Assembly (NCBI RefSeq): GCF_002150785.1
Contig: NZ_MTAZ01000045.1
Coordinates: 1 to 64,000, forward strand
Direction: 5' to 3'
Origin: Arenibacter amylolyticus
GTDB lineage: Bacteria > Bacteroidota > Bacteroidia > Flavobacteriales > Flavobacteriaceae
DNA: 64,000 nt
Notes under the pieces: generated by a model
Databases searched by the model: none
What the model was told of the DNA's origin: nothing
What the model saw: only the letters and a program-made list of their open reading frames with translations
Position numbers and translations under genes: made by a program
Shown here: positions 1 through 64,000 of the stretch, in pieces
Layout: every line of letters begins with the position of its first letter
Numbering within the stretch: position 1 is the first letter of the stretch

Positions 1-28
1 CAACAGAGTTGTCAAGTTTTGAGACAGT

Positions 29-52
29 CTGACGGTCTCGTATAACCGTCAG
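29..52. repeat. Small perfect hairpin at window edge
   Basis: CTGACGGT at 29-36 and ACCGTCAG at 45-52 form an 8-bp perfect stem with an 8-nt loop. It has no T-run on either side, so it does not look like an intrinsic terminator. It lies just outside the attC-like hairpin and belongs to the non-coding left edge of the accessory island. Confidence 0.5.
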
Positions 53-96
53 TTACGGGTTAATATGCGTTAATTTTCGGTTTGGCACAGACGTTA

Positions 97-163
97 GCAA
101 TTCCGAGTGGATTCGGACGTAGTCGAATCCGCCGTAATTGCGGTTATACATGGTTGTAAACAG
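97..163. repeat. attC-like hairpin with GTTATACAT..TTGTAAACA tail
   Basis: An imperfect stem is formed by GCAATT (97-102) with AATTGC (136-141) and by GGATTCG (109-115) with CGAATCC (124-130), with a short internal bulge. It is followed at 142-163 by a tail containing GGTTATACAT and TTGTAAACA. The element sits immediately downstream of the minus-strand lipoprotein gene. A related tail occurs in opposite orientation at 2278-2300 upstream of the protease gene. The bulged-stem architecture resembles integron attC sites, and from general memory sequences of this type recur in flavobacterial accessory regions. No integron integrase is visible, so function is inferred. Confidence 0.5.
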
Positions 164-166
164 TTT

Positions 167-592
167 TTATTCCACTTTTTCGAACTTATAAGAACAACCT
201 TCATCACAATTTAAATAGGTCGGTGTTAAAATTAGATGGTTACTTTCAAAGACATAATTTTCCACAAATGAACCAGGAGGATTTTCAATACCAGTATTAA
301 AGCCATCACAATTATACTTTAAGGTTAAATTGGAAGAAGTTAATTCATACATTCCAGTTGAACACTCAGAAAATCTATTTGATGCAAATGAATTATCAGA
401 GTTAAATGTATAAGTGTAACCATTGTTAACAGGATTCCATTGTGGACTATTACCTCCATCACTTCCGTATATTTCTACTAATTTCCAAGTTCCATATATA
501 GAGTTTTCATTTTTTTGATTTTCATCATTTTGACTACAGGAACTAAATGATATAATAATAGTGAATAATAAGATTATGTTTTTCATGACCAT
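167..592 (-). CDS. Lipocalin-like outer-envelope lipoprotein
   Basis: A 141-residue protein with a lipoprotein signal peptide: a hydrophobic run followed by a lipobox ending SFSSC around residue 19, so it should be lipid-anchored. After a short linker, a GTWKL motif near residue 34 followed by short beta-strand-like stretches is typical of the lipocalin-like families common in Bacteroidota; the ligand is unknown. Four further cysteines could form disulfides. The third codon (586) is an equally good start. It lies 6 nt downstream of the M43 protease gene on the same strand and probably shares its transcript. Family assignment is by motif only. Confidence 0.7.
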   Translation of the reverse strand: MVMKNIILLFTIIISFSSCSQNDENQKNENSIYGTWKLVEIYGSDGGNSPQWNPVNNGYTYTFNSDNSFASNRFSECSTGMYELTSSNLTLKYNCDGFNTGIENPPGSFVENYVFESNHLILTPTYLNCDEGCSYKFEKVE

Positions 593-598
593 AAATTT

Positions 599-2236
599 TT
601 AGTTAATGATAATTTGATGTGTTTCTACATTTTCACCAATATAGATTTTAAGAATATACATTCCTTTTCTTAGGGATGAAACATTAATGGAATTTTTTTG
701 TTTATCCAAGTTCCCTTGTAGAACGAGATTGGAATGAAAATCATACAATTTATAATTGGATTTTAGTTCGGTTTCGCTAAAAGTAGTATTTGCTTGGTTT
801 GGATTTTTAAACTCAATATTCAGAGTTTCTGAACTTGGGTTTGGCGAAACAGTAAAATAACCTCCGAAGCAATAATTGTCCTTTTTAAAATATATTGTGT
901 GCACACCATTACTACAGATACCTGTATAATCTATATCTATGGCATAAGTGTTGCCGTAGTTCATATTATTGGGTGTAAAGGCAATCTCATAAATGCCATA
1001 TGAATAGGATGTCCAACCACTCGGGATAGTAGTATAGTTTATACTATTTACATAATTTGAATACATATTGATTACATATTCCTCACCGTCACAAATTAAA
1101 TATGGGTCTAGCGAAGTGCCACTTCCAGTTAAATTGTTATAATTACTGTCCCGGACAAATACCTCGCTATTTGTTAAACTGGGATTATTGATTTGAACTT
1201 CTGTTGTTAAACCTGCACCAGAGCTTAGGTTTGCAGTTATCTGTCCAATACTTCCGCTACTGTACTTTGGTTTGACTGTAATCGAAGTGTCGTTGCTGCT
1301 TACAACCAATAAATTTGATGATACTTGCCAAGTTACGGGCGTCCCTCCATTTTGAAGGGTGAATGTTGAATTTGAAGGACTACAGATTGTATTTGGACCA
1401 TTTAACGACGGGCAAGAATTGGCGGTTATATTTTGTAAAACAGATTCGTTTTGTATGGCATATCGCATTCTGTTACCTTGGCCATTTGTGAAATGGTCCC
1501 TATTATTGTAGTATGACATAATGTTTGTTAAATCAGGTGTGTAACCTCCTGAATTTCCAGCGTTTGAATCAGCAGGTGTATCACATACAACATCTCCGCA
1601 AGTACTACAATTTGACCCATTAATTGCTTCTGCACACCCAGAAGTATTTGGAGCAGTACCTTGAAAGGTATGGTAAAGATTTAAACAATGACCCAATTCG
1701 TGATGTGAAGTAGGTAGAAGAACTCTATCACTTCTTATGACTAAACTGTTTGATGGAATACTATCTGCTACACCAGTTACAAACCCTTGGTATACACCAT
1801 TGATGTAAACATCCCATAATTCTTCAACTATATAGTAATTAATAGCATTCGGGACATCATAACCAGAATTCATTAATACTGTGTGTTCACCTTCATCTAC
1901 TTGAATGAAGTCAGAATTATCAATAAAGTTAGTTCCTATATTATTAATTATGATATTATGTGGACTATAAAATTCGTTAAGTTCCACCGTTATATCATTT
2001 GTATCTGGCAATGGGAACGCATTCGTTCCATTTGTATTTCTTACAATATGGAAAAACACATTGATACAAGTATATGAACTAGAACTTTTGTAAGAGTTCG
2101 ACTCTTTGCCTTTTGTGTTATTGTCCTCTTGGGGGTAAATTATTGGAGTAGTTGGAGGAGGTGTTCCACAAATTTGTCCAAATATTGAGTTGAAATTCCA
2201 AATTAAGAGTAGGATTAAAAGTAGTTTTCTTTTCAT
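599..2236 (-). CDS. Secreted M43-type metalloprotease with T9SS sorting domain
   Basis: A 545-residue secreted protein. Residues 1-20 are a signal peptide. The zinc site HELGHCLNLYH at about 179-189 and a Met-turn NIMSYY at about 238 identify a metzincin of the M43 (pappalysin/cytophagalysin) family; cysteine pairs lie between them. A PKD-like region follows near residues 290-350. The C-terminal ~80 residues, beginning near VSPNPSSETL and ending with a strand that closes in HQIIIN, are a type A T9SS sorting tail, so the product is probably exported across the outer membrane. It is the first gene of a two-gene unit with the lipoprotein. The substrate cannot be told. The gene is AT-richer than the core genes to its right. 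Confidence 0.85.
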   Translation of the reverse strand: MKRKLLLILLLIWNFNSIFGQICGTPPPTTPIIYPQEDNNTKGKESNSYKSSSSYTCINVFFHIVRNTNGTNAFPLPDTNDITVELNEFYSPHNIIINNIGTNFIDNSDFIQVDEGEHTVLMNSGYDVPNAINYYIVEELWDVYINGVYQGFVTGVADSIPSNSLVIRSDRVLLPTSHHELGHCLNLYHTFQGTAPNTSGCAEAINGSNCSTCGDVVCDTPADSNAGNSGGYTPDLTNIMSYYNNRDHFTNGQGNRMRYAIQNESVLQNITANSCPSLNGPNTICSPSNSTFTLQNGGTPVTWQVSSNLLVVSSNDTSITVKPKYSSGSIGQITANLSSGAGLTTEVQINNPSLTNSEVFVRDSNYNNLTGSGTSLDPYLICDGEEYVINMYSNYVNSINYTTIPSGWTSYSYGIYEIAFTPNNMNYGNTYAIDIDYTGICSNGVHTIYFKKDNYCFGGYFTVSPNPSSETLNIEFKNPNQANTTFSETELKSNYKLYDFHSNLVLQGNLDKQKNSINVSSLRKGMYILKIYIGENVETHQIIIN

Positions 2237-2277
2237 AATTTCTATTGTTTTTTATGGTTAATGTTTGTGTAAAAATT

Positions 2278-2300
2278 GTTTACAACATATATATATAACA
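2278..2300. repeat. TGTTTACAAC..TATAAC repeat, inverted copy of the 142-163 tail
   Basis: The plus strand reads TGTTTACAAC followed by an alternating TA run and TATAAC, which is the inverted counterpart of the tail at 142-163. The pair brackets the protease and lipoprotein genes. It lies about 40 nt upstream of the protease start codon, so it may also overlap that gene's promoter. Confidence 0.4.
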
Positions 2301-2505
2301 ACAAGTTACTATACCCTCATTTTATCGGTAACTAACATAGCTCTTATTTCCCAAAACATCCAGTGGATTATTGGAAAGCAATTAACAATCAGATGTTTAT
2401 AAACAAGCGATATTGCGGAAAATATTGAATAGATGAGATCGAAAAGCGCATGGACTTGAAAAACCCTAAACTATGAGCACGTGATATTGTAACCTTAAAC
2501 GAGTG

Positions 2506-3660
2506 TTACATCAAATCCAAATTCAACTTAGGAAGTAAGTTCGCGGCTTCCTTCATCTTCTTGTCAATGATTTTGGCATAGATTTCCGTAGTTCGTATTT
2601 CACGGTGACCAAGACGTTTGGAGACGGTATAGATATCCGCACCATTTTCCAGTAATAGCACCGCATTGGTATGCCTGGCGGAATGGAAGGTGATGTGCTT
2701 GTGGATGCCGGCAAACATACACCAACGGAGGAGTTGGAGGTTCATATGGGCACTATATTTTAGACCTTTGAATACGCGGTCATTGGGGCCTCTGCGTTCC
2801 CCTAAAAGCTCCCTAGCCTGTTGTGAGATATATAAGTATTCCACCCCTTCGGTTTTCTTTTGCTGAAAGACAATGCGGAATATAAAATTCCCGGAATTGT
2901 CCACCCCCTCATCGCGGACCTCGGACCACTTTAGCTTATTAATATCAGACCAACGTATCCCCGATAAGGTGGAAAAGAGAAAAGCGCGTTTTAATAAAGG
3001 AATAGGGCAGGGGGTCTTGGATAGTTTTTGGAGTTCATCGGAGGTGAGGTATTCTCGTGTGGACTCAGCGGCTGAAAAACCTTTGACTTTCTTAATGTAA
3101 TTCTCATTGAGATATCCCTCTTCAAAAGCGGCATTTAAACAAGCCTTAAATTTATTGTAGTACGCATTCTTGGTGTTTTGGGATAACTTCTTATTACTCT
3201 GGGTAACAGCAACGGTATCTAGGTATTTCTTGTACCCTTTTATAAAATCAAGATCAATATCGTCTAAGGTAATAGAAGGGGAGCAATAGGCCTCCAAATG
3301 TTTCTGGGCAGCATCCCAATTGTCATAATTTCCTTTGGACTGGTAGCGTTCCTCTTTCTTCTGGACATAAAAGTCTAATAAACCAACTTTTCCTTTGGTG
3401 TCGTTTTTAAGGTTATACCTTCCTTGATAGACTTCGGCTTTTCTAATGGCCAATATTTGTTCGGCCAATTCAAGTTGTTCTTGATTCTTTTTCTTTTCAG
3501 CCGTCGTTTTAGGATCCTCTATTAAATAGAGTTGTAAGTATTCGTAATTCCTTAGGTGCTTAACCTTTCCATTGCTAAGAGTTTTAACTCCTTTATAAAA
3601 CTCTAAATAAAGGCTCTGTCTCCCAGTTTTTAATTTCTTCTTCCTTAAGTGAACTTTCAT
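2506..3660 (-). CDS. Tyrosine-type site-specific integrase
   Basis: A phage-integrase-type recombinase of about 384 residues. In order it has an N-terminal arm-binding region rich in Lys/Arg, a SAM-like core-binding domain (about 95-200) and a C-terminal catalytic domain. The catalytic set is present: Arg in LSGIRWSD (236), Lys in the beta-hairpin QQKKTEG, HSARH (326-330), His in RLGHRE (352) and nucleophile Tyr in TTEIYAK (361). The start was set at the second ATG of an ATG-ATG pair because the open frame extends 25 codons upstream through hydrophobic, repeat-containing sequence unlike an integrase. It sits at the edge of the AT-rich island beside mnmE, as expected for the enzyme that mobilises that island. 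Confidence 0.9.
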   Translation of the reverse strand: MKVHLRKKKLKTGRQSLYLEFYKGVKTLSNGKVKHLRNYEYLQLYLIEDPKTTAEKKKNQEQLELAEQILAIRKAEVYQGRYNLKNDTKGKVGLLDFYVQKKEERYQSKGNYDNWDAAQKHLEAYCSPSITLDDIDLDFIKGYKKYLDTVAVTQSNKKLSQNTKNAYYNKFKACLNAAFEEGYLNENYIKKVKGFSAAESTREYLTSDELQKLSKTPCPIPLLKRAFLFSTLSGIRWSDINKLKWSEVRDEGVDNSGNFIFRIVFQQKKTEGVEYLYISQQARELLGERRGPNDRVFKGLKYSAHMNLQLLRWCMFAGIHKHITFHSARHTNAVLLLENGADIYTVSKRLGHREIRTTEIYAKIIDKKMKEAANLLPKLNLDLM

Positions 3661-3666
3661 CATAGC

Positions 3667-3723
3667 GACACATTTTTTTGTGTCTCGTCTTATAAATAGA
3701 AGAAGCGACACACATGAGACACA
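3667..3723. repeat. GACACA repeats upstream of integrase
   Basis: GACACA occurs at 3667-3672, 3707-3712 and 3718-3723, with an inverted copy TGTGTC at 3679-3684. The first and inverted copies form a 6-bp stem around a T-run. Clustered short direct and inverted repeats next to an integrase gene are typical of arm-type integrase binding sites or autoregulatory sites; this role is inferred. The motif GACGAGACA formed on the minus strand here also occurs near 58791. Confidence 0.4.
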
Positions 3724-3843
3724 ATAAAAGTACAATTATTACATAAGTATAGGAAAATAAAATCTATCGATTTATTAACAATCTTTTGATTTCCAGCTAT
3801 TTGCAGTCAAATGATATTATATGATATCAAATAAAATGAATGT

Positions 3844-5241
3844 CTATTTGCCGATACAGAAATTAGCAAAAATGTTGCCCAACAATTCGTCGTTGGTCAC
3901 TTGTCCGGTGATTTCCCCTAAATGGTAAAGGGCTTCCCTTATATCAATGGCTAACAAATCGCTAGGGGTTTCCTCGTCCATTCCAAACTGAACCTTCTCT
4001 ATCTCTTCCAAAGCTTTTATAAGGGCGTTGTAGTGCCTAGTATTGGTGACGATGGTTTCACTGTTTCGCAACGCACCGGTGTTTACAAACTCCAATAAGC
4101 GTTCTTTCAATTCCTCAACACCCAATCCGGTTTTGGCCGATAAAAGGTAAAGCTCGGAAATTTGTGCTTTTAAAGCCTCTATTTCTTCCGCCTTCAGCCT
4201 GTCTACCTTATTGGCAATGACCAACAATGGTTTTTGGGGATACCTGTTTTTTATTTTTTCCAATTCTACCGTGCTAGATCTTAGTTTGTCTGGATCGGAC
4301 GCCATTTCATAGGCATCTACCAACAACACTACTACCTGGGCCTGGGCAATTTTCTCAAAAGTTTTCTGGATACCTATACTCTCCACAACATCCTTAGTAT
4401 CCCTAATTCCCGCAGTATCTATAAAACGGAATCCAACACCTCCAATATTAATTTCGTCTTCTATGGTGTCCCTAGTAGTACCTGCAATATCACTTACAAT
4501 GGCGCGTTCCTCATTCAACAGCGCATTTAAGAGGGTAGACTTTCCTACGTTGGGCTCTCCTACAATAGCGATGGGAATTCCATTTTTTATGACGTTCCCC
4601 ACGGCAAAGGAATCAATTAATCGCTTTAATACCTCCTGGATCTTGCTAAGCAATTCTTTAAACTCACTCCGGTCCGCAAACTCCACATCCTCCTCTGCAA
4701 AATCGAGTTCCAATTCTATAAGGGAAGCAAAATTGAGTAACTCTTGTCGTAGTTTTTCTATTTCGTTGCTAAATCCGCCCCGCATCTGTTGCATAGCTAT
4801 CTGATGACTGGCCTCATTATCGGAAGCGATTAGGTCTGCCACGGCCTCTGCCTGACTCAAATCCATTTTTCCGTGTAGGAAGGCACGCAGGGTAAATTCC
4901 CCGGCCTGGGCAGATCGGCAACCATTCCGTAGAAATAGCTGAATGATCTGTTGCTGAATATAAGGGGAACCGTGACAGGAGATTTCTATAACGTCCTCGC
5001 CCGTATAGGAATTAGGGCCTTTGAATACCGATACCAACACCTCGTCCAATACCTTTCCCTTATCCACAATATGCCCCAAATGAATAGTGTGACTCCTTTG
5101 CTTTTTTAAATCCTTACCGTGAATGGATCTAAAAAGGGGGTTGGTTATGGAAATGGCATCCTTTCCAGAAATACGGATAACCGCAATGGCACCCGCTCCG
5201 GAGGCAGTGGCCAAGGCAATAATATTGTCGTTGTTCGTCAT
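3844..5241 (-). CDS. mnmE: tRNA modification GTPase MnmE
   Basis: A 465-residue protein matching full-length MnmE (TrmE), which with MnmG installs the carboxymethylaminomethyl group on U34 of certain tRNAs. The N-terminal tetrahydrofolate-binding domain contains SYTGEDVIEISCHG (about 78-91). The G domain has P-loop GEPNVGKS (228-235), G2 GTTRDT (254-259), G3 DTAG (275-278) and G4 NKVD (about 341). The C-terminal CIGK with its essential cysteine is intact. It has its own promoter at 5311-5339. The integrase gene lies only 183 nt past its 3' end, so an island boundary is close, but the coding sequence is complete. Confidence 0.98.
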   Translation of the reverse strand: MTNNDNIIALATASGAGAIAVIRISGKDAISITNPLFRSIHGKDLKKQRSHTIHLGHIVDKGKVLDEVLVSVFKGPNSYTGEDVIEISCHGSPYIQQQIIQLFLRNGCRSAQAGEFTLRAFLHGKMDLSQAEAVADLIASDNEASHQIAMQQMRGGFSNEIEKLRQELLNFASLIELELDFAEEDVEFADRSEFKELLSKIQEVLKRLIDSFAVGNVIKNGIPIAIVGEPNVGKSTLLNALLNEERAIVSDIAGTTRDTIEDEINIGGVGFRFIDTAGIRDTKDVVESIGIQKTFEKIAQAQVVVLLVDAYEMASDPDKLRSSTVELEKIKNRYPQKPLLVIANKVDRLKAEEIEALKAQISELYLLSAKTGLGVEELKERLLEFVNTGALRNSETIVTNTRHYNALIKALEEIEKVQFGMDEETPSDLLAIDIREALYHLGEITGQVTNDELLGNIFANFCIGK

Positions 5242-5310
5242 GAATCAGATTCTAAGTGTCCCTATTGGGCTCATAATACAGGGAGCTTGTTATACCCCTT
5301 TAATTTGTTG

Positions 5311-5339
5311 CAAAAATACAATTTATTGGGACAACCCAA
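5311..5339 (-). promoter_or_regulatory. Promoter of mnmE (TTG-N18-TATTTTTG)
   Basis: On the minus strand TTG (5339-5337), 18 nt, then TATTTTTG (5318-5311) fits the Bacteroidota housekeeping consensus TTG-N17..21-TAnnTTTG. It lies about 70 nt upstream of the mnmE start codon. The rest of the 382-nt gap 5242-5623 holds the upstream region of the next plus-strand gene and nothing else I can recognise. Confidence 0.65.
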
Positions 5340-5623
5340 GCGAATGAAGTGGGGGCTATACAAGTAGGTGTTTTTATTGAATAAATGTTGCCTCCCACAT
5401 ATAAAAAATAGGACTACGGATAGCTATCAGTGCATTTGTAAAAAATGAATTTAGAGGGAGTGTTAATTATGGGTTTTTTCACTAAAGGCAGGGAATAAAT
5501 GGGTAAATTTACTATAATAGAATACTTGATGATTATCCCTTATTATTGGTATGCCGTCCATTTATTCTGGTACTATAAATACGAGGTATGTTTCCTTAAA
5601 CTGCCCTGATAAAAAAATAGAAC

Positions 5624-6076
5624 ATGAGAACTATAAAATTCCTCGGTTTCCTCTTATTACTGGCTTGTTTTAATTTCTCCTTTGCACAAGAGCCTAAAAC
5701 GCTTCCTGTACCCACTGCTGAGGAAATAAAGTTGAAACAGAAATTGGAAAAGGAGCGGCTAAAAGAAGCAAAGAGTATAGAACAGCGTATAGCAAAAGCA
5801 GAAAGGGACACCAAGAAAGCGGAAAAAGCTAGGCGTAAGGCAGAAAAGTCCATAAAGAGCAAAGAGAAAATTGTTTCCCAAATAGAATCTAGAAAAAAGG
5901 CGATTGCAAAGGACCTTAAAAAAATCGAAAAAATAGAAGCCAGCATTAGCAAGGGGGAAAGGAAAGGGAAATTGTCTCCCGTGGATATTAAGAACCTGAA
6001 CAATAAGATAGCAAAGCTCCATAACAATATACGTGTAAATGAATTGAAATTGGAGAAACTATATAAAAAACAATAA
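5624..6076 (+). CDS. Exported Lys/Glu-rich coiled-coil protein, unknown function
   Basis: A 150-residue protein with a clear signal peptide (residues 1-21, ending NFSFAQ). The remainder is almost entirely charged and helical, dominated by Lys, Glu, Ala and Ile in heptad-like spacing, so a long periplasmic coiled coil is expected. No enzymatic motif is visible. It stands alone between mnmE and a DUF4870 gene. An opposite-strand open frame covering the same bases is judged a shadow, because this strand has a signal peptide and a coherent composition. It could be a structural or envelope-associated protein; I do not recognise a named family. Confidence 0.75.
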   Translation: MRTIKFLGFLLLLACFNFSFAQEPKTLPVPTAEEIKLKQKLEKERLKEAKSIEQRIAKAERDTKKAEKARRKAEKSIKSKEKIVSQIESRKKAIAKDLKKIEKIEASISKGERKGKLSPVDIKNLNNKIAKLHNNIRVNELKLEKLYKKQ

Positions 6077-6279
6077 GTACCCTGACGTATAAAATTTCCG
6101 ATCCATATTTGTAACATTAAGTAGCACTCCTCGTCTTACCATTACTAGAGGTCGTTACTAGGAAGTACAGCTTGTGTTGGTTATTACAAATTATGAGGTT
6201 TTGGAACCCATTTTCAATACCTAACACTTTCCTTTAGGCTTTATGTATATGTTTAGTGTTCCATTAAGAATTATATTGA

Positions 6280-6618
6280 ATGAAAGTAGAGAATAAACAA
6301 TTATTGATCATCACCCATTTAAGTCAGCTATTAGATCTTGTAACCGGCTTTGGCGGATTTATTGTCCCCTTGGTGTTATGGCTTACAAAACGGGACAGTG
6401 TAATAGATATGGACGAGCATGGCAAGGCCATTGTAAACTTTCAGATTAGTATGATCCTATATGCCTTGGCATGTATTCCTCTAATCTTATTATGTGGATT
6501 GGGATTCCTGGGTATTATTGCAGTAGGACTCCTTTGCCTTATATTTCCCATTGTCAATGCCATTAAAGTTTCTAATGGGGAGGATCCTTATTACCCGTTG
6601 AGTATTAAGTTTGTTTAA
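6280..6618 (+). CDS. DUF4870-family small membrane protein
   Basis: A 112-residue inner-membrane protein with about three hydrophobic segments (around 15-36, 52-75 and 78-95). The pattern of an N-terminal HLS(Q/A)L segment, WL(T/L)K, then DEHGKAIVNFQIS and a final NAIKVSNGEDPYYPLSIKF is characteristic of DUF4870. Function is unknown for the family. It is convergent with dnaN and shares the terminator at 6631-6666. Confidence 0.85.
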   Translation: MKVENKQLLIITHLSQLLDLVTGFGGFIVPLVLWLTKRDSVIDMDEHGKAIVNFQISMILYALACIPLILLCGLGFLGIIAVGLLCLIFPIVNAIKVSNGEDPYYPLSIKFV

Positions 6619-6630
6619 GAAATGAACCAT

Positions 6631-6666
6631 AAAAAAATCCGCATTGAGAACAATGCGGTTTTTTTT
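6631..6666. terminator. Bidirectional intrinsic terminator (DUF4870 gene / dnaN)
   Basis: CCGCATTG (6639-6646) and CAATGCGG (6651-6658) form a perfect 8-bp stem with an AGAA loop. It is flanked by an A-run at 6631-6637 and a T-run at 6659-6666, so it can end transcription from both directions. It lies just after the plus-strand stop codon and 23 nt past the end of dnaN. Confidence 0.9.
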
Positions 6667-6689
6667 ATGGTGATATTCGGTGTAATGTA

Positions 6690-7808
6690 TTAGCTATTCA
6701 GCATTACCGGCATCACTAACATAGTGACCATTTCGCCTTCATCCAAACCGTCTATAGGGGTAAGGATACCTGCTCTATTAGGTAGGCTCATTTCTAACTG
6801 TACATCATCGGAAGTGAGGTTGTTCAACATTTCTACCAAGAAACGGGAGTTGAATCCAATTTGCATATCGTCTCCTTGGTAGGAGCAAGTTAAACGCTCT
6901 TCCGCCTTGTTGCTGTAATCTATATCCTCGGCAGAAATATTTAATTCCGCTCCTGCTATTTTTAATCGAATTTGATGCGTGGTCTTGTTAGAGAAAATAG
7001 ATACCCTTCTAACCGAACTCAAAATCTGGGTTCTAGAGATAGATAGTTTGTTTGGATTTTCCTTTGGAATTACCGCCTCGTAATTGGGGTATTTCCCATC
7101 GATTAGCCTACAGATCAAAACCGTATTTTCAAAGCTGAACTTGGCGTTGCTCTCGTTGTATTCTATCAATACATCGGTCTCGCTACCAGCCAAGATCCCT
7201 TTTAAAAGATTCAATGGTTTTTTCGGCATAATAAACTCGGCCACCTTGGAAGCCGTAATATCGGTACGTTGGTATTTTACCAATTTATGAGCATCCGTAG
7301 CTACAAAAGTTAGGCTTTCCGGAGAAAATTGAAAAAACACCCCGCTCATTACCGGCCTAAGGTCGTCATTGCCCGCAGCAAAAATGGTTTTGTTGATGGC
7401 AGTGGCCAACACATCACCCATAATAGTGGTAGAAGAAGGATTAGTCAGTTCTACGGATTTTGGAAATTCTGATCCATCCGCATAGGCCAACGCATATTTA
7501 CCGTGGTTAGAGCTGATTTCTACCGTGTTGTTGTCTTCCACAACAAAAGTTAAAGGTTGCTCTGGAAAGGTCCTTAAAATCTCTAACAATAGTTTTGCTG
7601 GTACCGCAATGGTTCCCTCATTGTCCGAGTCTACCTCCAAAACGGAACTCATGGTGGTTTCTAGATCTGAGGCGGAAACGGTAAGTTCGCTTTGTTTTAG
7701 ATCAAAAAGAAAATTGTCCAGAATAGGTAGGGTATTACTGTTGTTGATAACCCCTCCTAAAATTTGGAGCTGTTTTAGTAAATAGGTACTAGATACTATA
7801 AATTTCAT
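6690..7808 (-). CDS. dnaN: DNA polymerase III beta subunit (sliding clamp)
   Basis: A 372-residue protein of normal length for the replicative clamp, a ring-forming dimer that tethers polymerase III to DNA. It reads as three similar domains of about 120 residues, starting MKFIVSSTYLLKQLQ, and ends with the expected VTMLVMPVML strand that forms part of the protein-binding pocket. It is a single-copy core gene. It is not next to dnaA here, as is usual in Flavobacteriia, but follows gldG. A -7 element at 7905-7912 suggests its own promoter. Confidence 0.98.
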   Translation of the reverse strand: MKFIVSSTYLLKQLQILGGVINNSNTLPILDNFLFDLKQSELTVSASDLETTMSSVLEVDSDNEGTIAVPAKLLLEILRTFPEQPLTFVVEDNNTVEISSNHGKYALAYADGSEFPKSVELTNPSSTTIMGDVLATAINKTIFAAGNDDLRPVMSGVFFQFSPESLTFVATDAHKLVKYQRTDITASKVAEFIMPKKPLNLLKGILAGSETDVLIEYNESNAKFSFENTVLICRLIDGKYPNYEAVIPKENPNKLSISRTQILSSVRRVSIFSNKTTHQIRLKIAGAELNISAEDIDYSNKAEERLTCSYQGDDMQIGFNSRFLVEMLNNLTSDDVQLEMSLPNRAGILTPIDGLDEGEMVTMLVMPVMLNS

Positions 7809-7904
7809 GTGTCTCTTATTTATTTTTAAGGAACCTTTAGTTCATATTTTCCATTAGGATAATAAGGCTAATATCAGCAGAATTCCTTGCATCTCACTCA
7901 AAAA

Positions 7905-7912
7905 CAAAGATA
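7905..7912 (-). promoter_or_regulatory. -7 element upstream of dnaN
   Basis: The minus strand reads TATCTTTG, an exact match to TAnnTTTG, about 97 nt upstream of the dnaN start codon. No TTG is present at the usual -33 distance, so the promoter is only half supported. Confidence 0.4.
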
Positions 7913-7951
7913 TTTTAAATGTCCTTTTTATGGAAAGAAACTTATTAACAC

Positions 7952-9616
7952 TTATCGGCTGTATTTTTTGCGTCTAAAAGCGTTAATTGCCCATCCAAAC
8001 AAAAGGGTCAAAACCAGTGGCAGGCCAATATTAATCAGCTGCCATTTGGTTTTTTGCTCACTAATTTTCACCTCGTCCAAAAATGGTATCGCTACTTTCT
8101 TTGTACGAATGTTTATAAGTCCATTATCGTCTAAAAGGTAATTAAGGCAATTAATCAGGAATTCTTTGTTGCCATAATAGTTATTTGTCCACTTGTCATA
8201 CCCCAATTCCAACGGTCTTCCGTTGCGAATTTGGTTCTTAATTAGGTCACCATCCGAAATAACGATCATCTTATTTTGGGGTCCCTTGTCCAACACCTTC
8301 TCTAGGGCAATAGGTTTTACCCTATTGGTAAAAGTGGAGTTAAATTCCCCTTCTACCAAAACCGCCAAGGGTATATGGCCCGTTTCATAGTTTTCTATAC
8401 TGGGAATACTATTAATTATTTCCAAGCTAATTTGTCTAGGAGCACCCTCTGCCTTGGAATAGGGGGAGCTTTCCAGTAATATATGCTTGTTATACGAACT
8501 GGAAAGGGTATCTATAGATCCTGCAAACTGGAACCGTAGCGCTTCCAAATTGGTGTTGATGGGATGATCGTTTTTGGAGATAACCATGGGGTGGTAGTGC
8601 CAAGGTACCGGGTTGTACTGGGAGTCATTTCCTTCTCCGGTGGCCATTACTATCTGGGTGGCATAGAAATCATTAATTAGATTGGCATTCAACCTAAGTC
8701 CATATCGAAAGAAAAAATCGTCCAAATTCAATTGTCGGGGAAAGGCCAGGGCCGTGCCCTGTTCATTGTAAAGGCTATCCATTTCCATGGCTACCTGATC
8801 TATAAGCCATAGGGATTTTCCTCCTCCGGTAATATATTGGTCTAAAATAAACTTCTCTTCCTCGGTGAAGGCTTCCGTAGGTTTAGCAATTAGTGCCAGG
8901 TCAAAGTCGCGCAACTGATCTAATACTCCTTGTGGATTGCTGGCAACAGAATCTAAGGTAATGGCCCCAATATTGTAATAGTCCCGGATAGTGGTGAGGT
9001 AATCTGCCATGAAAATATCCTCTAGCTGTCCATTGCCCTTAATAACGGCAACCCGCTTTTTATCGGTCAAATTTAATTGGGTAAAGGCGTTGGCAAAGGC
9101 ATATTCCAAGTGCTGAACGGAATTGTTAACCCGCTCCTCGGAACTAGCTCCCAATTTATTTTTTAGAAGGGGAACTTTTACGGATTTAGTTCCGTAAGTA
9201 ACAATGGCCCATGGAAATATAATTTCTTGCGAGACCTTTCCACCCTGTTCCACGGTTACCTGAGTGGGAGTAAGTCCCAAACCTTGTAGTTCCCCAATCA
9301 TCGCTTCCGTAGAGGGGGCATCCTCCATAGGGTCTACAAACGCAAATTTTAGGTGCTTGTTCTTAGAAACATATTCTCCCAGTAATTGTCGGGTTTCGTC
9401 CCGTAACCTCAAGAACTCCGGGGGTAAATTCCCCTCTAGTAGAATGTCTATAATCACCGGGGCATTAAATTTTTCCACGGCTTCTATGGCAGGTTGAGAT
9501 AGGGTATACCTTTTGTCTTCCGTAAGATCTGCCCGGGTGTAGAAAATATTCCCTAGGACATTAAACAAAATCAGCACTAACAATGCCTTTAAAATGGATA
9601 GCAAGCTGTTTCCCAT
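7952..9616 (-). CDS. gldG: Gliding motility ABC transporter component GldG
   Basis: A 554-residue membrane-anchored protein. An N-terminal hydrophobic helix (about 8-26) precedes a long extracytoplasmic region, and a C-terminal helix near 525-545 is followed by a basic tail (RRKKYSR). Length, topology and sequence match GldG, the predicted auxiliary/substrate-binding partner of the GldA-GldF ABC transporter needed for gliding in Flavobacterium. Its ATG overlaps the gldF stop codon in a TAATG, which indicates translational coupling. gldA is not in this window, as is common. Confidence 0.95.
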   Translation of the reverse strand: MGNSLLSILKALLVLILFNVLGNIFYTRADLTEDKRYTLSQPAIEAVEKFNAPVIIDILLEGNLPPEFLRLRDETRQLLGEYVSKNKHLKFAFVDPMEDAPSTEAMIGELQGLGLTPTQVTVEQGGKVSQEIIFPWAIVTYGTKSVKVPLLKNKLGASSEERVNNSVQHLEYAFANAFTQLNLTDKKRVAVIKGNGQLEDIFMADYLTTIRDYYNIGAITLDSVASNPQGVLDQLRDFDLALIAKPTEAFTEEEKFILDQYITGGGKSLWLIDQVAMEMDSLYNEQGTALAFPRQLNLDDFFFRYGLRLNANLINDFYATQIVMATGEGNDSQYNPVPWHYHPMVISKNDHPINTNLEALRFQFAGSIDTLSSSYNKHILLESSPYSKAEGAPRQISLEIINSIPSIENYETGHIPLAVLVEGEFNSTFTNRVKPIALEKVLDKGPQNKMIVISDGDLIKNQIRNGRPLELGYDKWTNNYYGNKEFLINCLNYLLDDNGLINIRTKKVAIPFLDEVKISEQKTKWQLINIGLPLVLTLLFGWAINAFRRKKYSR

Positions 9617-10356
9617 TATCTAGTTTGATTTTTTAGCTGATTCATGGTTAGGAATAAAAAGAACGCGCAAAGACCTATAAAGTATACAATATCCCGAGTG
9701 TCTAGCACCCCGCGCGCGATACTATCAAAATGGGCTTTCATCCCTATTTTTTTTATCAATAAGTGCCAATTCCCTGAAGGGATGGTTTCCGCGATTCCTT
9801 CAAAGCCGTAAAAAATTAAAAAACTTAGTACCATGGCTAAGATAAAAGCCACAATCTGATTTTCCGATAGGGTAGAGGCAAATAATCCTATTGCCGTATA
9901 GCTGGCGATAAGGAATAACAACCCAAAATAGGATCCCAAAACCATTCCTAGATCCAAATTACCCACGGTGGTACCCAATTCTGAAATGGTATATACGTAG
10001 AGGAGGGTGGGAATGATAGCGATCACGGACAATAAAAAGGTCCCTAGAAATTTTCCCATCACTAAATTCATCAGGGATATTGGCTTTATAAAAAGCAATT
10101 CTAAGGTGCCCATTTTCTTTTCTTCGGAAAAGCTCTTCATGGTAATTGCGGGAATTAGGAATAAAAATACCCAAGGAGCAAGGAGGAAAAATAGTCCCAT
10201 ATCTGCAAACCCGTAATCAAAGAGGTTATAAGGGCTTTTAAAAACCCAAAGGAATAGTCCATTTAGTACCAAGAACAGTCCAATCACCAAATACCCTATG
10301 GGAGAGGTGAAGAACGACTGGATTTCTCTTTTAAAAATTGCGATCATGCGGTTCAA
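9616..10356 (-). CDS. gldF: Gliding motility ABC transporter permease GldF
   Basis: A 246-residue ABC-2 type permease with six hydrophobic segments. It begins MIAIFKREIQSFFTSPIGYLV and contains the KSFSEEKKMGTLELLFIKPIS segment typical of ABC-2 permeases. Adjacent to gldG in the conserved order gldF-gldG. It probably forms the membrane channel of the GldAFG transporter. It is co-directional with and 11 nt downstream of the small monooxygenase gene, so it is likely read from the SAM-hydrolase promoter. Confidence 0.95.
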   Translation of the reverse strand: MNRMIAIFKREIQSFFTSPIGYLVIGLFLVLNGLFLWVFKSPYNLFDYGFADMGLFFLLAPWVFLFLIPAITMKSFSEEKKMGTLELLFIKPISLMNLVMGKFLGTFLLSVIAIIPTLLYVYTISELGTTVGNLDLGMVLGSYFGLLFLIASYTAIGLFASTLSENQIVAFILAMVLSFLIFYGFEGIAETIPSGNWHLLIKKIGMKAHFDSIARGVLDTRDIVYFIGLCAFFLFLTMNQLKNQTR

Positions 10357-10367
10357 TTAGGGTTTTG

Positions 10368-10652
10368 TTATTGTTTTTCCAAAGACCATGCTTCCGGTTT
10401 TTCCTCAAAAAGCAACTTGGTCTTTTTCCAAATTTGGCCAAAATATTCCGATTTTCTATACGCCTCCAAATGGGCCTTGCTTTTCCAATGGCTATGAGTG
10501 AAAAAAACACGTGGGTCTTCTATGTCTTGTAGCAACTCCAAAAACGTACATCCATCCACCTTTTGCATAGCTATCCGGTGCTTTTCAAAGAGGGATTTAA
10601 AACTAGTAATGTTTTCGGACTTAAAGGTTAATTTTACGATTCTCACCATCAT
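10368..10652 (-). CDS. Antibiotic biosynthesis monooxygenase-like (ABM fold) protein
   Basis: A 94-residue protein with the dimeric ferredoxin-like ABM pattern: a starting strand MVRIVKLTFK, a helix with FKSLFEKHR, a strand GCTFLELLQD, then FFTHSHWKSKAHLEAYRKSEYF, which is the usual strand-helix block. Such small proteins include quinol monooxygenases and heme-degrading enzymes, but the substrate cannot be assigned. The start could be the second Met (10649). It lies between a SAM-hydrolase gene and gldF with 11-nt gaps, so it is part of that operon. Confidence 0.8.
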   Translation of the reverse strand: MMVRIVKLTFKSENITSFKSLFEKHRIAMQKVDGCTFLELLQDIEDPRVFFTHSHWKSKAHLEAYRKSEYFGQIWKKTKLLFEEKPEAWSLEKQ

Positions 10653-10663
10653 AGGGCAGGGGC

Positions 10664-11494
10664 TTATTCAAAATCAATGGCTATGGTATCCCTATAATCC
10701 AACCCTAATAGGGTAGAGGCGCCACCCACGGTATTGAGGTCGCTCTTATAGATCGCAATTTCCAAATATCCAGCGGTATTAAACAAGGCGAGAAGCTCCC
10801 CCGGGGTTTTGCGTTTTTCCCTTTCTTGATTGTAATCCACAATTTCACCATATTTACGGTGTATCTGTCTAATGCGTTTATTGCGGACAGACACAGTAAA
10901 AGGCCTCCCTTTTCCGTAGAGTAGAAAATCGTTTTGCTCTATATTAGTAACTATATTGCCGTAGTTGTCTATATAGATTACACTTCCAGAGAGGGTATTG
11001 CCATCGGCAGATAGCCTAGGCTTAACATCCCTAAGGTCTTTTAAATTCTTAAAATCCCTTCCTATCACTTCCAATTTACCACCTCTTGCAATATGGCAGG
11101 CAGTCTTCACAAAAACGTCCAATACCGGAAACGGACCATCCACCGAGTTGGGTAACTGAATTTCCACTACCTTTTCTGGTACTATCTCGGAAGTTATCAG
11201 ACCTATAACCCCATTGTTGGCCATGATAAAATAATGGTTGTCTACAAATGCCGCTATATGCTGATTTTCAGGGGATAGTTCAGAATCGATCCCTACAATA
11301 TGGATACTTCCGTCAGGGAAATTTTTATAGGAGTTTTTAAGGATATAGGCACACTCCTGAATGTTAAAAGGGGATATGGCATGTGAGATATCAACAATCT
11401 TGGGATCTCCCAGTTCTTTGTAAATTGTTCCCTTAATGGCCCCTACAAAATGATCTTTATATCCAAAATCTGTAGTTAATGTAATTATAGGCAT
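10664..11494 (-). CDS. SAM hydrolase / SAM hydroxide adenosyltransferase (DUF62)
   Basis: A 276-residue protein beginning PIITLTTDFGYKDHFVGAIKG, the hallmark N-terminus of the DUF62 family related to fluorinase and chlorinase. Family members hydrolyse S-adenosylmethionine to adenosine and methionine using water. Other conserved parts visible are DISH, IVGID, NNGVIGLI and the C-terminal domain IDNYGNIVTNI. First gene of the probable operon SAM hydrolase - ABM protein - gldF - gldG. It is divergent from phoH and its promoter is one half of the palindrome at 11539-11559. Confidence 0.9.
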   Translation of the reverse strand: MPIITLTTDFGYKDHFVGAIKGTIYKELGDPKIVDISHAISPFNIQECAYILKNSYKNFPDGSIHIVGIDSELSPENQHIAAFVDNHYFIMANNGVIGLITSEIVPEKVVEIQLPNSVDGPFPVLDVFVKTACHIARGGKLEVIGRDFKNLKDLRDVKPRLSADGNTLSGSVIYIDNYGNIVTNIEQNDFLLYGKGRPFTVSVRNKRIRQIHRKYGEIVDYNQEREKRKTPGELLALFNTAGYLEIAIYKSDLNTVGGASTLLGLDYRDTIAIDFE

Positions 11495-11514
11495 AGAGGA
11501 CTGTTGATATGTTT

Positions 11515-11580
11515 TTGTTTGGTGAGTAGTTTTTTACTTAATTTTGTGTCACAAAATTACACAAATTATTATCGAACCAA
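11515..11580. promoter_or_regulatory. Overlapping face-to-face promoters in a perfect palindrome
   Basis: TAATTTTGTG (11539-11548) and CACAAAATTA (11550-11559) are perfect 10-bp arms around T11549. Each arm is a -7 element (TAATTTTG), the left one for phoH and the right one, on the minus strand, for the SAM-hydrolase operon. TTG at 11515-11517 gives N21 for phoH (a second TTG at 11519-11521 gives N17). CAA at 11578-11580 gives N18 for the minus promoter. The two promoters must compete for polymerase, and the palindrome could also bind a dimeric regulator. Confidence 0.65.
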
Positions 11581-11622
11581 AATATTAAATTTATTTCTAA
11601 TCCTTTCTAATATACCTAATTT

Positions 11623-12576
11623 TTGAACGAACTTATCATAGAACTTACGGATATCGGCCCAAGGGAATTTTTTGGACAGAACAATGAGAATATTGATTTG
11701 TTGAAAAAGCATTTTCCGAAGCTGAAAATCGTTGCCCGTGGCAATAAGATCAAGGTGTACGGTGATGAGGCGCAATTGGATGAGTTTGATCGCAGATTTG
11801 ATATGCTAACCTCACATTACGCCAAATTCAATAAGCTTGATGTAAATAGTATAGAACGATTACTCACTGCTAATGGCCAGGAGGAAGTGGAATCTTCCAA
11901 GGCTAGTGGGGAGGTATTGGTGCACGGTACCCAAGGCCGACTAATTCGTGCGGTGACCTCCAATCAGCGAAAATTGGTAGATGCCGTAAATGCAAACGAT
12001 ATGGTTTTTGCCGTAGGCCCCGCCGGAACCGGGAAAACCTATACTGGGGTAGCGCTTGCCGTAAGGGCATTGAAGGAGAAACAGGTGAAACGGATTATTT
12101 TGACCAGACCAGCGGTAGAGGCCGGAGAGAATTTAGGTTTCCTACCTGGAGATATGAAGGAGAAACTAGATCCGTATATGCAGCCGTTGTACGACGCCCT
12201 TAGGGATATGATAGCTCCTGAGAAATTGGCCCATTATTTGGAAAATGGCACCATACAGATAGCGCCCATGGCATTTATGAGGGGGCGTACCTTAGACCAT
12301 GCCTTTGTAATTTTGGACGAGGCACAAAATACTACCCATGCTCAAATGAAAATGTTTCTTACTAGAATGGGGAAGCATGCCAAATTTCTGATTAATGGGG
12401 ACCCAGGGCAAATAGATTTACCAAGGCGGTATGTTTCCGGACTAAAAGAGGCCTTGTTGGTCTTGCAGAACGTAGACGGAATAAAGGTGATTTATTTGGA
12501 CGATAAGGATGTAATTAGACATAAATTGGTGAAAAAGGTGATAGATGCCTATAAAGGAATTGAGCACAATAATTGA
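11623..12576 (+). CDS. phoH: PhoH-family ATPase
   Basis: A 317-residue PhoH-like protein with N-terminal KH-like region (about 1-80) and a RecA-like ATPase domain. Walker A is GPAGTGKT (132-139) and Walker B VILDEAQ (about 229-235), followed by NGDPGQIDLP. The start is a TTG codon, since the conserved N-terminus NELIIELTDIGPREFFG begins directly there and no ATG lies nearby upstream. PhoH proteins are linked to RNA metabolism and phosphate stress, though precise function is unsettled. Its stop is 9 nt before the purC ATG. Confidence 0.93.
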   Translation: MNELIIELTDIGPREFFGQNNENIDLLKKHFPKLKIVARGNKIKVYGDEAQLDEFDRRFDMLTSHYAKFNKLDVNSIERLLTANGQEEVESSKASGEVLVHGTQGRLIRAVTSNQRKLVDAVNANDMVFAVGPAGTGKTYTGVALAVRALKEKQVKRIILTRPAVEAGENLGFLPGDMKEKLDPYMQPLYDALRDMIAPEKLAHYLENGTIQIAPMAFMRGRTLDHAFVILDEAQNTTHAQMKMFLTRMGKHAKFLINGDPGQIDLPRRYVSGLKEALLVLQNVDGIKVIYLDDKDVIRHKLVKKVIDAYKGIEHNN

Positions 12577-12585
12577 TTTTTCTTG

Positions 12586-13542
12586 ATGAGCAATACAATA
12601 ATTAATACAAATTTTAAATTCCCAGGTCAGAAGTCGGTCTATAAGGGAAAGGTGAGGGAAGTATATACCCTGGAAGACGATTTAATGGTGATGGTTGCTA
12701 CGGACAGACTGTCTGCCTTTGATGTGGTGATGCCAAAAGGCATCCCCTATAAAGGGCAAATCCTAAACCAGATAGCCACCAAAATGATGGCCGATACGGC
12801 CGATATAGTACCCAATTGGCTAATGGCTACTCCAGATCCCAATGTGGCCGTAGGTCACGCCTGCGAGCCTTATAAAGTAGAGATGGTTATCCGTGGATAC
12901 TTGTCCGGACACGCAGCTAGGGAATATGCAAAGGGAAAAAGGGATTTGTGCGGCGTTGCCATGCCCGATGGGATGAAGGAGAACGATAAATTCCCCACTC
13001 CTATACTTACCCCGGCCACCAAAGCAGAGATGGGCGACCACGATGAGGATATTTCTAGGGAAGAAATTCTGGAACGGGGAATTGTAAGTGAAGAAGAGTA
13101 TGTACAATTGGAAAAATATACCCGTGCCCTTTTTGAAAGAGGGACGGAGATAGCTGCCAAAAGAGGGCTTATTCTTGTAGATACCAAATACGAATTTGGG
13201 AAGACCAAGGAAGGAGAAATTGTATTGATCGATGAAATCCATACACCGGATTCATCCCGTTATTTCTATGCGGATGGATATCAGGAAAGACAGGATAAGG
13301 GAGAAGTACAAAAACAATTGTCCAAAGAGTTTGTTAGGCAATGGTTAATCTCTAATAATTTCCAAGGCCTAGAAGGACAGGTAGTTCCCGAAATGTCTGA
13401 TGCGTATATAGAATCGGTTTCCGAACGATATATAGAATTGTTCGAAAATATTACAGGTGAGAAATTTATAAAAGGGGATATCTCTAATATCCAGGAGCGG
13501 ATAGAGCGCAACGTACTCAATTATCTATCTACGAGGTCTTAG
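12586..13542 (+). CDS. purC: Phosphoribosylaminoimidazole-succinocarboxamide synthase
   Basis: A 318-residue SAICAR synthase, which joins aspartate to CAIR with ATP in purine biosynthesis. Recognisable blocks are [24 protein letters not shown], the ribonucleotide-binding [25 protein letters not shown] and [13 protein letters not shown]. It is the longer (about 300-residue) type rather than the short 240-residue type. ATG at 12586 is preferred to the TTG one codon earlier. It is probably co-transcribed with phoH and converges on the exonuclease gene with only 6 nt between stop codons. Confidence 0.97.
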
Positions 13543-13548
13543 GGAACC

Positions 13549-14214
13549 TTACCCAATTTTTAAAAGGTCTTTTAGTCTTAAAACGCCTTTTTCCTTGAGG
13601 CGCGATTTTATTTTTAAAAAGGCAATAGCGGTAATATAGGCATCCCCCATGGCGGTATGCCTATCTTTCCGCGATATATCAAATTTCTCTGCCAACTCGT
13701 CCAAGGAATAGTGTTCCTTTTTTTTGATGAGGTTGGAGGTTAACAGGGTGCTTTTATATAAATTGGAAGTGTCCATAACCAAGTTTTTTAGTTTAGGAAG
13801 TCCCATTCTCTCCAATGCCTTATTAATCATATTCATATCGAAAACCGCATGATGCGCTATGATTACCGCGTTCCCTAAATACCCCAATAGTTGTTGCATG
13901 GCCTCCTCCTCACTTATCCGGTATATATTCTCACTTTTTAAAATACCATGGATTTTGATGCTATCAGTATTGTAATGCTCCTGCTCCAAGTAGAGTTCCA
14001 AGCCTTCCGATACCAAGATAGATTGATTTTGAAGGGTAAGTGCCCCTATGGAAAGGATACGGTCATGGATATAATCAAAGCCCGTAGTTTCCGTATCCAA
14101 AACTACAAATCGGATTTCATGTAGCTCCGTGGGCAGCTTTTGCTCAAAACTCTGCACATATTCCTCCCAATACTTAGGGTGCGAAACCGGTTTTTTTCTA
14201 AAGAAATTAATCAT
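13549..14214 (-). CDS. DEDDh 3'-5' exonuclease (DnaQ/PolC-epsilon-like)
   Basis: A 221-residue protein. The DEDDh motifs are ExoI LDTETTGFD, ExoII IAHHAVFDMNM and ExoIII DRHTAMGDA (His and Asp five residues apart), so it should be catalytically active. It lacks polymerase-subunit features and is shorter than a full epsilon subunit plus tail. Its ATG overlaps the stop of the upstream cNMP/CBS/DUF294 gene by 4 nt, a strong sign of coupling. This gene pair recurs in other bacteria (established association), but the substrate, DNA, RNA or nucleotide-tagged molecule, is unknown. Confidence 0.9.
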   Translation of the reverse strand: MINFFRKKPVSHPKYWEEYVQSFEQKLPTELHEIRFVVLDTETTGFDYIHDRILSIGALTLQNQSILVSEGLELYLEQEHYNTDSIKIHGILKSENIYRISEEEAMQQLLGYLGNAVIIAHHAVFDMNMINKALERMGLPKLKNLVMDTSNLYKSTLLTSNLIKKKEHYSLDELAEKFDISRKDRHTAMGDAYITAIAFLKIKSRLKEKGVLRLKDLLKIG

Positions 14215-16127
14215 CGCATTAAATTTGAGACTTTGAAACGTACACTGATCAACTCCTGAATATCCCTAATGGTCTTAAAGGTCCGCTTCAGTTTTATCCG
14301 CTCCTCCTTGTTTAGTTGCTCTATGGCAATATACCTTCCAGAATCGTTATGCATCAGCCCCTGTTTGGTCCTAAATTTTAGTAGGGCCTTGGTAGCGTGG
14401 GAACAGGCCAAAAAGGTTTCCTTATTATTGGGTTCCAACTGGGCCAATTTATCAAATCGTTCAAAAGTATTGTTTACGTTTTTTACGGAATGGGATAGGA
14501 TAAGTACTCTGGCTGCATCGGTCAGCGGCATTAGGGCTCTCCGTTTTAAATCGAAGGTGTCCTTGTGTTCTCCATCGGCTTCCAATAATACCTGCCTAAA
14601 AAAACCGGTAGGAGAAGGGTTCTGGAGGGCTCCACTGGCCAAATGAAGATAGAAAAGGGGATATTTCTGGGTGATTTCAAAAATATGCTCAGACAATTCG
14701 TCGGCCAAGGCCTTATTTCCGTAGGTAACATTGTAATCAAAAAATATAGAGGAAAGCAACACCTCATCAGATCCGGGATTAGTGATCCATTGGGTTACTT
14801 TCGCCTTCCATTCATCAAGGCTATGGCACCAATTGGGATTGGAGGCCATCATCTCTGCGGGACAATAATCATATCCAATATCGAACAGCCCCTTGTTAAT
14901 TATTTTAGCCAGTTTTAGAAAATAATCGGTGGTTTCCTGAAGGTCTTCCTCAGGGACATTTTCAAATACCAGGGCATTATCCTGATCGGTTTGTAGTAAT
15001 TGCTCACTACGTCCCTGACTTCCTAGCGAGAGCCAGGTAAATTTAACCGGGGGCTTGCTGGGCATTTCTTTCAAAGAAAGCTTTATAACCTGCTTAATGC
15101 ATACATCGTTTAGTTCGGTAATGATTTTTGAGGTGAGGGTCATTGGGATATTCTGTTCCAAATATCCAGATAGTAAATGGTCAATACTTTTCCGTAGGCG
15201 CTTAATGGACTTTATTTTCTTGGCCCGCTTAATGGCTTTAATCAATACCACAGGATTATTCCCCATGGCCACCATAATGTCGTGCTTAGACAATATCCCA
15301 ACAGCCTTGGTATTTGGCGTGCCGTCCTTAGTGATACATAAATGACTAATATTATCTTTCATCATAGCCATTTGTGCCTGCGTGATGGTAAGGTGTTTGG
15401 TGAAGGTGGTGACAGGGGACACCATTATTTTGGAGGCTTCAACCGTAATAGGATATTTTCCCGTAACAATATTGTTGCGCAGGTCCCTGTCTGTGATGAT
15501 CCCAATGGGCAATTTGTTTTTTAAGACTACCATGGCCCCCACCTTGTTTTTAGTCATTTTTTCTGCCACCTCATTCACGGGGGTGTCTTCACGACAACTG
15601 ATCAGTTTTTTGGAATAGGTCACCGTCTGTAAGTCCATTAAGGGGGTATGAGGTGCAACCGGGTCTAATAACTCTTCATATAGTCTGCCACGATGACTTT
15701 CCGAATAGGGATTCCTAGTATTTGATGCAAAGCTGGCTATCAAATAATCGCCCACCTTATGATTCTGGAGGGCATAGGGTTTAAAAATATCTATGGGAAT
15801 AGCATATATAATACTTTCCTCCTTCGCCCTGGCCTCCATTTTATAATTTTCCGAAGCCATTAAGGGTCTAAGCCCAAAAATATCGCCTTCGTCACAGAGG
15901 TCAACCATGCTTTTTTCACTGCTTACTCTCAACGCAATAGCGCCTTTGTTTACAACGTAAAAGTGCGGGTGTGGCTTATCGTTCTCCAAAAAAACCGGAC
16001 TATCCTTATCCTTATAGATAATGATAATTTGCTCCGATAAGGCCAAAAGGTCGGATTTTCCCAAAAGATTGAACGGTGGATAACTTTTTAGAAAATCGGC
16101 CACCCTATGGGAAATGGTATTTTTCAT
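14211..16127 (-). CDS. cNMP-binding / CBS / DUF294 nucleotidyltransferase-like protein
   Basis: A 638-residue cytosolic multidomain protein. Residues ~10-135 are a cyclic-nucleotide-binding-type domain (GDIFGLRPLM block), ~165-295 are two CBS domains (GIITDRDLR and GILSKHDIM), ~335-480 are a DUF294 nucleotidyltransferase fold with the active-site motif GSQGRSEQ and DQD (369-383), and ~500-635 are the helical DUF294 C-terminal domain. The architecture implies that nucleotide binding controls a GlnD-like nucleotidyl transfer, which is inference. It is coupled to the downstream exonuclease gene. A 9-bp-arm palindrome lies 33-53 nt upstream of the start codon. Confidence 0.92.
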   Translation of the reverse strand: MKNTISHRVADFLKSYPPFNLLGKSDLLALSEQIIIIYKDKDSPVFLENDKPHPHFYVVNKGAIALRVSSEKSMVDLCDEGDIFGLRPLMASENYKMEARAKEESIIYAIPIDIFKPYALQNHKVGDYLIASFASNTRNPYSESHRGRLYEELLDPVAPHTPLMDLQTVTYSKKLISCREDTPVNEVAEKMTKNKVGAMVVLKNKLPIGIITDRDLRNNIVTGKYPITVEASKIMVSPVTTFTKHLTITQAQMAMMKDNISHLCITKDGTPNTKAVGILSKHDIMVAMGNNPVVLIKAIKRAKKIKSIKRLRKSIDHLLSGYLEQNIPMTLTSKIITELNDVCIKQVIKLSLKEMPSKPPVKFTWLSLGSQGRSEQLLQTDQDNALVFENVPEEDLQETTDYFLKLAKIINKGLFDIGYDYCPAEMMASNPNWCHSLDEWKAKVTQWITNPGSDEVLLSSIFFDYNVTYGNKALADELSEHIFEITQKYPLFYLHLASGALQNPSPTGFFRQVLLEADGEHKDTFDLKRRALMPLTDAARVLILSHSVKNVNNTFERFDKLAQLEPNNKETFLACSHATKALLKFRTKQGLMHNDSGRYIAIEQLNKEERIKLKRTFKTIRDIQELISVRFKVSNLMR

Positions 16128-16160
16128 AACTGGTATTTGGGGTAAATTTACTTAATACGG

Positions 16161-16180
16161 TTTATCCTTAAAAGGATAAA
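16161..16180. promoter_or_regulatory. Palindrome upstream of the cNMP/CBS/DUF294 gene
   Basis: TTTATCCTT (16161-16169) and AAGGATAAA (16172-16180) are perfect 9-bp arms around AA, 33-53 nt before the start codon of the minus-strand gene. Position and symmetry fit a repressor operator or promoter element. The remainder of the gap 16181-16423 shows no gene I can support. Confidence 0.4.
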
Positions 16181-16423
16181 GATACTGAAATCATAATTAT
16201 TTAACAGGCTACAACGGCTATGATTGGGAGGGCCCTAAACAGGGGTAAAAGGGGCATGGACAGCTTTAAAGTGGCCGTCTAGGGAGTGCGTTTAGGCGTT
16301 GGGGCCCATGGCCAAAACCCTAAGGAAAGCGGAGGACCATTTGCGTCTATAAATTAGGTGATAGAGAACTTAATGGAATAGAAGATTCTATAACTTTAAG
16401 CTAAACTCTAAAAACATGTACGT

Positions 16424-16744
16424 ATGAAAAAAGATTATTCAGATTGTTTGGAAGCCTGTTATAAGTGTATTCAGGATTGTGAGTATTGCTTGCTCCAAAT
16501 GGCCGGACTGGAAAGTAAAAACGATTGTCCTAAATGCTGTATCCTCTGTATAGAAGCTTGTTCAGCCGTGGTGAAGTTCTTAACGGCAGACAGCAGATTC
16601 TCCAAGGAGTATTGTAGATTATGTGCAGAGGTATGTGAATGGTGTGCGGAGCAGTGTGGGCAACATAAGCATTCCCATTGCCAAGAATGTGCCAATTCCT
16701 GTTTAGAGTGTATGGAGGAGTGTAAAAAGCTTATAGCTGCTTAA
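16424..16744 (+). CDS. Cys-rich four-helix-bundle copper-binding protein (Csp/DUF326-like)
   Basis: A 106-residue protein with 20 cysteines, mostly in CxxxC and CxxC spacing along predicted helices (for example CLEACYKC, CPKCCILCIEAC, CRLCAEVCEWCAEQC, CQECANSCLECMEEC). This matches the copper storage protein (Csp) family, in which a four-helix bundle lined with Cys thiols binds many Cu(I) ions. There is no signal peptide, so it is the cytosolic type. A His cluster HKHSH near residue 82 could help metal entry. No copper ATPase or regulator gene is adjacent. Copper binding is inferred from the family. Confidence 0.88.
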   Translation: MKKDYSDCLEACYKCIQDCEYCLLQMAGLESKNDCPKCCILCIEACSAVVKFLTADSRFSKEYCRLCAEVCEWCAEQCGQHKHSHCQECANSCLECMEECKKLIAA

Positions 16745-16878
16745 TCTAAAGCCCGTTGCATGCCCATAGGCAAACTAAGGGGACAATTTCATAATTTAAG
16801 AGAGGTGGGTATTAAATCATAAACATATTTTATGTAATTTATTAATTGAGTTTGCTCCCCTTGCTAATTTTATTTGGG

Positions 16879-18699
16879 ATGACAGTAGAAATTATACAAG
16901 TGTTTCTAGTACTGGTGACGGTAATTTTGTTATTCGCCCTAGAGATATTCCCCGTAGATAAAATAGCCTTTTTTATTATTGTTTCCCTAGCCCTCTTAGG
17001 AATAATAACTCCTGAGGAAGCCGTTAGCGGATTTTCAAATAGCGCTACCATTGCCGTGTTGGCCTTAATGATATTGGCTATTGCTATGGAGGAAAATGGC
17101 GTGGTTGCTTGGCTTACATCGGGCCTGGTAAGGATCAAGGGACTTTCCGTTTACGTGATGGCACCTTTGTTTATGGTGGTGACCGCTAGTATATCGGCCT
17201 TTATCAGTACTACGGCGGTAGTGATTGTTTTTATAAAGATACTTAATCAGTTGTCTCAACGGTTTAAGGTACCCAAATCCAAATTGTTGTTGCCTATTTC
17301 ATTTGCCGGTATCTTGGGGGGATCCTGTACCCTTATGGGCACCTCCACAAATTTAATCGTTAATTCGGTAGCAAAGGATTTAGGGGCACCTTCCTTGGGA
17401 TTTTTCGAGTTTAGCATACTGGGGTTAATATTTTTGGGCGTTTCTGTTCTTTACCTTACAATAGCGTTACGGTGGTTGCCATGGGATAAGGATTTAAATT
17501 TAAATGAGGAATACAGCATTGGAGAATATATTACCAGCGTCCGAATTAATAGTGAATCCAATTTGGTAGATAAAAAGATTGAAGACACATTCCTCTACGA
17601 CAACCCAGAAATATCCCTACTGCAGTTAATACGTGACAACCGTATGCATAATGCTCCAGGAAAATATATTACACTTAAAGCGAACGATGAACTCCTGCTG
17701 ATGTGCGATATAAATAACCTTTCTAAACTGAATGAATCACAGCACCTAGGAATAAATGAGGATCCCCATTGGATGCCCTCAGAAGAGCCTAAGCAGGAGG
17801 AGGATGATGAGACCCCACAGTTGGACGAACGCATTTTTGTGGAGCTGCTGATGTTGCCAGGGGCGGCGTTGTTGGGGAAAACCTTGGGGAATTTAAGGGG
17901 ATTTATGCAGCAAGATGTGTTGCCCATTGCTATTAGGAAAGGAAAATCACTTACCCATATTAGAGATAGGACCGTACGGAGTAGCGATGATAAACTGGTA
18001 CTTAAAGCAGGAGATAGGTTGTTGGTAGATGTAAGTAGACAAAATATACAGGCCTTGGATTCCATAGAAAATATTGTGCTACTTCAGCAGCTTGACAGAC
18101 CGGAGGAACCTGCTCCCAAAAAGAAATACTTCTCTTTAGCGGTGCTTCTTATGGTAGTGGTTTTGGCCGGAACGGGAATATTGTCCATATTAATGAGCGC
18201 GCTATTTGGAGTGGGACTGTTGCTACTGACCAATAATCTCGACTTAGATCGGGTTTATAAAAAAGTGAATTGGCAAATATTCTTTTTGCTCGCCGGAATG
18301 ATTCCGTTGGGGATTGCCATGAATAATAGTGGGGCAGATTTATGGATATCCCAACAACTTTTAGGATTCCTAGGGGGGCAATCCGAAATGGTGAGTATTG
18401 GAACCCTGTTTTTTGTAACCATGGTGATGAGTGGGGTAATTAGCAACAATGCCACCGCCATTATAATGACACCCATTGCCATAGCTGTAGCTCAAGGCCT
18501 ACAACTAGACTATAAACCTTTTATTATGGCCGTTTTATTCGCGGCTAACTTTAGCTTTTTTACTCCCGTTGGATATCAAACCAATACCCTGATATACGGA
18601 GTTGGAAACTATAAGTTTAGACATTTCTTTATTGTAGGGGGAATTCTAAGCCTTATTTTATGGGGGCTTGCCACGGTACTTCTTAGTAGAATGGTGTAG
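16879..18699 (+). CDS. SLC13-family permease with two RCK/TrkA-C domains
   Basis: A membrane transporter of about 606 residues. Hydrophobic helices fill roughly the first 210 residues and the last 180. Between them lie two TrkA-C (RCK_C) regulatory domains, around 220-290 and 315-400, separated by an acidic linker. Conserved sodium/anion-transporter motifs include GGSCTLMGTSTNLIVN in the first half and SGVISNNATAIIMTPIA in the second. It probably carries sulfate, dicarboxylate or a similar anion, but the substrate cannot be read from sequence. ATG at 16879 was chosen over a TTG 11 codons earlier, because the membrane start TVEIIQVFLV follows it. Confidence 0.88.
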   Translation: MTVEIIQVFLVLVTVILLFALEIFPVDKIAFFIIVSLALLGIITPEEAVSGFSNSATIAVLALMILAIAMEENGVVAWLTSGLVRIKGLSVYVMAPLFMVVTASISAFISTTAVVIVFIKILNQLSQRFKVPKSKLLLPISFAGILGGSCTLMGTSTNLIVNSVAKDLGAPSLGFFEFSILGLIFLGVSVLYLTIALRWLPWDKDLNLNEEYSIGEYITSVRINSESNLVDKKIEDTFLYDNPEISLLQLIRDNRMHNAPGKYITLKANDELLLMCDINNLSKLNESQHLGINEDPHWMPSEEPKQEEDDETPQLDERIFVELLMLPGAALLGKTLGNLRGFMQQDVLPIAIRKGKSLTHIRDRTVRSSDDKLVLKAGDRLLVDVSRQNIQALDSIENIVLLQQLDRPEEPAPKKKYFSLAVLLMVVVLAGTGILSILMSALFGVGLLLLTNNLDLDRVYKKVNWQIFFLLAGMIPLGIAMNNSGADLWISQQLLGFLGGQSEMVSIGTLFFVTMVMSGVISNNATAIIMTPIAIAVAQGLQLDYKPFIMAVLFAANFSFFTPVGYQTNTLIYGVGNYKFRHFFIVGGILSLILWGLATVLLSRMV

Positions 18700-18725
18700 C
18701 TTCTACCATAACCACAAGGCAAATT

Positions 18726-18747
18726 AGGGTTTTGATTTGCAAACCCT
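18726..18747 (+). terminator. Possible terminator after the SLC13 gene
   Basis: AGGGTTT (18726-18732) and AAACCCT (18741-18747) form a 7-bp stem with an 8-nt loop 27 nt after the stop codon. The following sequence is T/C-rich rather than a clean T-run, so termination is only plausible. Confidence 0.35.
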
Positions 18748-18903
18748 TCTCCATAAAAGGCCTTCTTTTCACCATCAATAGCAAAAATTAAACGAGATAA
18801 AGTATTTCATCCCTTCCGAGTGGAGGTATTCATTTTTAAATACTATTTTGGTTCTGTCCAATGGTTCCTAACTGCCTAATTGGATGGTTAAATAGGTTCG
18901 GGT

Positions 18904-20484
18904 ATGAAGGAATATGTGTTTTTAGGTCTTATGCTCCTTTTCCTTATTTCTTGTTCGGAAAGGAAGAAAGGGGTACTAGAAATAGAAAACCCTGAGATAC
19001 CTGTTTCCCAGCTATCGGGGAAGGAATTGGCACATATTCATTGCGCCAGTTGCCATCTTTTGGTGCCTCCGGATAGTTTGCCAAAATTCAGTTGGAAAGA
19101 GGATGTACTTCCCGCTATGGCATTCCGACTGGGAATTTATCAAGGGGCGCATCAGCGCGATAGCCTATTGGCAATGGACAACGGAGGCGAACGGGTAGAG
19201 AGGGCCGGAGTTTTTCCCGATACCCCCATGATGGCGAAGGCCGACTGGGATAGGATTGTGGATTATTATTTAGAGAATGCTCCAGATGAAATGCCTTCCC
19301 TTTCCTATTCCAAGGAAATTAGCATGGGATTGCCACATTTTAAATTTCGAGAAGTAGCGTTTGCACAACGCCCCCCCTTAACAACAATGGTGAAAATTAG
19401 ATCTAAGGGGAGGGGCATAGTCTATGCCGATGGTAAACAACACACCAACAACCTCACTTTTCTTAACTCCAAATTGGAAAAAGACTATGTGGTAGGGCTA
19501 AAAGCAAGTACCGTACAATATCATGAAAAAGACGATGCCCTATATGTGACCACTGCAGGGAAAAGTATTTTTCCAAATGATGCGGCAGAGGGAAGCTTGC
19601 TGCGGATATCTTCTACTAAACCAGGGGAACATTTCAATAGATCGGAAAAAGTCTTGGATAGCATGCAACGTCCCGTATACATGGCCTTTGGGGATTTAAA
19701 TAACAATGGCTTGGAAGATATAGTAGCCTGTGAGTTTGGGAACCATACTGGTAAATTGGTCACTTACATCAATGAGGGGAAAAAGGGATATAGAAAACAG
19801 CTTTTGAATTCGAGACCAGGAGCTATAAAAGCCGTAATAAAAGATATGAATGGGGACGGTTTTAATGATATAATGGTTCTTATGGCACAGGGCGATGAGG
19901 GGGTATTCTATTATGAGAATCATGGGGACGGAACGTTTTTGGAAAAAAGACTCTTGTCCTTTATGCCCTTATTTGGTTCACAGTATATGGAGGTGGTCGA
20001 TTTCAATAATGATGGATTAGATGATATCCTCTACGTCTGCGGAGATAACGCAGACAAGACCCCCTTCCTTAAAAATTATCACGGAATTTACATATTTCTC
20101 AACCAGGGAGACCTTCAGTTTAAACAAGCTTACTTTTATCCCTTAAATGGGGCTTATAAGGCCTTGGCACGGGATTTTGACCTTGATGGTGATCTCGATA
20201 TAGCGGCCATATCGTTCTTTCCGGATTATTCTGGTACCCCCGAGGAGAGCTTTGTTTATTTGGAGAACAAGGGGAATTTGGAATTTAAGGACTATTCCTT
20301 CCCCCAAGCCACCAAGGGGCGGTGGATTGTTATGGATGCAGAGGATATGGATGGGGATGGGGATTTGGATTTGGCTTTGGGATCCTTTGTGTACTTTACC
20401 CCAGCAGGGGATACTACAGGTTTAGGAAAAAAATGGCTTACAAGTGGCCCGTCGATCATAATTTTGGAAAATACGATTAGATAG
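18904..20484 (+). CDS. Lipoprotein fusing a c-type heme site to FG-GAP/VCBS repeats
   Basis: A 526-residue lipoprotein (lipobox LISC near residue 17). A single heme-binding CASCH motif appears at about residues 47-51, within a cytochrome-c-like region that runs to about 130. The remainder has FG-GAP/VCBS-like repeats with calcium-type loops such as DMNGDG, DFNNDG, DLDGDLD and DMDGDGD, which usually fold into a beta-propeller. This suggests an envelope redox protein with a ligand- or protein-binding propeller. It has no enzyme neighbour that would name a substrate. Heme attachment requires the cytochrome c maturation system, which is not in this window. Confidence 0.8.
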   Translation: MKEYVFLGLMLLFLISCSERKKGVLEIENPEIPVSQLSGKELAHIHCASCHLLVPPDSLPKFSWKEDVLPAMAFRLGIYQGAHQRDSLLAMDNGGERVERAGVFPDTPMMAKADWDRIVDYYLENAPDEMPSLSYSKEISMGLPHFKFREVAFAQRPPLTTMVKIRSKGRGIVYADGKQHTNNLTFLNSKLEKDYVVGLKASTVQYHEKDDALYVTTAGKSIFPNDAAEGSLLRISSTKPGEHFNRSEKVLDSMQRPVYMAFGDLNNNGLEDIVACEFGNHTGKLVTYINEGKKGYRKQLLNSRPGAIKAVIKDMNGDGFNDIMVLMAQGDEGVFYYENHGDGTFLEKRLLSFMPLFGSQYMEVVDFNNDGLDDILYVCGDNADKTPFLKNYHGIYIFLNQGDLQFKQAYFYPLNGAYKALARDFDLDGDLDIAAISFFPDYSGTPEESFVYLENKGNLEFKDYSFPQATKGRWIVMDAEDMDGDGDLDLALGSFVYFTPAGDTTGLGKKWLTSGPSIIILENTIR

Positions 20485-20545
20485 GGGGCAGATTTTCCAT
20501 AAATAAACCCTGCTGACTAGAGGGTGTTAGGAAGCTAAATTTCAA

Positions 20546-20553
20546 TACTTTTG
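20546..20553 (+). promoter_or_regulatory. -7 element upstream of the LysE-family gene
   Basis: TACTTTTG matches TAnnTTTG exactly, 35 nt upstream of the ATG at 20589. There is no TTG at the ideal distance; TTA at 20527-20529 is the closest candidate. Confidence 0.35.
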
Positions 20554-20588
20554 CCAGTTCATTTTATGGACCTGCAAAATTGATTGGT

Positions 20589-21218
20589 ATGGGAATCGAA
20601 AATTTCTTGGCATTTTTGCTCACCGCTTTATTTTTTGTGATGACCCCAGGCTTGGATACGGTCTTTATTTTGAATAAGTCCATTACCCAAGGGAGAAAAG
20701 CAGGCTTCTATGCCTCACTCGGAATAAATTCTGGGGTGTTGGTACATACTGTGTTAGCAGCCCTGGGACTTTCTATTTTAATTGCACAATCGGCCATGGC
20801 CTTTTCCTTGATAAAGTACTTGGGGGCTGCTTACCTGATTTATCTTGGAATTTCCAATTTCATTTCCAAAAAAGAAAAGTCAATGGGGAAGCCTTCTGTG
20901 GTAGGTAAGCCTAGCAAAAAACAGAGTTTTATCGCTGGCTTGGTTACTAATACCTTTAATCCGAAAGTCGCCCTATTTTTTTTAGCATTTTTTCCGCAGT
21001 TCATAAATCCCAATGAGTTAAATAATCCCATTCCGTTTGTATTGTTGGGCGTATCTTATGCCATTATTGGGATAGTATGGTGCCTAACCCTTACCTATTT
21101 TTCTGGCACCTTTTCCAAAAAATTAATGGCCAATCCAAAAGCCAATGGGTGGATAGATATAATCGCCGGAGTGGTCTTTATTGCAATGGGGCTGACGGTG
21201 GCGTTGGATAAATCTTGA
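20589..21218 (+). CDS. LysE/RhtB-family amino-acid exporter
   Basis: A 209-residue inner-membrane protein with about six hydrophobic helices. It shows the LysE-family signature near the start (FFVMTPGLDTVFILNKSITQGRKAG) and GAAYLIYLGI followed by a basic loop, then GLVTNTFNPKVALFFLAFFPQF. Family members export amino acids or related compounds; the substrate is not defined. ATG at 20589 is preferred to the TTG three codons earlier because homologues begin with a short polar stretch before the first helix. Confidence 0.9.
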   Translation: MGIENFLAFLLTALFFVMTPGLDTVFILNKSITQGRKAGFYASLGINSGVLVHTVLAALGLSILIAQSAMAFSLIKYLGAAYLIYLGISNFISKKEKSMGKPSVVGKPSKKQSFIAGLVTNTFNPKVALFFLAFFPQFINPNELNNPIPFVLLGVSYAIIGIVWCLTLTYFSGTFSKKLMANPKANGWIDIIAGVVFIAMGLTVALDKS

Positions 21219-21271
21219 TAATATATGGATTAGGAGAGCTTTTGGCTAAGAGAAACTAATGATCTAATTCT

Positions 21272-22138
21272 CTATCCCTTCACCAGTTTTTTTATTGGTA
21301 TAACAACTAGGAGGCAGAGTGTGCCTACGATCAACCCCACAATAAATTCGCCCAGAAGGGAGGGGATGCCAGAAAACCAATGGTGCAGGAACTCCAAATT
21401 GTGCATAAAGATGCCTCCAGAAACCAATAATAGGGCTATGGTGCCAATTACGGATAGGCTCCTAATCACAATGGGAAGGGCGTTTACCAAAAACTGCCCT
21501 ATCTTATCAGAAATACTGTCATCCTCCTCGGTCATAGCAATGAGTTTAAACCCAAAATCGTCCATTCTAACAATCAGGGCTACAATACCATACACGCCTA
21601 CCGTGGCTATTAAAGCAATGATGGAGACTACCATGATCTGGATGGTGATGGTCTGATTTACTACCGTTCCCAGGGCGATAATTACAATTTCTACGGAGAG
21701 AATAAAGTCGGTAAGGATGGCCGATTTAATCTTGTCCTTTTCCAATGCTAGGATTTCTTCTTTGGTGAGTTTCTGTTCTACCGCTACTTTTTTCCCATGT
21801 TCCCGATGAAAGAGGTATTCATGAATTTTTTCTGCTCCCTCATAGGCTAAATAGAGTCCGCCTAATAGTAATATTACGGTTACCGCAACAGGTAAAAAAG
21901 CACTTAAAGCAAAGGCAACCGGTAAAATAATCACTTTATTTATTAAGGAACCTTTGGTTATGGCCCATAATACAGGAATTTCCCTAGAGGAAACAAAACC
22001 TGAAGCTTTTTCGGCGTTTACCGCCAGATCATCTCCCAAAATGCCGGCGGTTTTCTTACCGGCTATTTTGCTCATTGCTCCTACATCGTCCATTAAACTC
22101 GCAATATCATCTAGTAAAGCAAAAAAACCTGAAGCCAT
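21272..22138 (-). CDS. DUF808-family membrane protein (YedI-like)
   Basis: A 288-residue multi-pass inner-membrane protein. The start ASGFFALLDDIASLMDDVGAMSKIAGKKTAGILGDDLAVNA and the central EKIHEYLFH segment are diagnostic for DUF808. Transmembrane helices cluster around 80-110, 145-190 and 220-285. No function is established. It faces away from the SYLF gene, and I treat it as the left edge of the stress-related cluster. Confidence 0.92.
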   Translation of the reverse strand: MASGFFALLDDIASLMDDVGAMSKIAGKKTAGILGDDLAVNAEKASGFVSSREIPVLWAITKGSLINKVIILPVAFALSAFLPVAVTVILLLGGLYLAYEGAEKIHEYLFHREHGKKVAVEQKLTKEEILALEKDKIKSAILTDFILSVEIVIIALGTVVNQTITIQIMVVSIIALIATVGVYGIVALIVRMDDFGFKLIAMTEEDDSISDKIGQFLVNALPIVIRSLSVIGTIALLLVSGGIFMHNLEFLHHWFSGIPSLLGEFIVGLIVGTLCLLVVIPIKKLVKG

Positions 22139-22465
22139 ATATATACAATTATAGAGGTGGATTAGATTTCAAGTTTACGTAAATAATATTTTTCTCAATG
22201 CTTTTAAAACAGTTTTTCTTGATCCTTTTGATTTTTTTGCTGATGAGGCATCATTTAATTTTTATCAGGCTGCAGTTTTGAAAGGAAATAAAGTTTATTG
22301 GGTATTTAGAATAAGAAGGGTTTCCAAAAACATTAAAACTTTAACTGTTTGGGTTAATGGATTGTTTTTCAACTCTTTAAGTTTGAATAGTGAAGAGGTG
22401 AATTGAAAGTAGTAAGAGAACACTTACCACCCTTTTAAATGAATATTAATTTAAATCTATATGAT

Positions 22466-23002
22466 ATGAAAGTTTTAAAATCAGCTATCACTTTGGTGAT
22501 CATCATGATGACCTTTGGGGTCTTTGCACAGAATGAAAAAGATCAAAAAGTTATAGATGCCGCGGAAAAAGCAAAAATGCACGCGGAAAAAATGAATATA
22601 GGCATAGATCAATATTTCAAAAATGCCTCAGGCTACGTAATCTTCCCAAATGTTGGGGAAGGGGCCTTTATTGTGGGAGGAGCTTCCGGAAATGGGGCAG
22701 TGTATGAAAATGGTACCCTGATTGGAATGGCTAACCTTAAAAAATTGGATGTAGGTCTACAAGCAGGCGGACAGACTTTTACGGAAATAATCTTTTTTGA
22801 AACCGAGGAGGCCCTGAAACACTTTAAGGAGGGAAAGTATGAATTTTCCGCGGAAGCCAAAGCAATTGCCTTAGAAAAAGGCGTTGCGGCTAATGCCAAT
22901 TATAAAAATGGTGTGGTGGTGTTTGTACTGCCCAAAAAAGGCCTAATGGCCGATGTTTCGGTAGGCGGACAACGACTGGCCTATGTTCCAATGAATCAAT
23001 AA
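22466..23002 (+). CDS. Exported SYLF-domain (YSC84-like) lipid-binding protein
   Basis: A 178-residue exported protein. The start at 22466 is chosen because it gives a normal signal peptide ending GVFAQ; the open frame begins nine codons earlier. The mature part has the SYLF-domain blocks ASGYVIFPNVGEGAFIVGGASGNG, VGLQAGGQTFTEIIFF and the C-terminal KGLMADVSVGGQRLAYVP. SYLF domains bind phospholipids. A strong terminator follows at 23020-23055. The 327-nt gap before it, 22139-22465, holds no gene I can support. Confidence 0.88.
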   Translation: MKVLKSAITLVIIMMTFGVFAQNEKDQKVIDAAEKAKMHAEKMNIGIDQYFKNASGYVIFPNVGEGAFIVGGASGNGAVYENGTLIGMANLKKLDVGLQAGGQTFTEIIFFETEEALKHFKEGKYEFSAEAKAIALEKGVAANANYKNGVVVFVLPKKGLMADVSVGGQRLAYVPMNQ

Positions 23003-23019
23003 AAAGTGCTGCCATAATC

Positions 23020-23055
23020 AAAAATACCCCCTTGCTTGCATCGGGGTATTTTTTA
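23020..23055 (+). terminator. Intrinsic terminator after the SYLF gene
   Basis: AAAAATACCCC (23020-23030) and GGGGTATTTTT (23043-23053) form an 11-bp stem with a 12-nt loop and a T-run, 18 nt after the stop codon. Confidence 0.85.
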
Positions 23056-23216
23056 TCGGTACCTTAAGGGATAACTAACTATTGAGGCCCACTGCTTTTA
23101 ATCCCAATCCTTTTTTTAGCTGTGATTTTTACCTCTATCGGTTTAATCATTCCCTCAAAGGTAATAGGTGGTCTTATTTTAAGAGTATTTTCTTTAAATT
23201 TATATAAAACATAGTC

Positions 23217-24035
23217 ATGCAAAAGCCAAATGGACGCTTAGTGAATCAGACCTGTATTTTTACAGGTGCTAGTTCGGGTATTGGGAAAGCAGTTGCGATG
23301 GCCATGGGGATGGAAGGTGGGAATGTTGTAGTTAACTATCATTCGGGTAAAAAAGAAGCCGAGGAATTGGCTCACTGGATAAATGATAATTCCGATTGCG
23401 GAGAAGCAATCGTTTTTAAATGCGACGTAAGTGAGGAAAAGGAGGTGAAGGCTATGTTTAAAAAGACAGTTTCCCATTTTGGAACGGTAGATGTTTGTGT
23501 TGCCAATGCGGGAATCCAACTAGATCACCCCCTCCACGAAATGCCCTTAACCGATTGGAAAAAAGTGTTGGATGTTAATCTTACCGGACAATTCCTCTGT
23601 GCTAGAGAGTCTATCATCGAATTTAAAAGAAGGGGCTTTAGAAAAGAGGTTTCCAAATCCCTGGGCAAAATTATACACATGAGTTCCGTACACGAGGTTA
23701 TCCCTTGGGCGGGGCATGCCAATTATGCCGCTTCCAAAGGCGGATTATTAATGTTGATGGAGAGTATCTGTCAAGAATATGGACCAGAAAAAATTCGATG
23801 TAATAGTATTGCTCCTGGAGGTATTAAAACGGATATCAACAAGGACGTATGGAGTTCTAAGGAGGGTGCAGAGACCATGCTGAAACTTATACCCTATAAG
23901 AGAATTGGGATTCCAGAGGATATTGGAAGTGTTGCAAGTTGGTTGGCTTCCGATGAATCCGAATATATCAATGGTACCACCATTTTTGTAGATGGGGGCA
24001 TGACGTGTTATCCAGGGTTTACTACCAATGGCTAA
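23217..24035 (+). CDS. Short-chain dehydrogenase/reductase, glucose-1-dehydrogenase-like
   Basis: A 272-residue classical SDR. The cofactor motif TGASSGIG lies at about 18-25, NAG at about 96 and the catalytic residues Ser (in HMSSVHE), Tyr and Lys (in NYAASKGG) are all present. The C-terminus YINGTTIFVDGGMT is typical. The overall sequence is closest in type to glucose 1-dehydrogenase-like SDRs, but the substrate is not certain. It is followed on the same strand by the 153-residue helical protein and the 43-residue membrane peptide. Confidence 0.88.
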   Translation: MQKPNGRLVNQTCIFTGASSGIGKAVAMAMGMEGGNVVVNYHSGKKEAEELAHWINDNSDCGEAIVFKCDVSEEKEVKAMFKKTVSHFGTVDVCVANAGIQLDHPLHEMPLTDWKKVLDVNLTGQFLCARESIIEFKRRGFRKEVSKSLGKIIHMSSVHEVIPWAGHANYAASKGGLLMLMESICQEYGPEKIRCNSIAPGGIKTDINKDVWSSKEGAETMLKLIPYKRIGIPEDIGSVASWLASDESEYINGTTIFVDGGMTCYPGFTTNG

Positions 24036-24088
24036 GAAATACATTCCTGTAATACGGATATAAATAATAACCTTTTAATCGATACACA

Positions 24089-24550
24089 ATGGAAACGGAT
24101 AGCGCACACTGGGTTACCACATTGGAAGAGCTCCTATGTGAGATAGTTGCCTCCAAGGAAGCATATGAAGAGATGTCCCTTACAGAGGAACTGGAACGTA
24201 AACGTATTTTCTTCATGCAGCAGGCGGCACAAAGAAAGGAGTTCGAAAAAAACTTGAGGGAAGAGATTGTAGCGGTTAAGGAAGGAGGCGTATATAAACT
24301 TAAAAAAGATTCACCTTGTATTTATGATGGGGTTGCCGCCACCGTGGGCAGTAGAAATCTTACTGCTATAGAAGTAGACCGATTGATACTACAACGGGAA
24401 AAAGATCTAATAAAGAAGTACCAAGAGGTGTTGAATCACAAAAACATTCCAGATACTACCAGCGCAATTTTGCAGGCACAGGCCGAAGATATTAATGATA
24501 TTATCCAGAAACTCACACTGGATTTAAATTTGGAAGAAAACAACTTTTAA
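24089..24550 (+). CDS. Helical protein of unknown function
   Basis: A 153-residue soluble protein with no signal peptide. It is rich in Glu and Lys and predicted almost wholly helical, in an arrangement like a four-helix bundle (helices near 8-35, 38-68, 92-115 and 120-147). The size and pattern recall DUF2383/ferritin-like stress proteins, but I see no clear metal-ligand motif and do not claim membership. It lies 53 nt downstream of the SDR and 26 nt upstream of a tiny membrane-peptide gene. Co-expression with a stress-type gene set is inferred from position. Confidence 0.65.
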   Translation: METDSAHWVTTLEELLCEIVASKEAYEEMSLTEELERKRIFFMQQAAQRKEFEKNLREEIVAVKEGGVYKLKKDSPCIYDGVAATVGSRNLTAIEVDRLILQREKDLIKKYQEVLNHKNIPDTTSAILQAQAEDINDIIQKLTLDLNLEENNF

Positions 24551-24576
24551 AGGAACACTAAAAACACCCGAATAAA

Positions 24577-24708
24577 ATGAAAAATATCATAAGAGCTTTG
24601 TTGGCAGGTTGGGGCGCAAAAAAACTTGGGGGAGGTAAATGCGGTTGTATAGGGGCTATCGTAGTATTTATTATTCTCTATTGGTTGCTGGGCTATGTGT
24701 TTAATTGA
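24577..24708 (+). CDS. 43-residue single-pass membrane peptide
   Basis: An intact 44-codon frame, ATG to TGA. It encodes a basic N-terminal part with KKLGGGK, a CGC motif and then a hydrophobic helix of about 17 residues (IGAIVVFIILYWLLGYV). The start lies 26 nt after the preceding gene on the same strand, so it is likely the last gene of that transcript. Composition is far from random: Gly-rich hinge, Cys pair, then a clean transmembrane segment. The function is unknown. It is small enough to be missed by automatic annotation. Confidence 0.65.
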   Translation: MKNIIRALLAGWGAKKLGGGKCGCIGAIVVFIILYWLLGYVFN

Positions 24709-24847
24709 ATCCTGCCCAATTAAAGGAATCCTTTATTTAGAGGTTGCCTTTGCCACCAAAACGTAGAACGCCATTTGAAGCAAATAGCAGCCGTATTTAT
24801 CTGATTTTTATGGTAATATATTTTACCTTGAATAAATAACTAGTGCT

Positions 24848-26254
24848 ATGTGGTTTTTGCTCCTTATTGTAGGCTACCTCTTTTTTGCCGTCATCATTGT
24901 AATAAGTGTTTTGTTACATGGGGCTAGGCCTTCCAGAACTTTGGCATGGCTCTTGGCCATTTTTACTGTTCCTGTGGGTGGTATTTTACTATACCTTTTA
25001 TTGGGAAGGAATAGACGAAAGAATAAGCTCTTCAAACTAAGAAAAAAGGCCTTTTTAAACCTGCCCAAACCTTCCACGGCACAGATGGAGTCCTTTGATG
25101 GCGAGTATAAAAAAATGATGATGTTGGTGTATAAAAACTCCCAATTTCCTCCAACCCCTCATAATCGCTTACAGCTTTTAAAGGATGGGAAAACGACTTT
25201 TGAAGCTATTTTTCAGGCACTTGAGCTTGCCAAAAAACAGATACACCTACAATATTATATTTTTGAGGATGGGGAACTTGCCAATCAGTTGTTAGCACTC
25301 TTTGAGAAGAAAATTGCCCAAGGGGTTAAAATAAGACTGATTTATGACGGAATAGGCAGTTTTTCATTGAGTAAGGCATATCGGAAAAAATTAATAGCCA
25401 TTGGTGTTGAGGTGATTCCCTTTTTGCCTTTTAAATTTGGACGATTCCTATCGTCCCTCAATTATAGAAACCATCGTAAAATTATAGTGGTAGATGGAAA
25501 GGTTGCCTTTACGGGAGGAATTAATATTTCCGACAAATACTTAAAAGGAGATTTAGCCTTGGGCAATTGGCACGATATGCATCTTAAAATAGAAGGGGAG
25601 GCGGCAAGCCACTTAAATTATCTTTTTTCGATGGATTGGTACCTGGTAAGTCAGACTACCATTGAACCCATTCCTAGGCTTCCATCGGAGGCCACTACTG
25701 GGGAAAATACTATGGTGCAAATTGTTTCTGGGGGGCCCGATGACGATTTCCCTGCGATGGAACAAGCCATTTTTGCGATGATCAATATGGCTAAAGACTA
25801 TCTCTACATAACCAATCCCTATATTATTCCGGGGCAAGCAATTATGCAGGCTTTGCAGACTGCAGCCCGAAGCGGGGTAGATGTTCGTCTTATGCTATCG
25901 GAAAAGGTTGATGGCAAAATTGTTGGTTGGAGCGTGCGTTCCTATTTTGAGGCCATGCTAAAATCCGGTATTAAAATCTATCTTTTTCCGGAGGGATTCC
26001 TGCACAGTAAAATCATGGTAAGTGACGATACTGTTTCTACTGTTGGGACAGCTAATCTGGACGTGCGAAGCTTTGAACAAAACTATGAGGTAAATGCCAT
26101 TATCTATGATCGTGAATTTGCAAAGATGCTTCGTAACGATTTTCTTAAAGATGCCAATATAAGTAGAATGCTTTCTTACCAAGAATATGTGAGCAGGCCT
26201 TGGACCGAAAAGTTAAAAGAAGGGTTTGGAAAGGTTTTTAGTCCCGTTTTATAA
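24848..26254 (+). CDS. cls: Cardiolipin synthase (phospholipase D type)
   Basis: A 468-residue membrane-bound phospholipase-D-family enzyme. Two N-terminal transmembrane helices (about 2-22 and 33-53) are followed by two HKD catalytic motifs, NHRKIIVVDG with downstream GGIN, and LHSKIMVSDD with downstream GTANLDVRS. These condense two phosphatidylglycerol molecules to cardiolipin and glycerol. The order and spacing are those of bacterial Cls. It ends tail-to-tail with the next gene, the two stop codons sharing the hexamer TTATAA. Confidence 0.95.
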   Translation: MWFLLLIVGYLFFAVIIVISVLLHGARPSRTLAWLLAIFTVPVGGILLYLLLGRNRRKNKLFKLRKKAFLNLPKPSTAQMESFDGEYKKMMMLVYKNSQFPPTPHNRLQLLKDGKTTFEAIFQALELAKKQIHLQYYIFEDGELANQLLALFEKKIAQGVKIRLIYDGIGSFSLSKAYRKKLIAIGVEVIPFLPFKFGRFLSSLNYRNHRKIIVVDGKVAFTGGINISDKYLKGDLALGNWHDMHLKIEGEAASHLNYLFSMDWYLVSQTTIEPIPRLPSEATTGENTMVQIVSGGPDDDFPAMEQAIFAMINMAKDYLYITNPYIIPGQAIMQALQTAARSGVDVRLMLSEKVDGKIVGWSVRSYFEAMLKSGIKIYLFPEGFLHSKIMVSDDTVSTVGTANLDVRSFEQNYEVNAIIYDREFAKMLRNDFLKDANISRMLSYQEYVSRPWTEKLKEGFGKVFSPVL

Positions 26255-27256
26255 GATACTGGCCTCCCATCCCAATTCGTTTTCACTGTTTACTCCCTTG
26301 GCCCAGCAGTCCAAATTATAAAAGGTAGTTTCGGCAATATTACTCAGTGCCTCCCTAGTTATAAAGCCCTGATGTGGGGTAAGCAATACATTGGAAAAGG
26401 AAAGCAGTTTTTTAAGTTGTTCATCCTTAATTCCGGTTTTGGAATTGTCCCTATAGAAAGTGCCTTTTTCCTTTTCGTACACATCGGCACCGTAGGCTCC
26501 AATTAAGTGATTTTCTAAGGCGTGTATCAATGCATTGGTCTTTACTACTGCGCCTCGAGCGGTATTGAGTAACACCACCCCGTTTTTCATGATGTTTAAG
26601 GCAGCTTCATCAATTAGATAGTGGGTCTCTTGGGTAAGTGGTACATGTAAACTGATGATATCCGAATTGGAATATAGCTCCTCTAAACCCACATAGCGTA
26701 CGCCGTAGGTAGCAACTAGGTTAGAATTAGGACTTAGATCGTTGGCTAAAATATGACAGCCAAATCCGTTCATAATCTTTACCATAATACTCCCAATATT
26801 CCCCGTACCAATAATTCCCATCGTTTTACCATGAAGATCAAAGCCCATTAAATCCTGTTGAGCAAAATTGTAGATTTTGGTCCTGGAATTTGCCAAAAAA
26901 ATTTTTCTATTCAATGCCAAAAGCAAGGTAGTAGCATGTTCTGCAATGGCGTAGGGAGAATAGCTTGGAACATTGGCCACTTTAAACCCTAAGCGTTTTG
27001 CGGTGTGGATTTGGATGTTGTTATGCCCAGTAGAACGGAGGGTAATATGGCGCACACCTAAATCCCACAATTTCTCCAATACAACAAGGGAAGGGCTATC
27101 CCCAGAAAATATAGAGATTGTTTTATAACCAACAGCTTTAATGGCGGTGTTTATATCCAAAGCTTCCCTACAATAGAATACCTTATAGGTACCCTTGTTG
27201 GCAGCTTCCAAAAATGGAATCTCAAATTCTTTAGCACTATATACCAGTAATTTCAT
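26249..27256 (-). CDS. D-2-hydroxyacid dehydrogenase (D-lactate dehydrogenase type)
   Basis: A 335-residue NAD-dependent enzyme of normal length. The Rossmann motif GTGNIG is at about 155-160. The catalytic triad is seen as Arg in NTARGAVV, Glu in YEKEKGTFY and His in LTPHQGF. The sequence starting KLLVYSAKEFEIPFLEAAN and the FYRD segment resemble fermentative D-lactate dehydrogenase (LdhA). Its location downstream of universal stress and MscS genes on the same strand suggests induction together with them. Confidence 0.9.
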   Translation of the reverse strand: MKLLVYSAKEFEIPFLEAANKGTYKVFYCREALDINTAIKAVGYKTISIFSGDSPSLVVLEKLWDLGVRHITLRSTGHNNIQIHTAKRLGFKVANVPSYSPYAIAEHATTLLLALNRKIFLANSRTKIYNFAQQDLMGFDLHGKTMGIIGTGNIGSIMVKIMNGFGCHILANDLSPNSNLVATYGVRYVGLEELYSNSDIISLHVPLTQETHYLIDEAALNIMKNGVVLLNTARGAVVKTNALIHALENHLIGAYGADVYEKEKGTFYRDNSKTGIKDEQLKKLLSFSNVLLTPHQGFITREALSNIAETTFYNLDCWAKGVNSENELGWEASIL

Positions 27257-27294
27257 GCTGTTACTTCTTGATATTTTATATTAGGTTTATCAAA

Positions 27295-28194
27295 CTATTT
27301 TTTCAGATTCACTTCCAATTCGGGTATTTTCAGCAATTGTAAGGTGGTCGATGCTAGGTTGACCTTGCCGTCTGTGGCCGAAACGGCTTGTGATATTTGG
27401 TGAAATAGTTTGTTTTTTGTGACTCTCCTCAATTTATAATCGGTAATGTACCTTAGGTTTAATGCAATCCAATTATCGGTTATGCGTAATGCCAAGGTGG
27501 GTTCTAGGGTAGCGTTTTCAATATAATAGTGGGCTACCATTTCCTCCCATTTGGCCATTGAGCTTGCTGTATATTCCGAAAGCAAACTGGTTGCAGTATC
27601 TAACATTATTTTTTTCGCCAATTCCACATCGGAATCAAAGGTTATTAGTATATCCAGTTCATCCCAAATAAAGGGGAAATCCATGGAGTAGTTCTTTATG
27701 GGGCCTTTAAAAACAAAAGCATTGCTTATTTTTATAATTCTACCAGAATAATTATCACTACTTACCCATTCGCCCATTTCCATTAGGGTGGTATAAATAC
27801 TATCTATGTCAATAACATCGCCTTTAATCCCATTGATTTCTATACGATCCCCGGGTTTATAGACACGCACAAAAAAGATATAAAAAGAACCTGCTATACT
27901 CAGTATAAGCTCCTGCAAGGTAAAGGTGATTCCCGCGGTAAAAAGACCAATAATAACAGTGTAATTCTCTATGTTATCTACCGTAAAGGATATCAATACC
28001 AAGATGCCGATTAGTAGATATCCAATTACCTCCACTCCTTTTTGGGCTTTGTACCGTATGGATAGGTCGCTTATTCGCTTTTTTAAAAGTTTCCTTAAAA
28101 AACCTATTACCAGCACAATGAAGAGTACCCATAGGAGTAGCTTAGTGACTCTAACCACAATGGGATTATCAAAAAAGTCGAGGAGTTCTATCAT
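27295..28194 (-). CDS. MscS-family mechanosensitive channel
   Basis: A 299-residue inner-membrane channel. Three hydrophobic segments lie near 12-35, 52-72 and 78-110, the last being the pore helix. It is followed by the MscS signature VRVYKPGDRIEINGIKGDVIDID. A cytosolic alpha/beta region follows. It opens under membrane tension and releases solutes. It sits 59 nt after the eRF1-like gene and 38 nt before the D-2-hydroxyacid dehydrogenase gene, all on one strand. Confidence 0.9.
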   Translation of the reverse strand: MIELLDFFDNPIVVRVTKLLLWVLFIVLVIGFLRKLLKKRISDLSIRYKAQKGVEVIGYLLIGILVLISFTVDNIENYTVIIGLFTAGITFTLQELILSIAGSFYIFFVRVYKPGDRIEINGIKGDVIDIDSIYTTLMEMGEWVSSDNYSGRIIKISNAFVFKGPIKNYSMDFPFIWDELDILITFDSDVELAKKIMLDTATSLLSEYTASSMAKWEEMVAHYYIENATLEPTLALRITDNWIALNLRYITDYKLRRVTKNKLFHQISQAVSATDGKVNLASTTLQLLKIPELEVNLKK

Positions 28195-28253
28195 ATAGCA
28201 TTCATATATTACTACCTAAAAACAGAATAGGTTAGGCGCTATTTTTTTATCGA

Positions 28254-28667
28254 CTATTTTCCGTTTTTAAAATAATCCCGTACCAAGGCTTTTACCTGAT
28301 TTTCGGTCATACTATCCGACTTAATTACTCCCTTTAGTTTACTGGCCAACGCCTTGTAATTCTCTGTCAATTCCTTCTTAAACTTTTCATTCGTATCGGC
28401 AGGGCCGAAAAGAGCAATCGCATCGGCATCCGCTATGGCATGGGCCAGGTTGCTGAAATACGCTTTTAATTGATGCTTTTCGCGCTCTAGAAATTTACTG
28501 TCTTGTATTACATCTTGTGGCCCCCATTTTGCCGACCTTGTACCAGATCCGCCATGCGGTCTATAAAACTCTAAATCCGACATGATAGTTTCAAATCCTT
28601 CTTCATTTCCCGAAAGCCTCACAATGTGAGCTTTTTCTTTGTCCATCCAAATCCCAAAATTTTTCAT
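28254..28667 (-). CDS. Small eRF1-like (baeRF-type) protein, tentative
   Basis: A 137-residue soluble protein. It begins MKNFGIWMDKEKAHIVRLSG, a strand-turn-strand start typical of the bacterial/archaeal eRF1-like fold, and contains ALFGPADTNEKFKKEL, resembling the phosphate- or ribosome-contacting loop of that group. Some relatives are discussed as ribosome-associated stress factors. It lies 12 nt after the first USP gene in the same direction, so co-transcription is likely. The fold call is moderate and the function is inferred. Confidence 0.6.
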   Translation of the reverse strand: MKNFGIWMDKEKAHIVRLSGNEEGFETIMSDLEFYRPHGGSGTRSAKWGPQDVIQDSKFLEREKHQLKAYFSNLAHAIADADAIALFGPADTNEKFKKELTENYKALASKLKGVIKSDSMTENQVKALVRDYFKNGK

Positions 28668-28679
28668 AGTATTTATTTT

Positions 28680-29519
28680 TTAGTGTAAAGCCAAAATCGG
28701 AACCGTAGCGTTATATCCTATTTCCTTTACCAAGGGCCTAGAAAATATGCTGCCAAAGAAAAAATGTTTCCGATTTATAAAAGCGATCATATCGCTATTT
28801 CTCCTATTCGCGAAGGATGTAATCCCGTGGGCCACATCTTTCTCGGGTAGTGTATGAAAACTGTGATCTACAGTCTCCAGAATCTCCTGTAATAAGTCTT
28901 TGTTGTTTATCTGCAAGTCTGTTAGTTCTTCCTTCTTGCTAATGTAGATAACCCGAATATACGCTTGGTGTATTTGGGCAATTTCTATGAGATAATTCAA
29001 TTCCTTTCTCTTGTAGCTGGTTTTAAAGTCGGATGGAAAAACTATTTCCTTAGGCGGCTTAAAACTGACATTTTCGGGGATGGCCAATACGGGGCACTCC
29101 GTAATTACCTCCATGGTATTTACCGTATTGCTTCCAAATATGACCCCTTTGATGCCCGAAGCACCTTGGGTGCCCATCACCACCAAATCGATATCCTTTT
29201 GGTCTATGGTCTGCTTTATAGCCTCCGATAGAAAATTATAGGAAGCTATGGTATGGTAGGTATGTTTAGGATTATCTCGATGCAAGGCAATTATCTCTAA
29301 CAGTTTTTGAAATTTTTCCTCCGATTTCGCCCTTGCCTCTTCGTACTCTCCGCTTCCTGGTTCTGGTACCAATAAATTACTGGTAGTGTAACTATCTAGC
29401 CTAAAAACATTTAAAAAATAGAAGGTACAGTTTAGTTTTTCATAAAGATCCAAGGCATATCTAACCGCGTTTAGGGCATTTTTGGAGAAATCCGTAGGTA
29501 TTAAAATTCTTTTGTCCAT
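28680..29519 (-). CDS. Universal stress protein, double UspA domain
   Basis: About 279 residues: two UspA domains in tandem. The first starts DKRILIPTDFSKNALNAVRYAL and has the ATP-binding motif GTQGASG..FGSNT (G-2x-G-9x-G-S). The second is degenerate and lacks it. The start at 29519 was chosen because the conserved first strand begins there; the open frame extends 22 codons upstream into promoter-like sequence. A Crp/Fnr-like dyad at 29580-29591 lies about 66 nt upstream of the start. Likely a nucleotide-binding stress regulator. Confidence 0.9.
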   Translation of the reverse strand: MDKRILIPTDFSKNALNAVRYALDLYEKLNCTFYFLNVFRLDSYTTSNLLVPEPGSGEYEEARAKSEEKFQKLLEIIALHRDNPKHTYHTIASYNFLSEAIKQTIDQKDIDLVVMGTQGASGIKGVIFGSNTVNTMEVITECPVLAIPENVSFKPPKEIVFPSDFKTSYKRKELNYLIEIAQIHQAYIRVIYISKKEELTDLQINNKDLLQEILETVDHSFHTLPEKDVAHGITSFANRRNSDMIAFINRKHFFFGSIFSRPLVKEIGYNATVPILALH

Positions 29520-29548
29520 AGGTTCCACTTCTTTTGGAGTTAATAGCG

Positions 29549-29591
29549 TAAATATAGCGTACAGGGGGGAGTAAAAATATGACAACCGTCA
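29549..29591 (-). promoter_or_regulatory. Crp/Fnr-type dyad and -7 element upstream of a USP gene
   Basis: TGAC-AACC-GTCA (29580-29591) is a perfect 4+4 dyad with 4-nt spacer. Reading the minus strand, exactly 23 nt follow before TATATTTA (29556-29549), one base from TAnnTTTG. The dyad centre would fall near -41.5 from a start site 5-6 nt past the element, the class II activator position. It overlaps the stop codon of the upstream USP gene. Confidence 0.5.
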
Positions 29592-30437
29592 GTCGGCAAG
29601 TGGAAGGATTAGCAAGGGGATCTTTGCATACATACTTATATCCTGCACAATAGGTTCGCGTACCATCAGCTCCAGAAATCGGTGCTTGTGGTGTACCATG
29701 GTCAAAATATCTATAGGTCTACGCTCAATAAAATAATTGATGACTAGGGCCTTATCTTCAAATTGGGGTATCCAATGAAAATTATAATCAATTTCTCTGA
29801 GGTAGCTTTGAAGTAATTTTCTATTGGCTTCCTGCACCTTGTTGAGTATATTGTCCTGTGGGATGTGCAATATTCGTAGGGATGCTTTTAAAAGTGCCGT
29901 TATCCATAGTAATGGGGCGATTGTTTTTTGGGAACAGCCTTTTTTAAAATCGGTTACTAAAGCAATTTCCTTAGGAGGTTTAAAATCCGCTTCCCTAGGA
30001 ATGGCCAATAAAGGACACTTTTTTAAAGCATTGGCCATTTTTATGGTATGGCCCCCAAAAAACAACTCTTTGGCCGCCGTTTCCCCTTTGCTCCCCATCA
30101 CCATTAGATCTATGTTGTACGCTTTAATGAGCTGTTTACTAATTTTGGGTAGAACCCCTCGCTTGGACAAAGACTTAAATTGATGCTGGGGGTTCTGGTC
30201 ATCCAACCCTATTTTATAGAGAGTTTGGGCCAATTTTTCTTCCGACTCCCTTTGGTTGGAACCCAAAGTTTTTTTACTCCCTATAAGGGGCAGAAGTCCT
30301 CCTTTTAATGGGGGGTACTGGTTATAGACATGGAGAATATAAAACGTACAGCCTTGGGAGGACAACAGCTGCGTGGCATAGAACAAGGCTGCGTATGCAT
30401 CGTTGGAAAAATCGGTAGCTATTAAGATATTCTTCAT
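29589..30437 (-). CDS. Universal stress protein, double UspA domain
   Basis: A 282-residue tandem-UspA protein beginning KNILIATDFSNDAYAALFYA. The nucleotide motif of the first domain is GSKGETA..FGGHT, with Gly-Gly where the other three paralogues have Gly-Ser or Gly-Thr, so binding may differ. The second domain has a degenerate HHKHRFLELM region. It starts 9 nt after the preceding USP gene, with no room for a separate promoter, so these two genes are probably translated from one message. Confidence 0.88.
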   Translation of the reverse strand: MKNILIATDFSNDAYAALFYATQLLSSQGCTFYILHVYNQYPPLKGGLLPLIGSKKTLGSNQRESEEKLAQTLYKIGLDDQNPQHQFKSLSKRGVLPKISKQLIKAYNIDLMVMGSKGETAAKELFFGGHTIKMANALKKCPLLAIPREADFKPPKEIALVTDFKKGCSQKTIAPLLWITALLKASLRILHIPQDNILNKVQEANRKLLQSYLREIDYNFHWIPQFEDKALVINYFIERRPIDILTMVHHKHRFLELMVREPIVQDISMYAKIPLLILPLAD

Positions 30438-30446
30438 GGGTCACTA

Positions 30447-31277
30447 TTAAAGAGGAGGGAACACCATAAAGGGAATAGTGATATGGAATCCTATTTTTTT
30501 GATCACCGGCTCCAAGAACATTCGCTCTATAAAACTGTGCTTGTTCTGCATCATAACAAGGAGGTTGGTGCGATTTTTACCCTGAAATTGGTTAATTGCC
30601 GTGATAATTTCACTGTCGGGAACTTCATGAAAAAGGGCAGTATCTTTCAATAACCCCTCTAGTTGCGCCTTATTTTTTTCCTGTAGGGGATTTAGCTCAT
30701 AGCTAGCCCGTACATGTAATACGTTTATTCTGGAGTTATACTTTTGGACAAGGGCAAGCAGGGGTTCCATTCGTTCCATATCATAGGAAATTTCATAATC
30801 GGTGGGAAACAGGATTTCTTTGGGTGCCTCGTATTCAAAGTTGGGTGGGACTGCAATTACGGGACACTTAGCCTGTTTTATTACGTGTACGGTATTAGTG
30901 CCTAACAGAATTTCTTGCAACCCTGTGGCTCCTTGGGTACCCATTACAATAAGGTCTATATTTTCGGCATCTATCATATCCGATATTTCACCCACTAGGG
31001 TATTAAATGCCGAATGGACAATAAAGTGGTGCTTGGGATTCTTGTTATCCAGTTTCATCTTTAATTCTTCCAGTTGCGACATGCTACTTTCCTGTAATAC
31101 ATCACCCAGGCCTATTTGTCCTGGACTTCCCAACAAGTATTCGGTTTGGTATACTGCTGGGGTATAGGTGTGTAATAGAAAAAATGTACACTCCGCTTCC
31201 TTATAAAGCTTAAGGGCATATTGAATTGCTTGAAATGAATTATCTGAAAAGTCCGTGGGTAATAGAATACGTACCAT
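30447..31277 (-). CDS. Universal stress protein, double UspA domain
   Basis: A 276-residue tandem-UspA protein starting VRILLPTDFSDNSFQAIQYAL. The first domain has the ATP-binding motif GTQGATG..LGTNT. The second domain lacks it. The start at 31277 was chosen because it precedes the conserved first strand; the longer open frame adds 17 residues from the leader region. A TGAT-N4-ATCA dyad lies at 31333-31344 upstream. Forms a coupled pair with the downstream USP gene. Confidence 0.9.
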   Translation of the reverse strand: MVRILLPTDFSDNSFQAIQYALKLYKEAECTFFLLHTYTPAVYQTEYLLGSPGQIGLGDVLQESSMSQLEELKMKLDNKNPKHHFIVHSAFNTLVGEISDMIDAENIDLIVMGTQGATGLQEILLGTNTVHVIKQAKCPVIAVPPNFEYEAPKEILFPTDYEISYDMERMEPLLALVQKYNSRINVLHVRASYELNPLQEKNKAQLEGLLKDTALFHEVPDSEIITAINQFQGKNRTNLLVMMQNKHSFIERMFLEPVIKKIGFHITIPFMVFPPL

Positions 31278-31301
31278 AGCCTTGTGTTTTTTATTAATTA
31301 T

Positions 31302-31344
31302 TAAAACTAACCGAAAAGTTAGCAGCACACCATGATAACAATCA
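31302..31344 (-). promoter_or_regulatory. Crp/Fnr-type dyad and -7 element upstream of a USP gene
   Basis: TGAT-AACA-ATCA (31333-31344) has the half-sites and 4-nt spacer of an FNR box (TTGAT-N4-ATCAA without the outer T/A pair). On the minus strand 23 nt separate it from TAGTTTTA (31309-31302), one base from TAnnTTTG. The geometry is identical to the site at 29549-29591. Confidence 0.5.
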
Positions 31345-31419
31345 CCTTAGTCCGGATTATAAACACTACCTACCATTGTTACTTTTTACTTGTTATGGAT
31401 TGTAAAACATCCCGTACCG

Positions 31420-32271
31420 TTAGACTTGTATGGACAGAAGAGGGATTTTGGTATTAAAGCTTACCTCCTCTACGGTAGTGTCCATAAATAGTTTATGAAA
31501 GGGCCCATATTCCTTGGAGATCATGACGATGAGGTCTGCCGAAATTTCATCGGTATAGGACTGAATGCCATCCTCCACTTTTTTTGATATAACTCTATGA
31601 AATTTAACCGGTTTATTTAGAGTTTCAGAGATGCGTTTAACCCATTGGCGTTGCAGGGCCTCCACTTCCTTAAAAAGAGGAATATCTGATTTAGTGACGT
31701 ATAGTAAGTGAATTTGGGTGGGTTGTAAACCAACCAGGTTATCCATCTTTTTTAGGAGGGTGTCATTTATGGGCAACTCAAAATCCACAGGAAAGACCAG
31801 CTGCTTAAAACCTTTGTATCGGGCTTTATGGGGTACCACCAAAACATCACATCCTACCTTGGTAATGACATCGCCAGCATGCGAGCCCGTAAAAAACTCC
31901 TTAAGGGCCGTTGCTCCTTTAGTACCCATAATTATAAGATCTACGTTCTTATCATGAATAAGTTTTTGAATGGCCTTAACAAAGAACCCTTCCTCACAAA
32001 TAAGGCTACACAAATGCTGAGTGCCTTTTGAGGAGGTGGAGTAAACAAGCTTCTTAAGGTCCTCTAATTTCTCCTGAATACCCTTAGGAGCTCTTTCTAC
32101 CAAAATGTTGGTCCCAAAATTATAGATGGGCCTTTCCTTATAGTCCGTGCCATCCAAATTAATATAGCTGATAATAAAATGACAAGGGGTATGCCTAAAT
32201 AGGTCTAGCGCATACAAGAGTGCGTTTTTTGAGTTTTTGGAAAAATCTGTAGGTATTAAGATGGTGTTCAT
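31420..32271 (-). CDS. Universal stress protein, double UspA domain
   Basis: A 283-residue tandem-UspA protein starting NTILIPTDFSKNSKNALLYAL, with ATP motif GTKGATA..TGSHA in the first domain. The open frame extends 72 codons further upstream, but that extension crosses the promoter dyad and is not USP-like, so 32271 is the start. It is the first of four USP genes reading leftward. A TGAC-N4-GTCA dyad sits 115-127 nt upstream, leaving a leader of about 75 nt. Confidence 0.9.
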   Translation of the reverse strand: MNTILIPTDFSKNSKNALLYALDLFRHTPCHFIISYINLDGTDYKERPIYNFGTNILVERAPKGIQEKLEDLKKLVYSTSSKGTQHLCSLICEEGFFVKAIQKLIHDKNVDLIIMGTKGATALKEFFTGSHAGDVITKVGCDVLVVPHKARYKGFKQLVFPVDFELPINDTLLKKMDNLVGLQPTQIHLLYVTKSDIPLFKEVEALQRQWVKRISETLNKPVKFHRVISKKVEDGIQSYTDEISADLIVMISKEYGPFHKLFMDTTVEEVSFNTKIPLLSIQV

Positions 32272-32356
32272 TGGTCTTTCATTTAGTGCTTTTGCATAAA
32301 AATAGTCCACCTTACTTCCAATTGCTATGATTTTGGTCAGGGATAAACTGTATTTG

Positions 32357-32400
32357 TAAGGATATAAAGGAAGTAGGGTGGGGATATGACGGGCGTCATA
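32357..32400 (-). promoter_or_regulatory. Crp/Fnr-type dyad and -7-like element at the head of the USP cluster
   Basis: TATGACG (32385-32391) and CGTCATA (32394-32400) form 7-bp arms; the core is TGAC-GGGC-GTCA. On the minus strand 22 nt separate the core from TATCCTTA (32364-32357), two bases from TAnnTTTG. This is the most extended of the three dyads and stands at the head of the cluster. Confidence 0.5.
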
Positions 32401-32408
32401 ACTATTTA

Positions 32409-32651
32409 TAAATAAGGGTGAATACCATTCTTCCCGGTCCCGTAAACAATGAAATGATGCGACGTATAGAAAAATCCATATCTCCAAATAGTCCGCTTGA
32501 TGTACAAAAGGGATTCCAGTCTACAGTTCCCTTAGATAGGTATGCAGAATCGAAAGAAATTGCTGAAATGGCCCTTTTTCTTGGCTCAGATCAGAGTAGC
32601 TATATAACGGGATGCACCCTTGTAGTAGATGGAGGAATGATGATCGCTTAA
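32409..32651 (+). pseudogene. 3' remnant of a short-chain dehydrogenase gene
   Basis: The frame encodes only the last ~78 residues of an SDR: the NTILPGPVNNEMMRRIE loop after the catalytic site, LDRYAESKEIAEMALFLGSDQSSYITG and the terminal LVVDGGMM. The Rossmann motif and the Tyr-Lys pair are absent, and a stop codon (TAA at 32409-32411) closes the frame just upstream. It is not a copy of the intact SDR at 23217, whose matching region differs. The 5' part was lost where the USP promoter region now lies, so it is probably non-functional. Confidence 0.8.
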
Positions 32652-33087
32652 ATTGAATGGCAATTTTGATTAATTGTTGATCCTAAATGGATAATGGGGC
32701 TGTTGTAACGATATGCTGTCACCTAAAGATTTTAGTCTGTTTGCTTGTATCGGATGATTAACAACAGTGGGGCTTGGTAGTACACCAGAAGCTTAAACCT
32801 TATTCAATGTGAAGAGGTTATTTATAAAGTAGTGGTCTTATAAGCTACTTTATGAGTAGCCTTTTTAGTAGGCATACTACTCAAGCCCGGGCAAATAATA
32901 GCGATGGTGTTCACAACTCGTTAGAAGGCTATTTATTCAGAAAACAATATTTCAACATTTAAGATCGGTTGATCTTGGCCATTAAGAGGAATGAGCAATA
33001 AGCTTTCAAATTAGTTGGACTAATGACTTTGCTCATGTTCTTAAAGCTCAAATTAATGTTATTTTGAATGAAGATAATTATTCTATT
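32652..33087. other. Intergenic stretch with stacked inverted repeats
   Basis: No coding frame is convincing here. It contains an inverted repeat ATAAAGTAG (32824-32832) with CTACTTTAT (32845-32853), immediately followed by an interrupted hairpin between GAGTAG (32854-32859) and CTACTC (32877-32882) with inner GCCT/AGGC pairing. A separate dyad AAGATC-GGTT-GATCTT lies at 32961-32976. The last is about 112 nt upstream of the exporter operon and could be its operator. The first two could be RNA structure, for example a terminator region or small RNA. Confidence 0.45.
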
Positions 33088-34170
33088 ATGCGTTATTTGA
33101 TACTCTTGGTAACCGTTTTGTTCTTAACCTCATGCGAAGGGCCACAAGAGCGGGTTTTTCCGAAAATATCGTCGTTGACAGAATCTGTTTATGCTTCTGC
33201 CACTATACAACCAGATAGTTTGTATAGGGTATATGCGGCAGTGGGTGGTATATTGGATCAAAACTTGGTAGAGGAGGGCGACTTAGTACAACCGGGTACC
33301 CCCCTGATGCAGATAATTAATAAAACCCCAAAACTCAATACCGAAAATGCAAAGCTTGCCCTGCAATTAGCAGAGGAGAATTATAATGGTAGTGCAGCCT
33401 TGTTAAAGGATTTGGAAGAACAAATACAGGCGGCAAGCCTGAATTTTAGAAATGATTCCATCAATTTTTTTCGTCAAAAACGGTTGTGGGATCAACAGAT
33501 AGGGTCCAAAACGGAACTAGATAACCGCCAATTGGCCTATGAACTTTCCCTAAACAACCGCAACATTTTAAAAAGTAGGTACGCCCGCACCAAAAACGAG
33601 CTAAAAACCCAATTGCAGCAGGCTAGCAACAACTATGAGGCAGCAAGGATAAATAGCAAGGACTTTACCGTTAGTAGTAAGATTAACGGAAAGGTGTACG
33701 CACTTTTTAAGGAACCTGGAGAAGTGGTAAGCATTTTGGAGCCCCTAGCAGTGGTAGGTAGTGCTTCCGTCTTTGTAATTGAAATGCTGGTAGATGAGAT
33801 GGATATTGTTAAGCTGACTCTAGGTCAAAAAGCCTTAATAAGCTTGGATGCCTATCCCTCACAGGTATTCACGGCAACGGTAACGAAAATATATCCAAGA
33901 AAGGACGAACGATCGCAAACCTTTACGGTCGAGGCCACTTTTAATGATCCGCCCAAAACCTTGTACCCTGGATTGGCAGGGGAGGGGAACATAATTATTG
34001 CGGAGAAGGAAAATGCCTTAACCATCCCCAAAACTTATCTTACCGATGGGAATAAAGTACATACTCCAGATGGGGTGTTGGAGGTTACTCTGGGATTGCA
34101 AAATCTGGAACGCGTAGAAATATTGGCCGGAATTAATGAAGAAACCGAGTTATTAAAGCCCAAACAATGA
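33088..34170 (+). CDS. Efflux periplasmic adaptor lipoprotein (HlyD/MacA type)
   Basis: About 360 residues. A lipoprotein signal (LFLTSC) begins at the ATG chosen here; the open frame starts eight codons earlier at a TTG. The domain order is that of a membrane fusion protein: first half of a biotinyl-lipoyl domain (GGILDQNLVEEGDLVQPGTPLMQI), a helical hairpin of about 100 residues, the second lipoyl half (SKINGKVYALFKEPGEVV), then beta-barrel domains. It links the inner-membrane permease to an outer-membrane channel. It overlaps the permease gene by 4 nt. Confidence 0.9.
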   Translation: MRYLILLVTVLFLTSCEGPQERVFPKISSLTESVYASATIQPDSLYRVYAAVGGILDQNLVEEGDLVQPGTPLMQIINKTPKLNTENAKLALQLAEENYNGSAALLKDLEEQIQAASLNFRNDSINFFRQKRLWDQQIGSKTELDNRQLAYELSLNNRNILKSRYARTKNELKTQLQQASNNYEAARINSKDFTVSSKINGKVYALFKEPGEVVSILEPLAVVGSASVFVIEMLVDEMDIVKLTLGQKALISLDAYPSQVFTATVTKIYPRKDERSQTFTVEATFNDPPKTLYPGLAGEGNIIIAEKENALTIPKTYLTDGNKVHTPDGVLEVTLGLQNLERVEILAGINEETELLKPKQ

Positions 34171-35429
34171 TTAATTGGAAAGTGATATTGAACATAGCCA
34201 AGACCCATTTGATTACCAAAAGGAAATCTACGGTCACTGCTGCCCTAGGGGTAACTTTCGGGATTGCGGCCTATATCACTTTGGTTAGTTTTATGACCGG
34301 ACTGAATCAAATGTTAGACAGCCTTATTTTAAACCAGACGCCCCATATACATCTTTACAACGAAATTAAACCGAGTGTAGAACAGCCAGTAGCGCTATAC
34401 GAACCGTTTAAGAATTCGGTAAATATGGTGCATTCCATAAAGCCTAAGCAGGGGCAGCAAAAAATTCACAATGCACTTCCCATTTTACATTATTTGAAAA
34501 ATAACAAGGAGGTAAAAGGTGCCACTCCTCAATTGCGTGCTCAGATCTTTTATCTCTCTGGATCCATAGAACTGGGAGGAAACTTGATAGGAGTGGATGT
34601 TATGGAAGAAGCCCGACTCTCCAATATGGGTGATTATATTGTTGGAGGGAGTCCGGAAGCGCTTAAGAATACAGACAATGGGATACTGCTGGGAGCTGGC
34701 CTTGCTTCTAAAATGTCCCTCGCCGTGGGGGATAGAGTACAGGTAAGCACGGTAAGGGGCGATGTTTTTCCCTTAAAAATAGTAGGGATCTATCAAAGCG
34801 GGATTGCCGATATAGACAATGTACAGAGCTATGCCAACCTAAAGACGGTACAACGTATATTGGGAGAAGCACAAAATTATATAACGGATATCAAGATAAA
34901 ACTTTTCGATATAGAAAAGGCACCTACCATGGCAGAGAACCTGGTAAGTCAATTTAAAGTTACCGCTACGGATATCAATCAGGCCAATGCCCAATTTGAG
35001 ACCGGATCCAACATCAGAAATCTTATTACCTATGCGGTTTCTATTACCCTTCTGATTGTAGCAGGATTTGGGATTTACAATATTCTAAACATGCTTATTT
35101 ATGAGAAAATGAAGGATATCGCCATTTTAAAAGCCACGGGATTCTCCGGTACGGACGTACAATTGATATTTATGAGCCAAGCGATGATTATAGGTGTTTC
35201 TGGGGGTACTCTCGGATTAATTATTGGCTATGTCTTTTCCAGGCTGATAGATAGGGTGCCTTTTGAAACCGAGGCCTTACCCACAATAACTACCTATCCC
35301 ATTAATTACAATATAGCCTATTATGTTATAGGGATATCCTTTGCCTTACTTTCTACATTTATCGCAGGATGGCTGCCAGCAAGCAAGGCGAAACGAATTG
35401 ATCCCGTACGTATTATCCGTGGCACTTAA
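34167..35429 (+). CDS. FtsX/MacB-like ABC transporter permease
   Basis: A 420-residue permease. One N-terminal transmembrane helix (about 20-45) is followed by a large periplasmic MacB-PCD-type domain (about 50-265). Three C-terminal helices make up the FtsX domain (IYNILNMLIYEKMKDIAILKATGFSGTDVQLIFMSQ and the closing GWLPASKAKRIDPVRIIRGT). It is of the LolC/MacB class: lipoprotein release, efflux or envelope signalling. The 4-nt overlap with the adaptor gene and 11-nt gap to the ATPase gene make a tight operon. Confidence 0.92.
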   Translation: MINWKVILNIAKTHLITKRKSTVTAALGVTFGIAAYITLVSFMTGLNQMLDSLILNQTPHIHLYNEIKPSVEQPVALYEPFKNSVNMVHSIKPKQGQQKIHNALPILHYLKNNKEVKGATPQLRAQIFYLSGSIELGGNLIGVDVMEEARLSNMGDYIVGGSPEALKNTDNGILLGAGLASKMSLAVGDRVQVSTVRGDVFPLKIVGIYQSGIADIDNVQSYANLKTVQRILGEAQNYITDIKIKLFDIEKAPTMAENLVSQFKVTATDINQANAQFETGSNIRNLITYAVSITLLIVAGFGIYNILNMLIYEKMKDIAILKATGFSGTDVQLIFMSQAMIIGVSGGTLGLIIGYVFSRLIDRVPFETEALPTITTYPINYNIAYYVIGISFALLSTFIAGWLPASKAKRIDPVRIIRGT

Positions 35430-35440
35430 AGGTAGAAACA

Positions 35441-36115
35441 ATGACGCTTGTACTAGAGACTAAAAATATTGATAAGTATTTTCATAAGCCCAAGGAATTT
35501 CATGTGCTGAAAGATATCTCCTTTGGGGTAGAACAGGGAGAGTTTGCTGCGATTATGGGGAAGTCTGGATGTGGTAAATCAACCTTGCTCTATATCCTCT
35601 CTACCATGGACACGGACTATACCGGAGAACTTTATTTAGATGGGAAATTGGTGACCGGACAACCCAAAACTAATCTTTCGCGCATACGAAATAAACATAT
35701 TGGCTTTGTGTTTCAGTTCCATTATCTATTATCGGAATTCAGCGTGTTGGAAAATGTGATGCTTCCCGCAAAAAAACTAGCAGAGAAATCCACAGCAGAA
35801 ATAGAGCACGACGCAATGGAAAAGCTCAAAATGCTTCATATAGATCAATTGGCCAAACAGAAAGCGTCTAGGATCTCTGGGGGTGAAAAACAGCGGGTAG
35901 CCATTGCCAGAGCTTTAATTAATAACCCCACTATACTTATGGGCGATGAGCCTACCGGAAATTTGGATAGTCATAATTCGGAAAATGTTTTCCATATTTT
36001 TAAACGCCTAAAGGAAGAAGAAGGCTTGGCGCTCCTGGTAGTAACCCATGATAAGGATTTTGCCAAACGTACGGATAGAATTATTCTAATGGAAGACGGG
36101 CGGGTAATTCGTTAA
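35441..36115 (+). CDS. ABC transporter ATP-binding protein (LolD/MacB type)
   Basis: A 224-residue ATPase. Walker A GKSGCGKST is at about 40-48, a Q-loop follows in FVFQFHYLL, the signature is SGGEKQR and Walker B is LMGDEPTG, with the His switch in VVTHDKD. It powers the adaptor-permease system encoded just upstream. It is the last gene of the operon; the region 36131-36169 may hold a weak convergent terminator. Confidence 0.93.
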   Translation: MTLVLETKNIDKYFHKPKEFHVLKDISFGVEQGEFAAIMGKSGCGKSTLLYILSTMDTDYTGELYLDGKLVTGQPKTNLSRIRNKHIGFVFQFHYLLSEFSVLENVMLPAKKLAEKSTAEIEHDAMEKLKMLHIDQLAKQKASRISGGEKQRVAIARALINNPTILMGDEPTGNLDSHNSENVFHIFKRLKEEEGLALLVVTHDKDFAKRTDRIILMEDGRVIR

Positions 36116-36130
36116 AAGGGAGACATCTTA

Positions 36131-36169
36131 AGGTAAGAAAGGGAGATAAGTCTTGTAACATCCTTACCT
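36131..36169. terminator. Weak inverted repeat between convergent ABC and GH20 genes
   Basis: AGGTAAG (36131-36137) and CTTACCT (36163-36169) form a 7-bp stem with a 25-nt loop, between two convergent stop codons. There is no clear T-run, so the terminator role is tentative. Confidence 0.3.
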
Positions 36170-36205
36170 CCCTAATCCTGTACCAATCCTAGTTGCGCAT
36201 TCCCT

Positions 36206-37966
36206 CTATTTAGGCATGGCTTCCTCTAAGGGAGCATAATAAATCTCTTTGTCTTTCCATATTTCCATTAGCTTGGGAAGTACTTTAATATATCGATCAA
36301 AATCCTTTTGCTGGGGCTGTGTCCAACCTACTTCTGCATAGGCCGCTATACGGGGAAAGGTCATAAAATCCATATAACCACTAGTAGGAATCCATTCTCC
36401 CCACATCTGGGTACCCGTCCCAATAATTCTGTTGTGGTACTTGGAGTCTAGATCCTTCGGTACGGGGTTAAAATCATAGGCCCGCTTTAAGGGAATACTG
36501 CTATAAGAATAATCCAAATAGGTTTCCGTGTGTAAAGAGTTCACAATGGTATACCCAGCTTCGGCAGCTTCCGTCATCAATTTAATATCTCCTCTCCAGA
36601 AATGGATTACTGCATTTTTGGATAGTTCGGTTTCTGCTTCGCCATCTTTTTCCGCTTGGTACTCATGAACGTTTTTCCCTAGAATTTCGTTCCATCCCAT
36701 CATTTTTCTTCCTTTACTTTCAATATAATTAGATATTCTATTGGTGAAATCCACTTGTAAATCTGCAAAGGTCGGTAAGTTGTGCTTTTTCATATACGCT
36801 CTAATCTCCTCAGAATTCTCCCAATGGTCGTACTTTGCTTCATCACCCCCAATATGGATAACTTTGGAAGGGAATAAGGCCATCACCTCATCCAATACAT
36901 CGGTAAGGAAATCGTAGACTTTTGGGTCGGCTACATTAAAGATATCTTCACTTACCCCGAAGTTGATAGGGACTTCTATCTGTTTTCCAGACGAACCTAA
37001 CCAAGGGTAGGCGGCTATTGCGGCAGATGAATGACCTGGCATTTCTATCTCCGGTACTATCGTTATATATCGCTCCTCTGCATAGGCTATAATCTCCTTA
37101 ATTTCTTCCTGTGTATAATAACCTTCATGGGGCTCCCCGGATTGTATGGGACTGTCCCATTTTCTAGGACCTACTTGAGTGCTTTTTCTTTTAGATCCAA
37201 CTTCGGTCAATAAAGGATATTTCTTTATTTCTATCCTCCAGCCTTGATCGTCTACCAAATGCCAATGGAAGACGTTCATTTTTAGTCGGGCCATTTCGTC
37301 TAGTAATTTCTTAACCTGGTCCATCCCTTGGAAATAGCGTCCTTCATCTAACATATAAGCCCTCCAACCAAATCGGGGAGCGTCTGTGATACTAACATAT
37401 GCCAAATTTATTCCTTGCTGTTGGGATACTAACTGCCGTAGGGTCTGCAGACCATAGAATATACCTTGTTCATTGGCAGCGGAGATAAGGATTCCCTTTT
37501 TGTTGACCTCCAATCGGTAGGCGCCCTCGGCCTGATCTTCCTTTTGGTTTAGTTCTAGTCTTAGGTCTGACTTCCTATGGTTTTGGCCCTTTTCGGTACG
37601 CCAATTGTTTTCCTCGGTGAAGATGTTAGACGCATATTGTACTAAGGCATCAAGTCGTTCATTATTTCCTGAAATCTGGACGACCTCCCCAAAAGTGTAG
37701 GTGCCAGATTTGCTTTCTAGGTGATTTGGTTGTGGGATAACACCAAAATTTGACGCTTGGCCCATTAAAAGCGTAGGGATAAGAAGGAGTAAACTCCATG
37801 TAAACACTTTACTCACTAAGTGAGATTTGAACCTGACTGCCGTCAGGCAAGTTGCTCCGACCCTTGGGTGGATTTGTAATCGGCATTTTCCTTCCGATGC
37901 CTCATGGGCCTGCCCGTTTCCGTTTAGGCGGGCCTGCCCTGAGGTAATTTGATTTCTCTTTTGCAT
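36206..37966 (-). CDS. GH20 beta-N-acetylhexosaminidase with repeat-derived N-terminus
   Basis: A 586-codon frame. From about residue 50 it has a signal sequence (VFTWSLLLLIPTLLMGQ), then the GH20 N-terminal domain (FGVIPQPN..., about 75-185), and the catalytic barrel with HWHLVDDQGWRIEI and the Asp-Glu pair in HIGGDEAKYDHW. It should cleave terminal GlcNAc/GalNAc from chitin-like oligosaccharides or glycans. The first ~48 residues are odd: they are encoded by a palindromic, REP-like DNA repeat (37838-37942) and read basic and non-conserved. Initiation may instead use an in-frame GTG just before SKVFTW, near 37818. Confidence 0.88.
   Translation of the reverse strand: MQKRNQITSGQARLNGNGQAHEASEGKCRLQIHPRVGATCLTAVRFKSHLVSKVFTWSLLLLIPTLLMGQASNFGVIPQPNHLESKSGTYTFGEVVQISGNNERLDALVQYASNIFTEENNWRTEKGQNHRKSDLRLELNQKEDQAEGAYRLEVNKKGILISAANEQGIFYGLQTLRQLVSQQQGINLAYVSITDAPRFGWRAYMLDEGRYFQGMDQVKKLLDEMARLKMNVFHWHLVDDQGWRIEIKKYPLLTEVGSKRKSTQVGPRKWDSPIQSGEPHEGYYTQEEIKEIIAYAEERYITIVPEIEMPGHSSAAIAAYPWLGSSGKQIEVPINFGVSEDIFNVADPKVYDFLTDVLDEVMALFPSKVIHIGGDEAKYDHWENSEEIRAYMKKHNLPTFADLQVDFTNRISNYIESKGRKMMGWNEILGKNVHEYQAEKDGEAETELSKNAVIHFWRGDIKLMTEAAEAGYTIVNSLHTETYLDYSYSSIPLKRAYDFNPVPKDLDSKYHNRIIGTGTQMWGEWIPTSGYMDFMTFPRIAAYAEVGWTQPQQKDFDRYIKVLPKLMEIWKDKEIYYAPLEEAMPK
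37838..37942. repeat. REP-like palindromic repeat inside the 5' end of the GH20 gene
   Basis: Contains the hairpin CCTGAC-TGCC-GTCAGG near 37839-37854, the small stem GGCAT/ATGCC within about 37881-37901, and GGGCCTGCCC twice (37906-37915 and 37930-37939), each nearly palindromic. It is GC-richer than its surroundings. A related TTGCCT..CCGG palindrome occurs at 58210-58253. The set resembles intergenic palindromic repeats of flavobacteria. Here it keeps the reading frame open. Confidence 0.6.
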
Positions 37967-38137
37967 TTTAAACTAGTTGGATTAATTATTAGAAACGGTT
38001 TTATGGAAGCAAAGAAGATCTAATAGGGTTTTAAAGGCTATAAGTTCTCTGGCTCCTTGACATAAATTTTTTGGCCAAGGGATAAAACTAAGGAAAAAAA
38101 CAAAAATGTATGGGTTGATTTTAGGGCAATAACCATG

Positions 38138-38214
38138 GAACTATAATAGTTTTTCTATCTATGTGGTTATAGTTCAAAGTTGGGGATTCCCAATTTTTCA
38201 ATGGGAATCCCCAA
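38138..38214. repeat. Two adjacent strong hairpins downstream of the 38222-38635 gene
   Basis: GAACTATAA (38138-38146) pairs with TTATAGTTC (38167-38175), a 9-bp stem. TTGGGGATTCCCA (38180-38192) pairs perfectly with TGGGAATCCCCAA (38202-38214), a 13-bp stem with a 9-nt loop, only 7 nt beyond the minus-strand stop codon. The second is probably a terminator for that gene, though the T-run after it is poor. Confidence 0.6.
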
Positions 38215-38221
38215 GTGTGAC

Positions 38222-38635
38222 TTAGGATTTTTTAATAGTGCTGCTTAGAAAGTTGAAGATTTCGGCCTTTAATTCCTTAAAGTTGTCCGTGCAATGCAAA
38301 ACCTCCATTTCCAAATCATCGTGTTTGTGACCAACGGAAGATTCTATTGTTTCTTGGTCGGACTTCGAAATGTTTTCAAGAAGGGTTTGGTGTTCCGATA
38401 TTAGTTGTCGAAGCCTTGTTTTTCGGGCCTCAAATTCCCCCAGCCTAGCTGCATATTTCTGAAGTTTTTCAAAAAGATTAGGGGTGTTGGGTTTATAAAT
38501 ATCGGCCTTTAATAGCTGTTCAACAAAACTGACTTCGTCTTCCATATACCGAAGATCGGATTCCCAATGCTGGGCATGCCATTGTAATTTTTTAATTTTT
38601 GGAAGGGTGCTATAGGCTTTTCTATTGTCATTCAT
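38222..38635 (-). CDS. Coiled-coil protein of unknown function
   Basis: A 137-residue soluble protein without signal peptide. It is helical with Leu/Ile heptads and many charged residues (for example YMEDEVSFVEQLLKAD, KLQKYAARLGEFEARKTRLRQLISEHQTLLENI), so an antiparallel coiled coil is likely. I recognise no family. The start at 38635 was chosen because the extra 28 codons of the open frame are Cys/Pro-rich and unlike the rest. It stands alone between the two GH20 genes. Confidence 0.6.
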   Translation of the reverse strand: MNDNRKAYSTLPKIKKLQWHAQHWESDLRYMEDEVSFVEQLLKADIYKPNTPNLFEKLQKYAARLGEFEARKTRLRQLISEHQTLLENISKSDQETIESSVGHKHDDLEMEVLHCTDNFKELKAEIFNFLSSTIKKS

Positions 38636-39143
38636 ATAGGTACATTTTTTACGATTAACTATTTTTAAAATTCCATGGGAAAACGGTTTGCACCGCTCGG
38701 ATGTAGGGGTAGGTGCCAAGGGTTCAGGTACTAAGGTTTTTTACTCTCTACGCGTAGTTTCAGTCTCCTCTTATTCTGTTCGGGCCATCGTGGAAATAAC
38801 ATCGATAGTTTTCGTCCCATGCTTCGTGGATTTTCCCTGGGGTAATTACCCTTTAACCTAAGCTAATAATAGCACTTTTTTACTTGAAAAGCAAGGTTGA
38901 TGGTGTGCTTCCATAGTAGCGGTTATAACTGAGGGTTTATCAAATGTCCTAAAGCGCAATGGATCCGATTTTAAGCCTTGGTGTAATCAAATAAATAAAG
39001 GAGCATACTATGTCTAAAATTAGCTAATAAATAAATGATTGAGGATCACACTGTTTGATGAACCCTATATGTCATGGAAAATCAAAAAATTGGTGCGCTG
39101 TTGGATTTGATTATTTTTACCAAATAACAAAACGGGACCACCA
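38636..39143. other. Intergenic region, no gene seen
   Basis: 508 nt between divergently placed genes. I find no supported coding frame, tRNA or strong hairpin. Near its right end TTG, 19 nt and TATTTTTA resemble a promoter for the GH20 gene that starts at 39144. Confidence 0.35.
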
Positions 39144-41429
39144 ATGAAAGCTTACCAATTTATTCTTCCTATACTCTACATACTAGTTGCCTCCTGCAAT
39201 AAGAAAGCACCGGTCATCACAGGCATCATTCCGCAACCCAACCAGATTGCTTACCACGATGGGGCATTTAAAATCAGTGAAAATACCGTCATTGTAATAG
39301 ATGCTACCCAAGAGGCGAAGAAGCTCGCAGAAGAAATAAACTCTTTTCTGGAGAGCAATTTTAATTTGAATTTAAAAGTAACCAACACCGGTCAATCCAA
39401 CGCCATTAGTTTGGTGCGCTCTGAGGAAGATAATCCCGTAGGTTCCTATAGTCTCACCGTAGATAAAACGGGGGTGTTGATACAAGGTGCGACTTACCAA
39501 GGGATATTTTATGGGGTAGCGTCTTTAAAACAATTATTATCTCCAAGGGCTTCCATAAAGGAGCCTCTTTTAAATTATATAACTATTAATGATGCCCCCG
39601 CCTTTGGTTGGCGGGGAATGATGTTGGATGTATCCCGTCATTTTATGCCCAAGGATTCCGTTAAGAAGGTTATAGATATTTTGGCCATGCACAAGATGAA
39701 TAAATTTCATTGGCATTTGGTAGATGGTATTGGATGGCGTATCCAGATCGATGCCTACCCAGAACTTACCAATAAAGGGGCATGGCGAAAAGTAAAGAAA
39801 AATAAAAAGCCTTGGGAAGACTTTGAAGTAACCGAAAAAGATGCTTCCGGAACGGTATATGGAGGATACTATACCAAAGATGATATCCGAGAAATTGTTG
39901 CCTATGCTAAGGACCGGTATATAGATGTAATTCCTGAAATTGAAATGCCGGGACATTCCGAGGCTGCGCTACAGTGTTATCCGGAATTTTCTTGTGACAG
40001 TAAGAACATTACCGGGGTGTACTGTGCAGGGAATGATGGCAGCTTCCAATTTTTACAAAATATCATCAGTGAGGTGGTAGCACTCTTCCCTTACGAATAC
40101 CTGCATATTGGAGGGGATGAGGTAGGGAAGGAGTCCTGGTTGAATTGTGATAAATGTACATTGAGAATGCAAGAGGAAAATCTACAAAACGGCGAGGAAT
40201 TGCAGAGTTACTTTGTAAAGAGAATGGAGAAATTTATTCATTCCAAAAACCGAAAACTTATTGGATGGGACGAAATTTTGGAAGGTGGCTTGCCCGAAAG
40301 GGCCACCGTAATGTCTTGGAGAGGCATTGCTGGTGGAATAGAGGCTGCCAATACCGGACACGACGTGGTAATGTCACCCGGAGACCCATTGTACTTTGAC
40401 CATGGCCAGGGGAAAAGTGAATTTGAACCTCCTTCCTGGGGCGGTTATAATAATTTGTTGAAGGTGTACGATTTCAATCCCATTCCTACGGATATCCTAG
40501 CGGATAAAAGACACCATATATTGGGGGGACAAGCCAATCTTTGGACAGAACAGATAGAAACTTTGAGTCACGCACAATATATGATGCTCCCTAGGCTAAG
40601 TGCACTTTCGGAGGCACTCTGGACTAGATCTGAAAATAAGGATAAGGAGTATTTTATAAAGAAGTTAGATCATCAGTTGGATCGGTTTCAGGAATTGGGT
40701 TATAATTTTGCAGGTAGTGCTATGACCCCTAACTACGAGGTGAATTATGACAAGGAAAATAAGGTGTTTACACTGCAGCTGTTTAACGAACTAGATCAAT
40801 ATGATATAAGATACACCTTGGACGGTTCCGAGCCTACTAGGGACGCTGAGCGTTATACTGAGCCCATAACTTATACCTCTTCCATTGATCTAAGGGCACA
40901 AACCTTTAGAAAAGGAGAACCCATCGGATTCCCATTGATAAAGATGTTTTCTACCGGATTGTTGGAGCAGGCCTCCGTACGCTACACCAATGCCTATAAC
41001 GAAACTTATAGTGGTGGTGGGGATAGGGCCCTTATCAATAATAAGTTTGCTACTGTTCGGGGGGACGATCCCAACTGGCAGGGGATTCCAAAAGAGGATT
41101 TTGAAGTGGTGGTAGAATTGGGCAATGCTAAGGAGTTATCTTTTGTAGGGCTTAACTACTACCAAGACATAGGAGCTACCTCCGTAATGCTCCCCACCCA
41201 GGTTACTATCTCCGTATCAGGGGATGGGGAAACTTTTACTACCGTTTTGGACCAAAGTTTGGAAACTGAGGAGAAAAGGGAACCCATAATTAAACGAATT
41301 GAGGCCAGTTTTGAGAAACAAGCCGTTTCCCATATTAAAATTTCCGCCAAAAATAGGGAGACCTTACCGGAATGGCACGTGAGAGAAGGGGATGCCTGGA
41401 TATTCATGGATGAAATATCTATTAAATAA
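39144..41429 (+). CDS. GH20 beta-N-acetylhexosaminidase lipoprotein with C-terminal accessory domains
   Basis: A 761-residue lipoprotein (lipobox LVASC near residue 18). The GH20 N-terminal domain (about 28-150) precedes the catalytic barrel (about 155-500), which has HWHLVDGIGWRIQI, PEIEMPGHSEA and the Asp-Glu pair in HIGGDEVGKESW. C-terminal parts are a chitobiase-type Ig-like domain (RYTLDGSEPTRDAERY) and a discoidin-like sandwich domain (about 610-760) that may bind sugar. A WxW pair and surface anchoring suit degradation of chitin oligomers or glycans. Divergent from the other GH20 gene's neighbourhood; not a recent duplicate. Confidence 0.93.
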   Translation: MKAYQFILPILYILVASCNKKAPVITGIIPQPNQIAYHDGAFKISENTVIVIDATQEAKKLAEEINSFLESNFNLNLKVTNTGQSNAISLVRSEEDNPVGSYSLTVDKTGVLIQGATYQGIFYGVASLKQLLSPRASIKEPLLNYITINDAPAFGWRGMMLDVSRHFMPKDSVKKVIDILAMHKMNKFHWHLVDGIGWRIQIDAYPELTNKGAWRKVKKNKKPWEDFEVTEKDASGTVYGGYYTKDDIREIVAYAKDRYIDVIPEIEMPGHSEAALQCYPEFSCDSKNITGVYCAGNDGSFQFLQNIISEVVALFPYEYLHIGGDEVGKESWLNCDKCTLRMQEENLQNGEELQSYFVKRMEKFIHSKNRKLIGWDEILEGGLPERATVMSWRGIAGGIEAANTGHDVVMSPGDPLYFDHGQGKSEFEPPSWGGYNNLLKVYDFNPIPTDILADKRHHILGGQANLWTEQIETLSHAQYMMLPRLSALSEALWTRSENKDKEYFIKKLDHQLDRFQELGYNFAGSAMTPNYEVNYDKENKVFTLQLFNELDQYDIRYTLDGSEPTRDAERYTEPITYTSSIDLRAQTFRKGEPIGFPLIKMFSTGLLEQASVRYTNAYNETYSGGGDRALINNKFATVRGDDPNWQGIPKEDFEVVVELGNAKELSFVGLNYYQDIGATSVMLPTQVTISVSGDGETFTTVLDQSLETEEKREPIIKRIEASFEKQAVSHIKISAKNRETLPEWHVREGDAWIFMDEISIK

Positions 41430-41536
41430 TGCTGTATAAACGCTCATTCATGCTTGTAATACACCAATGATTAAGTTGGTGATTGCAGGAGGAGCGAGAA
41501 AACTAAGTACACTGCTATACGTAACCGGTATTGCAG

Positions 41537-43939
41537 TTAGGTTCTTTCTTTTTCTTCTTTGGCCCCTCCTTCATTTTTATTGACCTTTACTTTCTTATTG
41601 CCAAAATTATAAGTGAGGGATAGGGTAGCTACGCGTGTATCGCGAAGGCTTCTAAAATCTTCGTTGATATTCCCAAAATCTGTATACCCTCTGGGATAGT
41701 ACTTCCAAAATATATCGGTGATGGCAAATTTTATTTTTCCATTCTCCTTGAAGATAGATTTTTGGATGCCGAAATCTACCTTCCAGCGCGATTCAAAGCT
41801 GCTGATTCCAAAGTTATAAAGGGGCTGGTAAAATCCGCTGAGTTCTGTGGACCATCCCTTGCCAAACCTATAGGTATTATAAGACCTAATTCTAAAAGAT
41901 GACCCTTTTTCGCTGAGATTAAAGCCATTTACAACTCCTAGGAACTCGTTATAGAAAAACTCCAAATCCCACCTGCTTGTGAGTGATTTAAGCGGTTTTA
42001 AGGAAACACTGGCATTTAGACCTAGGTAGTTGTAATCATCAATATTTACTAATTGCACAGCGGTAGATTGGTTGGCATCATCCTGGATAAGTACGGGTAG
42101 TATTCTATCCGAGGTATTACTATAAGCCAAACTTAGATCTAACCAATTGTCGTAATTATATATAACCTCTACGTTGTTGGCAATTTCTGGCATCAATTCA
42201 GGATTCCCTACTCTGGAAGTAGTGATATCTACAAAGGCCCTAAATGGACTAAGCTGATTGTAATTGGGTCTATTTATTCTCCTATTGGCATTAAACCCAA
42301 AGGTGTTTTTTTCCGAAGGTTTGTATTCCAAAAAGAAGCTGGGAAATAGTTGTACATAATCCCGCTTAAATTTAAGAGGGCCGTCTAACTGTGTTCCCTC
42401 TATATGGGTATGTTCTGTACGTAGCCCTATTTGGTAGGTCCATTTTTCCTTGGATAGTTTCCAATTTACATAAGCTGCATTAATATTCTCGCTGTATTTA
42501 AAATGGTTGCTGTAGAGATTATTAGGGGTGGTACTACTATTAACAACATCAAAATAGTCTAAATCACTATCGTTGGTTACGAAACTCGATTTTAGTCCCA
42601 ACCCAAGGTCTCCCCATTGGTTTTCAGTTACATTAAAGTCTGCTTTTAGAACAAATAAATTCAAATCCCCCTCAATTTCCCCGGTTAATATATCCGTAGA
42701 CCGATTACCACTTTCAGTGAGATCTGTGATAAAATGTTGGTCGGCATCCGTACCGTACGAAGCATAATCCATATTGAGGATAAAACTTCCCTTATCCTCC
42801 CTAAAATCGGTCCTGAAGTTTGTGTTGATGGAAAAATTAAATCGGTTAGTTCTAGAGGTTGTTTCAGTAAGGAAAGAGCTAGTTTGTGTATTGGTATCAT
42901 CCAAGATTATAGAATTCCCATTGGCATCTTGGTTTGCTCTGGACCAGTTGGTAGTAAGGTCGGCCCCAAGTGTGGAACGCTCCCCAATGCTATAATCCAT
43001 CCCTATATTTGCGAGGTAAGCATGGGTGGGGGTTTTGGATTTTGAATTTTGATCGAAGGTTTCTTTAACCGCTCCATTTTCAGAGAACCTCCTGATGGTG
43101 AATAATTGGTTGTACCCTTGATTTAGGTTGTGGTTGAGACCTAAATAGAAGGAGGTTTTTCTACTCCGGTGATTTAAGGACAGCCCCTCAGAATTCCTAT
43201 CATAAATTCCTTGTCCATAGGAGGCGTTTACACTCCCATTAGTCCCTAAATTACCGTCCCTTTTTAAGACAATATTTACCAGTCCGGCAGAACCTTCGGC
43301 ATCGAAAGCAGCAGATGGATTGTGGATGATTTCTATTTTCTCTATTTGGGAGGAGGGAATGGACTGTAAATAAGTGTTTAATTCTGAGGCAGACAATCGT
43401 TGTTGCCGCCCGTTTATCTGGATATTTACTCCTGTTCGTCCTCGTAGCGATATGCCGCCGTCTTCAATAAAAAGACCTGGGGATCTTTCCAAAAGTTCCA
43501 ATCCGTTGCTGCCTGTTGCTAGAATGCTGTTACTCACATTAACGATTAATCTATCGGACCGGCGTTCTATAAGGGGTTTTTCTGCGGTAAGCACCACCTC
43601 ATCCAATACCACCTCATCATTTTCTAGAGTGATGGTACCTAATTGAATGTTGGATGTTGCTGAGGTAATAGGTGTTAGTACCTCTTTAAATCCCAAGGAT
43701 TGCAGTTTTAGATAGGCGACTGTAGCTTGGGGATTATTTAAGCTAAAAACCCCATTGGCATCGGTCACAGTGCCTTTTATAAAAGAACTGTCTGCCTTAT
43801 AGAGCATGGCGTTCACAAATTCTAGGGGAGAATTGTTGCCATCTACCACCTTCCCTGTGATTGTATGCTCTTGGGATTGAGATATGAGGGGCAATAGCAC
43901 TATTAGAATCAGTTGAAGGAGGTTAGACTTTATTTTCAT
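41537..43939 (-). CDS. TonB-dependent outer-membrane receptor (OMP_b-brl_3 type)
   Basis: An 800-residue outer-membrane protein. The signal peptide (1-22, ending ISQS) is followed by a carboxypeptidase-regulatory-like domain (ITGKVVDGNNSPLEFVNAML, about 25-110), a plug (about 125-230, with GSAGLVNIVLKRD) and a beta-barrel ending in VATLSLTYNFG followed by a charged tail. This group has the OMP_b-brl_3 barrel and takes up unknown substrates with TonB energy. No SusD-like partner is adjacent, so it is not a standard polysaccharide utilisation pair. Confidence 0.9.
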   Translation of the reverse strand: MKIKSNLLQLILIVLLPLISQSQEHTITGKVVDGNNSPLEFVNAMLYKADSSFIKGTVTDANGVFSLNNPQATVAYLKLQSLGFKEVLTPITSATSNIQLGTITLENDEVVLDEVVLTAEKPLIERRSDRLIVNVSNSILATGSNGLELLERSPGLFIEDGGISLRGRTGVNIQINGRQQRLSASELNTYLQSIPSSQIEKIEIIHNPSAAFDAEGSAGLVNIVLKRDGNLGTNGSVNASYGQGIYDRNSEGLSLNHRSRKTSFYLGLNHNLNQGYNQLFTIRRFSENGAVKETFDQNSKSKTPTHAYLANIGMDYSIGERSTLGADLTTNWSRANQDANGNSIILDDTNTQTSSFLTETTSRTNRFNFSINTNFRTDFREDKGSFILNMDYASYGTDADQHFITDLTESGNRSTDILTGEIEGDLNLFVLKADFNVTENQWGDLGLGLKSSFVTNDSDLDYFDVVNSSTTPNNLYSNHFKYSENINAAYVNWKLSKEKWTYQIGLRTEHTHIEGTQLDGPLKFKRDYVQLFPSFFLEYKPSEKNTFGFNANRRINRPNYNQLSPFRAFVDITTSRVGNPELMPEIANNVEVIYNYDNWLDLSLAYSNTSDRILPVLIQDDANQSTAVQLVNIDDYNYLGLNASVSLKPLKSLTSRWDLEFFYNEFLGVVNGFNLSEKGSSFRIRSYNTYRFGKGWSTELSGFYQPLYNFGISSFESRWKVDFGIQKSIFKENGKIKFAITDIFWKYYPRGYTDFGNINEDFRSLRDTRVATLSLTYNFGNKKVKVNKNEGGAKEEKERT

Positions 43940-44053
43940 GCTATTAGTTTTTATTATAGAATTCTGCTATGGATTAGGGTTATAGGGTTAGTTACCGTAT
44001 AGGGCAGCTAAAGGAGTAGTTACATCCCTAATATTTTACAATAGTTACCGAGC

Positions 44054-45745
44054 CTACTTTACCTTCTTAACATTAGGGATATCCATATTGTTTACCCGTA
44101 AGAGGTGGCGGTCATTTTGGGGTAGTAGGGATAGAATGGCACCCATTTTAAGGTCTAGGTTGTAAGCCTGTAATTTATTCTCCCCAATGGGGTATAGGGA
44201 TAGCTCCATGGGTCCAATTACATCAAAATTCACCGCTAGCCCTTTAAAGTTGCCGTTTTCGGTTACGATACTTAATAGTAGGCATTCATCGTTAAAATTA
44301 GTATCGTCACTCAAAGCGACTTGGGTGATGTAGGCATTTTTATTGTTTTGGGACAAAAATGATTTCAACACTTTGTATTTGGGATTTTGCAGGCCTTCCA
44401 TTTTAATTTCATTCTTAATTTCCCTTTCCAATAGATCCTTCGCATTGGTAAAGGAGAACCCACTATAATCATTCTCTTTGAAGGCTTTGTTAAAGGCTTT
44501 ATGGAACTTTTCGTTTAACTGCATGGCTGGACTATTAGGACTGTAATTATCGGGATCCGAAATTAAATCCAACATTTCCTGATTGTCTACCATTAATGCT
44601 AAGGTTCCAGTGTTGTCTTCAATTTTAAATTGCTGACCAGATGGTAATTGGTAGGTTCCTATCAACGTTTCGGTATTGACTTCTACCTTATTAAACTTTG
44701 GAGGAAGCGGAACTTGCTCTCCCATTGCCAATGCTTCTAAATCGCCCCGCACCACATAAAAGGCTAATTTTCCGTTGATGGTGGCGTTGGTAAATAGCAT
44801 GGTAATGATGTTGTCTTTTACAAACCATCGTAATTCTGCACTTAGACCCAATGTACTACCGCCATCGTGCTGTCTTAATGCGCCATCATCCAACACATCC
44901 CAGCCATAACCATAATCGTTCTTGTAAGGTGTCCACATTTTATTCTTGGCCTCAGAAGAAAGTATTTTTTCCGTTTCTAAGGCCTTTACCCATTTAAGCA
45001 TATCGCTGGTGGTAGACAAGATGCCCCCGTTGCCTTTAAGGTGCCATGTTGGATTTGTAAATTGTTTGGTGGAACCATTGTTCTTAGTACCATTATAAAT
45101 GTGAACAAAATTAGTGGTATCCCATTTGGGAAGTCGATAGCCTGTGTGATCCATTCCGGCTGGAGTAAATAGGTGGGTATTGAGGAATTCCTCATAATCT
45201 ACTCTGCTCAGCTTTTCTATAATTATTGCCAGTAAAGAGTAGCCAACGTTGGAATAGTTAAAATTCTCTCCGGGATTAAATTTTAAATCCGAGTTTAGGG
45301 CTTGTTTTAGATAGGCTTCTTTGGAGATTTCCTCAAAATCGTCACCAATGGCTCCTGGTAATCCGGAGGTATGGGTGAGTAGGTGGTGAATGCTAATATT
45401 GGTCTTATCTTGGGGTACCTCCTCTAAATAAACAGTAATTTTATCGGTGGTTTTTAATTTTCCCATCATTTCCAACTTCATAATAGCCGCTGCCGTAAAT
45501 TGTTTGGTAACGGATCCTGTTGAAAAAATAGCATTGGGCGTGTTTTTTTTCTTGTTTTCCCTATCTGCATAGCCATAGCCTTTATTTAATAGGGTTTCAC
45601 CATCTTTGGATAGGAGTACTGCTCCGGAGAAACCTAAAGATTCCGTTCGCTGCAGATACTCGTCCATCCGGGTTCCTAAATTTTGCTGTCCATGAACTAG
45701 GAAGCTAACCATAATGCATAGGATAAGAAGAATAGAGTGTTTCAT
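44054..45745 (-). CDS. Secreted serine hydrolase, beta-lactamase class C fold
   Basis: A 563-residue exported protein (signal peptide ending VHGQ near residue 20). The beta-lactamase/penicillin-binding domain (about 25-350) has SxxK as SVTK within STGSVTKQF and the YxN motif as YSN in FNYSNVGYS; an HDGGS stretch occupies the third (KTG-like) position. A C-terminal region of about 200 residues follows. Such proteins are peptidases or esterases rather than drug-resistance enzymes in most Bacteroidota. It lies 114 nt upstream of the TonB-receptor gene in the same direction. Confidence 0.87.
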   Translation of the reverse strand: MKHSILLILCIMVSFLVHGQQNLGTRMDEYLQRTESLGFSGAVLLSKDGETLLNKGYGYADRENKKKNTPNAIFSTGSVTKQFTAAAIMKLEMMGKLKTTDKITVYLEEVPQDKTNISIHHLLTHTSGLPGAIGDDFEEISKEAYLKQALNSDLKFNPGENFNYSNVGYSLLAIIIEKLSRVDYEEFLNTHLFTPAGMDHTGYRLPKWDTTNFVHIYNGTKNNGSTKQFTNPTWHLKGNGGILSTTSDMLKWVKALETEKILSSEAKNKMWTPYKNDYGYGWDVLDDGALRQHDGGSTLGLSAELRWFVKDNIITMLFTNATINGKLAFYVVRGDLEALAMGEQVPLPPKFNKVEVNTETLIGTYQLPSGQQFKIEDNTGTLALMVDNQEMLDLISDPDNYSPNSPAMQLNEKFHKAFNKAFKENDYSGFSFTNAKDLLEREIKNEIKMEGLQNPKYKVLKSFLSQNNKNAYITQVALSDDTNFNDECLLLSIVTENGNFKGLAVNFDVIGPMELSLYPIGENKLQAYNLDLKMGAILSLLPQNDRHLLRVNNMDIPNVKKVK

Positions 45746-45993
45746 GATAGTTGTATTTAAAGATTATTAGGTGGCTGGCAAGAGGATCCGCAAATGGGCT
45801 TTAATAGGTAGGGAGTGTCTTGCTTAAAACAAGATTAAGAACAGATCTTAAATTGTGAAAATGTTTGTTATGTAGGGTAGGTAAGTGGGACCAAAGAACC
45901 CCTCTCTGTTATTTAGTCGTAAATTTCCAATCTAGGTTGTTGATCACTTTATTGAGGTTGTTTGTAAAACAGCCCTAGTCATATTCACTATAA

Positions 45994-47097
45994 ATGCTAA
46001 TTTTATGGAGAAACCCATTACACATGCTTAGAAAAACCTTGATCATAATTTTACACATGCTCTTTTGGACCCTTAGTTATTACTTCATTACTAGGGTTTT
46101 TGGGGTGTCTACTGTAGAGATTATTGAAGAGGAAATTAATGGTTTGGAAGAAAAGGTTTTAATAACCTTTGACCACAGATTTACCCTGGCTACTGCTATT
46201 ACTGTGGGCTTGTGTGCCTTGGTTTTTTATACCAATATATTTGCGTTTTTAAAAACCTATTTTCAAGATAAAAAGACTAGATCGTACCTGCTTAAATTAG
46301 GTGTTACTATTTTCTTGGCAATGGGCTTAAGTATAATCTTAAATAAATACGTGAACTATTACGACGACCCACGAAAGGAGGTATTCCTTTTCCCATCCTT
46401 CGGTTTACATATGGCGCTTTTCGTTTTTTATACGGTGATATCCTTTGCCTATGCATTTACTTTGGAATGGTTTAAAAATGAAAAACTACGGAACCAGATT
46501 ACCCAGGAAAAGCTAAAGACGGAATTAAATTTTTTGAAGGCGCAGATTAATCCACATTTCCTGTTCAATACCCTAAACAACTTGTTCTCCATCTCCCAAA
46601 AACATAAGATAGACGAGCTTTCTACCGGAATAAGCGAATTGTCTAACCTAATGCGGTATATGTTATACGAGAGCAATTCGTCCTTTGTGTCTTTAAAAAA
46701 AGAGGTAGATTACATTGAGAGTTTTATAGAAATTCAGAAGTTGCGATATGATGAGAATGATTTTATAATCAATTTTGATAAAAAGGGAAATTTAAATCAA
46801 GTAGCGGTTGCTCCCATGATTTTATTGCCCTTTGTGGAAAATGCTTTTAAACACGGGTTTAGTATGGACCAAAGTTCCATTATCAATATGATGGTAGACG
46901 CAAGTGATGGAAATATTCGCTTTAAGGTAGTAAATAAAACGTTTAACAATAAGGGGGGATCAGAGAGTGCTTCTGGGATAGGATTGGAGAATGTAAAACG
47001 ACGATTAGATTTAATTTACCCTAAAAACCATACCTTAGATATTTCGGAAACAGCGGATAGGTTTACGGTAGCATTGAATATTAAGACAGATGGGTAG
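45994..47097 (+). CDS. LytS-type sensor histidine kinase
   Basis: A 367-residue inner-membrane kinase with four predicted transmembrane helices in the first ~165 residues. It has the His_kinase signature LKAQINPHFLFNTLNNLFSIS, whose His is the phosphorylation site, and an ATPase domain with NAFKHG and GIGLENVKRRL. A second in-frame ATG at 46024 (before LRKTLIIILHM) may be the true start. Its stop codon overlaps the response-regulator ATG by 8 nt, so the pair is translationally coupled. It is oriented away from the serine hydrolase gene. Confidence 0.93.
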   Translation: MLILWRNPLHMLRKTLIIILHMLFWTLSYYFITRVFGVSTVEIIEEEINGLEEKVLITFDHRFTLATAITVGLCALVFYTNIFAFLKTYFQDKKTRSYLLKLGVTIFLAMGLSIILNKYVNYYDDPRKEVFLFPSFGLHMALFVFYTVISFAYAFTLEWFKNEKLRNQITQEKLKTELNFLKAQINPHFLFNTLNNLFSISQKHKIDELSTGISELSNLMRYMLYESNSSFVSLKKEVDYIESFIEIQKLRYDENDFIINFDKKGNLNQVAVAPMILLPFVENAFKHGFSMDQSSIINMMVDASDGNIRFKVVNKTFNNKGGSESASGIGLENVKRRLDLIYPKNHTLDISETADRFTVALNIKTDG

Positions 47098-47803
47098 TAT
47101 TAAAACCATAATCATAGATGATGAGCCCAAAGCTATACAGGTGCTGCAGCGCTATGCAGAGGAAACAGACCTGCTACAAGTGGAAGCTAGTTTTAGGGAC
47201 CCGGTGAAAGCGTTAGATTATTTACAGCGAAATAAGATAGACCTGCTGTTTTTGGATATCAATATGCCTAAATTAACGGGAATGGAATTCCTAAATGTTT
47301 TGGAACAAAAACCCAAAGTAATTTTCACTACAGCGTATTCGGAATACGCCTTGGAGAGTTACGATCATAACACGGTAGATTATTTATTGAAACCCATAGG
47401 TTTTAAGCGCTTTTTAAAGGCGGTTGCCAAGGCTAAAAGTTTACTTGTGCCTGAGACTCCAGCGAGCAACCCATCAAGGGCAATAGAGCGAGATAAGACG
47501 ATATATATTAAAAGCGGCCCGCAACTTCATAAAATCAATACTCAGGATATTTTATATTTGGAGAAGGATGGCAACTACCTAACCTTTCATACCAAAACCA
47601 AGAAAATACTTTCTAGGCAAAATATGAAGGATGTTTTTGAAATTGTGAGTCCAACCGAATTTATTAGGGTGCACAAGTCTTATATTGTTTCTAAAAGGCA
47701 CATGGAAATTATTGAGAGCCATCAAATTGGGATGGGATCCATTAAAATTCCGGTAGGCAGAAGTTATAGGGAAGAGGTTATGAAAATGGTGGGGAACCTA
47801 TAG
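47090..47803 (+). CDS. LytTR-family response regulator
   Basis: A 237-residue regulator. The receiver domain has the acidic pair in IIDDEPKA, the phospho-acceptor Asp in LLFLDINMP (about 56) and Lys in YLLKPIGFKRF. The C-terminal LytTR DNA-binding domain includes YLEKDGNYLTFHT and FIRVHKSYIV. It is controlled by the kinase encoded just upstream. The target genes are not known; neighbouring genes have no obvious shared LytTR box. Confidence 0.94.
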   Translation: MGSIKTIIIDDEPKAIQVLQRYAEETDLLQVEASFRDPVKALDYLQRNKIDLLFLDINMPKLTGMEFLNVLEQKPKVIFTTAYSEYALESYDHNTVDYLLKPIGFKRFLKAVAKAKSLLVPETPASNPSRAIERDKTIYIKSGPQLHKINTQDILYLEKDGNYLTFHTKTKKILSRQNMKDVFEIVSPTEFIRVHKSYIVSKRHMEIIESHQIGMGSIKIPVGRSYREEVMKMVGNL

Positions 47804-47904
47804 TTCATCAAATGCTGCATCTTATGCTCCCAAGATAACCAGGGAACGGATGTTGCCGAACACAGGATCCCTCAAAAGTTGCTGATTGTAGCCTTTAGCT
47901 TAGG

Positions 47905-48876
47905 TTACTTAGCCACCTCAAATGTTTTCAGCATATTTTTACTGGACGCATTGGGCACCTCGGAAATGAGGGCATATTTACCAGGCTCTATAGTTGCCGT
48001 GAAATAGCCGGTATTGCCTGCAGGCATATCATTAACGCCTCCAATGAAGGTTACACCTTTGGGTGAAGGGTCTATTAAACCTTTAGGATCCGACCAATTC
48101 ATCCATACTTCCAATTCCTCCAGATTGGCATCTTCCTCCAACTTTACAAGATGAATATCATGACCAACAAAATGTTCATGTGCAATTTGATCTTTATAGA
48201 ATACAGAAAAAGTGTGTTTTCCAGCACTAACGGAGTCGTTAAAGACAATTCCCTCGGTACTGGAAATGCTAATGTCTACATCAGCAGTCAAGGGCTTATT
48301 ACCCGAATCGGTATTGGAAACTACTAAATCTTTTGTCATTCCCATAGAGGTGTGGAAAATACCATTGCTCATTTTTACATAGCATTCAATAACGTATTTA
48401 CCAGGCGCTAATTTAAGAGTTGTCTCCCCTATTTGGCCGGGTGAGACTAATCCAGAACCCCCAACAAATACTACTTCGCCAAACCATTCTGGGAGTTTTT
48501 CAAACTCGGCATACCCTTCTTCAACCTTTCCTTCCATAATTAATTTCATAGCACTATCGAACACGGGGGATACTAGATTTTCTGCATCGTTTGCGGTCTT
48601 TCCCTCTGGGTACTTATCTACCAGGAAAAAATGTGTTTGCGGTGATAGATTTTTATAGCGAAAGGTATTCCATCCTGAAGTAATAGTATCTGGCATTTGA
48701 AAATCCATGTTCTCTGTTATAATTTCTATAACATTCTCCTTAACTATTTTCTCGGTTTCCTGCTTTTTCTCCTTCGTTTCATTTTTGCAGGACTGAATTA
48801 ATAAAAGGCTCATTGAGATAATAATTACAATTCCAACAAAGCCGGCTCTAGCTAGGTATTCTTCAAAAGTTTTCAT
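47905..48876 (-). CDS. Exported protein with two cupredoxin-like halves, unknown function
   Basis: A 323-residue protein with a signal region whose LIQSC suggests lipoprotein anchoring near residue 30. The sequence repeats a block: GQIGETTLKLAPGKYVIECYVK in the first half and NTGYFTATIEPGKYALISEVP in the second. Both look like the last strands of cupredoxin-type beta-sandwiches, where PGxYxxxC precedes a copper His/Met loop; the first copy retains Cys, His (FHTSMGM) and Met, the second does not. I infer a copper or structural fold, without certainty. A dyad AGTGCT-GACT-AGCACT lies 41-56 nt upstream. Confidence 0.55.
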   Translation of the reverse strand: MKTFEEYLARAGFVGIVIIISMSLLLIQSCKNETKEKKQETEKIVKENVIEIITENMDFQMPDTITSGWNTFRYKNLSPQTHFFLVDKYPEGKTANDAENLVSPVFDSAMKLIMEGKVEEGYAEFEKLPEWFGEVVFVGGSGLVSPGQIGETTLKLAPGKYVIECYVKMSNGIFHTSMGMTKDLVVSNTDSGNKPLTADVDISISSTEGIVFNDSVSAGKHTFSVFYKDQIAHEHFVGHDIHLVKLEEDANLEELEVWMNWSDPKGLIDPSPKGVTFIGGVNDMPAGNTGYFTATIEPGKYALISEVPNASSKNMLKTFEVAK

Positions 48877-48916
48877 AATATCGGGTATTTAGTTAATGGT
48901 CTTTTTAATGGTATAT

Positions 48917-48932
48917 AGTGCTGACTAGCACT
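48917..48932. promoter_or_regulatory. Dyad upstream of the cupredoxin-like gene
   Basis: AGTGCT (48917-48922) and AGCACT (48927-48932) are perfect 6-bp arms with a 4-nt spacer, 41-56 nt before the start codon. It could be a regulator site. The rest of the 332-nt gap (48877-49208) shows no other structure I can support. Confidence 0.35.
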
Positions 48933-49208
48933 TAGTTAGCATAAAAATAAGTAATTTTATCCAATTTGCGAATGGTTACTACCGCATTAGGTAAGTGCTT
49001 TATTGTTTAAATATTTCTGTCTGCAAAAAATGTGCGTTACAGGGAGAATAATGTAATTTACGGATACTCATGTAACTAATTTTAATGGATGGTTTAGCCA
49101 GGGAGAGAAAAGGGCTAAGACTTCCATGAGAATATCAGGGTAAACGCTACAGTTTTAATCTTGTGTTTCACTGCTGTCCGGGGGTTGAAGCGCTAGGTGT
49201 ATTGAAAA

Positions 49209-50117
49209 TTATTGTAAAGAGTTTAAACGTATGCCATCTATTTCGTTGAAAGAAAAAACACCTTGCTCCATAAGACTTATATATTGGTCTGTTAGGCTAG
49301 CGTTAAAGAGTAGCAGATCGTCCGTATTGATGGTTAAATTAATTCCAGCGTCGTACAGCTTTCTAATGGGATGGGTATGTAGGTCTGCAACCGCTCCTAG
49401 GGCAATATTGCTTTGAGGACATATATTAAGCCTTATGCCCCTTTCTAGGATCATTTGAATGGTTTTGGCGGATTTTACTGCATGTATGCCGTGCTGAATT
49501 TCATCGGGCTCTAGATGCATAATAGCCTCTTCTATGGTTTCGGGTCCCCCAAATTCCCCTATATGGACCTTGGTTTTAAGGTTCTTGTATTTGGCATTCA
49601 GAAATAGTTGCCGAAAACCGCTTAAATCCCTTCCTTTTTCGTTTCCGTAAATGTCTAATCCGTAGAACACACCACTTTCAAAACAACACCTGGCTAATCC
49701 ATTGATAAGGTCAATTGAACTGTCCTTATTAATACCGATTTCCGGCCTAAAATCGATTACCCCCACGTACTTTTGCTTTAAACCTTCCACTGCTTCGATG
49801 AATTCTTTTATCGAATTTCCAAAAAGCCTAATAAGGTTTAAGTCCACACTAGCTTCCAAGCGGGTTACACGGTCTGCTATACTACTCCTTATTCCCAGAT
49901 CCATAAGGGCAATGGCCTTCTCCGAAGAACTCATAAAAGGTTTAATGTGTTGGTTAATAAACTCCATCATTCCCATAAAGCCGTCGTAATATTGGGGTAG
50001 GGGAAGGTCTAAGTGCGGATACTGAGCTTTAAGTAAGTCTAAGCGAGCACTTAGATGTAAATGGCTGTGTACATCGCCCTTGGGAAGAAGTTGAATCTTA
50101 TGTCTTATGCTATCCAT
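49209..50117 (-). CDS. Adenosine deaminase-like metal-dependent deaminase
   Basis: A 302-residue cytosolic enzyme of the adenosine deaminase family. Metal and catalytic motifs are complete: KGDVHSHLHLS, HIGEFGG (catalytic Glu), IQHGIHA, CPQSNIALG and the final INTDD (Asp ligand). These residues support hydrolytic deamination of adenosine, adenine or a modified nucleoside. It is shorter at the C-terminus than typical 330-350-residue members: the last helix is missing and it ends RLNSLQ, so it is either a short variant or truncated. Confidence 0.85.
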   Translation of the reverse strand: MDSIRHKIQLLPKGDVHSHLHLSARLDLLKAQYPHLDLPLPQYYDGFMGMMEFINQHIKPFMSSSEKAIALMDLGIRSSIADRVTRLEASVDLNLIRLFGNSIKEFIEAVEGLKQKYVGVIDFRPEIGINKDSSIDLINGLARCCFESGVFYGLDIYGNEKGRDLSGFRQLFLNAKYKNLKTKVHIGEFGGPETIEEAIMHLEPDEIQHGIHAVKSAKTIQMILERGIRLNICPQSNIALGAVADLHTHPIRKLYDAGINLTINTDDLLLFNASLTDQYISLMEQGVFSFNEIDGIRLNSLQ

Positions 50118-50535
50118 TCCACAATGATAAGGTCTTGATAAAAAAAATGATCCTCAATGCTTGGATTCTTATCACACCCCATAACGAATAAGCCTTCTTT
50201 TACCAATATTTTTTTCATAAAGAGATTTTTATAGGAAGGGAGTATCTAAGTAAACATTCCGAATCATAGGAGGTTATTTTAAAATAAAAGTTTACTTCCG
50301 TAATTGAAAAAAAAGGGCAGGAACTGTGTCTAACTACCTTTAAAGATAAGTAATTTAGTCCTTTTTAGATGAAAAATGGACAAGAACATAAGAAGGGTTC
50401 CACCTCATTTTAAATTAAATATTGGAGTATTTTACTTGGAAAAGGAATTAAGGTTGCCATAATTTCTTCGCTTAGGGAATGAATCTCTATTGAAAAGTAT
50501 ATGTGCCCCGCCAATCGGCCGGGGCACATATTTAA
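50118..50535. other. Intergenic region ending in a terminator hairpin
   Basis: 418 nt without a supported gene. It carries the terminator described at 50499-50531. The remainder is AT-rich and shows no recognisable RNA or repeat. Confidence 0.4.
50499..50531 (-). terminator. Terminator after the haloperoxidase-type gene
   Basis: ATATGTGCCCCG (50499-50510) pairs with CGGGGCACATAT (50520-50531), a 12-bp stem; inner CC/GG may extend it with one bulged base. It begins a few nt beyond the minus-strand stop codon, with a short ACTTTT stretch following. Confidence 0.75.
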
Positions 50536-52008
50536 CTATTGTAGTTCGTTATCTTCACCTGTATGTTTCTTGTAAAACTGCCAAACCTCTTTAGCTACAT
50601 CTCTTCCCAATTCTAGTCCAGCTATGTTGTCTGCCTGAATATGATAGCCTCCTAAAACTCTTGAAATACCAGCCATTTCCGCAGTTTCTGTGAATGTAGG
50701 AAATTCTAAAGTAATGGTGTCTCCCAAACTATTCGGTTCTGTCATTGCACCTGCTACCAATTGTGCATCGGAGCCAAACTCATCACTTCCAGTCCACATT
50801 TTTAAGGCTTCTGCACAACCTCCGCTAATGGTACTATGCCCGGAAACATAACTTGGAAACGGCGGACATAAAAAGGTTTCCGGGGAATAGGGTCTCCATT
50901 GGTTTCCGTCCAGTTCTATGATTCCCTTGTCCTCACCTCCCCAAGCTTTAATTTTTTGATCATCATAATAGGTATGTACCAATGCGTAGGGTCTAGCATA
51001 ATCATAGAACATTTTTGAATCCCAAGATGCAATAAAAGCATCCATAGCAACAACTTGATTAAAAAAATACATTTTCACATCTTGGTCCAGTGTATGATTA
51101 TCTCGAATCGATACCTCTTGAGCAAATTGCAACCAATGTCCGGCTTGTTGAACTGATTGTGGGCCATCTCGCATAAATTCTACTAATGCTTTTTGGTAAT
51201 CGGTAAGGTTGGCCTGCATTTCTACAACCTCCTTAACCTCCTCTTCTAATTGCTTAGAACCCACCATGGGCGGTGGTCCTGGTCTAAATTGGTCGCCAGA
51301 TTTTAGGGCTATGGGTTTTACTTTATCCCAAAAAGGAGTTAAACATCCTGGGGCAAATTTGCCTCCCATTCCATCCGAAAAATATTTAGGTTGCCAACGA
51401 TTTATATCCACATTATTATCCGCAGAATTGATAGGCTCATAACCTACGTAATTGTAATAGGGAACTCCATTTGAGCCTTCTTCCTCACCATATTGATTGG
51501 CACCGTCGCCAATTCTGGCCGCAATTACCGCCTTTGCAGCTAAGTTGCCAATTCCTTCTGGGGTAGTGGGATCTAAGCTTTCGTTATTTGGATCTAAACC
51601 TAGTTCCTTCATGAAATCAGCAAACAATTCTTTATCAGAATAATAATACTCACTCATCGCTCGAAATCCAGCATAACTAATTGCTATTTCCTTGTTTTTC
51701 AATGAATGTTCTTGGGCGGGTCTTCTCTCTACATCGTTAAGGTATACCGGAATTGCATTTTCATCAAAACGGGACCAGGCATCAAAAATAGCGACAAAAA
51801 TCAACCCCAAGTAGCGGGAAGTAATCGTTGGTCTAGGTTGAAATCGATCTGTATCATAAGCGGTTGCGGTCAGCGCCATTTCGCCCCATTTATAGGCGAT
51901 ATTATCTATCCCTATAGGTTCCTTTTTAATCCTATGCTCTGTTTTCGCGCTGTTTTTGCATCCAATAGCAACAAATAGCATTAGTGCGAATAAGTAATTT
52001 TTCTTCAT
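50536..52008 (-). CDS. Vanadium haloperoxidase / PAP2-type lipoprotein
   Basis: A 490-residue lipoprotein (lipobox VAIGC; start chosen at the Met preceding KKNYLFALMLF). The acid phosphatase/vanadate-binding signature is complete: K-x6-RP in KMFYDYARPYAL, SGH in PSYVSGHST and SR-x5-H-x3-D in SRVLGGYHIQAD. The same pocket binds vanadate in haloperoxidases and phosphate in PAP2 phosphatases, so activity cannot be decided from sequence alone. Marine Flavobacteriaceae often encode vanadium haloperoxidases, which fits. Confidence 0.85.
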   Translation of the reverse strand: MKKNYLFALMLFVAIGCKNSAKTEHRIKKEPIGIDNIAYKWGEMALTATAYDTDRFQPRPTITSRYLGLIFVAIFDAWSRFDENAIPVYLNDVERRPAQEHSLKNKEIAISYAGFRAMSEYYYSDKELFADFMKELGLDPNNESLDPTTPEGIGNLAAKAVIAARIGDGANQYGEEEGSNGVPYYNYVGYEPINSADNNVDINRWQPKYFSDGMGGKFAPGCLTPFWDKVKPIALKSGDQFRPGPPPMVGSKQLEEEVKEVVEMQANLTDYQKALVEFMRDGPQSVQQAGHWLQFAQEVSIRDNHTLDQDVKMYFFNQVVAMDAFIASWDSKMFYDYARPYALVHTYYDDQKIKAWGGEDKGIIELDGNQWRPYSPETFLCPPFPSYVSGHSTISGGCAEALKMWTGSDEFGSDAQLVAGAMTEPNSLGDTITLEFPTFTETAEMAGISRVLGGYHIQADNIAGLELGRDVAKEVWQFYKKHTGEDNELQ

Positions 52009-52509
52009 AATCTTAGTTGGTTGATTAGTTTTATTCCATAAGCCATTACCATAGGACAATGGAATAAGTTGGGTTTATTCAGGTTTCTCAGGGACTAATC
52101 TAATGTATTTATATTTTTTTATAAAATCTATTTAATCACCAATGTCTTATTTAAATTTTAAATAGCGGATTATTGACGTATTATGATCTTGAAGAGTTGG
52201 ATAATCCGCTGACCTTAAGATTTGTATGAGGTTTCAGGTGTAGGTAATGTTGCCAAAGAAAAGGTTTACTCCTAAAAATCCTCAATGCGTTTGTAGAGAA
52301 AGGCACTTTTGATAAGTAAATTAGGTTAAAGAAAAGGACAGGATTGAAATTGTAATTAACAATAACAGTGAAGACACCGAAGAAAAATGGAATTTAATTT
52401 ACGGATCATTTCACCGGTGCCGTACTATATGACAAAGGAATATTTATATTTTTTTGAGAATGGTGCTGGCACCGTTCAAGACAAAATACCTGTAGTATTT
52501 CTTCTAAAT
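52009..52509. other. Intergenic region with a long inverted repeat and protein-like fragments
   Basis: AGCGGATTAT (52164-52173) and ATAATCCGCT (52201-52210) form a 10-bp stem with a 27-nt loop. Further on, short protein-like stretches appear in different frames (for example GAVLYDKG and AGTVQDKIP, about 52420-52490), but they are broken by stops and shifts. CGGTGCC and GGCACCG form another 7-bp repeat around 52420 and 52470. No intact gene is visible. Confidence 0.4.
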
Positions 52510-54033
52510 TTACTCAATCGGCTGATCCAATATTGCCAAACAGGTTTCCAGGCCTTCTAGAAAGTTACCCAATCTCAGGTTTTCGTTGGGAGCATGTATA
52601 TTGTTATCCGGATTGGGAATACGGATTGATACTGCCGGAATACCCAGTGTTTTAATAAAAGGAGCAATGGGCTGGGAGCCGCCCGTAGTCCTCATAGTGA
52701 CATAATCCGTTCCATATATTCTACTCAAGGCCTTATTTAGCATTACACCAACAGGACTTTCAAAATCCGTTCTGTATGCATTAGATCCCAGCTTATAGGT
52801 AAACGAGGCTAGTTTTTTAAAGTTTTGCCGTTCCAATTCTGTAGGGATAGCATCCACTAAGTGATACCCCTGTTGCTGAATGTGATTTTTTAAGAGTTCC
52901 ATTAATCGATTTCCATCCGATTCGGGAACCAAACGCATATCGAACTCCACAATTACCTCTGAGGGAATTACGGTGCGGACCGCATTACCTACCCATGCAG
53001 CTCTAAGTCCCCTAATGTTGAGGGAGGGATACTGCAAGGATTCCTGATAACTATTCCCTACTGCATCTGCGATAGCGATTCCCAAAGTTTGCATAATACT
53101 GTCCTTGTTTTCTGGAAGGCTGTTCAGTAGTTGTTTTTCTTTGTCGCTAAGGGTGATGCCGTCATAGAATCCCGGTAGGGTAACCTTACCGTCCTCATCC
53201 TTTAAGCTGCCCAAGAGTTTTGCGGTATCAAATACGGGATTGGGGGCAAAATTACCGTATTGACCACTGTGTAGGTCGTATCTAGGGCCAAAGACCCTTA
53301 AGGTGGCCGTGGCAATACCCCTCGCACCATAAGTGAGGGTAGGGAGGTTAGATAGGTGTCTGGTGCCATCCATAATCAATACCATCTCTGCTTTTAATAA
53401 TTCCTTGTTGTCCTCTACCGCTTTAGGAAGTTGGGGAGAACCCATTTCCTCCTGAAAGTCCATAATCACTTTTATATTATAAGCAGGAGTGATTTTTTTA
53501 AACTGCATTATTTGCAGGGCAGAAATAAAGGCCATGGCAGGACCTTTGGAATCGGAGGCCGATCTTGCAAAAATGCGCCAATCCAGGTCTAAAGAATCGA
53601 GCTTTGTGGGGAAGGCTATGGTTTCCCATAGGTTTAAACCGACGTTCTTTTTTAGCACCGGAACAAAAGGATTTGGTTGGAGCCATTTGGTGGTATCTAC
53701 GGGTTGGCCATCGATCTGTAGATAAAACAATACAGTTTTAGCTTCCTGGTGAAATATTCGCTCTGCAAATAGCAGTGGTGCCCCGCTAGTAGTAATTCTT
53801 TGGGTGTTGAATTTTAAGCCGGTAAAAACCGAATCGCACCATACTAAGTTGTTTTCTATCTGGTCTGGAAAATGGCCGTCATTCGGAATCTGGAGAAATT
53901 GCCTAAGAGACTGAAGCGCCTCAGGGAATTTCTCATTGGCAAGATGGGTGATGTCGTTTTTGGACAGGGATTGCCCATTTAAAGAAGAAAAAATTAGGAG
54001 TAGGATAACTAGGCCAGTAAATTTTCTTTTCAT
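52510..54033 (-). CDS. Exported M20-family metallohydrolase with an altered metal ligand
   Basis: A 507-residue protein with signal peptide (1-20, ending LNGQ). It follows the M20/M25 dipeptidase plan, with a dimerisation domain between about 225 and 385. Conserved parts are SASDSKGP, EEMGS, GPRYDLHSGQYGN, TGGSQP and the final NIHAPNE. The usual GHxD motif that supplies the first metal His reads LQIDGQPVD, so that His is replaced by Gln. Activity may still be possible with one metal or altered geometry. The 5' neighbour gap, 54034-54614, separates it from a divergent TonB receptor gene. Confidence 0.8.
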   Translation of the reverse strand: MKRKFTGLVILLLIFSSLNGQSLSKNDITHLANEKFPEALQSLRQFLQIPNDGHFPDQIENNLVWCDSVFTGLKFNTQRITTSGAPLLFAERIFHQEAKTVLFYLQIDGQPVDTTKWLQPNPFVPVLKKNVGLNLWETIAFPTKLDSLDLDWRIFARSASDSKGPAMAFISALQIMQFKKITPAYNIKVIMDFQEEMGSPQLPKAVEDNKELLKAEMVLIMDGTRHLSNLPTLTYGARGIATATLRVFGPRYDLHSGQYGNFAPNPVFDTAKLLGSLKDEDGKVTLPGFYDGITLSDKEKQLLNSLPENKDSIMQTLGIAIADAVGNSYQESLQYPSLNIRGLRAAWVGNAVRTVIPSEVIVEFDMRLVPESDGNRLMELLKNHIQQQGYHLVDAIPTELERQNFKKLASFTYKLGSNAYRTDFESPVGVMLNKALSRIYGTDYVTMRTTGGSQPIAPFIKTLGIPAVSIRIPNPDNNIHAPNENLRLGNFLEGLETCLAILDQPIE

Positions 54034-54614
54034 ATCGATGTCGGTTGGTTTATTCCTATTCTTGTAATGCTTAGATCCCGCTCCCTAATTTGTCTGCTTT
54101 CTCCGTGAACTTGCGCATGTTTTAGATCATAATATATGTGGTAGGATGAAACACATCAGCATAACTAACTCAAATAGCATTACAAGTTAAGTACAAAATC
54201 TAAGTTTTGGACCATGACAAAAAAGAAAAAACAATGGTACTGTTTTGAAGCGCCAAGCAGGCGCCTTTGCTTCTCAATGGACCTTCTAGGTCTTGTTTAG
54301 ATATAACAAACTAAGATGCTTAAGTGGAGGTGTTAAAGGATAGCACTCAAAATTCCTGCATGTCTTGAAAATAGAATAAGTGGTTTGTAGTAAGTGGATC
54401 AGGCTAATAATTTTTAACTTTAATATTTCCAGTGGTACAAGCTGTTCACTTTCATCGGTTTTTATTGTCCGGAACAGATGTGAACGTAATTTTGTGCAAG
54501 CTGTGTTGTTTACATTCCCATTTATGTCGTTTACAGAAAATTGTTAATGGGGTTAACTTAAAAGTTGCAACTTAGGTTTACGCACAAACTGTAGGACACC
54601 TTAACAATCAGAAT
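54034..54614. other. 581-nt divergent intergenic region
   Basis: It lies between the divergent M20 and TonB-receptor genes and must hold both promoters. I see a GC-rich hairpin GCGCC-aagca-GGCGC around 54253-54267 and the 8-mer CAAGCTGT twice (near 54438 and 54497). No coding frame is supported. Confidence 0.4.
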
Positions 54615-56996
54615 ATGAAATACTATTGCATTCAATTATTATCTTTTTTCTTTTTGTCACTTAATTCCCAGGTATCATTTGCCCAAGAAAACACCTATAC
54701 CATTACCGGAAAGGTGGTGGAAGAGGTCAGTGGACAGCCCATTGCCTTTGCTACCGTAATGGTAGCGGAAGTAGAGAGCAAAAAACCAATAGCAGGTACT
54801 ACCACCTCGGATGATGGAAGGTTCCAATTAAAGACGGAGGCTTCCGATTTTTATATAGAAGTTAGTTTCCTTGGCTTTCAGAACAAGATTTTTGCTAAAC
54901 CGCTTGGGCAAGCCCGAAAGATCGATTTAGGTACCATTGCCCTCTCCGAGAATGCCGAACAATTACGGGAGGTAGTAGTACAAGGTGAAATTTCGCGCAC
55001 CGAATTTAAGTTGGACAAACGGGTGTTTAATGTGGGGAAAGATCTAAGTACCACTGGTGCCAGTGCCTTAGAAGTACTGAATAATGTCCCTTCGGTAAAC
55101 GTCAATATAGAGGGACAGGTAAGTTTACGCGGTAGCCAGGGTGTTCAAATTTTGATTAATGGGAAGCCGTCTATTATCGCAAGTGAACAGGGAAATGCCC
55201 TAGGTACTATTACAGCTGATATGATAGATAGGATAGAGGTGATTACCAATCCGTCTGCAAAATACGATGCCGAGGGTACGTCGGGAATTATCAATATCGT
55301 TATTAAAAAGGAAGATCGAAAAGGGCTAAATGGCTCTATTTCTGTAAATACAGGTGCTCCCAATACCCATAGCGTGGGGGTAAGTCTAAATAGGCGGACG
55401 GAAAAATTCAATCTTTTCAGTCAGTTAGGAGTTGGCATTCGCGAATTGCCTAATGATATTGAAACTAGAAATGTGGATTTGACCAATAATCGCACCATCC
55501 TTAGCAAGGGTACCGAATATCGGAATGAAACCTATTACAATATTGTTTTGGGAACGGATTACCACATCAATGAAACCAATGTACTTACGCTTTCCGGAAA
55601 TTTTGCAATGGAAATAGAGGAGCAACCATCGTCCACGGCCTTTGCAGCCATTGCTCCTAATGGGGATACGAGTGCCGAATGGGAAAGGAACGAGGTCACC
55701 GAGGCCAAAAACCCGAAATTGCAGTACGAATTGCAGTATAAGAAAGATTTTAAGGGGGATGAAGACCATACCTTGCTCTTTAGTGCCTTGGGTAATTTTT
55801 TTGGGAAGGACCAATCCTCCGAATTTGTAAACACCACTATTGCTGGAGATAATAATGATGCAACCCAACAAACGAGAACCGATTTTAAAGAAGCGGTATT
55901 TACGTATAAGTTAGACTACACCAATCCGTTTACGGACCAATGGACCTTGGAAACCGGCGCGCAATATGTTCTGAACGATGTGAGCAATGATTATGAGGTA
56001 AATAACTTAGTGAATGGTGTCTTTGAGAACGATCCTGGCCTGACCAATATTTTTGAGTACAATCAAAAAGTCTTAGGGCTCTATGGTACTGCCTCCTACG
56101 AAGGAGAAAAATGGGGTATAAAAGCAGGGCTACGCTTAGAACAAACAGATCTAAGCACCTTATTGGCAACATCCGGAGAAGCTAATGACCAGGATTACAC
56201 CAACTTTTTCCCAAGTGTGCATACTTCCTATAAGTTTAACGAGAGGATTTCTTTGCAAGCAGGGTATTCCAAACGTATTTACAGGCCTAGATTATGGGAT
56301 TTAAATCCCTTTTTTAACATTCGCAATAACTATAGCATCCGCCAAGGGAATCCGGATCTTTTGCCAGAATTTACAGATTCCTATGAGATTACCAGTATTT
56401 ATATTTTGGGTAAGACCTCGTTAAATCTTGGCATCTACAGACGCTATACAACCGATGTTATAGAACGCGTATCTACCTTTGAGAATAATATCAGTACCTA
56501 TAGACCAGAGAACATTGGAACCAACCAATCCAATGGGATTGAGTTTAATTCCAAATATAGTCCCGTAAAATGGTTTACTCTTACGGGCGACTTTAATTAT
56601 AGTCAGTTTAAGCGGGAGGGCATGTTTGAAGACGCAGTGTTCGATTTTAAAGGAGATCAGTGGTCTGCCAAATTAATGGCAAAGTTGAAACTGCCAGAGG
56701 ATATCGATCTGGAAATGACCGGTAATTATGAATCTAGTTACCAAACTGTTCAAAGTACTATAAACGATAATCTGTATATGGATTTAGGGCTAAGAAAAAG
56801 TATGTTTAAAGGCAAGGCGGTACTCAGCCTAAGTATACGGGATGTGTTTGAGTCTAGGATAGATGAGAGCCAGATTGCCCAGGCAGATTTTGAAATTTAT
56901 AATACGCGACAAAGAGGCCGATTTGTTTCCTTCGGATTTAGTTATGGTTTTGGAAAAGGGGAGGCCATGGAATATTCCGGTCAAAGAAGACGGTAA
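54615..56996 (+). CDS. TonB-dependent outer-membrane receptor (OMP_b-brl_3 type)
   Basis: A 793-residue outer-membrane protein: signal peptide (ending VSFAQ near residue 23), carboxypeptidase-regulatory-like domain (ITGKVVEEVSGQPIAFATVMV, about 27-115), plug (about 120-235, with GTSGIINIVIKKED) and beta-barrel to the end (FVSFGFSYGFGKG, then a basic tail). It is a second member of the same family as the 41537-43939 product but divergent in sequence. The next gene, 78 nt downstream, encodes a dienelactone-hydrolase-type enzyme and may be co-transcribed. Confidence 0.9.
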   Translation: MKYYCIQLLSFFFLSLNSQVSFAQENTYTITGKVVEEVSGQPIAFATVMVAEVESKKPIAGTTTSDDGRFQLKTEASDFYIEVSFLGFQNKIFAKPLGQARKIDLGTIALSENAEQLREVVVQGEISRTEFKLDKRVFNVGKDLSTTGASALEVLNNVPSVNVNIEGQVSLRGSQGVQILINGKPSIIASEQGNALGTITADMIDRIEVITNPSAKYDAEGTSGIINIVIKKEDRKGLNGSISVNTGAPNTHSVGVSLNRRTEKFNLFSQLGVGIRELPNDIETRNVDLTNNRTILSKGTEYRNETYYNIVLGTDYHINETNVLTLSGNFAMEIEEQPSSTAFAAIAPNGDTSAEWERNEVTEAKNPKLQYELQYKKDFKGDEDHTLLFSALGNFFGKDQSSEFVNTTIAGDNNDATQQTRTDFKEAVFTYKLDYTNPFTDQWTLETGAQYVLNDVSNDYEVNNLVNGVFENDPGLTNIFEYNQKVLGLYGTASYEGEKWGIKAGLRLEQTDLSTLLATSGEANDQDYTNFFPSVHTSYKFNERISLQAGYSKRIYRPRLWDLNPFFNIRNNYSIRQGNPDLLPEFTDSYEITSIYILGKTSLNLGIYRRYTTDVIERVSTFENNISTYRPENIGTNQSNGIEFNSKYSPVKWFTLTGDFNYSQFKREGMFEDAVFDFKGDQWSAKLMAKLKLPEDIDLEMTGNYESSYQTVQSTINDNLYMDLGLRKSMFKGKAVLSLSIRDVFESRIDESQIAQADFEIYNTRQRGRFVSFGFSYGFGKGEAMEYSGQRRR

Positions 56997-57074
56997 TGCA
57001 CGTTCATAAGAGGGAAACCTTCCTAAGGGTAGTGCAACAAATTTTAGATTAACCCATACTTACATCTTGGAAAA

Positions 57075-57959
57075 ATGAAAAAAATCACAAAGGAAGACAT
57101 TAAACAAGAAGTGTTTGATCTCTATGACGATTATGCCCATAACCGGGTCAATAGAAGGTTGTTTATGGATAAGCTTGCTACCTATGCAGTAGGTGGACTC
57201 ACGGTTGGTTCGTTGCTTAGCTTTATATCGCCCGATTATGTGAAGAAAATTCAGATTAAACAGGAGGATCCTAGGTTAAAATCGGAGTACATTACCTATA
57301 ATTCCCCAAAAGGAGGAGGGGAGATGAAGGCTTTATTATCCAAGCCTGCCGAAACTAAAGGAAAAATATCTGGAATTGTGGTGGTGCATGAGAACCGTGG
57401 CCTAAATCCCCATATAGAGGATGTAGGACGAAGGGCAGCCCTTGAGGGCTTTATTTCTCTTGCTCCGGATGCCCTTACTCCCTTGGGAGGTTACCCTGGG
57501 AATGACGATGAGGGACGCGAGCTACAACAGAAAAGGGATAGGGAAGAGATGCTTCAAGATTTTATAGCCGCTTTTCACTATCTAAAATCACACCCGGATT
57601 GTAATGGAAAAGTAGGGGTGGTAGGCTTTTGTTTTGGGGGTTGGATTTCCAATATGATGGCCGTGAGGCTCCCAGATCTAGCTGCAGCCGTACCCTTTTA
57701 CGGAGGACAGCCAACGGAAGATATTGAAAAGATAGAAGCACCCTTACTGCTTCAATTCGCGGAATTGGATAAACGTGTAAATGCAGGATGGCCCGCCTAT
57801 GAGTCGGCCTTAAAAAAACATAATAAAGAATACACCGCGTATATCTACCCTAAAGTAAACCACGGATTTCATAATGACACTACCCCAAGGTATGATAGGG
57901 ATGCGGCTGAACTCGCATGGAGTAGGACCATTGAGTTTTTTCGTGATAAGTTATCATGA
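57075..57959 (+). CDS. Dienelactone hydrolase family protein (YghX-like)
   Basis: A 294-residue alpha/beta hydrolase. A hydrophobic segment with [26 protein letters not shown] (about 27-52) resembles a signal or Tat-like leader (RRLFMDK). The catalytic triad is visible as Cys in VGFCFGG, Asp in the FAELD region and His in VNHGFHND. Family members hydrolyse cyclic esters; the true substrate is unknown. Position after a TonB receptor gene suggests a shared transport-degradation role, an inference. Confidence 0.85.
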
Positions 57960-58209
57960 CACATAGTGCCTATCATCTTTCTTACCTAGGCTGCGGGTTA
58001 TCCTAGCAATTTTGATTTATTGATGTTGAATGATCCAATGTTTTGGTATTTGTAAAATGAAGTCAGTTCCTAGTTGGGGAGTAGGAAAACTTGGGTCGAA
58101 CATTGAGAAGTTCCATAATCATTAAAACGGGTGATATCCTGATCAACTGGGGCTGTTTGTTTAAACTGGATTGGTTTTTATCGATGTAGTCCGAGGGTGA
58201 CGCGCGAAC

Positions 58210-58253
58210 TACCGGTTAAGGCAGGCTTGCCTACCGGTTAAGGTAGGCATAGA
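58210..58253. repeat. Tandem palindromic repeat preceding the radC fragment
   Basis: TACCGGTTAAGG occurs at 58210 and 58232, giving two 22-nt units; GCCTACC and GGTAGGC around the second also pair in a 7-bp hairpin. The TTGCCT..CCGG core recalls the repeat inside the GH20 gene (37838-37942). It abuts the start of the radC fragment. Confidence 0.55.
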
Positions 58254-58258
58254 CCGGC

Positions 58259-58528
58259 ATGGTAAACGTTCACCATCTAACCTCAGGAACCGATAGTGGC
58301 TGTCTGATCTCGGTAAAAGATGTGCTCAGACAGGCAGTCCTGATTAAAACACATAGCATAATACTTGTCCATAATCATCCCTCTGGGAACCTAAATCCCT
58401 CGGAAGCTGATAAGCAAATATCAACCAAATTGAAGAATGCTTCCAAGCTATTGGATATTCCCACGCTGGATAGTATTATCATAACCAGGGAAGGGTATTA
58501 CTCCTTTGCGGATGAAGGGCTTTTATAG
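58259..58528 (+). pseudogene. N-terminally truncated RadC/JAB-domain gene
   Basis: The 89 residues match only the C-terminal half of a RadC-type JAB protein. The metal motif HNHPSGNLNPSEAD is intact and the ending YYSFADEGLL is typical. The upstream portion with the catalytic Glu strand is missing; a palindromic repeat lies exactly where it should be. Such radC-like genes usually travel on integrative elements. An intrinsic terminator follows at 58515-58540. Confidence 0.75.
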
Positions 58529-58540
58529 GCCCTTTTTTTT
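58515..58540 (+). terminator. Intrinsic terminator after the radC fragment
   Basis: AAGGGC (58515-58520) and GCCCTT (58529-58534) form a 6-bp stem followed by a T-run to 58540; it overlaps the last codons of the fragment. Confidence 0.7.
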
Positions 58541-59010
58541 GATTGTTTATACTCTTACTGTATTCGAAAATGGACTGCACTAATTTCCCAGATGCTTTAC
58601 CTTCCGTTGGAGAAACTCAAAGGCTGGTAAATAAAATAGTTTCAATAACCACTCTGACCTTTCCGGGTTCGCCGTTTAATCATATAATTTTTCACCCAAA
58701 ACCGTGGAAATATCCTTCCAATCCAACTTTTAGGGATAGGAATAAATTTAAAGAAGATGCTATTATCCTTTAAAAAAGAGCAAGGAGACACGACGAGACA
58801 AGGTAAAAATAATTAAGATTTAAAAAAGGGGGTAGCGGAACTGTGATTATTTCCTAGTAAAATCGACCAACAATTGGCTATTAAAACAACCTAAATTAGC
58901 TCAAATTGAGACAGTTTTTCGTGGAAGAAGGATAAGGTTGTAAAGATATATGTCGTTGGATATTAGGTGATAATGAGGGAAAAATGTTTTACCTATGTTT
59001 TACCCAATAA
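58541..59010. other. Non-coding scar between the radC fragment and tRNA-Met
   Basis: No intact gene is supported. It holds GACACGACGAGACA near 58786-58799, similar to the repeats upstream of the integrase at 3667-3723, and a direct repeat ATGTTTTACC at about 58985 and 58996. Its position immediately past the 3' end of a tRNA gene fits a decayed element insertion site. Confidence 0.4.
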
Positions 59011-59040
59011 AAAAACCCAGAAGATGAATCTCCTGGGTTC
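59011..59040 (-). terminator. Terminator of the tRNA-Met gene
   Basis: On the minus strand AACCCAG and CTGGGTT form a 7-bp stem (59034-59040 with 59015-59021) followed by a T-run (59016-59011), 15 nt past the tRNA 3' end. Confidence 0.8.
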
Positions 59041-59054
59041 CCCGTGTTTACTAG

Positions 59055-59128
59055 TAGCGAGATCGGGAGTTGAACCCGAGACCTCCGGGTTATGAATCCG
59101 ACGCTCTAACCGACTGAGCTACCTCGCC
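59055..59128 (-). tRNA. tRNA-Met (CAT anticodon, elongator type)
   Basis: A 74-nt cloverleaf. The acceptor stem is GGCGAGG with TCTCGCT, the D arm is GCTC/GAGC and the T arm is TCGGG-TTCAACT-CCCGA. The anticodon loop is TTCATAA, with CAT complementary to 59092-59094; the CCA end is not encoded. The G-U pair at position 1-72 and an elongator-type body argue against an initiator tRNA. CAT could also mark a lysidine-modified Ile tRNA, less likely here. The promoter lies at 59150-59180. Confidence 0.93.
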
Positions 59129-59149
59129 ATTTGTATTTCAAAACGGCTG

Positions 59150-59180
59150 CAAATATATAGTTTAATTTCTATTCTTTCAA
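59150..59180 (-). promoter_or_regulatory. Promoter of tRNA-Met (TTG-N20-TATATTTG)
   Basis: Minus strand TTG (59180-59178), 20 nt, then TATATTTG (59157-59150), a full match to the Bacteroidota promoter form. It lies about 21 nt upstream of the tRNA 5' end. Confidence 0.75.
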
Positions 59181-59268
59181 AATAAGATTAGAAAAAAATT
59201 AATATTCTTCTTTTATTTTTTAATCCTATATAAATATATATATTGACAACCATAAATATACGATTGGA

Positions 59269-59652
59269 ATGAACGATAAAGTTAAATTTGAAGTTGAATT
59301 TGTTATACAGTCCTCGCCACAGTTACTGTATCAATATATATCCACTCCTTCCGGACTTTCAGAGTGGTTTGCCGATAATGTGAACTCCAGAGGAGAAAAG
59401 TTTTATTTTATCTGGGACGGCTCGGAAGAAGAGGCAAGAATGCTAAAACGGAAAAGTGACGAATTCGTCAAGTTTACCTGGGTCGCAGAAGAAGATGATA
59501 GCTTTTTTGAAATGCGCATTATTGTGGATGAGATTACTAAGGATGTGTCTCTCTTCATTACGGATTTTGCAGAAGAGGACGAGGTGGCCGAATCTAAAAT
59601 GCTATGGGAGAATCAGGTGTCTAGCCTTAAACAAGTTTTGGGGTCTACCTAG
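59269..59652 (+). CDS. START-like domain protein
   Basis: A 127-residue soluble protein of the START/SRPBCC fold as found in Bacteroidota: it begins KVKFEVEFVIQSSPQLLYQYISTPSGLSEWFADNV and closes with a helix MLWENQVSSLKQVLG. Such proteins bind hydrophobic ligands or act as co-chaperones; the function here is unknown. It is placed next to a class IV aminotransferase gene, with a hairpin terminator between them. Codon use resembles the core genes around it. Confidence 0.85.
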   Translation: MNDKVKFEVEFVIQSSPQLLYQYISTPSGLSEWFADNVNSRGEKFYFIWDGSEEEARMLKRKSDEFVKFTWVAEEDDSFFEMRIIVDEITKDVSLFITDFAEEDEVAESKMLWENQVSSLKQVLGST

Positions 59653-59671
59653 GCCTTTAACGAAATAAATG

Positions 59672-59704
59672 TATCTTTGGCCTTGATTTTTCAAGGCTTT
59701 TTTT
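59672..59704 (+). terminator. Terminator fused to a -7 element and abutting the next start codon
   Basis: GCCTTGA (59680-59686) and TCAAGGC (59691-59697) form a 7-bp stem with T7 at 59698-59704, and the aminotransferase ATG follows at once. TATCTTTG at 59672-59679 matches TAnnTTTG and would start a transcript inside the hairpin, giving a leader of about 20 nt. The same bases may thus end one transcript and begin another. Confidence 0.65.
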
Positions 59705-60550
59705 ATGATCAATTTTAATGGAGATCTACTTTCCGACGATTCATTTTTTCTAAATCACGAAAATAGGGGACTTCGCTATGGCGACTCTCTTTTTGAGACC
59801 TTACGGGTGGTGAATGGCAAACTGTTCTTTTGGGAAGACCACTACCTAAGGCTTATGGCCTCTATGCGTATCCTGCGAATGGAAATCCCTATGAGCTTTA
59901 CCATGGAGTATTTGGAAGAACAGATCATGGCTACCGTCACGGCAAATTCCTTGGAAAATGGCCCAGCGCGAGTGCGATTCACCGTTTTTAGAAATAATGG
60001 CGGACTCTATTTACCGGATACCAATGATATTTCCTTCCTAATGGAGGCCATAGCATTGGAAGCTCCCTTCTTTGTGCTTAACAAAGATGCCTATGAAGTG
60101 GAAATTTTTAAAGACTTTTATGTCAACCCAGATATGTTGTCTACCCTTAAGAGCAACAACAAGCTTATTAACGTGCTAGGTAGCGTTTTTGCGAAGGAAA
60201 ACGGTTATCAGAACTGCCTCCTTGTAAACAATGAGAAGCGGGTAGTAGAGGCTCTTAATGGGAACCTCTTTTTGGTGAAGGGAAATCATATTAAAACTGC
60301 CCCCTTAAAAGACGGCTGTTTAAACGGAATTATCCGTAAAAAACTAATTGGAATCTTAGAAGCTTTGGAGCAATACGTATTCGAGGAAACCCATATTTCC
60401 CCTTTCGAGCTTCAAAAGGCAGATGAATTGTTTATCACCAACGCCATTGTTGGGATACAACCTATTAGTAAGTATCGGAAAAAGACGTATGATACCACTG
60501 TGGCACAAGACCTTGTTGGTAAATTAAACGCCGCAGCAAGACTTAACTAG
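59705..60550 (+). CDS. Class IV aminotransferase (PabC/branched-chain type)
   Basis: A 281-residue PLP enzyme. Fold-type IV motifs are visible: the N-terminal FNHENRGLRYGDSLFETLR-type strand, Lys in STLKSNNKL as PLP-binding candidate, Glu in RVVEALNGNLF, and the C-terminal DELFITNAIVGIQPI. Whether it is 4-amino-4-deoxychorismate lyase (PabC) or a branched-chain aminotransferase is not settled, though the length and neighbourhood favour the PabC side. The ATG immediately follows a terminator T-run. It converges with yqgE with 10 nt between stop codons. Confidence 0.88.
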   Translation: MINFNGDLLSDDSFFLNHENRGLRYGDSLFETLRVVNGKLFFWEDHYLRLMASMRILRMEIPMSFTMEYLEEQIMATVTANSLENGPARVRFTVFRNNGGLYLPDTNDISFLMEAIALEAPFFVLNKDAYEVEIFKDFYVNPDMLSTLKSNNKLINVLGSVFAKENGYQNCLLVNNEKRVVEALNGNLFLVKGNHIKTAPLKDGCLNGIIRKKLIGILEALEQYVFEETHISPFELQKADELFITNAIVGIQPISKYRKKTYDTTVAQDLVGKLNAAARLN

Positions 60551-60560
60551 GGTAGAAGAA

Positions 60561-61121
60561 TTAATTTAAATTGGGGTTTTCGGGAGAATTGGACCAAATG
60601 AGGTAGTTGCCGCCTAACTCCAACATCTTTTCTCTCCAAAATGCATCAGCAGATTTCTGAATGATATTGCAATGGTAAATATTGTTGGCCACAATCCAAG
60701 ATTTGGAGTGGAGCTCCTCTTCTAATTGTAGTGAAGACCAGCCAGAATAACCCAAAAAGAAACGGATGTCGTTTTCAGTGATAATGCGATTGTTAATCAG
60801 ATCTATAATACAGCTGAAATCGCCACCCCAAAATATACCATCCGCAATTTCAATACTATTCTCTATCAAATCGGGTACCTTATGGATAAAATAAAGGTTG
60901 TCCTGCTCTACGGGGCCACCATTGTATACCGGAAAGGAAGCTTCTATTTCTGTGACTAGGTCGTTTATGTTGTGATTTAGGGGTTTGTTGAGAATAAATC
61001 CAACGGAACCCTCGCCATTATGTTCGGCAAGTAATACTATGGACCTGTGAAAGGAAACATCGCCGGAAAGTGTCGGTTCAGCGATAAGAAGTTTACCTTT
61101 TTTTGGTTTTTCCGCGATCAT
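60561..61121 (-). CDS. yqgE: YqgE/AlgH family protein
   Basis: A 186-residue cytosolic protein matching the YqgE/AlgH family: KPKKGKLLIAEPTLSGDVSFHRSIVLLAEHN at the start, then GSVGFILNKPLN, GGPVEQDNLYFIH and RFFLGYSGWSSLQLEEEL. The biochemical role is unknown, though AlgH-type genes are linked to alginate and stress regulation in other bacteria. It is downstream of the HU gene and separated by a terminator. Confidence 0.95.
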   Translation of the reverse strand: MIAEKPKKGKLLIAEPTLSGDVSFHRSIVLLAEHNGEGSVGFILNKPLNHNINDLVTEIEASFPVYNGGPVEQDNLYFIHKVPDLIENSIEIADGIFWGGDFSCIIDLINNRIITENDIRFFLGYSGWSSLQLEEELHSKSWIVANNIYHCNIIQKSADAFWREKMLELGGNYLIWSNSPENPNLN

Positions 61122-61180
61122 AACATAGGGTTCTATATTCCTAAAGTACTATATTTAACTAAATTTGGAAAGTTTTTCGC

Positions 61181-61211
61181 AAAAAAAAACACTTCCACAC
61201 GGAAGTGTTTT
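61181..61211 (-). terminator. Terminator of the HU gene
   Basis: AAAACACTTCC (61186-61196) and GGAAGTGTTTT (61201-61211) form a perfect 11-bp stem with a 4-nt loop. On the minus strand the A-run at 61181-61189 becomes the T-run. Confidence 0.9.
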
Positions 61212-61232
61212 ATACGTATGCTGAAAAAATGA

Positions 61233-61505
61233 TTAGTTAACAGACTGACTTAAATCAGATCCCGCTTTAAACTTAACAACATTTTTTGCTGCGATTTGAA
61301 TTGTTTTACCAGTAGATGGGTTTCTACCTTCCCTAGCATTTCTTTTGGAAACAGACCAAGATCCGAAACCTACTAAAGATACTCTATCTCCTTTTTTTAG
61401 AGAGCTTTCAACATTTCCTAAAAAAGATTCCAAAGCTTTCTTTGCTGCTGCTTTTGTAATGCCAGCATCAGCTGCCATTGCATCTATTAATTCTGTTTTG
61501 TTCAT
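61233..61505 (-). CDS. hup: DNA-binding protein HU
   Basis: A 90-residue HU protein of standard length, beginning NKTELIDAMAADAGITKAAAKKAL and containing GFGSWSVSKRNAREGRNPSTGKTI, the arm and body region that grips DNA, ending VKFKAGSDLSQSVN. It dimerises to bend and compact DNA. A consensus promoter and a terminator flank it, so it is a monocistronic, probably highly expressed unit. Confidence 0.97.
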   Translation of the reverse strand: MNKTELIDAMAADAGITKAAAKKALESFLGNVESSLKKGDRVSLVGFGSWSVSKRNAREGRNPSTGKTIQIAAKNVVKFKAGSDLSQSVN

Positions 61506-61550
61506 AATTTCGATTAATTAATTGTTATTATTTATATTTTAATACTCCAA

Positions 61551-61580
61551 CAAAATTATACGGATTTGCCAGTAACGCAA
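61551..61580 (-). promoter_or_regulatory. Promoter of the HU gene (TTG-N19-TAATTTTG)
   Basis: Minus strand TTG (61580-61578), 19 nt and TAATTTTG (61558-61551): a perfect fit to the Bacteroidota consensus, 46 nt upstream of the start codon. Confidence 0.8.
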
Positions 61581-61683
61581 GTAAAACATAGGGAAATCGC
61601 TAATTTTGTTGATAACTTCGGGACATTGTTAATAAAGTAGGAGGATTTTTACGGTTCTCGCTGGCGTCAATGTACATGGGGGT

Positions 61684-62631
61684 TTAGCGCAGATAAGCAC
61701 TTTTTTCCAATTTTAATCCGTTTAAAACCTCCCGAATGGTCATTCTTCGTTTTCCTGGAAGTTGAATTTCTAGGAGTTTCATATAGCCTCCTTTAACCGC
61801 AACCTTTAGCTCATTTTTAGATGCCAAGAGGCTTCCAACTTCCATTTGGTGCGTAGCTTCCTCCTTGGCCGCTTTATAGATTTTGACCAAACTTTTATCT
61901 TCTCCATTATATAAGGTACTCCAAGCGGTGGGGTAGGGACTTAATCCTCTTATCTTATTATATACTTGTTCCATTGGCTGGTCCCAGTTTACTTCACAGG
62001 TATCCCTATGAATTTTAGGAGCCTCTTTCAATTCGGTATCCTCGGACTGTTTTTTCGGGGTTATTTCTCCAGCCATAAGCTGCTCTACGGTTTTGATGAC
62101 CAATTGGGCTCCTAGTATCATTAACCTATCGTGTAGCGTGCCGGCAGTGTCGTCCTCACTAATAGAGGTGCTTTCCCGTAACAATATTTCTCCAGTGTCT
62201 ATTTTTTCGTCAATAAAGAAGGTAGTGGCACCCGTTTCCTTTTCCCCATTTATGATGGCCCAGTTAATGGGAGCCGCCCCACGGTAATCCGGGAGGAGGG
62301 AGGCGTGTAAATTAAAAGTGCCCATTGGGGGGATGGCCCAAACTAGTTTAGGCAACATTCTAAAGGCTACCACAATCTGCAACTGTGGCCTAAGGGATTT
62401 TAAGGACTCCAAAAACCCCTCATCTTTTAAATTGGTGGGCTGTAATAGATTTAGCCCGTTCTCTAAAGCGTATTGCTTTACAGCGGATTGGTTCAGTTTT
62501 CTTCCACGGCCGGCAGGTTTATCGGGAGCAGTGATAACCCCCACTACGGGGAAACCACCTTTGTGTAAGGCTTCCAAAGTGGCTACCGCAAAATCCGGGG
62601 TGCCCATAAATACGATTCTAGGTTTTTCCAT
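61684..62631 (-). CDS. fmt: Methionyl-tRNA formyltransferase
   Basis: A 315-residue enzyme that formylates initiator Met-tRNA with 10-formyl-tetrahydrofolate. The N-terminal VFMGTPDFAVATLEAL and the catalytic block FNLHASLLPDYRGAAPINWAIINGE (Asn, His and downstream Asp) are conserved; a C-terminal OB-like domain begins near residue 205. Its start codon overlaps the recQ stop in a TAATG, implying coupling. Confidence 0.97.
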   Translation of the reverse strand: MEKPRIVFMGTPDFAVATLEALHKGGFPVVGVITAPDKPAGRGRKLNQSAVKQYALENGLNLLQPTNLKDEGFLESLKSLRPQLQIVVAFRMLPKLVWAIPPMGTFNLHASLLPDYRGAAPINWAIINGEKETGATTFFIDEKIDTGEILLRESTSISEDDTAGTLHDRLMILGAQLVIKTVEQLMAGEITPKKQSEDTELKEAPKIHRDTCEVNWDQPMEQVYNKIRGLSPYPTAWSTLYNGEDKSLVKIYKAAKEEATHQMEVGSLLASKNELKVAVKGGYMKLLEIQLPGKRRMTIREVLNGLKLEKSAYLR

Positions 62632-64000
62632 TATTTGCTTATTTCGTATTGATTTGTTGAGTTAATACTTATACTGCCGTCTTCTAACAGCCCTTGTAAG
62701 GCCATTAAAACAGAGCTTTCTTTATACGTAAGTAGTCGGATCAACTCGCGGGATCCATACTTTTGTATTTGTAAATGTTTTAAAATCTCCTGTTGTACAA
62801 TGGTAATGATGTCTTGGTCTATAGGCTTTTTTTGTAGACAAACATCACATTGCCCGCAGGGTGTAGGTTGTTTTTCCCCAAAGTAGGAGAGGAGTTGAGC
62901 GCTTCTACAGACCGTAGTGTTTTTTACGTAGGTCAATATTTGATCTACATTGGCGGTTTTCACAGCAATCATTTGTTTTATTTTCTGAGCAAACATATGT
63001 ATGGTACGCTCATCTTCCCGAGGAACTAAAAAAGTAATTTCTAGATCGTTGTGTTGTGCGGAGTATTCTATTATTTCATCCTGCGCCAATCGCTCCAAAG
63101 TGCGGATTACCTCTTGTTCCGATGTATTCACTTTTTTGGCAATCAATAAGGTGTTGATTTTAGTATCAAAGTCGAACACCCCCCCATAAGTACGTAGAAT
63201 AGTCTGAATGATGGGGGCAGTTTTAGTATGCGTATCCAAATACTGGAATAGGTGTCCCTTAGATGCAATAAACCTAATGGTAGTTTTTTGTGAAAAAGCC
63301 TCTGAGAGGGAGATTACCGAATTCTGATCCAATATTCGCAGCCCATTATAGGTGAGGTTTCCTTTTAATTTATAGGTGTCGCAAAAGGCATTAAAGGGTA
63401 GGGGGTAGGTCTCACTGCTACCTTCCCCAAAAGGAATCTGGAAATAATTATTCAGTTTGTTATAAAGGAGTTTTATAAAAGCTACATCTGGCAGCGAGCC
63501 TAAAAACTGATTGCGCACCTGGGATTCATCCTTTTGATTTACAATCATTACGGCGCGTGCTGGTTGTCCATTGCGACCGGCCCTCCCGGCTTCCTGAAAA
63601 TAATTTTCCATACTGTCTGGAATCTGGTAGTGGATAACCAGTCCCACATCTGGCTTGTCTATCCCCATACCAAAGGCATTGGTAGCTACCATTACCTTAA
63701 CCTTATTGGATAGCCAGTTGTTTAATCGCTCTTCTTTATCCTTTTTATTGATTCCCCCATGGAAGAAAGTGGCCGATTGCCCTTGATTGATTAAATAATT
63801 GGTCAATGTTACCGTCATTCTTCTATTGCGGACATATACAATGACGCTGGTTCTGCATTCCCTGCACAGCTCCCTTAATCGATAATTCTTATCCTCGTCC
63901 CAAAACACATTGAAGGTAATATTGTTTCTTGCAAAGGAATCCTTTACCCTAAGTGGTTCCTTCAATCCTAGGTTTTCACAAATATCCTGGACCACCATAT
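62631..64000 (-). CDS. recQ: RecQ-type ATP-dependent DNA helicase, 5' part outside the window
   Basis: The visible 456 or so codons begin within helicase domain 1 and reach the stop; the start, Walker A and DEAH lie beyond 64000. Seen are helicase motifs FHGGINKKDKEERLNNW, NAFGMGIDKPDVGLVIHYQIP and EAGRAGRNGQ, a zinc-binding stretch CRSAQLLSYFGE..CGQCDVC with paired cysteines, and a C-terminal winged-helix/HRDC-like part. RecQ unwinds recombination intermediates. The final coding bases overlap fmt. Confidence 0.93.
   Translation of the reverse strand, partial: MVVQDICENLGLKEPLRVKDSFARNNITFNVFWDEDKNYRLRELCRECRTSVIVYVRNRRMTVTLTNYLINQGQSATFFHGGINKKDKEERLNNWLSNKVKVMVATNAFGMGIDKPDVGLVIHYQIPDSMENYFQEAGRAGRNGQPARAVMIVNQKDESQVRNQFLGSLPDVAFIKLLYNKLNNYFQIPFGEGSSETYPLPFNAFCDTYKLKGNLTYNGLRILDQNSVISLSEAFSQKTTIRFIASKGHLFQYLDTHTKTAPIIQTILRTYGGVFDFDTKINTLLIAKKVNTSEQEVIRTLERLAQDEIIEYSAQHNDLEITFLVPREDERTIHMFAQKIKQMIAVKTANVDQILTYVKNTTVCRSAQLLSYFGEKQPTPCGQCDVCLQKKPIDQDIITIVQQEILKHLQIQKYGSRELIRLLTYKESSVLMALQGLLEDGSISINSTNQYEISK

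Follow-up and report, generated by a model that had tools for sequence, protein, structure and literature searches.

Three universal stress protein (USP) genes in the 64-kb window (the whole stretch of Arenibacter amylolyticus DNA that was analysed) appear to be served by class II low-oxygen promoters that two putatively oxygen-responsive regulators of Crp/Fnr type would share, a reading to which we give a probability of about 0.78 from sequence comparison. In the proposed mechanism, usp1, usp3 and usp4 would depend on an activator for transcription by RNA polymerase carrying the flavobacterial primary sigma factor: a Crp/Fnr-type dimer would bind TGAY-N4-RTCA, its centre at -41.5 and a T-rich stretch immediately downstream, and contact the polymerase. 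One candidate regulator, an FNR-like protein (CxxC, C53, C106), would hold an oxygen-labile Fe-S cluster, and the other, a receiver-cNMP-HTH_Crp fusion, would be phosphorylated by a FixL-like PAS histidine kinase when oxygen falls. The genes that both would turn on are those for cbb3 oxidase, for haem synthesis without oxygen and for the set of USPs.

USP promoters of the window

All four genes that a preliminary description had called USP genes carry the PF00582 domain, and all lie on the minus strand: usp1 (28680..29519, 279 aa; 3.2e-23), usp2 (29589..30437, 282 aa; 1.4e-17), usp3 (30447..31277, 276 aa; 9.2e-29) and usp4 (31420..32271, 283 aa; 1.7e-24). A pattern search found eight TGAY-N4-RTCA dyads in the whole window. 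Exactly three of these are followed by a same-strand TAnnTTTR 18-28 nt downstream, in each case at 23 nt and in each case before a USP gene. The dyads in the USP gaps are real and far beyond chance, with dinucleotide shuffles of the three gaps giving 1, 0 and 0 matches per 20,000 each.

On the minus strand, the usp1 promoter combines the operator dyad TGACGGTTGTCA (29580..29591), which overlaps the usp2 stop codon, with the -7 element TATATTTA (29549..29556; predicted start near 29544), and the usp3 promoter combines TGATTGTTATCA (31333..31344) with TAGTTTTA (31302..31309; predicted start near 31297). The usp4 pair, absent from the preliminary description, consists of the dyad TGACCAAAATCA (32328..32339, minus strand) and, exactly 23 nt from it, the -7 element TATTTTTA (32297..32304, minus strand), which precedes the usp4 ATG (32271) by 25 nt and has a predicted start near 32292. 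Mapping in F. psychrophilum places the flavobacterial -7 box at -12 to -5 (PMC9723704), and the spacing of 23 nt therefore puts the predicted dyad centre at -41.5. The two-fold TGA-N6-TCA site at this position agrees with the class II Crp/Fnr geometry suggested earlier.

The preliminary description had located dyads at 29580-29591, 31333-31344 and 32387-32398, with spacings of 23, 23 and 22 nt that the sequence bears out, and had assigned one site to each of the three promoter-sized gaps and none to the 9-nt gap separating usp3 from usp2 (30438-30446). Three gaps do have a site and the 9-nt gap is site-free, leaving usp2 without a promoter site of its own, but the usp4 site is 32297-32339 rather than 32387-32398. 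We rejected the third pair as the usp4 promoter, which it probably is not: its dyad TGACGCCCGTCA (32387..32398, minus strand) is unmatched by the dyad-N20-25-TAnnTTTR pattern, and its -7 candidate TATCCTTA (32357..32364, minus strand) departs from the TAnnTTTR consensus at the fifth base and stands 22 nt from the dyad. With 32297-32339 in its place, the spacing is therefore 23 nt at all three promoters. The dyad at 32387-32398 may be an upstream second site, part of a weak promoter or a chance occurrence.

Behind usp1 lie, also on the minus strand, a 137-aa gene of no known family (28254..28667), an MscS-type channel gene (27295..28194; PF00924, 3.2e-06) and a D-2-hydroxyacid dehydrogenase gene (26249..27256; PF02826, 1.7e-51). 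The 137-aa gene is, judging from spacing, likely co-transcribed with usp1; the MscS and dehydrogenase genes likely belong to the same transcript. The preliminary description had counted these three genes in the regulon. In genome G011, orthologues of the 137-aa protein (70% identical) and of the channel (79% identical) occupy the same places and remain linked to usp1, and a dehydrogenase homologue in another genus (L081, recognised by eye) has its own 23-nt site; neither Pfam nor NCBIfam gave a match that would uphold the label "eRF1-like" for the 137-aa gene. Elsewhere, a tblastn comparison of the window's complete SDR with an SDR remnant gave no match.

Conservation in related USP clusters, set beforehand as the test of these dyads, was mixed. 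Across 15 related clusters, counting a 23-nt site within 110 nt of the gene, 4/9 usp1-like and only 2/11 usp3-like genes had their own site, whereas sites were kept at 11/13 uspA-like and 10/10 uspB-like genes; none of the five usp2-like genes had one, as the preliminary description would predict. From these counts we conclude that the cluster as a whole retains the code, though single sites move. The site recurs upstream of the orthologues of both usp1 and usp3 in G011 and of usp1 in G018. Within G011 the order histidine kinase-fusion-USPs-usp3-usp2-usp1-137aa-MscS forms one cluster that includes the window's two sites.

A fixed-spacing code in the genome and the family

The genome search proposed earlier, for TGAY-N4-RTCA near TAnnTTTR, returned a sharp peak at 23 nt and targets in low-oxygen respiration. 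The pattern dyad-N20-25-TAnnTTTR occurs 20 times in the genome, against once in the backward control. When the spacer was widened to N8-38 (28 sites against 14 in the control), exactly 23 nt was the spacing of 16 sites, and the 30 remaining spacings together had 12 (Poisson P about 1e-20). The 16 targets, several of them named by eye, are ccoN, fnr, hemN, seven USPs, cytochrome c, Pyridox_ox_2, formate-THF ligase, MlaE-like, TolC-like and acyl-CoA dehydrogenase genes. The company of ccoNO, hemN, fnr and further USPs, which recur as targets in three other genera, favours the low-oxygen role first suggested for the USP promoters.

Across 120 genera of Flavobacteriaceae, the 23-nt spacing yielded 1662 sites and its control 62, while other spacings gave 104 each against 73; the sum for "other classes", added by hand, was 68 against 15. 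Median site numbers were 25 in genomes with both regulators (27 genomes), 10.5 with the FNR-like protein only (44), 14 with the fusion only (27) and 1 with neither (22), where presence was scored by thresholds of our own (E <1e-40 for FNR, <1e-70 for the fusion), the per-genome tables were transcribed by hand, and the groups share ancestry, the counts being uncorrected for descent. Fewer than five sites were present in 6/44 of the FNR-only genomes. Either regulator alone thus accompanies the code and with neither it nearly vanishes, with one clear exception: G048 (82% complete) has 29 sites, and neither regulator was found in it. The seven of the 22 "neither" genomes that reach 3 Mb (G010, G039, G051, G073, G079, G086 and G087) have 1, 0, 5, 0, 1, 2 and 0 sites, and the remaining 15 are smaller, several of them incomplete.

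Two candidate regulators

The regulator gene had been placed outside the window, and two candidates were indeed found elsewhere in the genome, the FNR-like gene on contig C6 and the fusion gene on contig C11. The FNR-like protein has domains PF00027 and PF13545, a best solved match described as "FNR type regulator" (4.2e-23) and a score of 110 bits against the NCBIfam Fnr model (cut-off 228). Among the 46 orthologues examined, of 71 found, all have C4, C7 and C106, equivalent to C20, C23 and C122 of E. coli, as well as C53 in the beta-roll, and none has a cysteine at the place of E. coli C29; in two proteins, L141 and L142, the N-terminal part carries a third cysteine, more widely spaced. We file the protein as FNR-like rather than FNR because the third N-terminal cysteine is absent at the C29 place. 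Its recognition helix carries E-x-x-I-R in 46/46 orthologues examined, as does that of the fusion in 81/81 (four by eye). The other two HTH_Crp_2 proteins over cut-off in the genome, L001 and L004, were rejected as cognate regulators, since the glutamate common to the FNR-like protein and the fusion is missing from their recognition helices.

On contig C11, the fusion gene lies directly behind a PAS histidine kinase gene with USP genes alongside, and its output domains are cNMP_binding and HTH_Crp_2, not LuxR-type. In the best 80 of 563 relatives, with a few genomes counted twice, the kinase is directly upstream at 75/77 evaluable loci and a USP gene directly downstream at 76/79, and the gap between fusion and USP holds a strict site in 57/76 and none in 19/76. 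Across the class, 63/119 genomes have full-length matches to the fusion. The kinase PAS domain has FixL (2.2e-16) and DosP (2e-11) as its best solved matches, the next other match being at 6e-05, and the kinase scores 93 bits against the NCBIfam FixL model (cut-off 850). The histidine that serves FixL as haem ligand is present in 51/76 kinases, with 21 gapped by alignment trimming and 4 showing another residue; haem would be the cofactor of the kinase.

A Crp/Fnr regulon that answers to a different signal, such as redox, nitric oxide or nutrient state, strikes us as unlikely. TGA-N6-TCA is shared across many Crp/Fnr subfamilies, and the cofactors are putative, which would suit such a signal; the targets, however, are ccoNO, hemN and cytochromes, and the kinase PAS domain resembles that of FixL. 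Expression of cbb3 oxidase and haem synthesis also rises under oxygen limitation in F. psychrophilum (PMC9723704).

Somewhat less probable still, the FNR-like protein alone might read the sites, with the fusion tied to the USP genes by synteny and binding something else. The fnr gene does have a dyad within 260 nt upstream in 29/30 orthologous loci, and at seven of these TAnnTTTR follows at 23 nt, an arrangement that would fit FNR autoregulation. But all 27 fusion-only genomes have at least six sites, and in one of them, G027 (15/15 sites read), sites precede ccoN, hemN and at least one USP gene, with no FNR orthologue found there; two distant Crp-family proteins besides the fusion could contribute in that genome. 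The same three kinds of target were found in the FNR-only genomes G059 (9/10 sites read) and G107 (16/16 sites read).

We regard it as improbable that the dyads are operators for repression instead of activation. In more distant genera, some 50 nt separate the fnr dyad from the ATG and a -7 element at 23 nt is mostly lacking; repression would suit those loci. At the sites considered here, a dyad predicted to be centred at -41.5, next to an intact -7 box, has the geometry of an activator, and at the place expected for a -33 element the site logo has nothing other than a T-rich stretch. On computational evidence, low-oxygen class II activation has good support: computation shows the sites, their fixed spacing, the common targets, the synteny and the way site number follows either regulator, and from these we infer binding, activation, oxygen as the signal and the Fe-S and haem cofactors. 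An origin of the dyads in chance or base composition, for which an AT-rich genome and a degenerate motif might speak, has a negligible probability and is already refuted by the shuffles, the backward control, the family-wide site counts and the peak at a single spacing.

Comparison with known systems

We somewhat favour a broader interpretation, in which two oxygen sensors of different chemistry read one 23-nt dyad code: the FNR-like protein with its rearranged cysteines, and a FixL-like kinase that works through a single protein uniting a FixJ-type receiver with a FixK-type output. Lineages of Flavobacteriaceae would retain the pair or lose one member, the same operator continuing to control the targets (cbb3 oxidase, hemN, USPs), so that regulators would turn over above a constant cis code. 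If true, this swap of sensors over a constant operator would be a natural test of network rewiring. More immediately, a one-line pattern yields candidate low-oxygen promoters genome by genome, two regulators are named as candidates for the code, and USP genes, often vague in function, gain a concrete regulatory setting.

Crp/Fnr members of Bacteroidota are represented by HcpR, PgRsp and Crp of Porphyromonas gingivalis, which are reported to act in nitrosative stress, redox and global control (PMC12040651). That system differs in having no USP cluster in the portion of the article considered, whose main text has 0 matches to "universal stress" (PMC12040651). In the open-licence literature, we found no description of the fusion, of FNR regulons or of USP control in Bacteroidota, which is weak evidence of absence, nor of low-oxygen control by FNR-like or fusion regulators in Flavobacteriaceae.

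The FNR, ANR and FnrL regulons of Proteobacteria use a TGA-N6-TCA operator at the -41.5 class II position and have targets such as cbb3 oxidase, hemN and USPs, and the arrangement described here resembles them in each of these respects. It differs in its Bacteroidota sigma factor, with a TAnnTTTG -7 element at a fixed 23 nt, in an FNR-like protein with C53 and without the third N-terminal cysteine, and in a second, fused regulator that appears to share the sites. In rhizobia, FixL-FixJ-FixK controls cbb3 oxidase through FixJ, whose output is LuxR-type, and FixK, a separate Crp/Fnr-type protein. The likeness lies in a FixL-like PAS kinase encoded directly upstream of a response regulator, in cbb3 oxidase control and in a Crp/Fnr-type output on TGA-N6-TCA. 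Unlike in FixL, the haem histidine is not seen in every kinase here, and in place of FixJ plus FixK, receiver and Crp/Fnr output are joined in one protein.

Promoter geometry at the USP genes

All three TGAY-N4-RTCA dyads of the preliminary description were found where it had placed them around the four universal stress protein (USP) genes usp1 to usp4 (28680-32271, minus strand; PF00582), at 29580-29591 and 31333-31344, each before a USP gene, and at 32387-32398. A further dyad, overlooked there, lies before usp4 at 32328-32339, exactly 23 nt from the -7 element TATTTTTA (32297-32304), which ends 25 nt upstream of the usp4 start codon. The dyad at 32387-32398, formerly taken for the usp4 promoter, pairs with TATCCTTA at 22 nt and was misassigned; compared with this pair, the dyad at 32328-32339 together with TATTTTTA is the better predicted usp4 promoter. 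In the whole 64 kb, a dyad is followed by a same-strand TAnnTTTR at 18-28 nt in three cases only, all with a spacing of 23 nt and a USP gene downstream; when the three gaps were dinucleotide-shuffled 20,000 times each, matches numbered 1, 0 and 0.

The sigma-A box of F. psychrophilum, TAnnTTTG, has been placed at -12 to -5 (PMC9723704). With a spacing of 23 nt, this predicts a dyad centre at -41.5, in agreement with the class II position proposed earlier. Among 110 site-bearing USP genes of related loci, the distance from the end of the -7 box to the first ATG had a median of 22 nt (quartiles 19-25), which fits a short leader, as expected. A logo built from 345 distinct sites in relatives' loci revealed features that the search pattern did not impose: a T immediately 3' of the dyad (95%), an A or C preceding it (87%), and an enrichment in T across spacer positions 3-6 (roughly -33 to -30).

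Site counts from genome to phylum

The source genome was searched for sites upstream of genes, as the preliminary description had advised. Spacings of N20-25 gave 20 sites against 1 in the backward control and spacings of N8-38 gave 28 against 14; a spacing of exactly 23 nt accounts for 16 of these 28. These 16 targets include ccoNO (a fused cbb3 oxidase I/II gene), an FNR-like regulator, hemN, cytochrome c and seven USPs; the remainder are pyridoxamine-phosphate-oxidase-like, formate-THF ligase, MlaE-like permease, TolC-like and acyl-CoA dehydrogenase genes (some named by Pfam or NCBIfam, the rest by eye from the translation). Across a family sample of 120 genomes, one per genus and including the source genome, the 23-nt pattern occurred 1662 times versus 62 in the backward control, while every other spacing averaged 104 versus 73. 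A phylum-wide set of 148 genomes gave counts of 234 versus 11 in 14 family members besides the source genome, 22 versus 0 in 2 genomes of the same order, 98 versus 8 in 20 of the same class, and 68 versus 15 (summed by hand) in 111 of other classes. These counts show the code at its strongest within the family and order; beyond the class it is weak. This promoter code is real and general, and the preliminary description interpreted it well.

Candidate regulators and their clusters

Four proteins of the source genome exceed the HTH_Crp_2 cut-off, and two fit as regulators. Both candidates are encoded on other contigs, outside the window. One is an FNR-like protein on contig C6 (L125:11184-11870), encoded with a CcoI-like copper ATPase gene on one side and a USP gene on the other, and carrying its own 23-nt site. 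The second, a 350-aa receiver-cNMP-HTH_Crp fusion, is encoded on contig C11, where a PAS histidine kinase gene immediately precedes it and USP genes follow. An E-x-x-I-R recognition helix was present in 46/46 FNR-like orthologues examined and in 81/81 fusions (77 by pattern, four by eye); the other two HTH_Crp_2 proteins have a recognition helix without the shared glutamate and were set aside. For the fusion, no NCBIfam model reached cut-off among the 25 best matches listed. Full-length matches to it occur in 63/119 genomes of the class (loci L323-L333), and one further genome, G316, provides a 64th match by the receiver alone.

Site number followed regulator content. With thresholds of E < 1e-40 for FNR orthologues (71/120 genomes) and E < 1e-70 for the full-length fusion (54/120), the median was 25 sites per genome with both regulators (27 genomes), 10.5 with FNR only (44 genomes, 6 of them with < 5 sites), 14 with the fusion only (27 genomes, each with at least 6) and 1 with neither (22 genomes). 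In two exceptions neither regulator was found: G051 has 5 sites, and G048, a genome 82% complete, has 29, its regulator possibly being missing or divergent. Sites stand ahead of hemN, ccoN, cytochromes, two USPs and others in the fusion-only genome G027 (15/15 sites read), and likewise ahead of hemN, ccoN and USPs in the FNR-only genomes G059 (one USP; 9/10 sites read) and G107 (two USPs; 16/16). Since the same targets carry sites with either regulator, these genomes and the group medians point to two regulators, each predicted to be able to serve the same promoters. A PF13545 search of G027 returned no FNR orthologue and two distant Crp-family proteins, of 260 and 211 aa; the former (G027:C1:464817-464996) lies 3-10 kb from four 23-nt sites and is a possible third regulator.

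Gene order links the fusion to USP genes. In the best 80 of 563 relatives' loci (Maribacter, Tenacibaculum, Aequorivita, Winogradskyella, Gillisia and others), the kinase gene lies immediately upstream of the fusion in 75/77 evaluable cases and a USP gene immediately downstream in 76/79, with a 23-nt site in 57 of those 76 gaps. Within these loci, 110/239 USP genes have a site within 300 nt, versus 78/565 other ORFs of at least 100 aa and 0/4780 shuffled USP upstreams. Genome G011 holds a single cluster of kinase, fusion, USP row, usp3, usp2, usp1, 137-aa gene and MscS, with identities to the window of 67%, 51%, 69%, 70% and 79% for the last five; as in the window, 23-nt sites stand ahead of usp3 and usp1, with none between usp3 and usp2. 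Its USP row (L220, G011:C16:34000-50000) is interrupted by a non-USP ORF (MEKEVVLGIDIGGSYTKVG...), sugar-kinase-like by eye. In G018 the kinase-fusion pair is followed by usp3, usp2, usp1 and the 137-aa gene; here usp1 is preceded by a 23-nt site and usp3 is not. The source-genome cluster appears split, with kinase, fusion and two USPs on contig C11 and the rest in the window. A C-terminal short-chain dehydrogenase remnant without a start (identity by eye; 32412-32651, plus strand) ends beside the dyads ahead of usp4, which points to a rearrangement breakpoint where the split cluster ends.

Conservation of the dyads in related USP clusters held in part. Counting strict sites within 110 nt of a gene over 15 clusters, it was borne out for two further USP gene types, uspA-like (11/13) and uspB-like (10/10), but was mixed for usp1-like (4/9) and usp3-like genes (2/11); usp2-like genes had 0/5. 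Where usp3 lacks a site it is usually downstream of uspB, which has one. Single sites move among related clusters; this mixed conservation does not lower confidence in the overall reading, which is carried by the cluster-wide and genome-wide counts.

A site of their own was found for 4/77 kinase genes, and upstream of fnr a dyad lies within 260 nt in 29/30 loci, with TAnnTTTR at 23 nt in 7 of these. Because the kinase gene rarely has a site and fnr has a dyad, kinase and fusion may rank higher than fnr in the regulatory hierarchy. In more distant genera (L050-L064 except L051) the fnr dyad and the ATG are ~50 nt apart and most of these loci have no -7 box at the 23-nt spacing, in which several close relatives differ; autorepression of fnr is possible in those distant genera.

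Sensor domains compared with FixL and FNR

The kinase PAS domain matched FixL (2.2e-16) and DosP (2e-11), the next solved PAS domain reaching only 6e-05. The FixL haem histidine was seen in 51/76 kinases (21 were lost to alignment trimming and 4 have another residue), which makes haem sensing plausible, though perhaps not general among these kinases.

The FNR-like cysteines C4, C7, C53 and C106 are invariant in the contig C6 protein and 45 orthologues. Two of these 46 (L141, L142) add a more widely spaced third cysteine at the N terminus, and three paralogues of another subfamily have CxxCx4C without C53. In the cNMP fold, the positions of C53 and C106 fall on neighbouring strands, and C53 may therefore replace C29 of E. 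coli FNR as a ligand. The 46 orthologues examined, of 71, all resemble E. coli FNR in having equivalents of C20, C23 and C122, but differ from it in having no cysteine at the place of C29, and so possibly carry a variant Fe-S ligand set.
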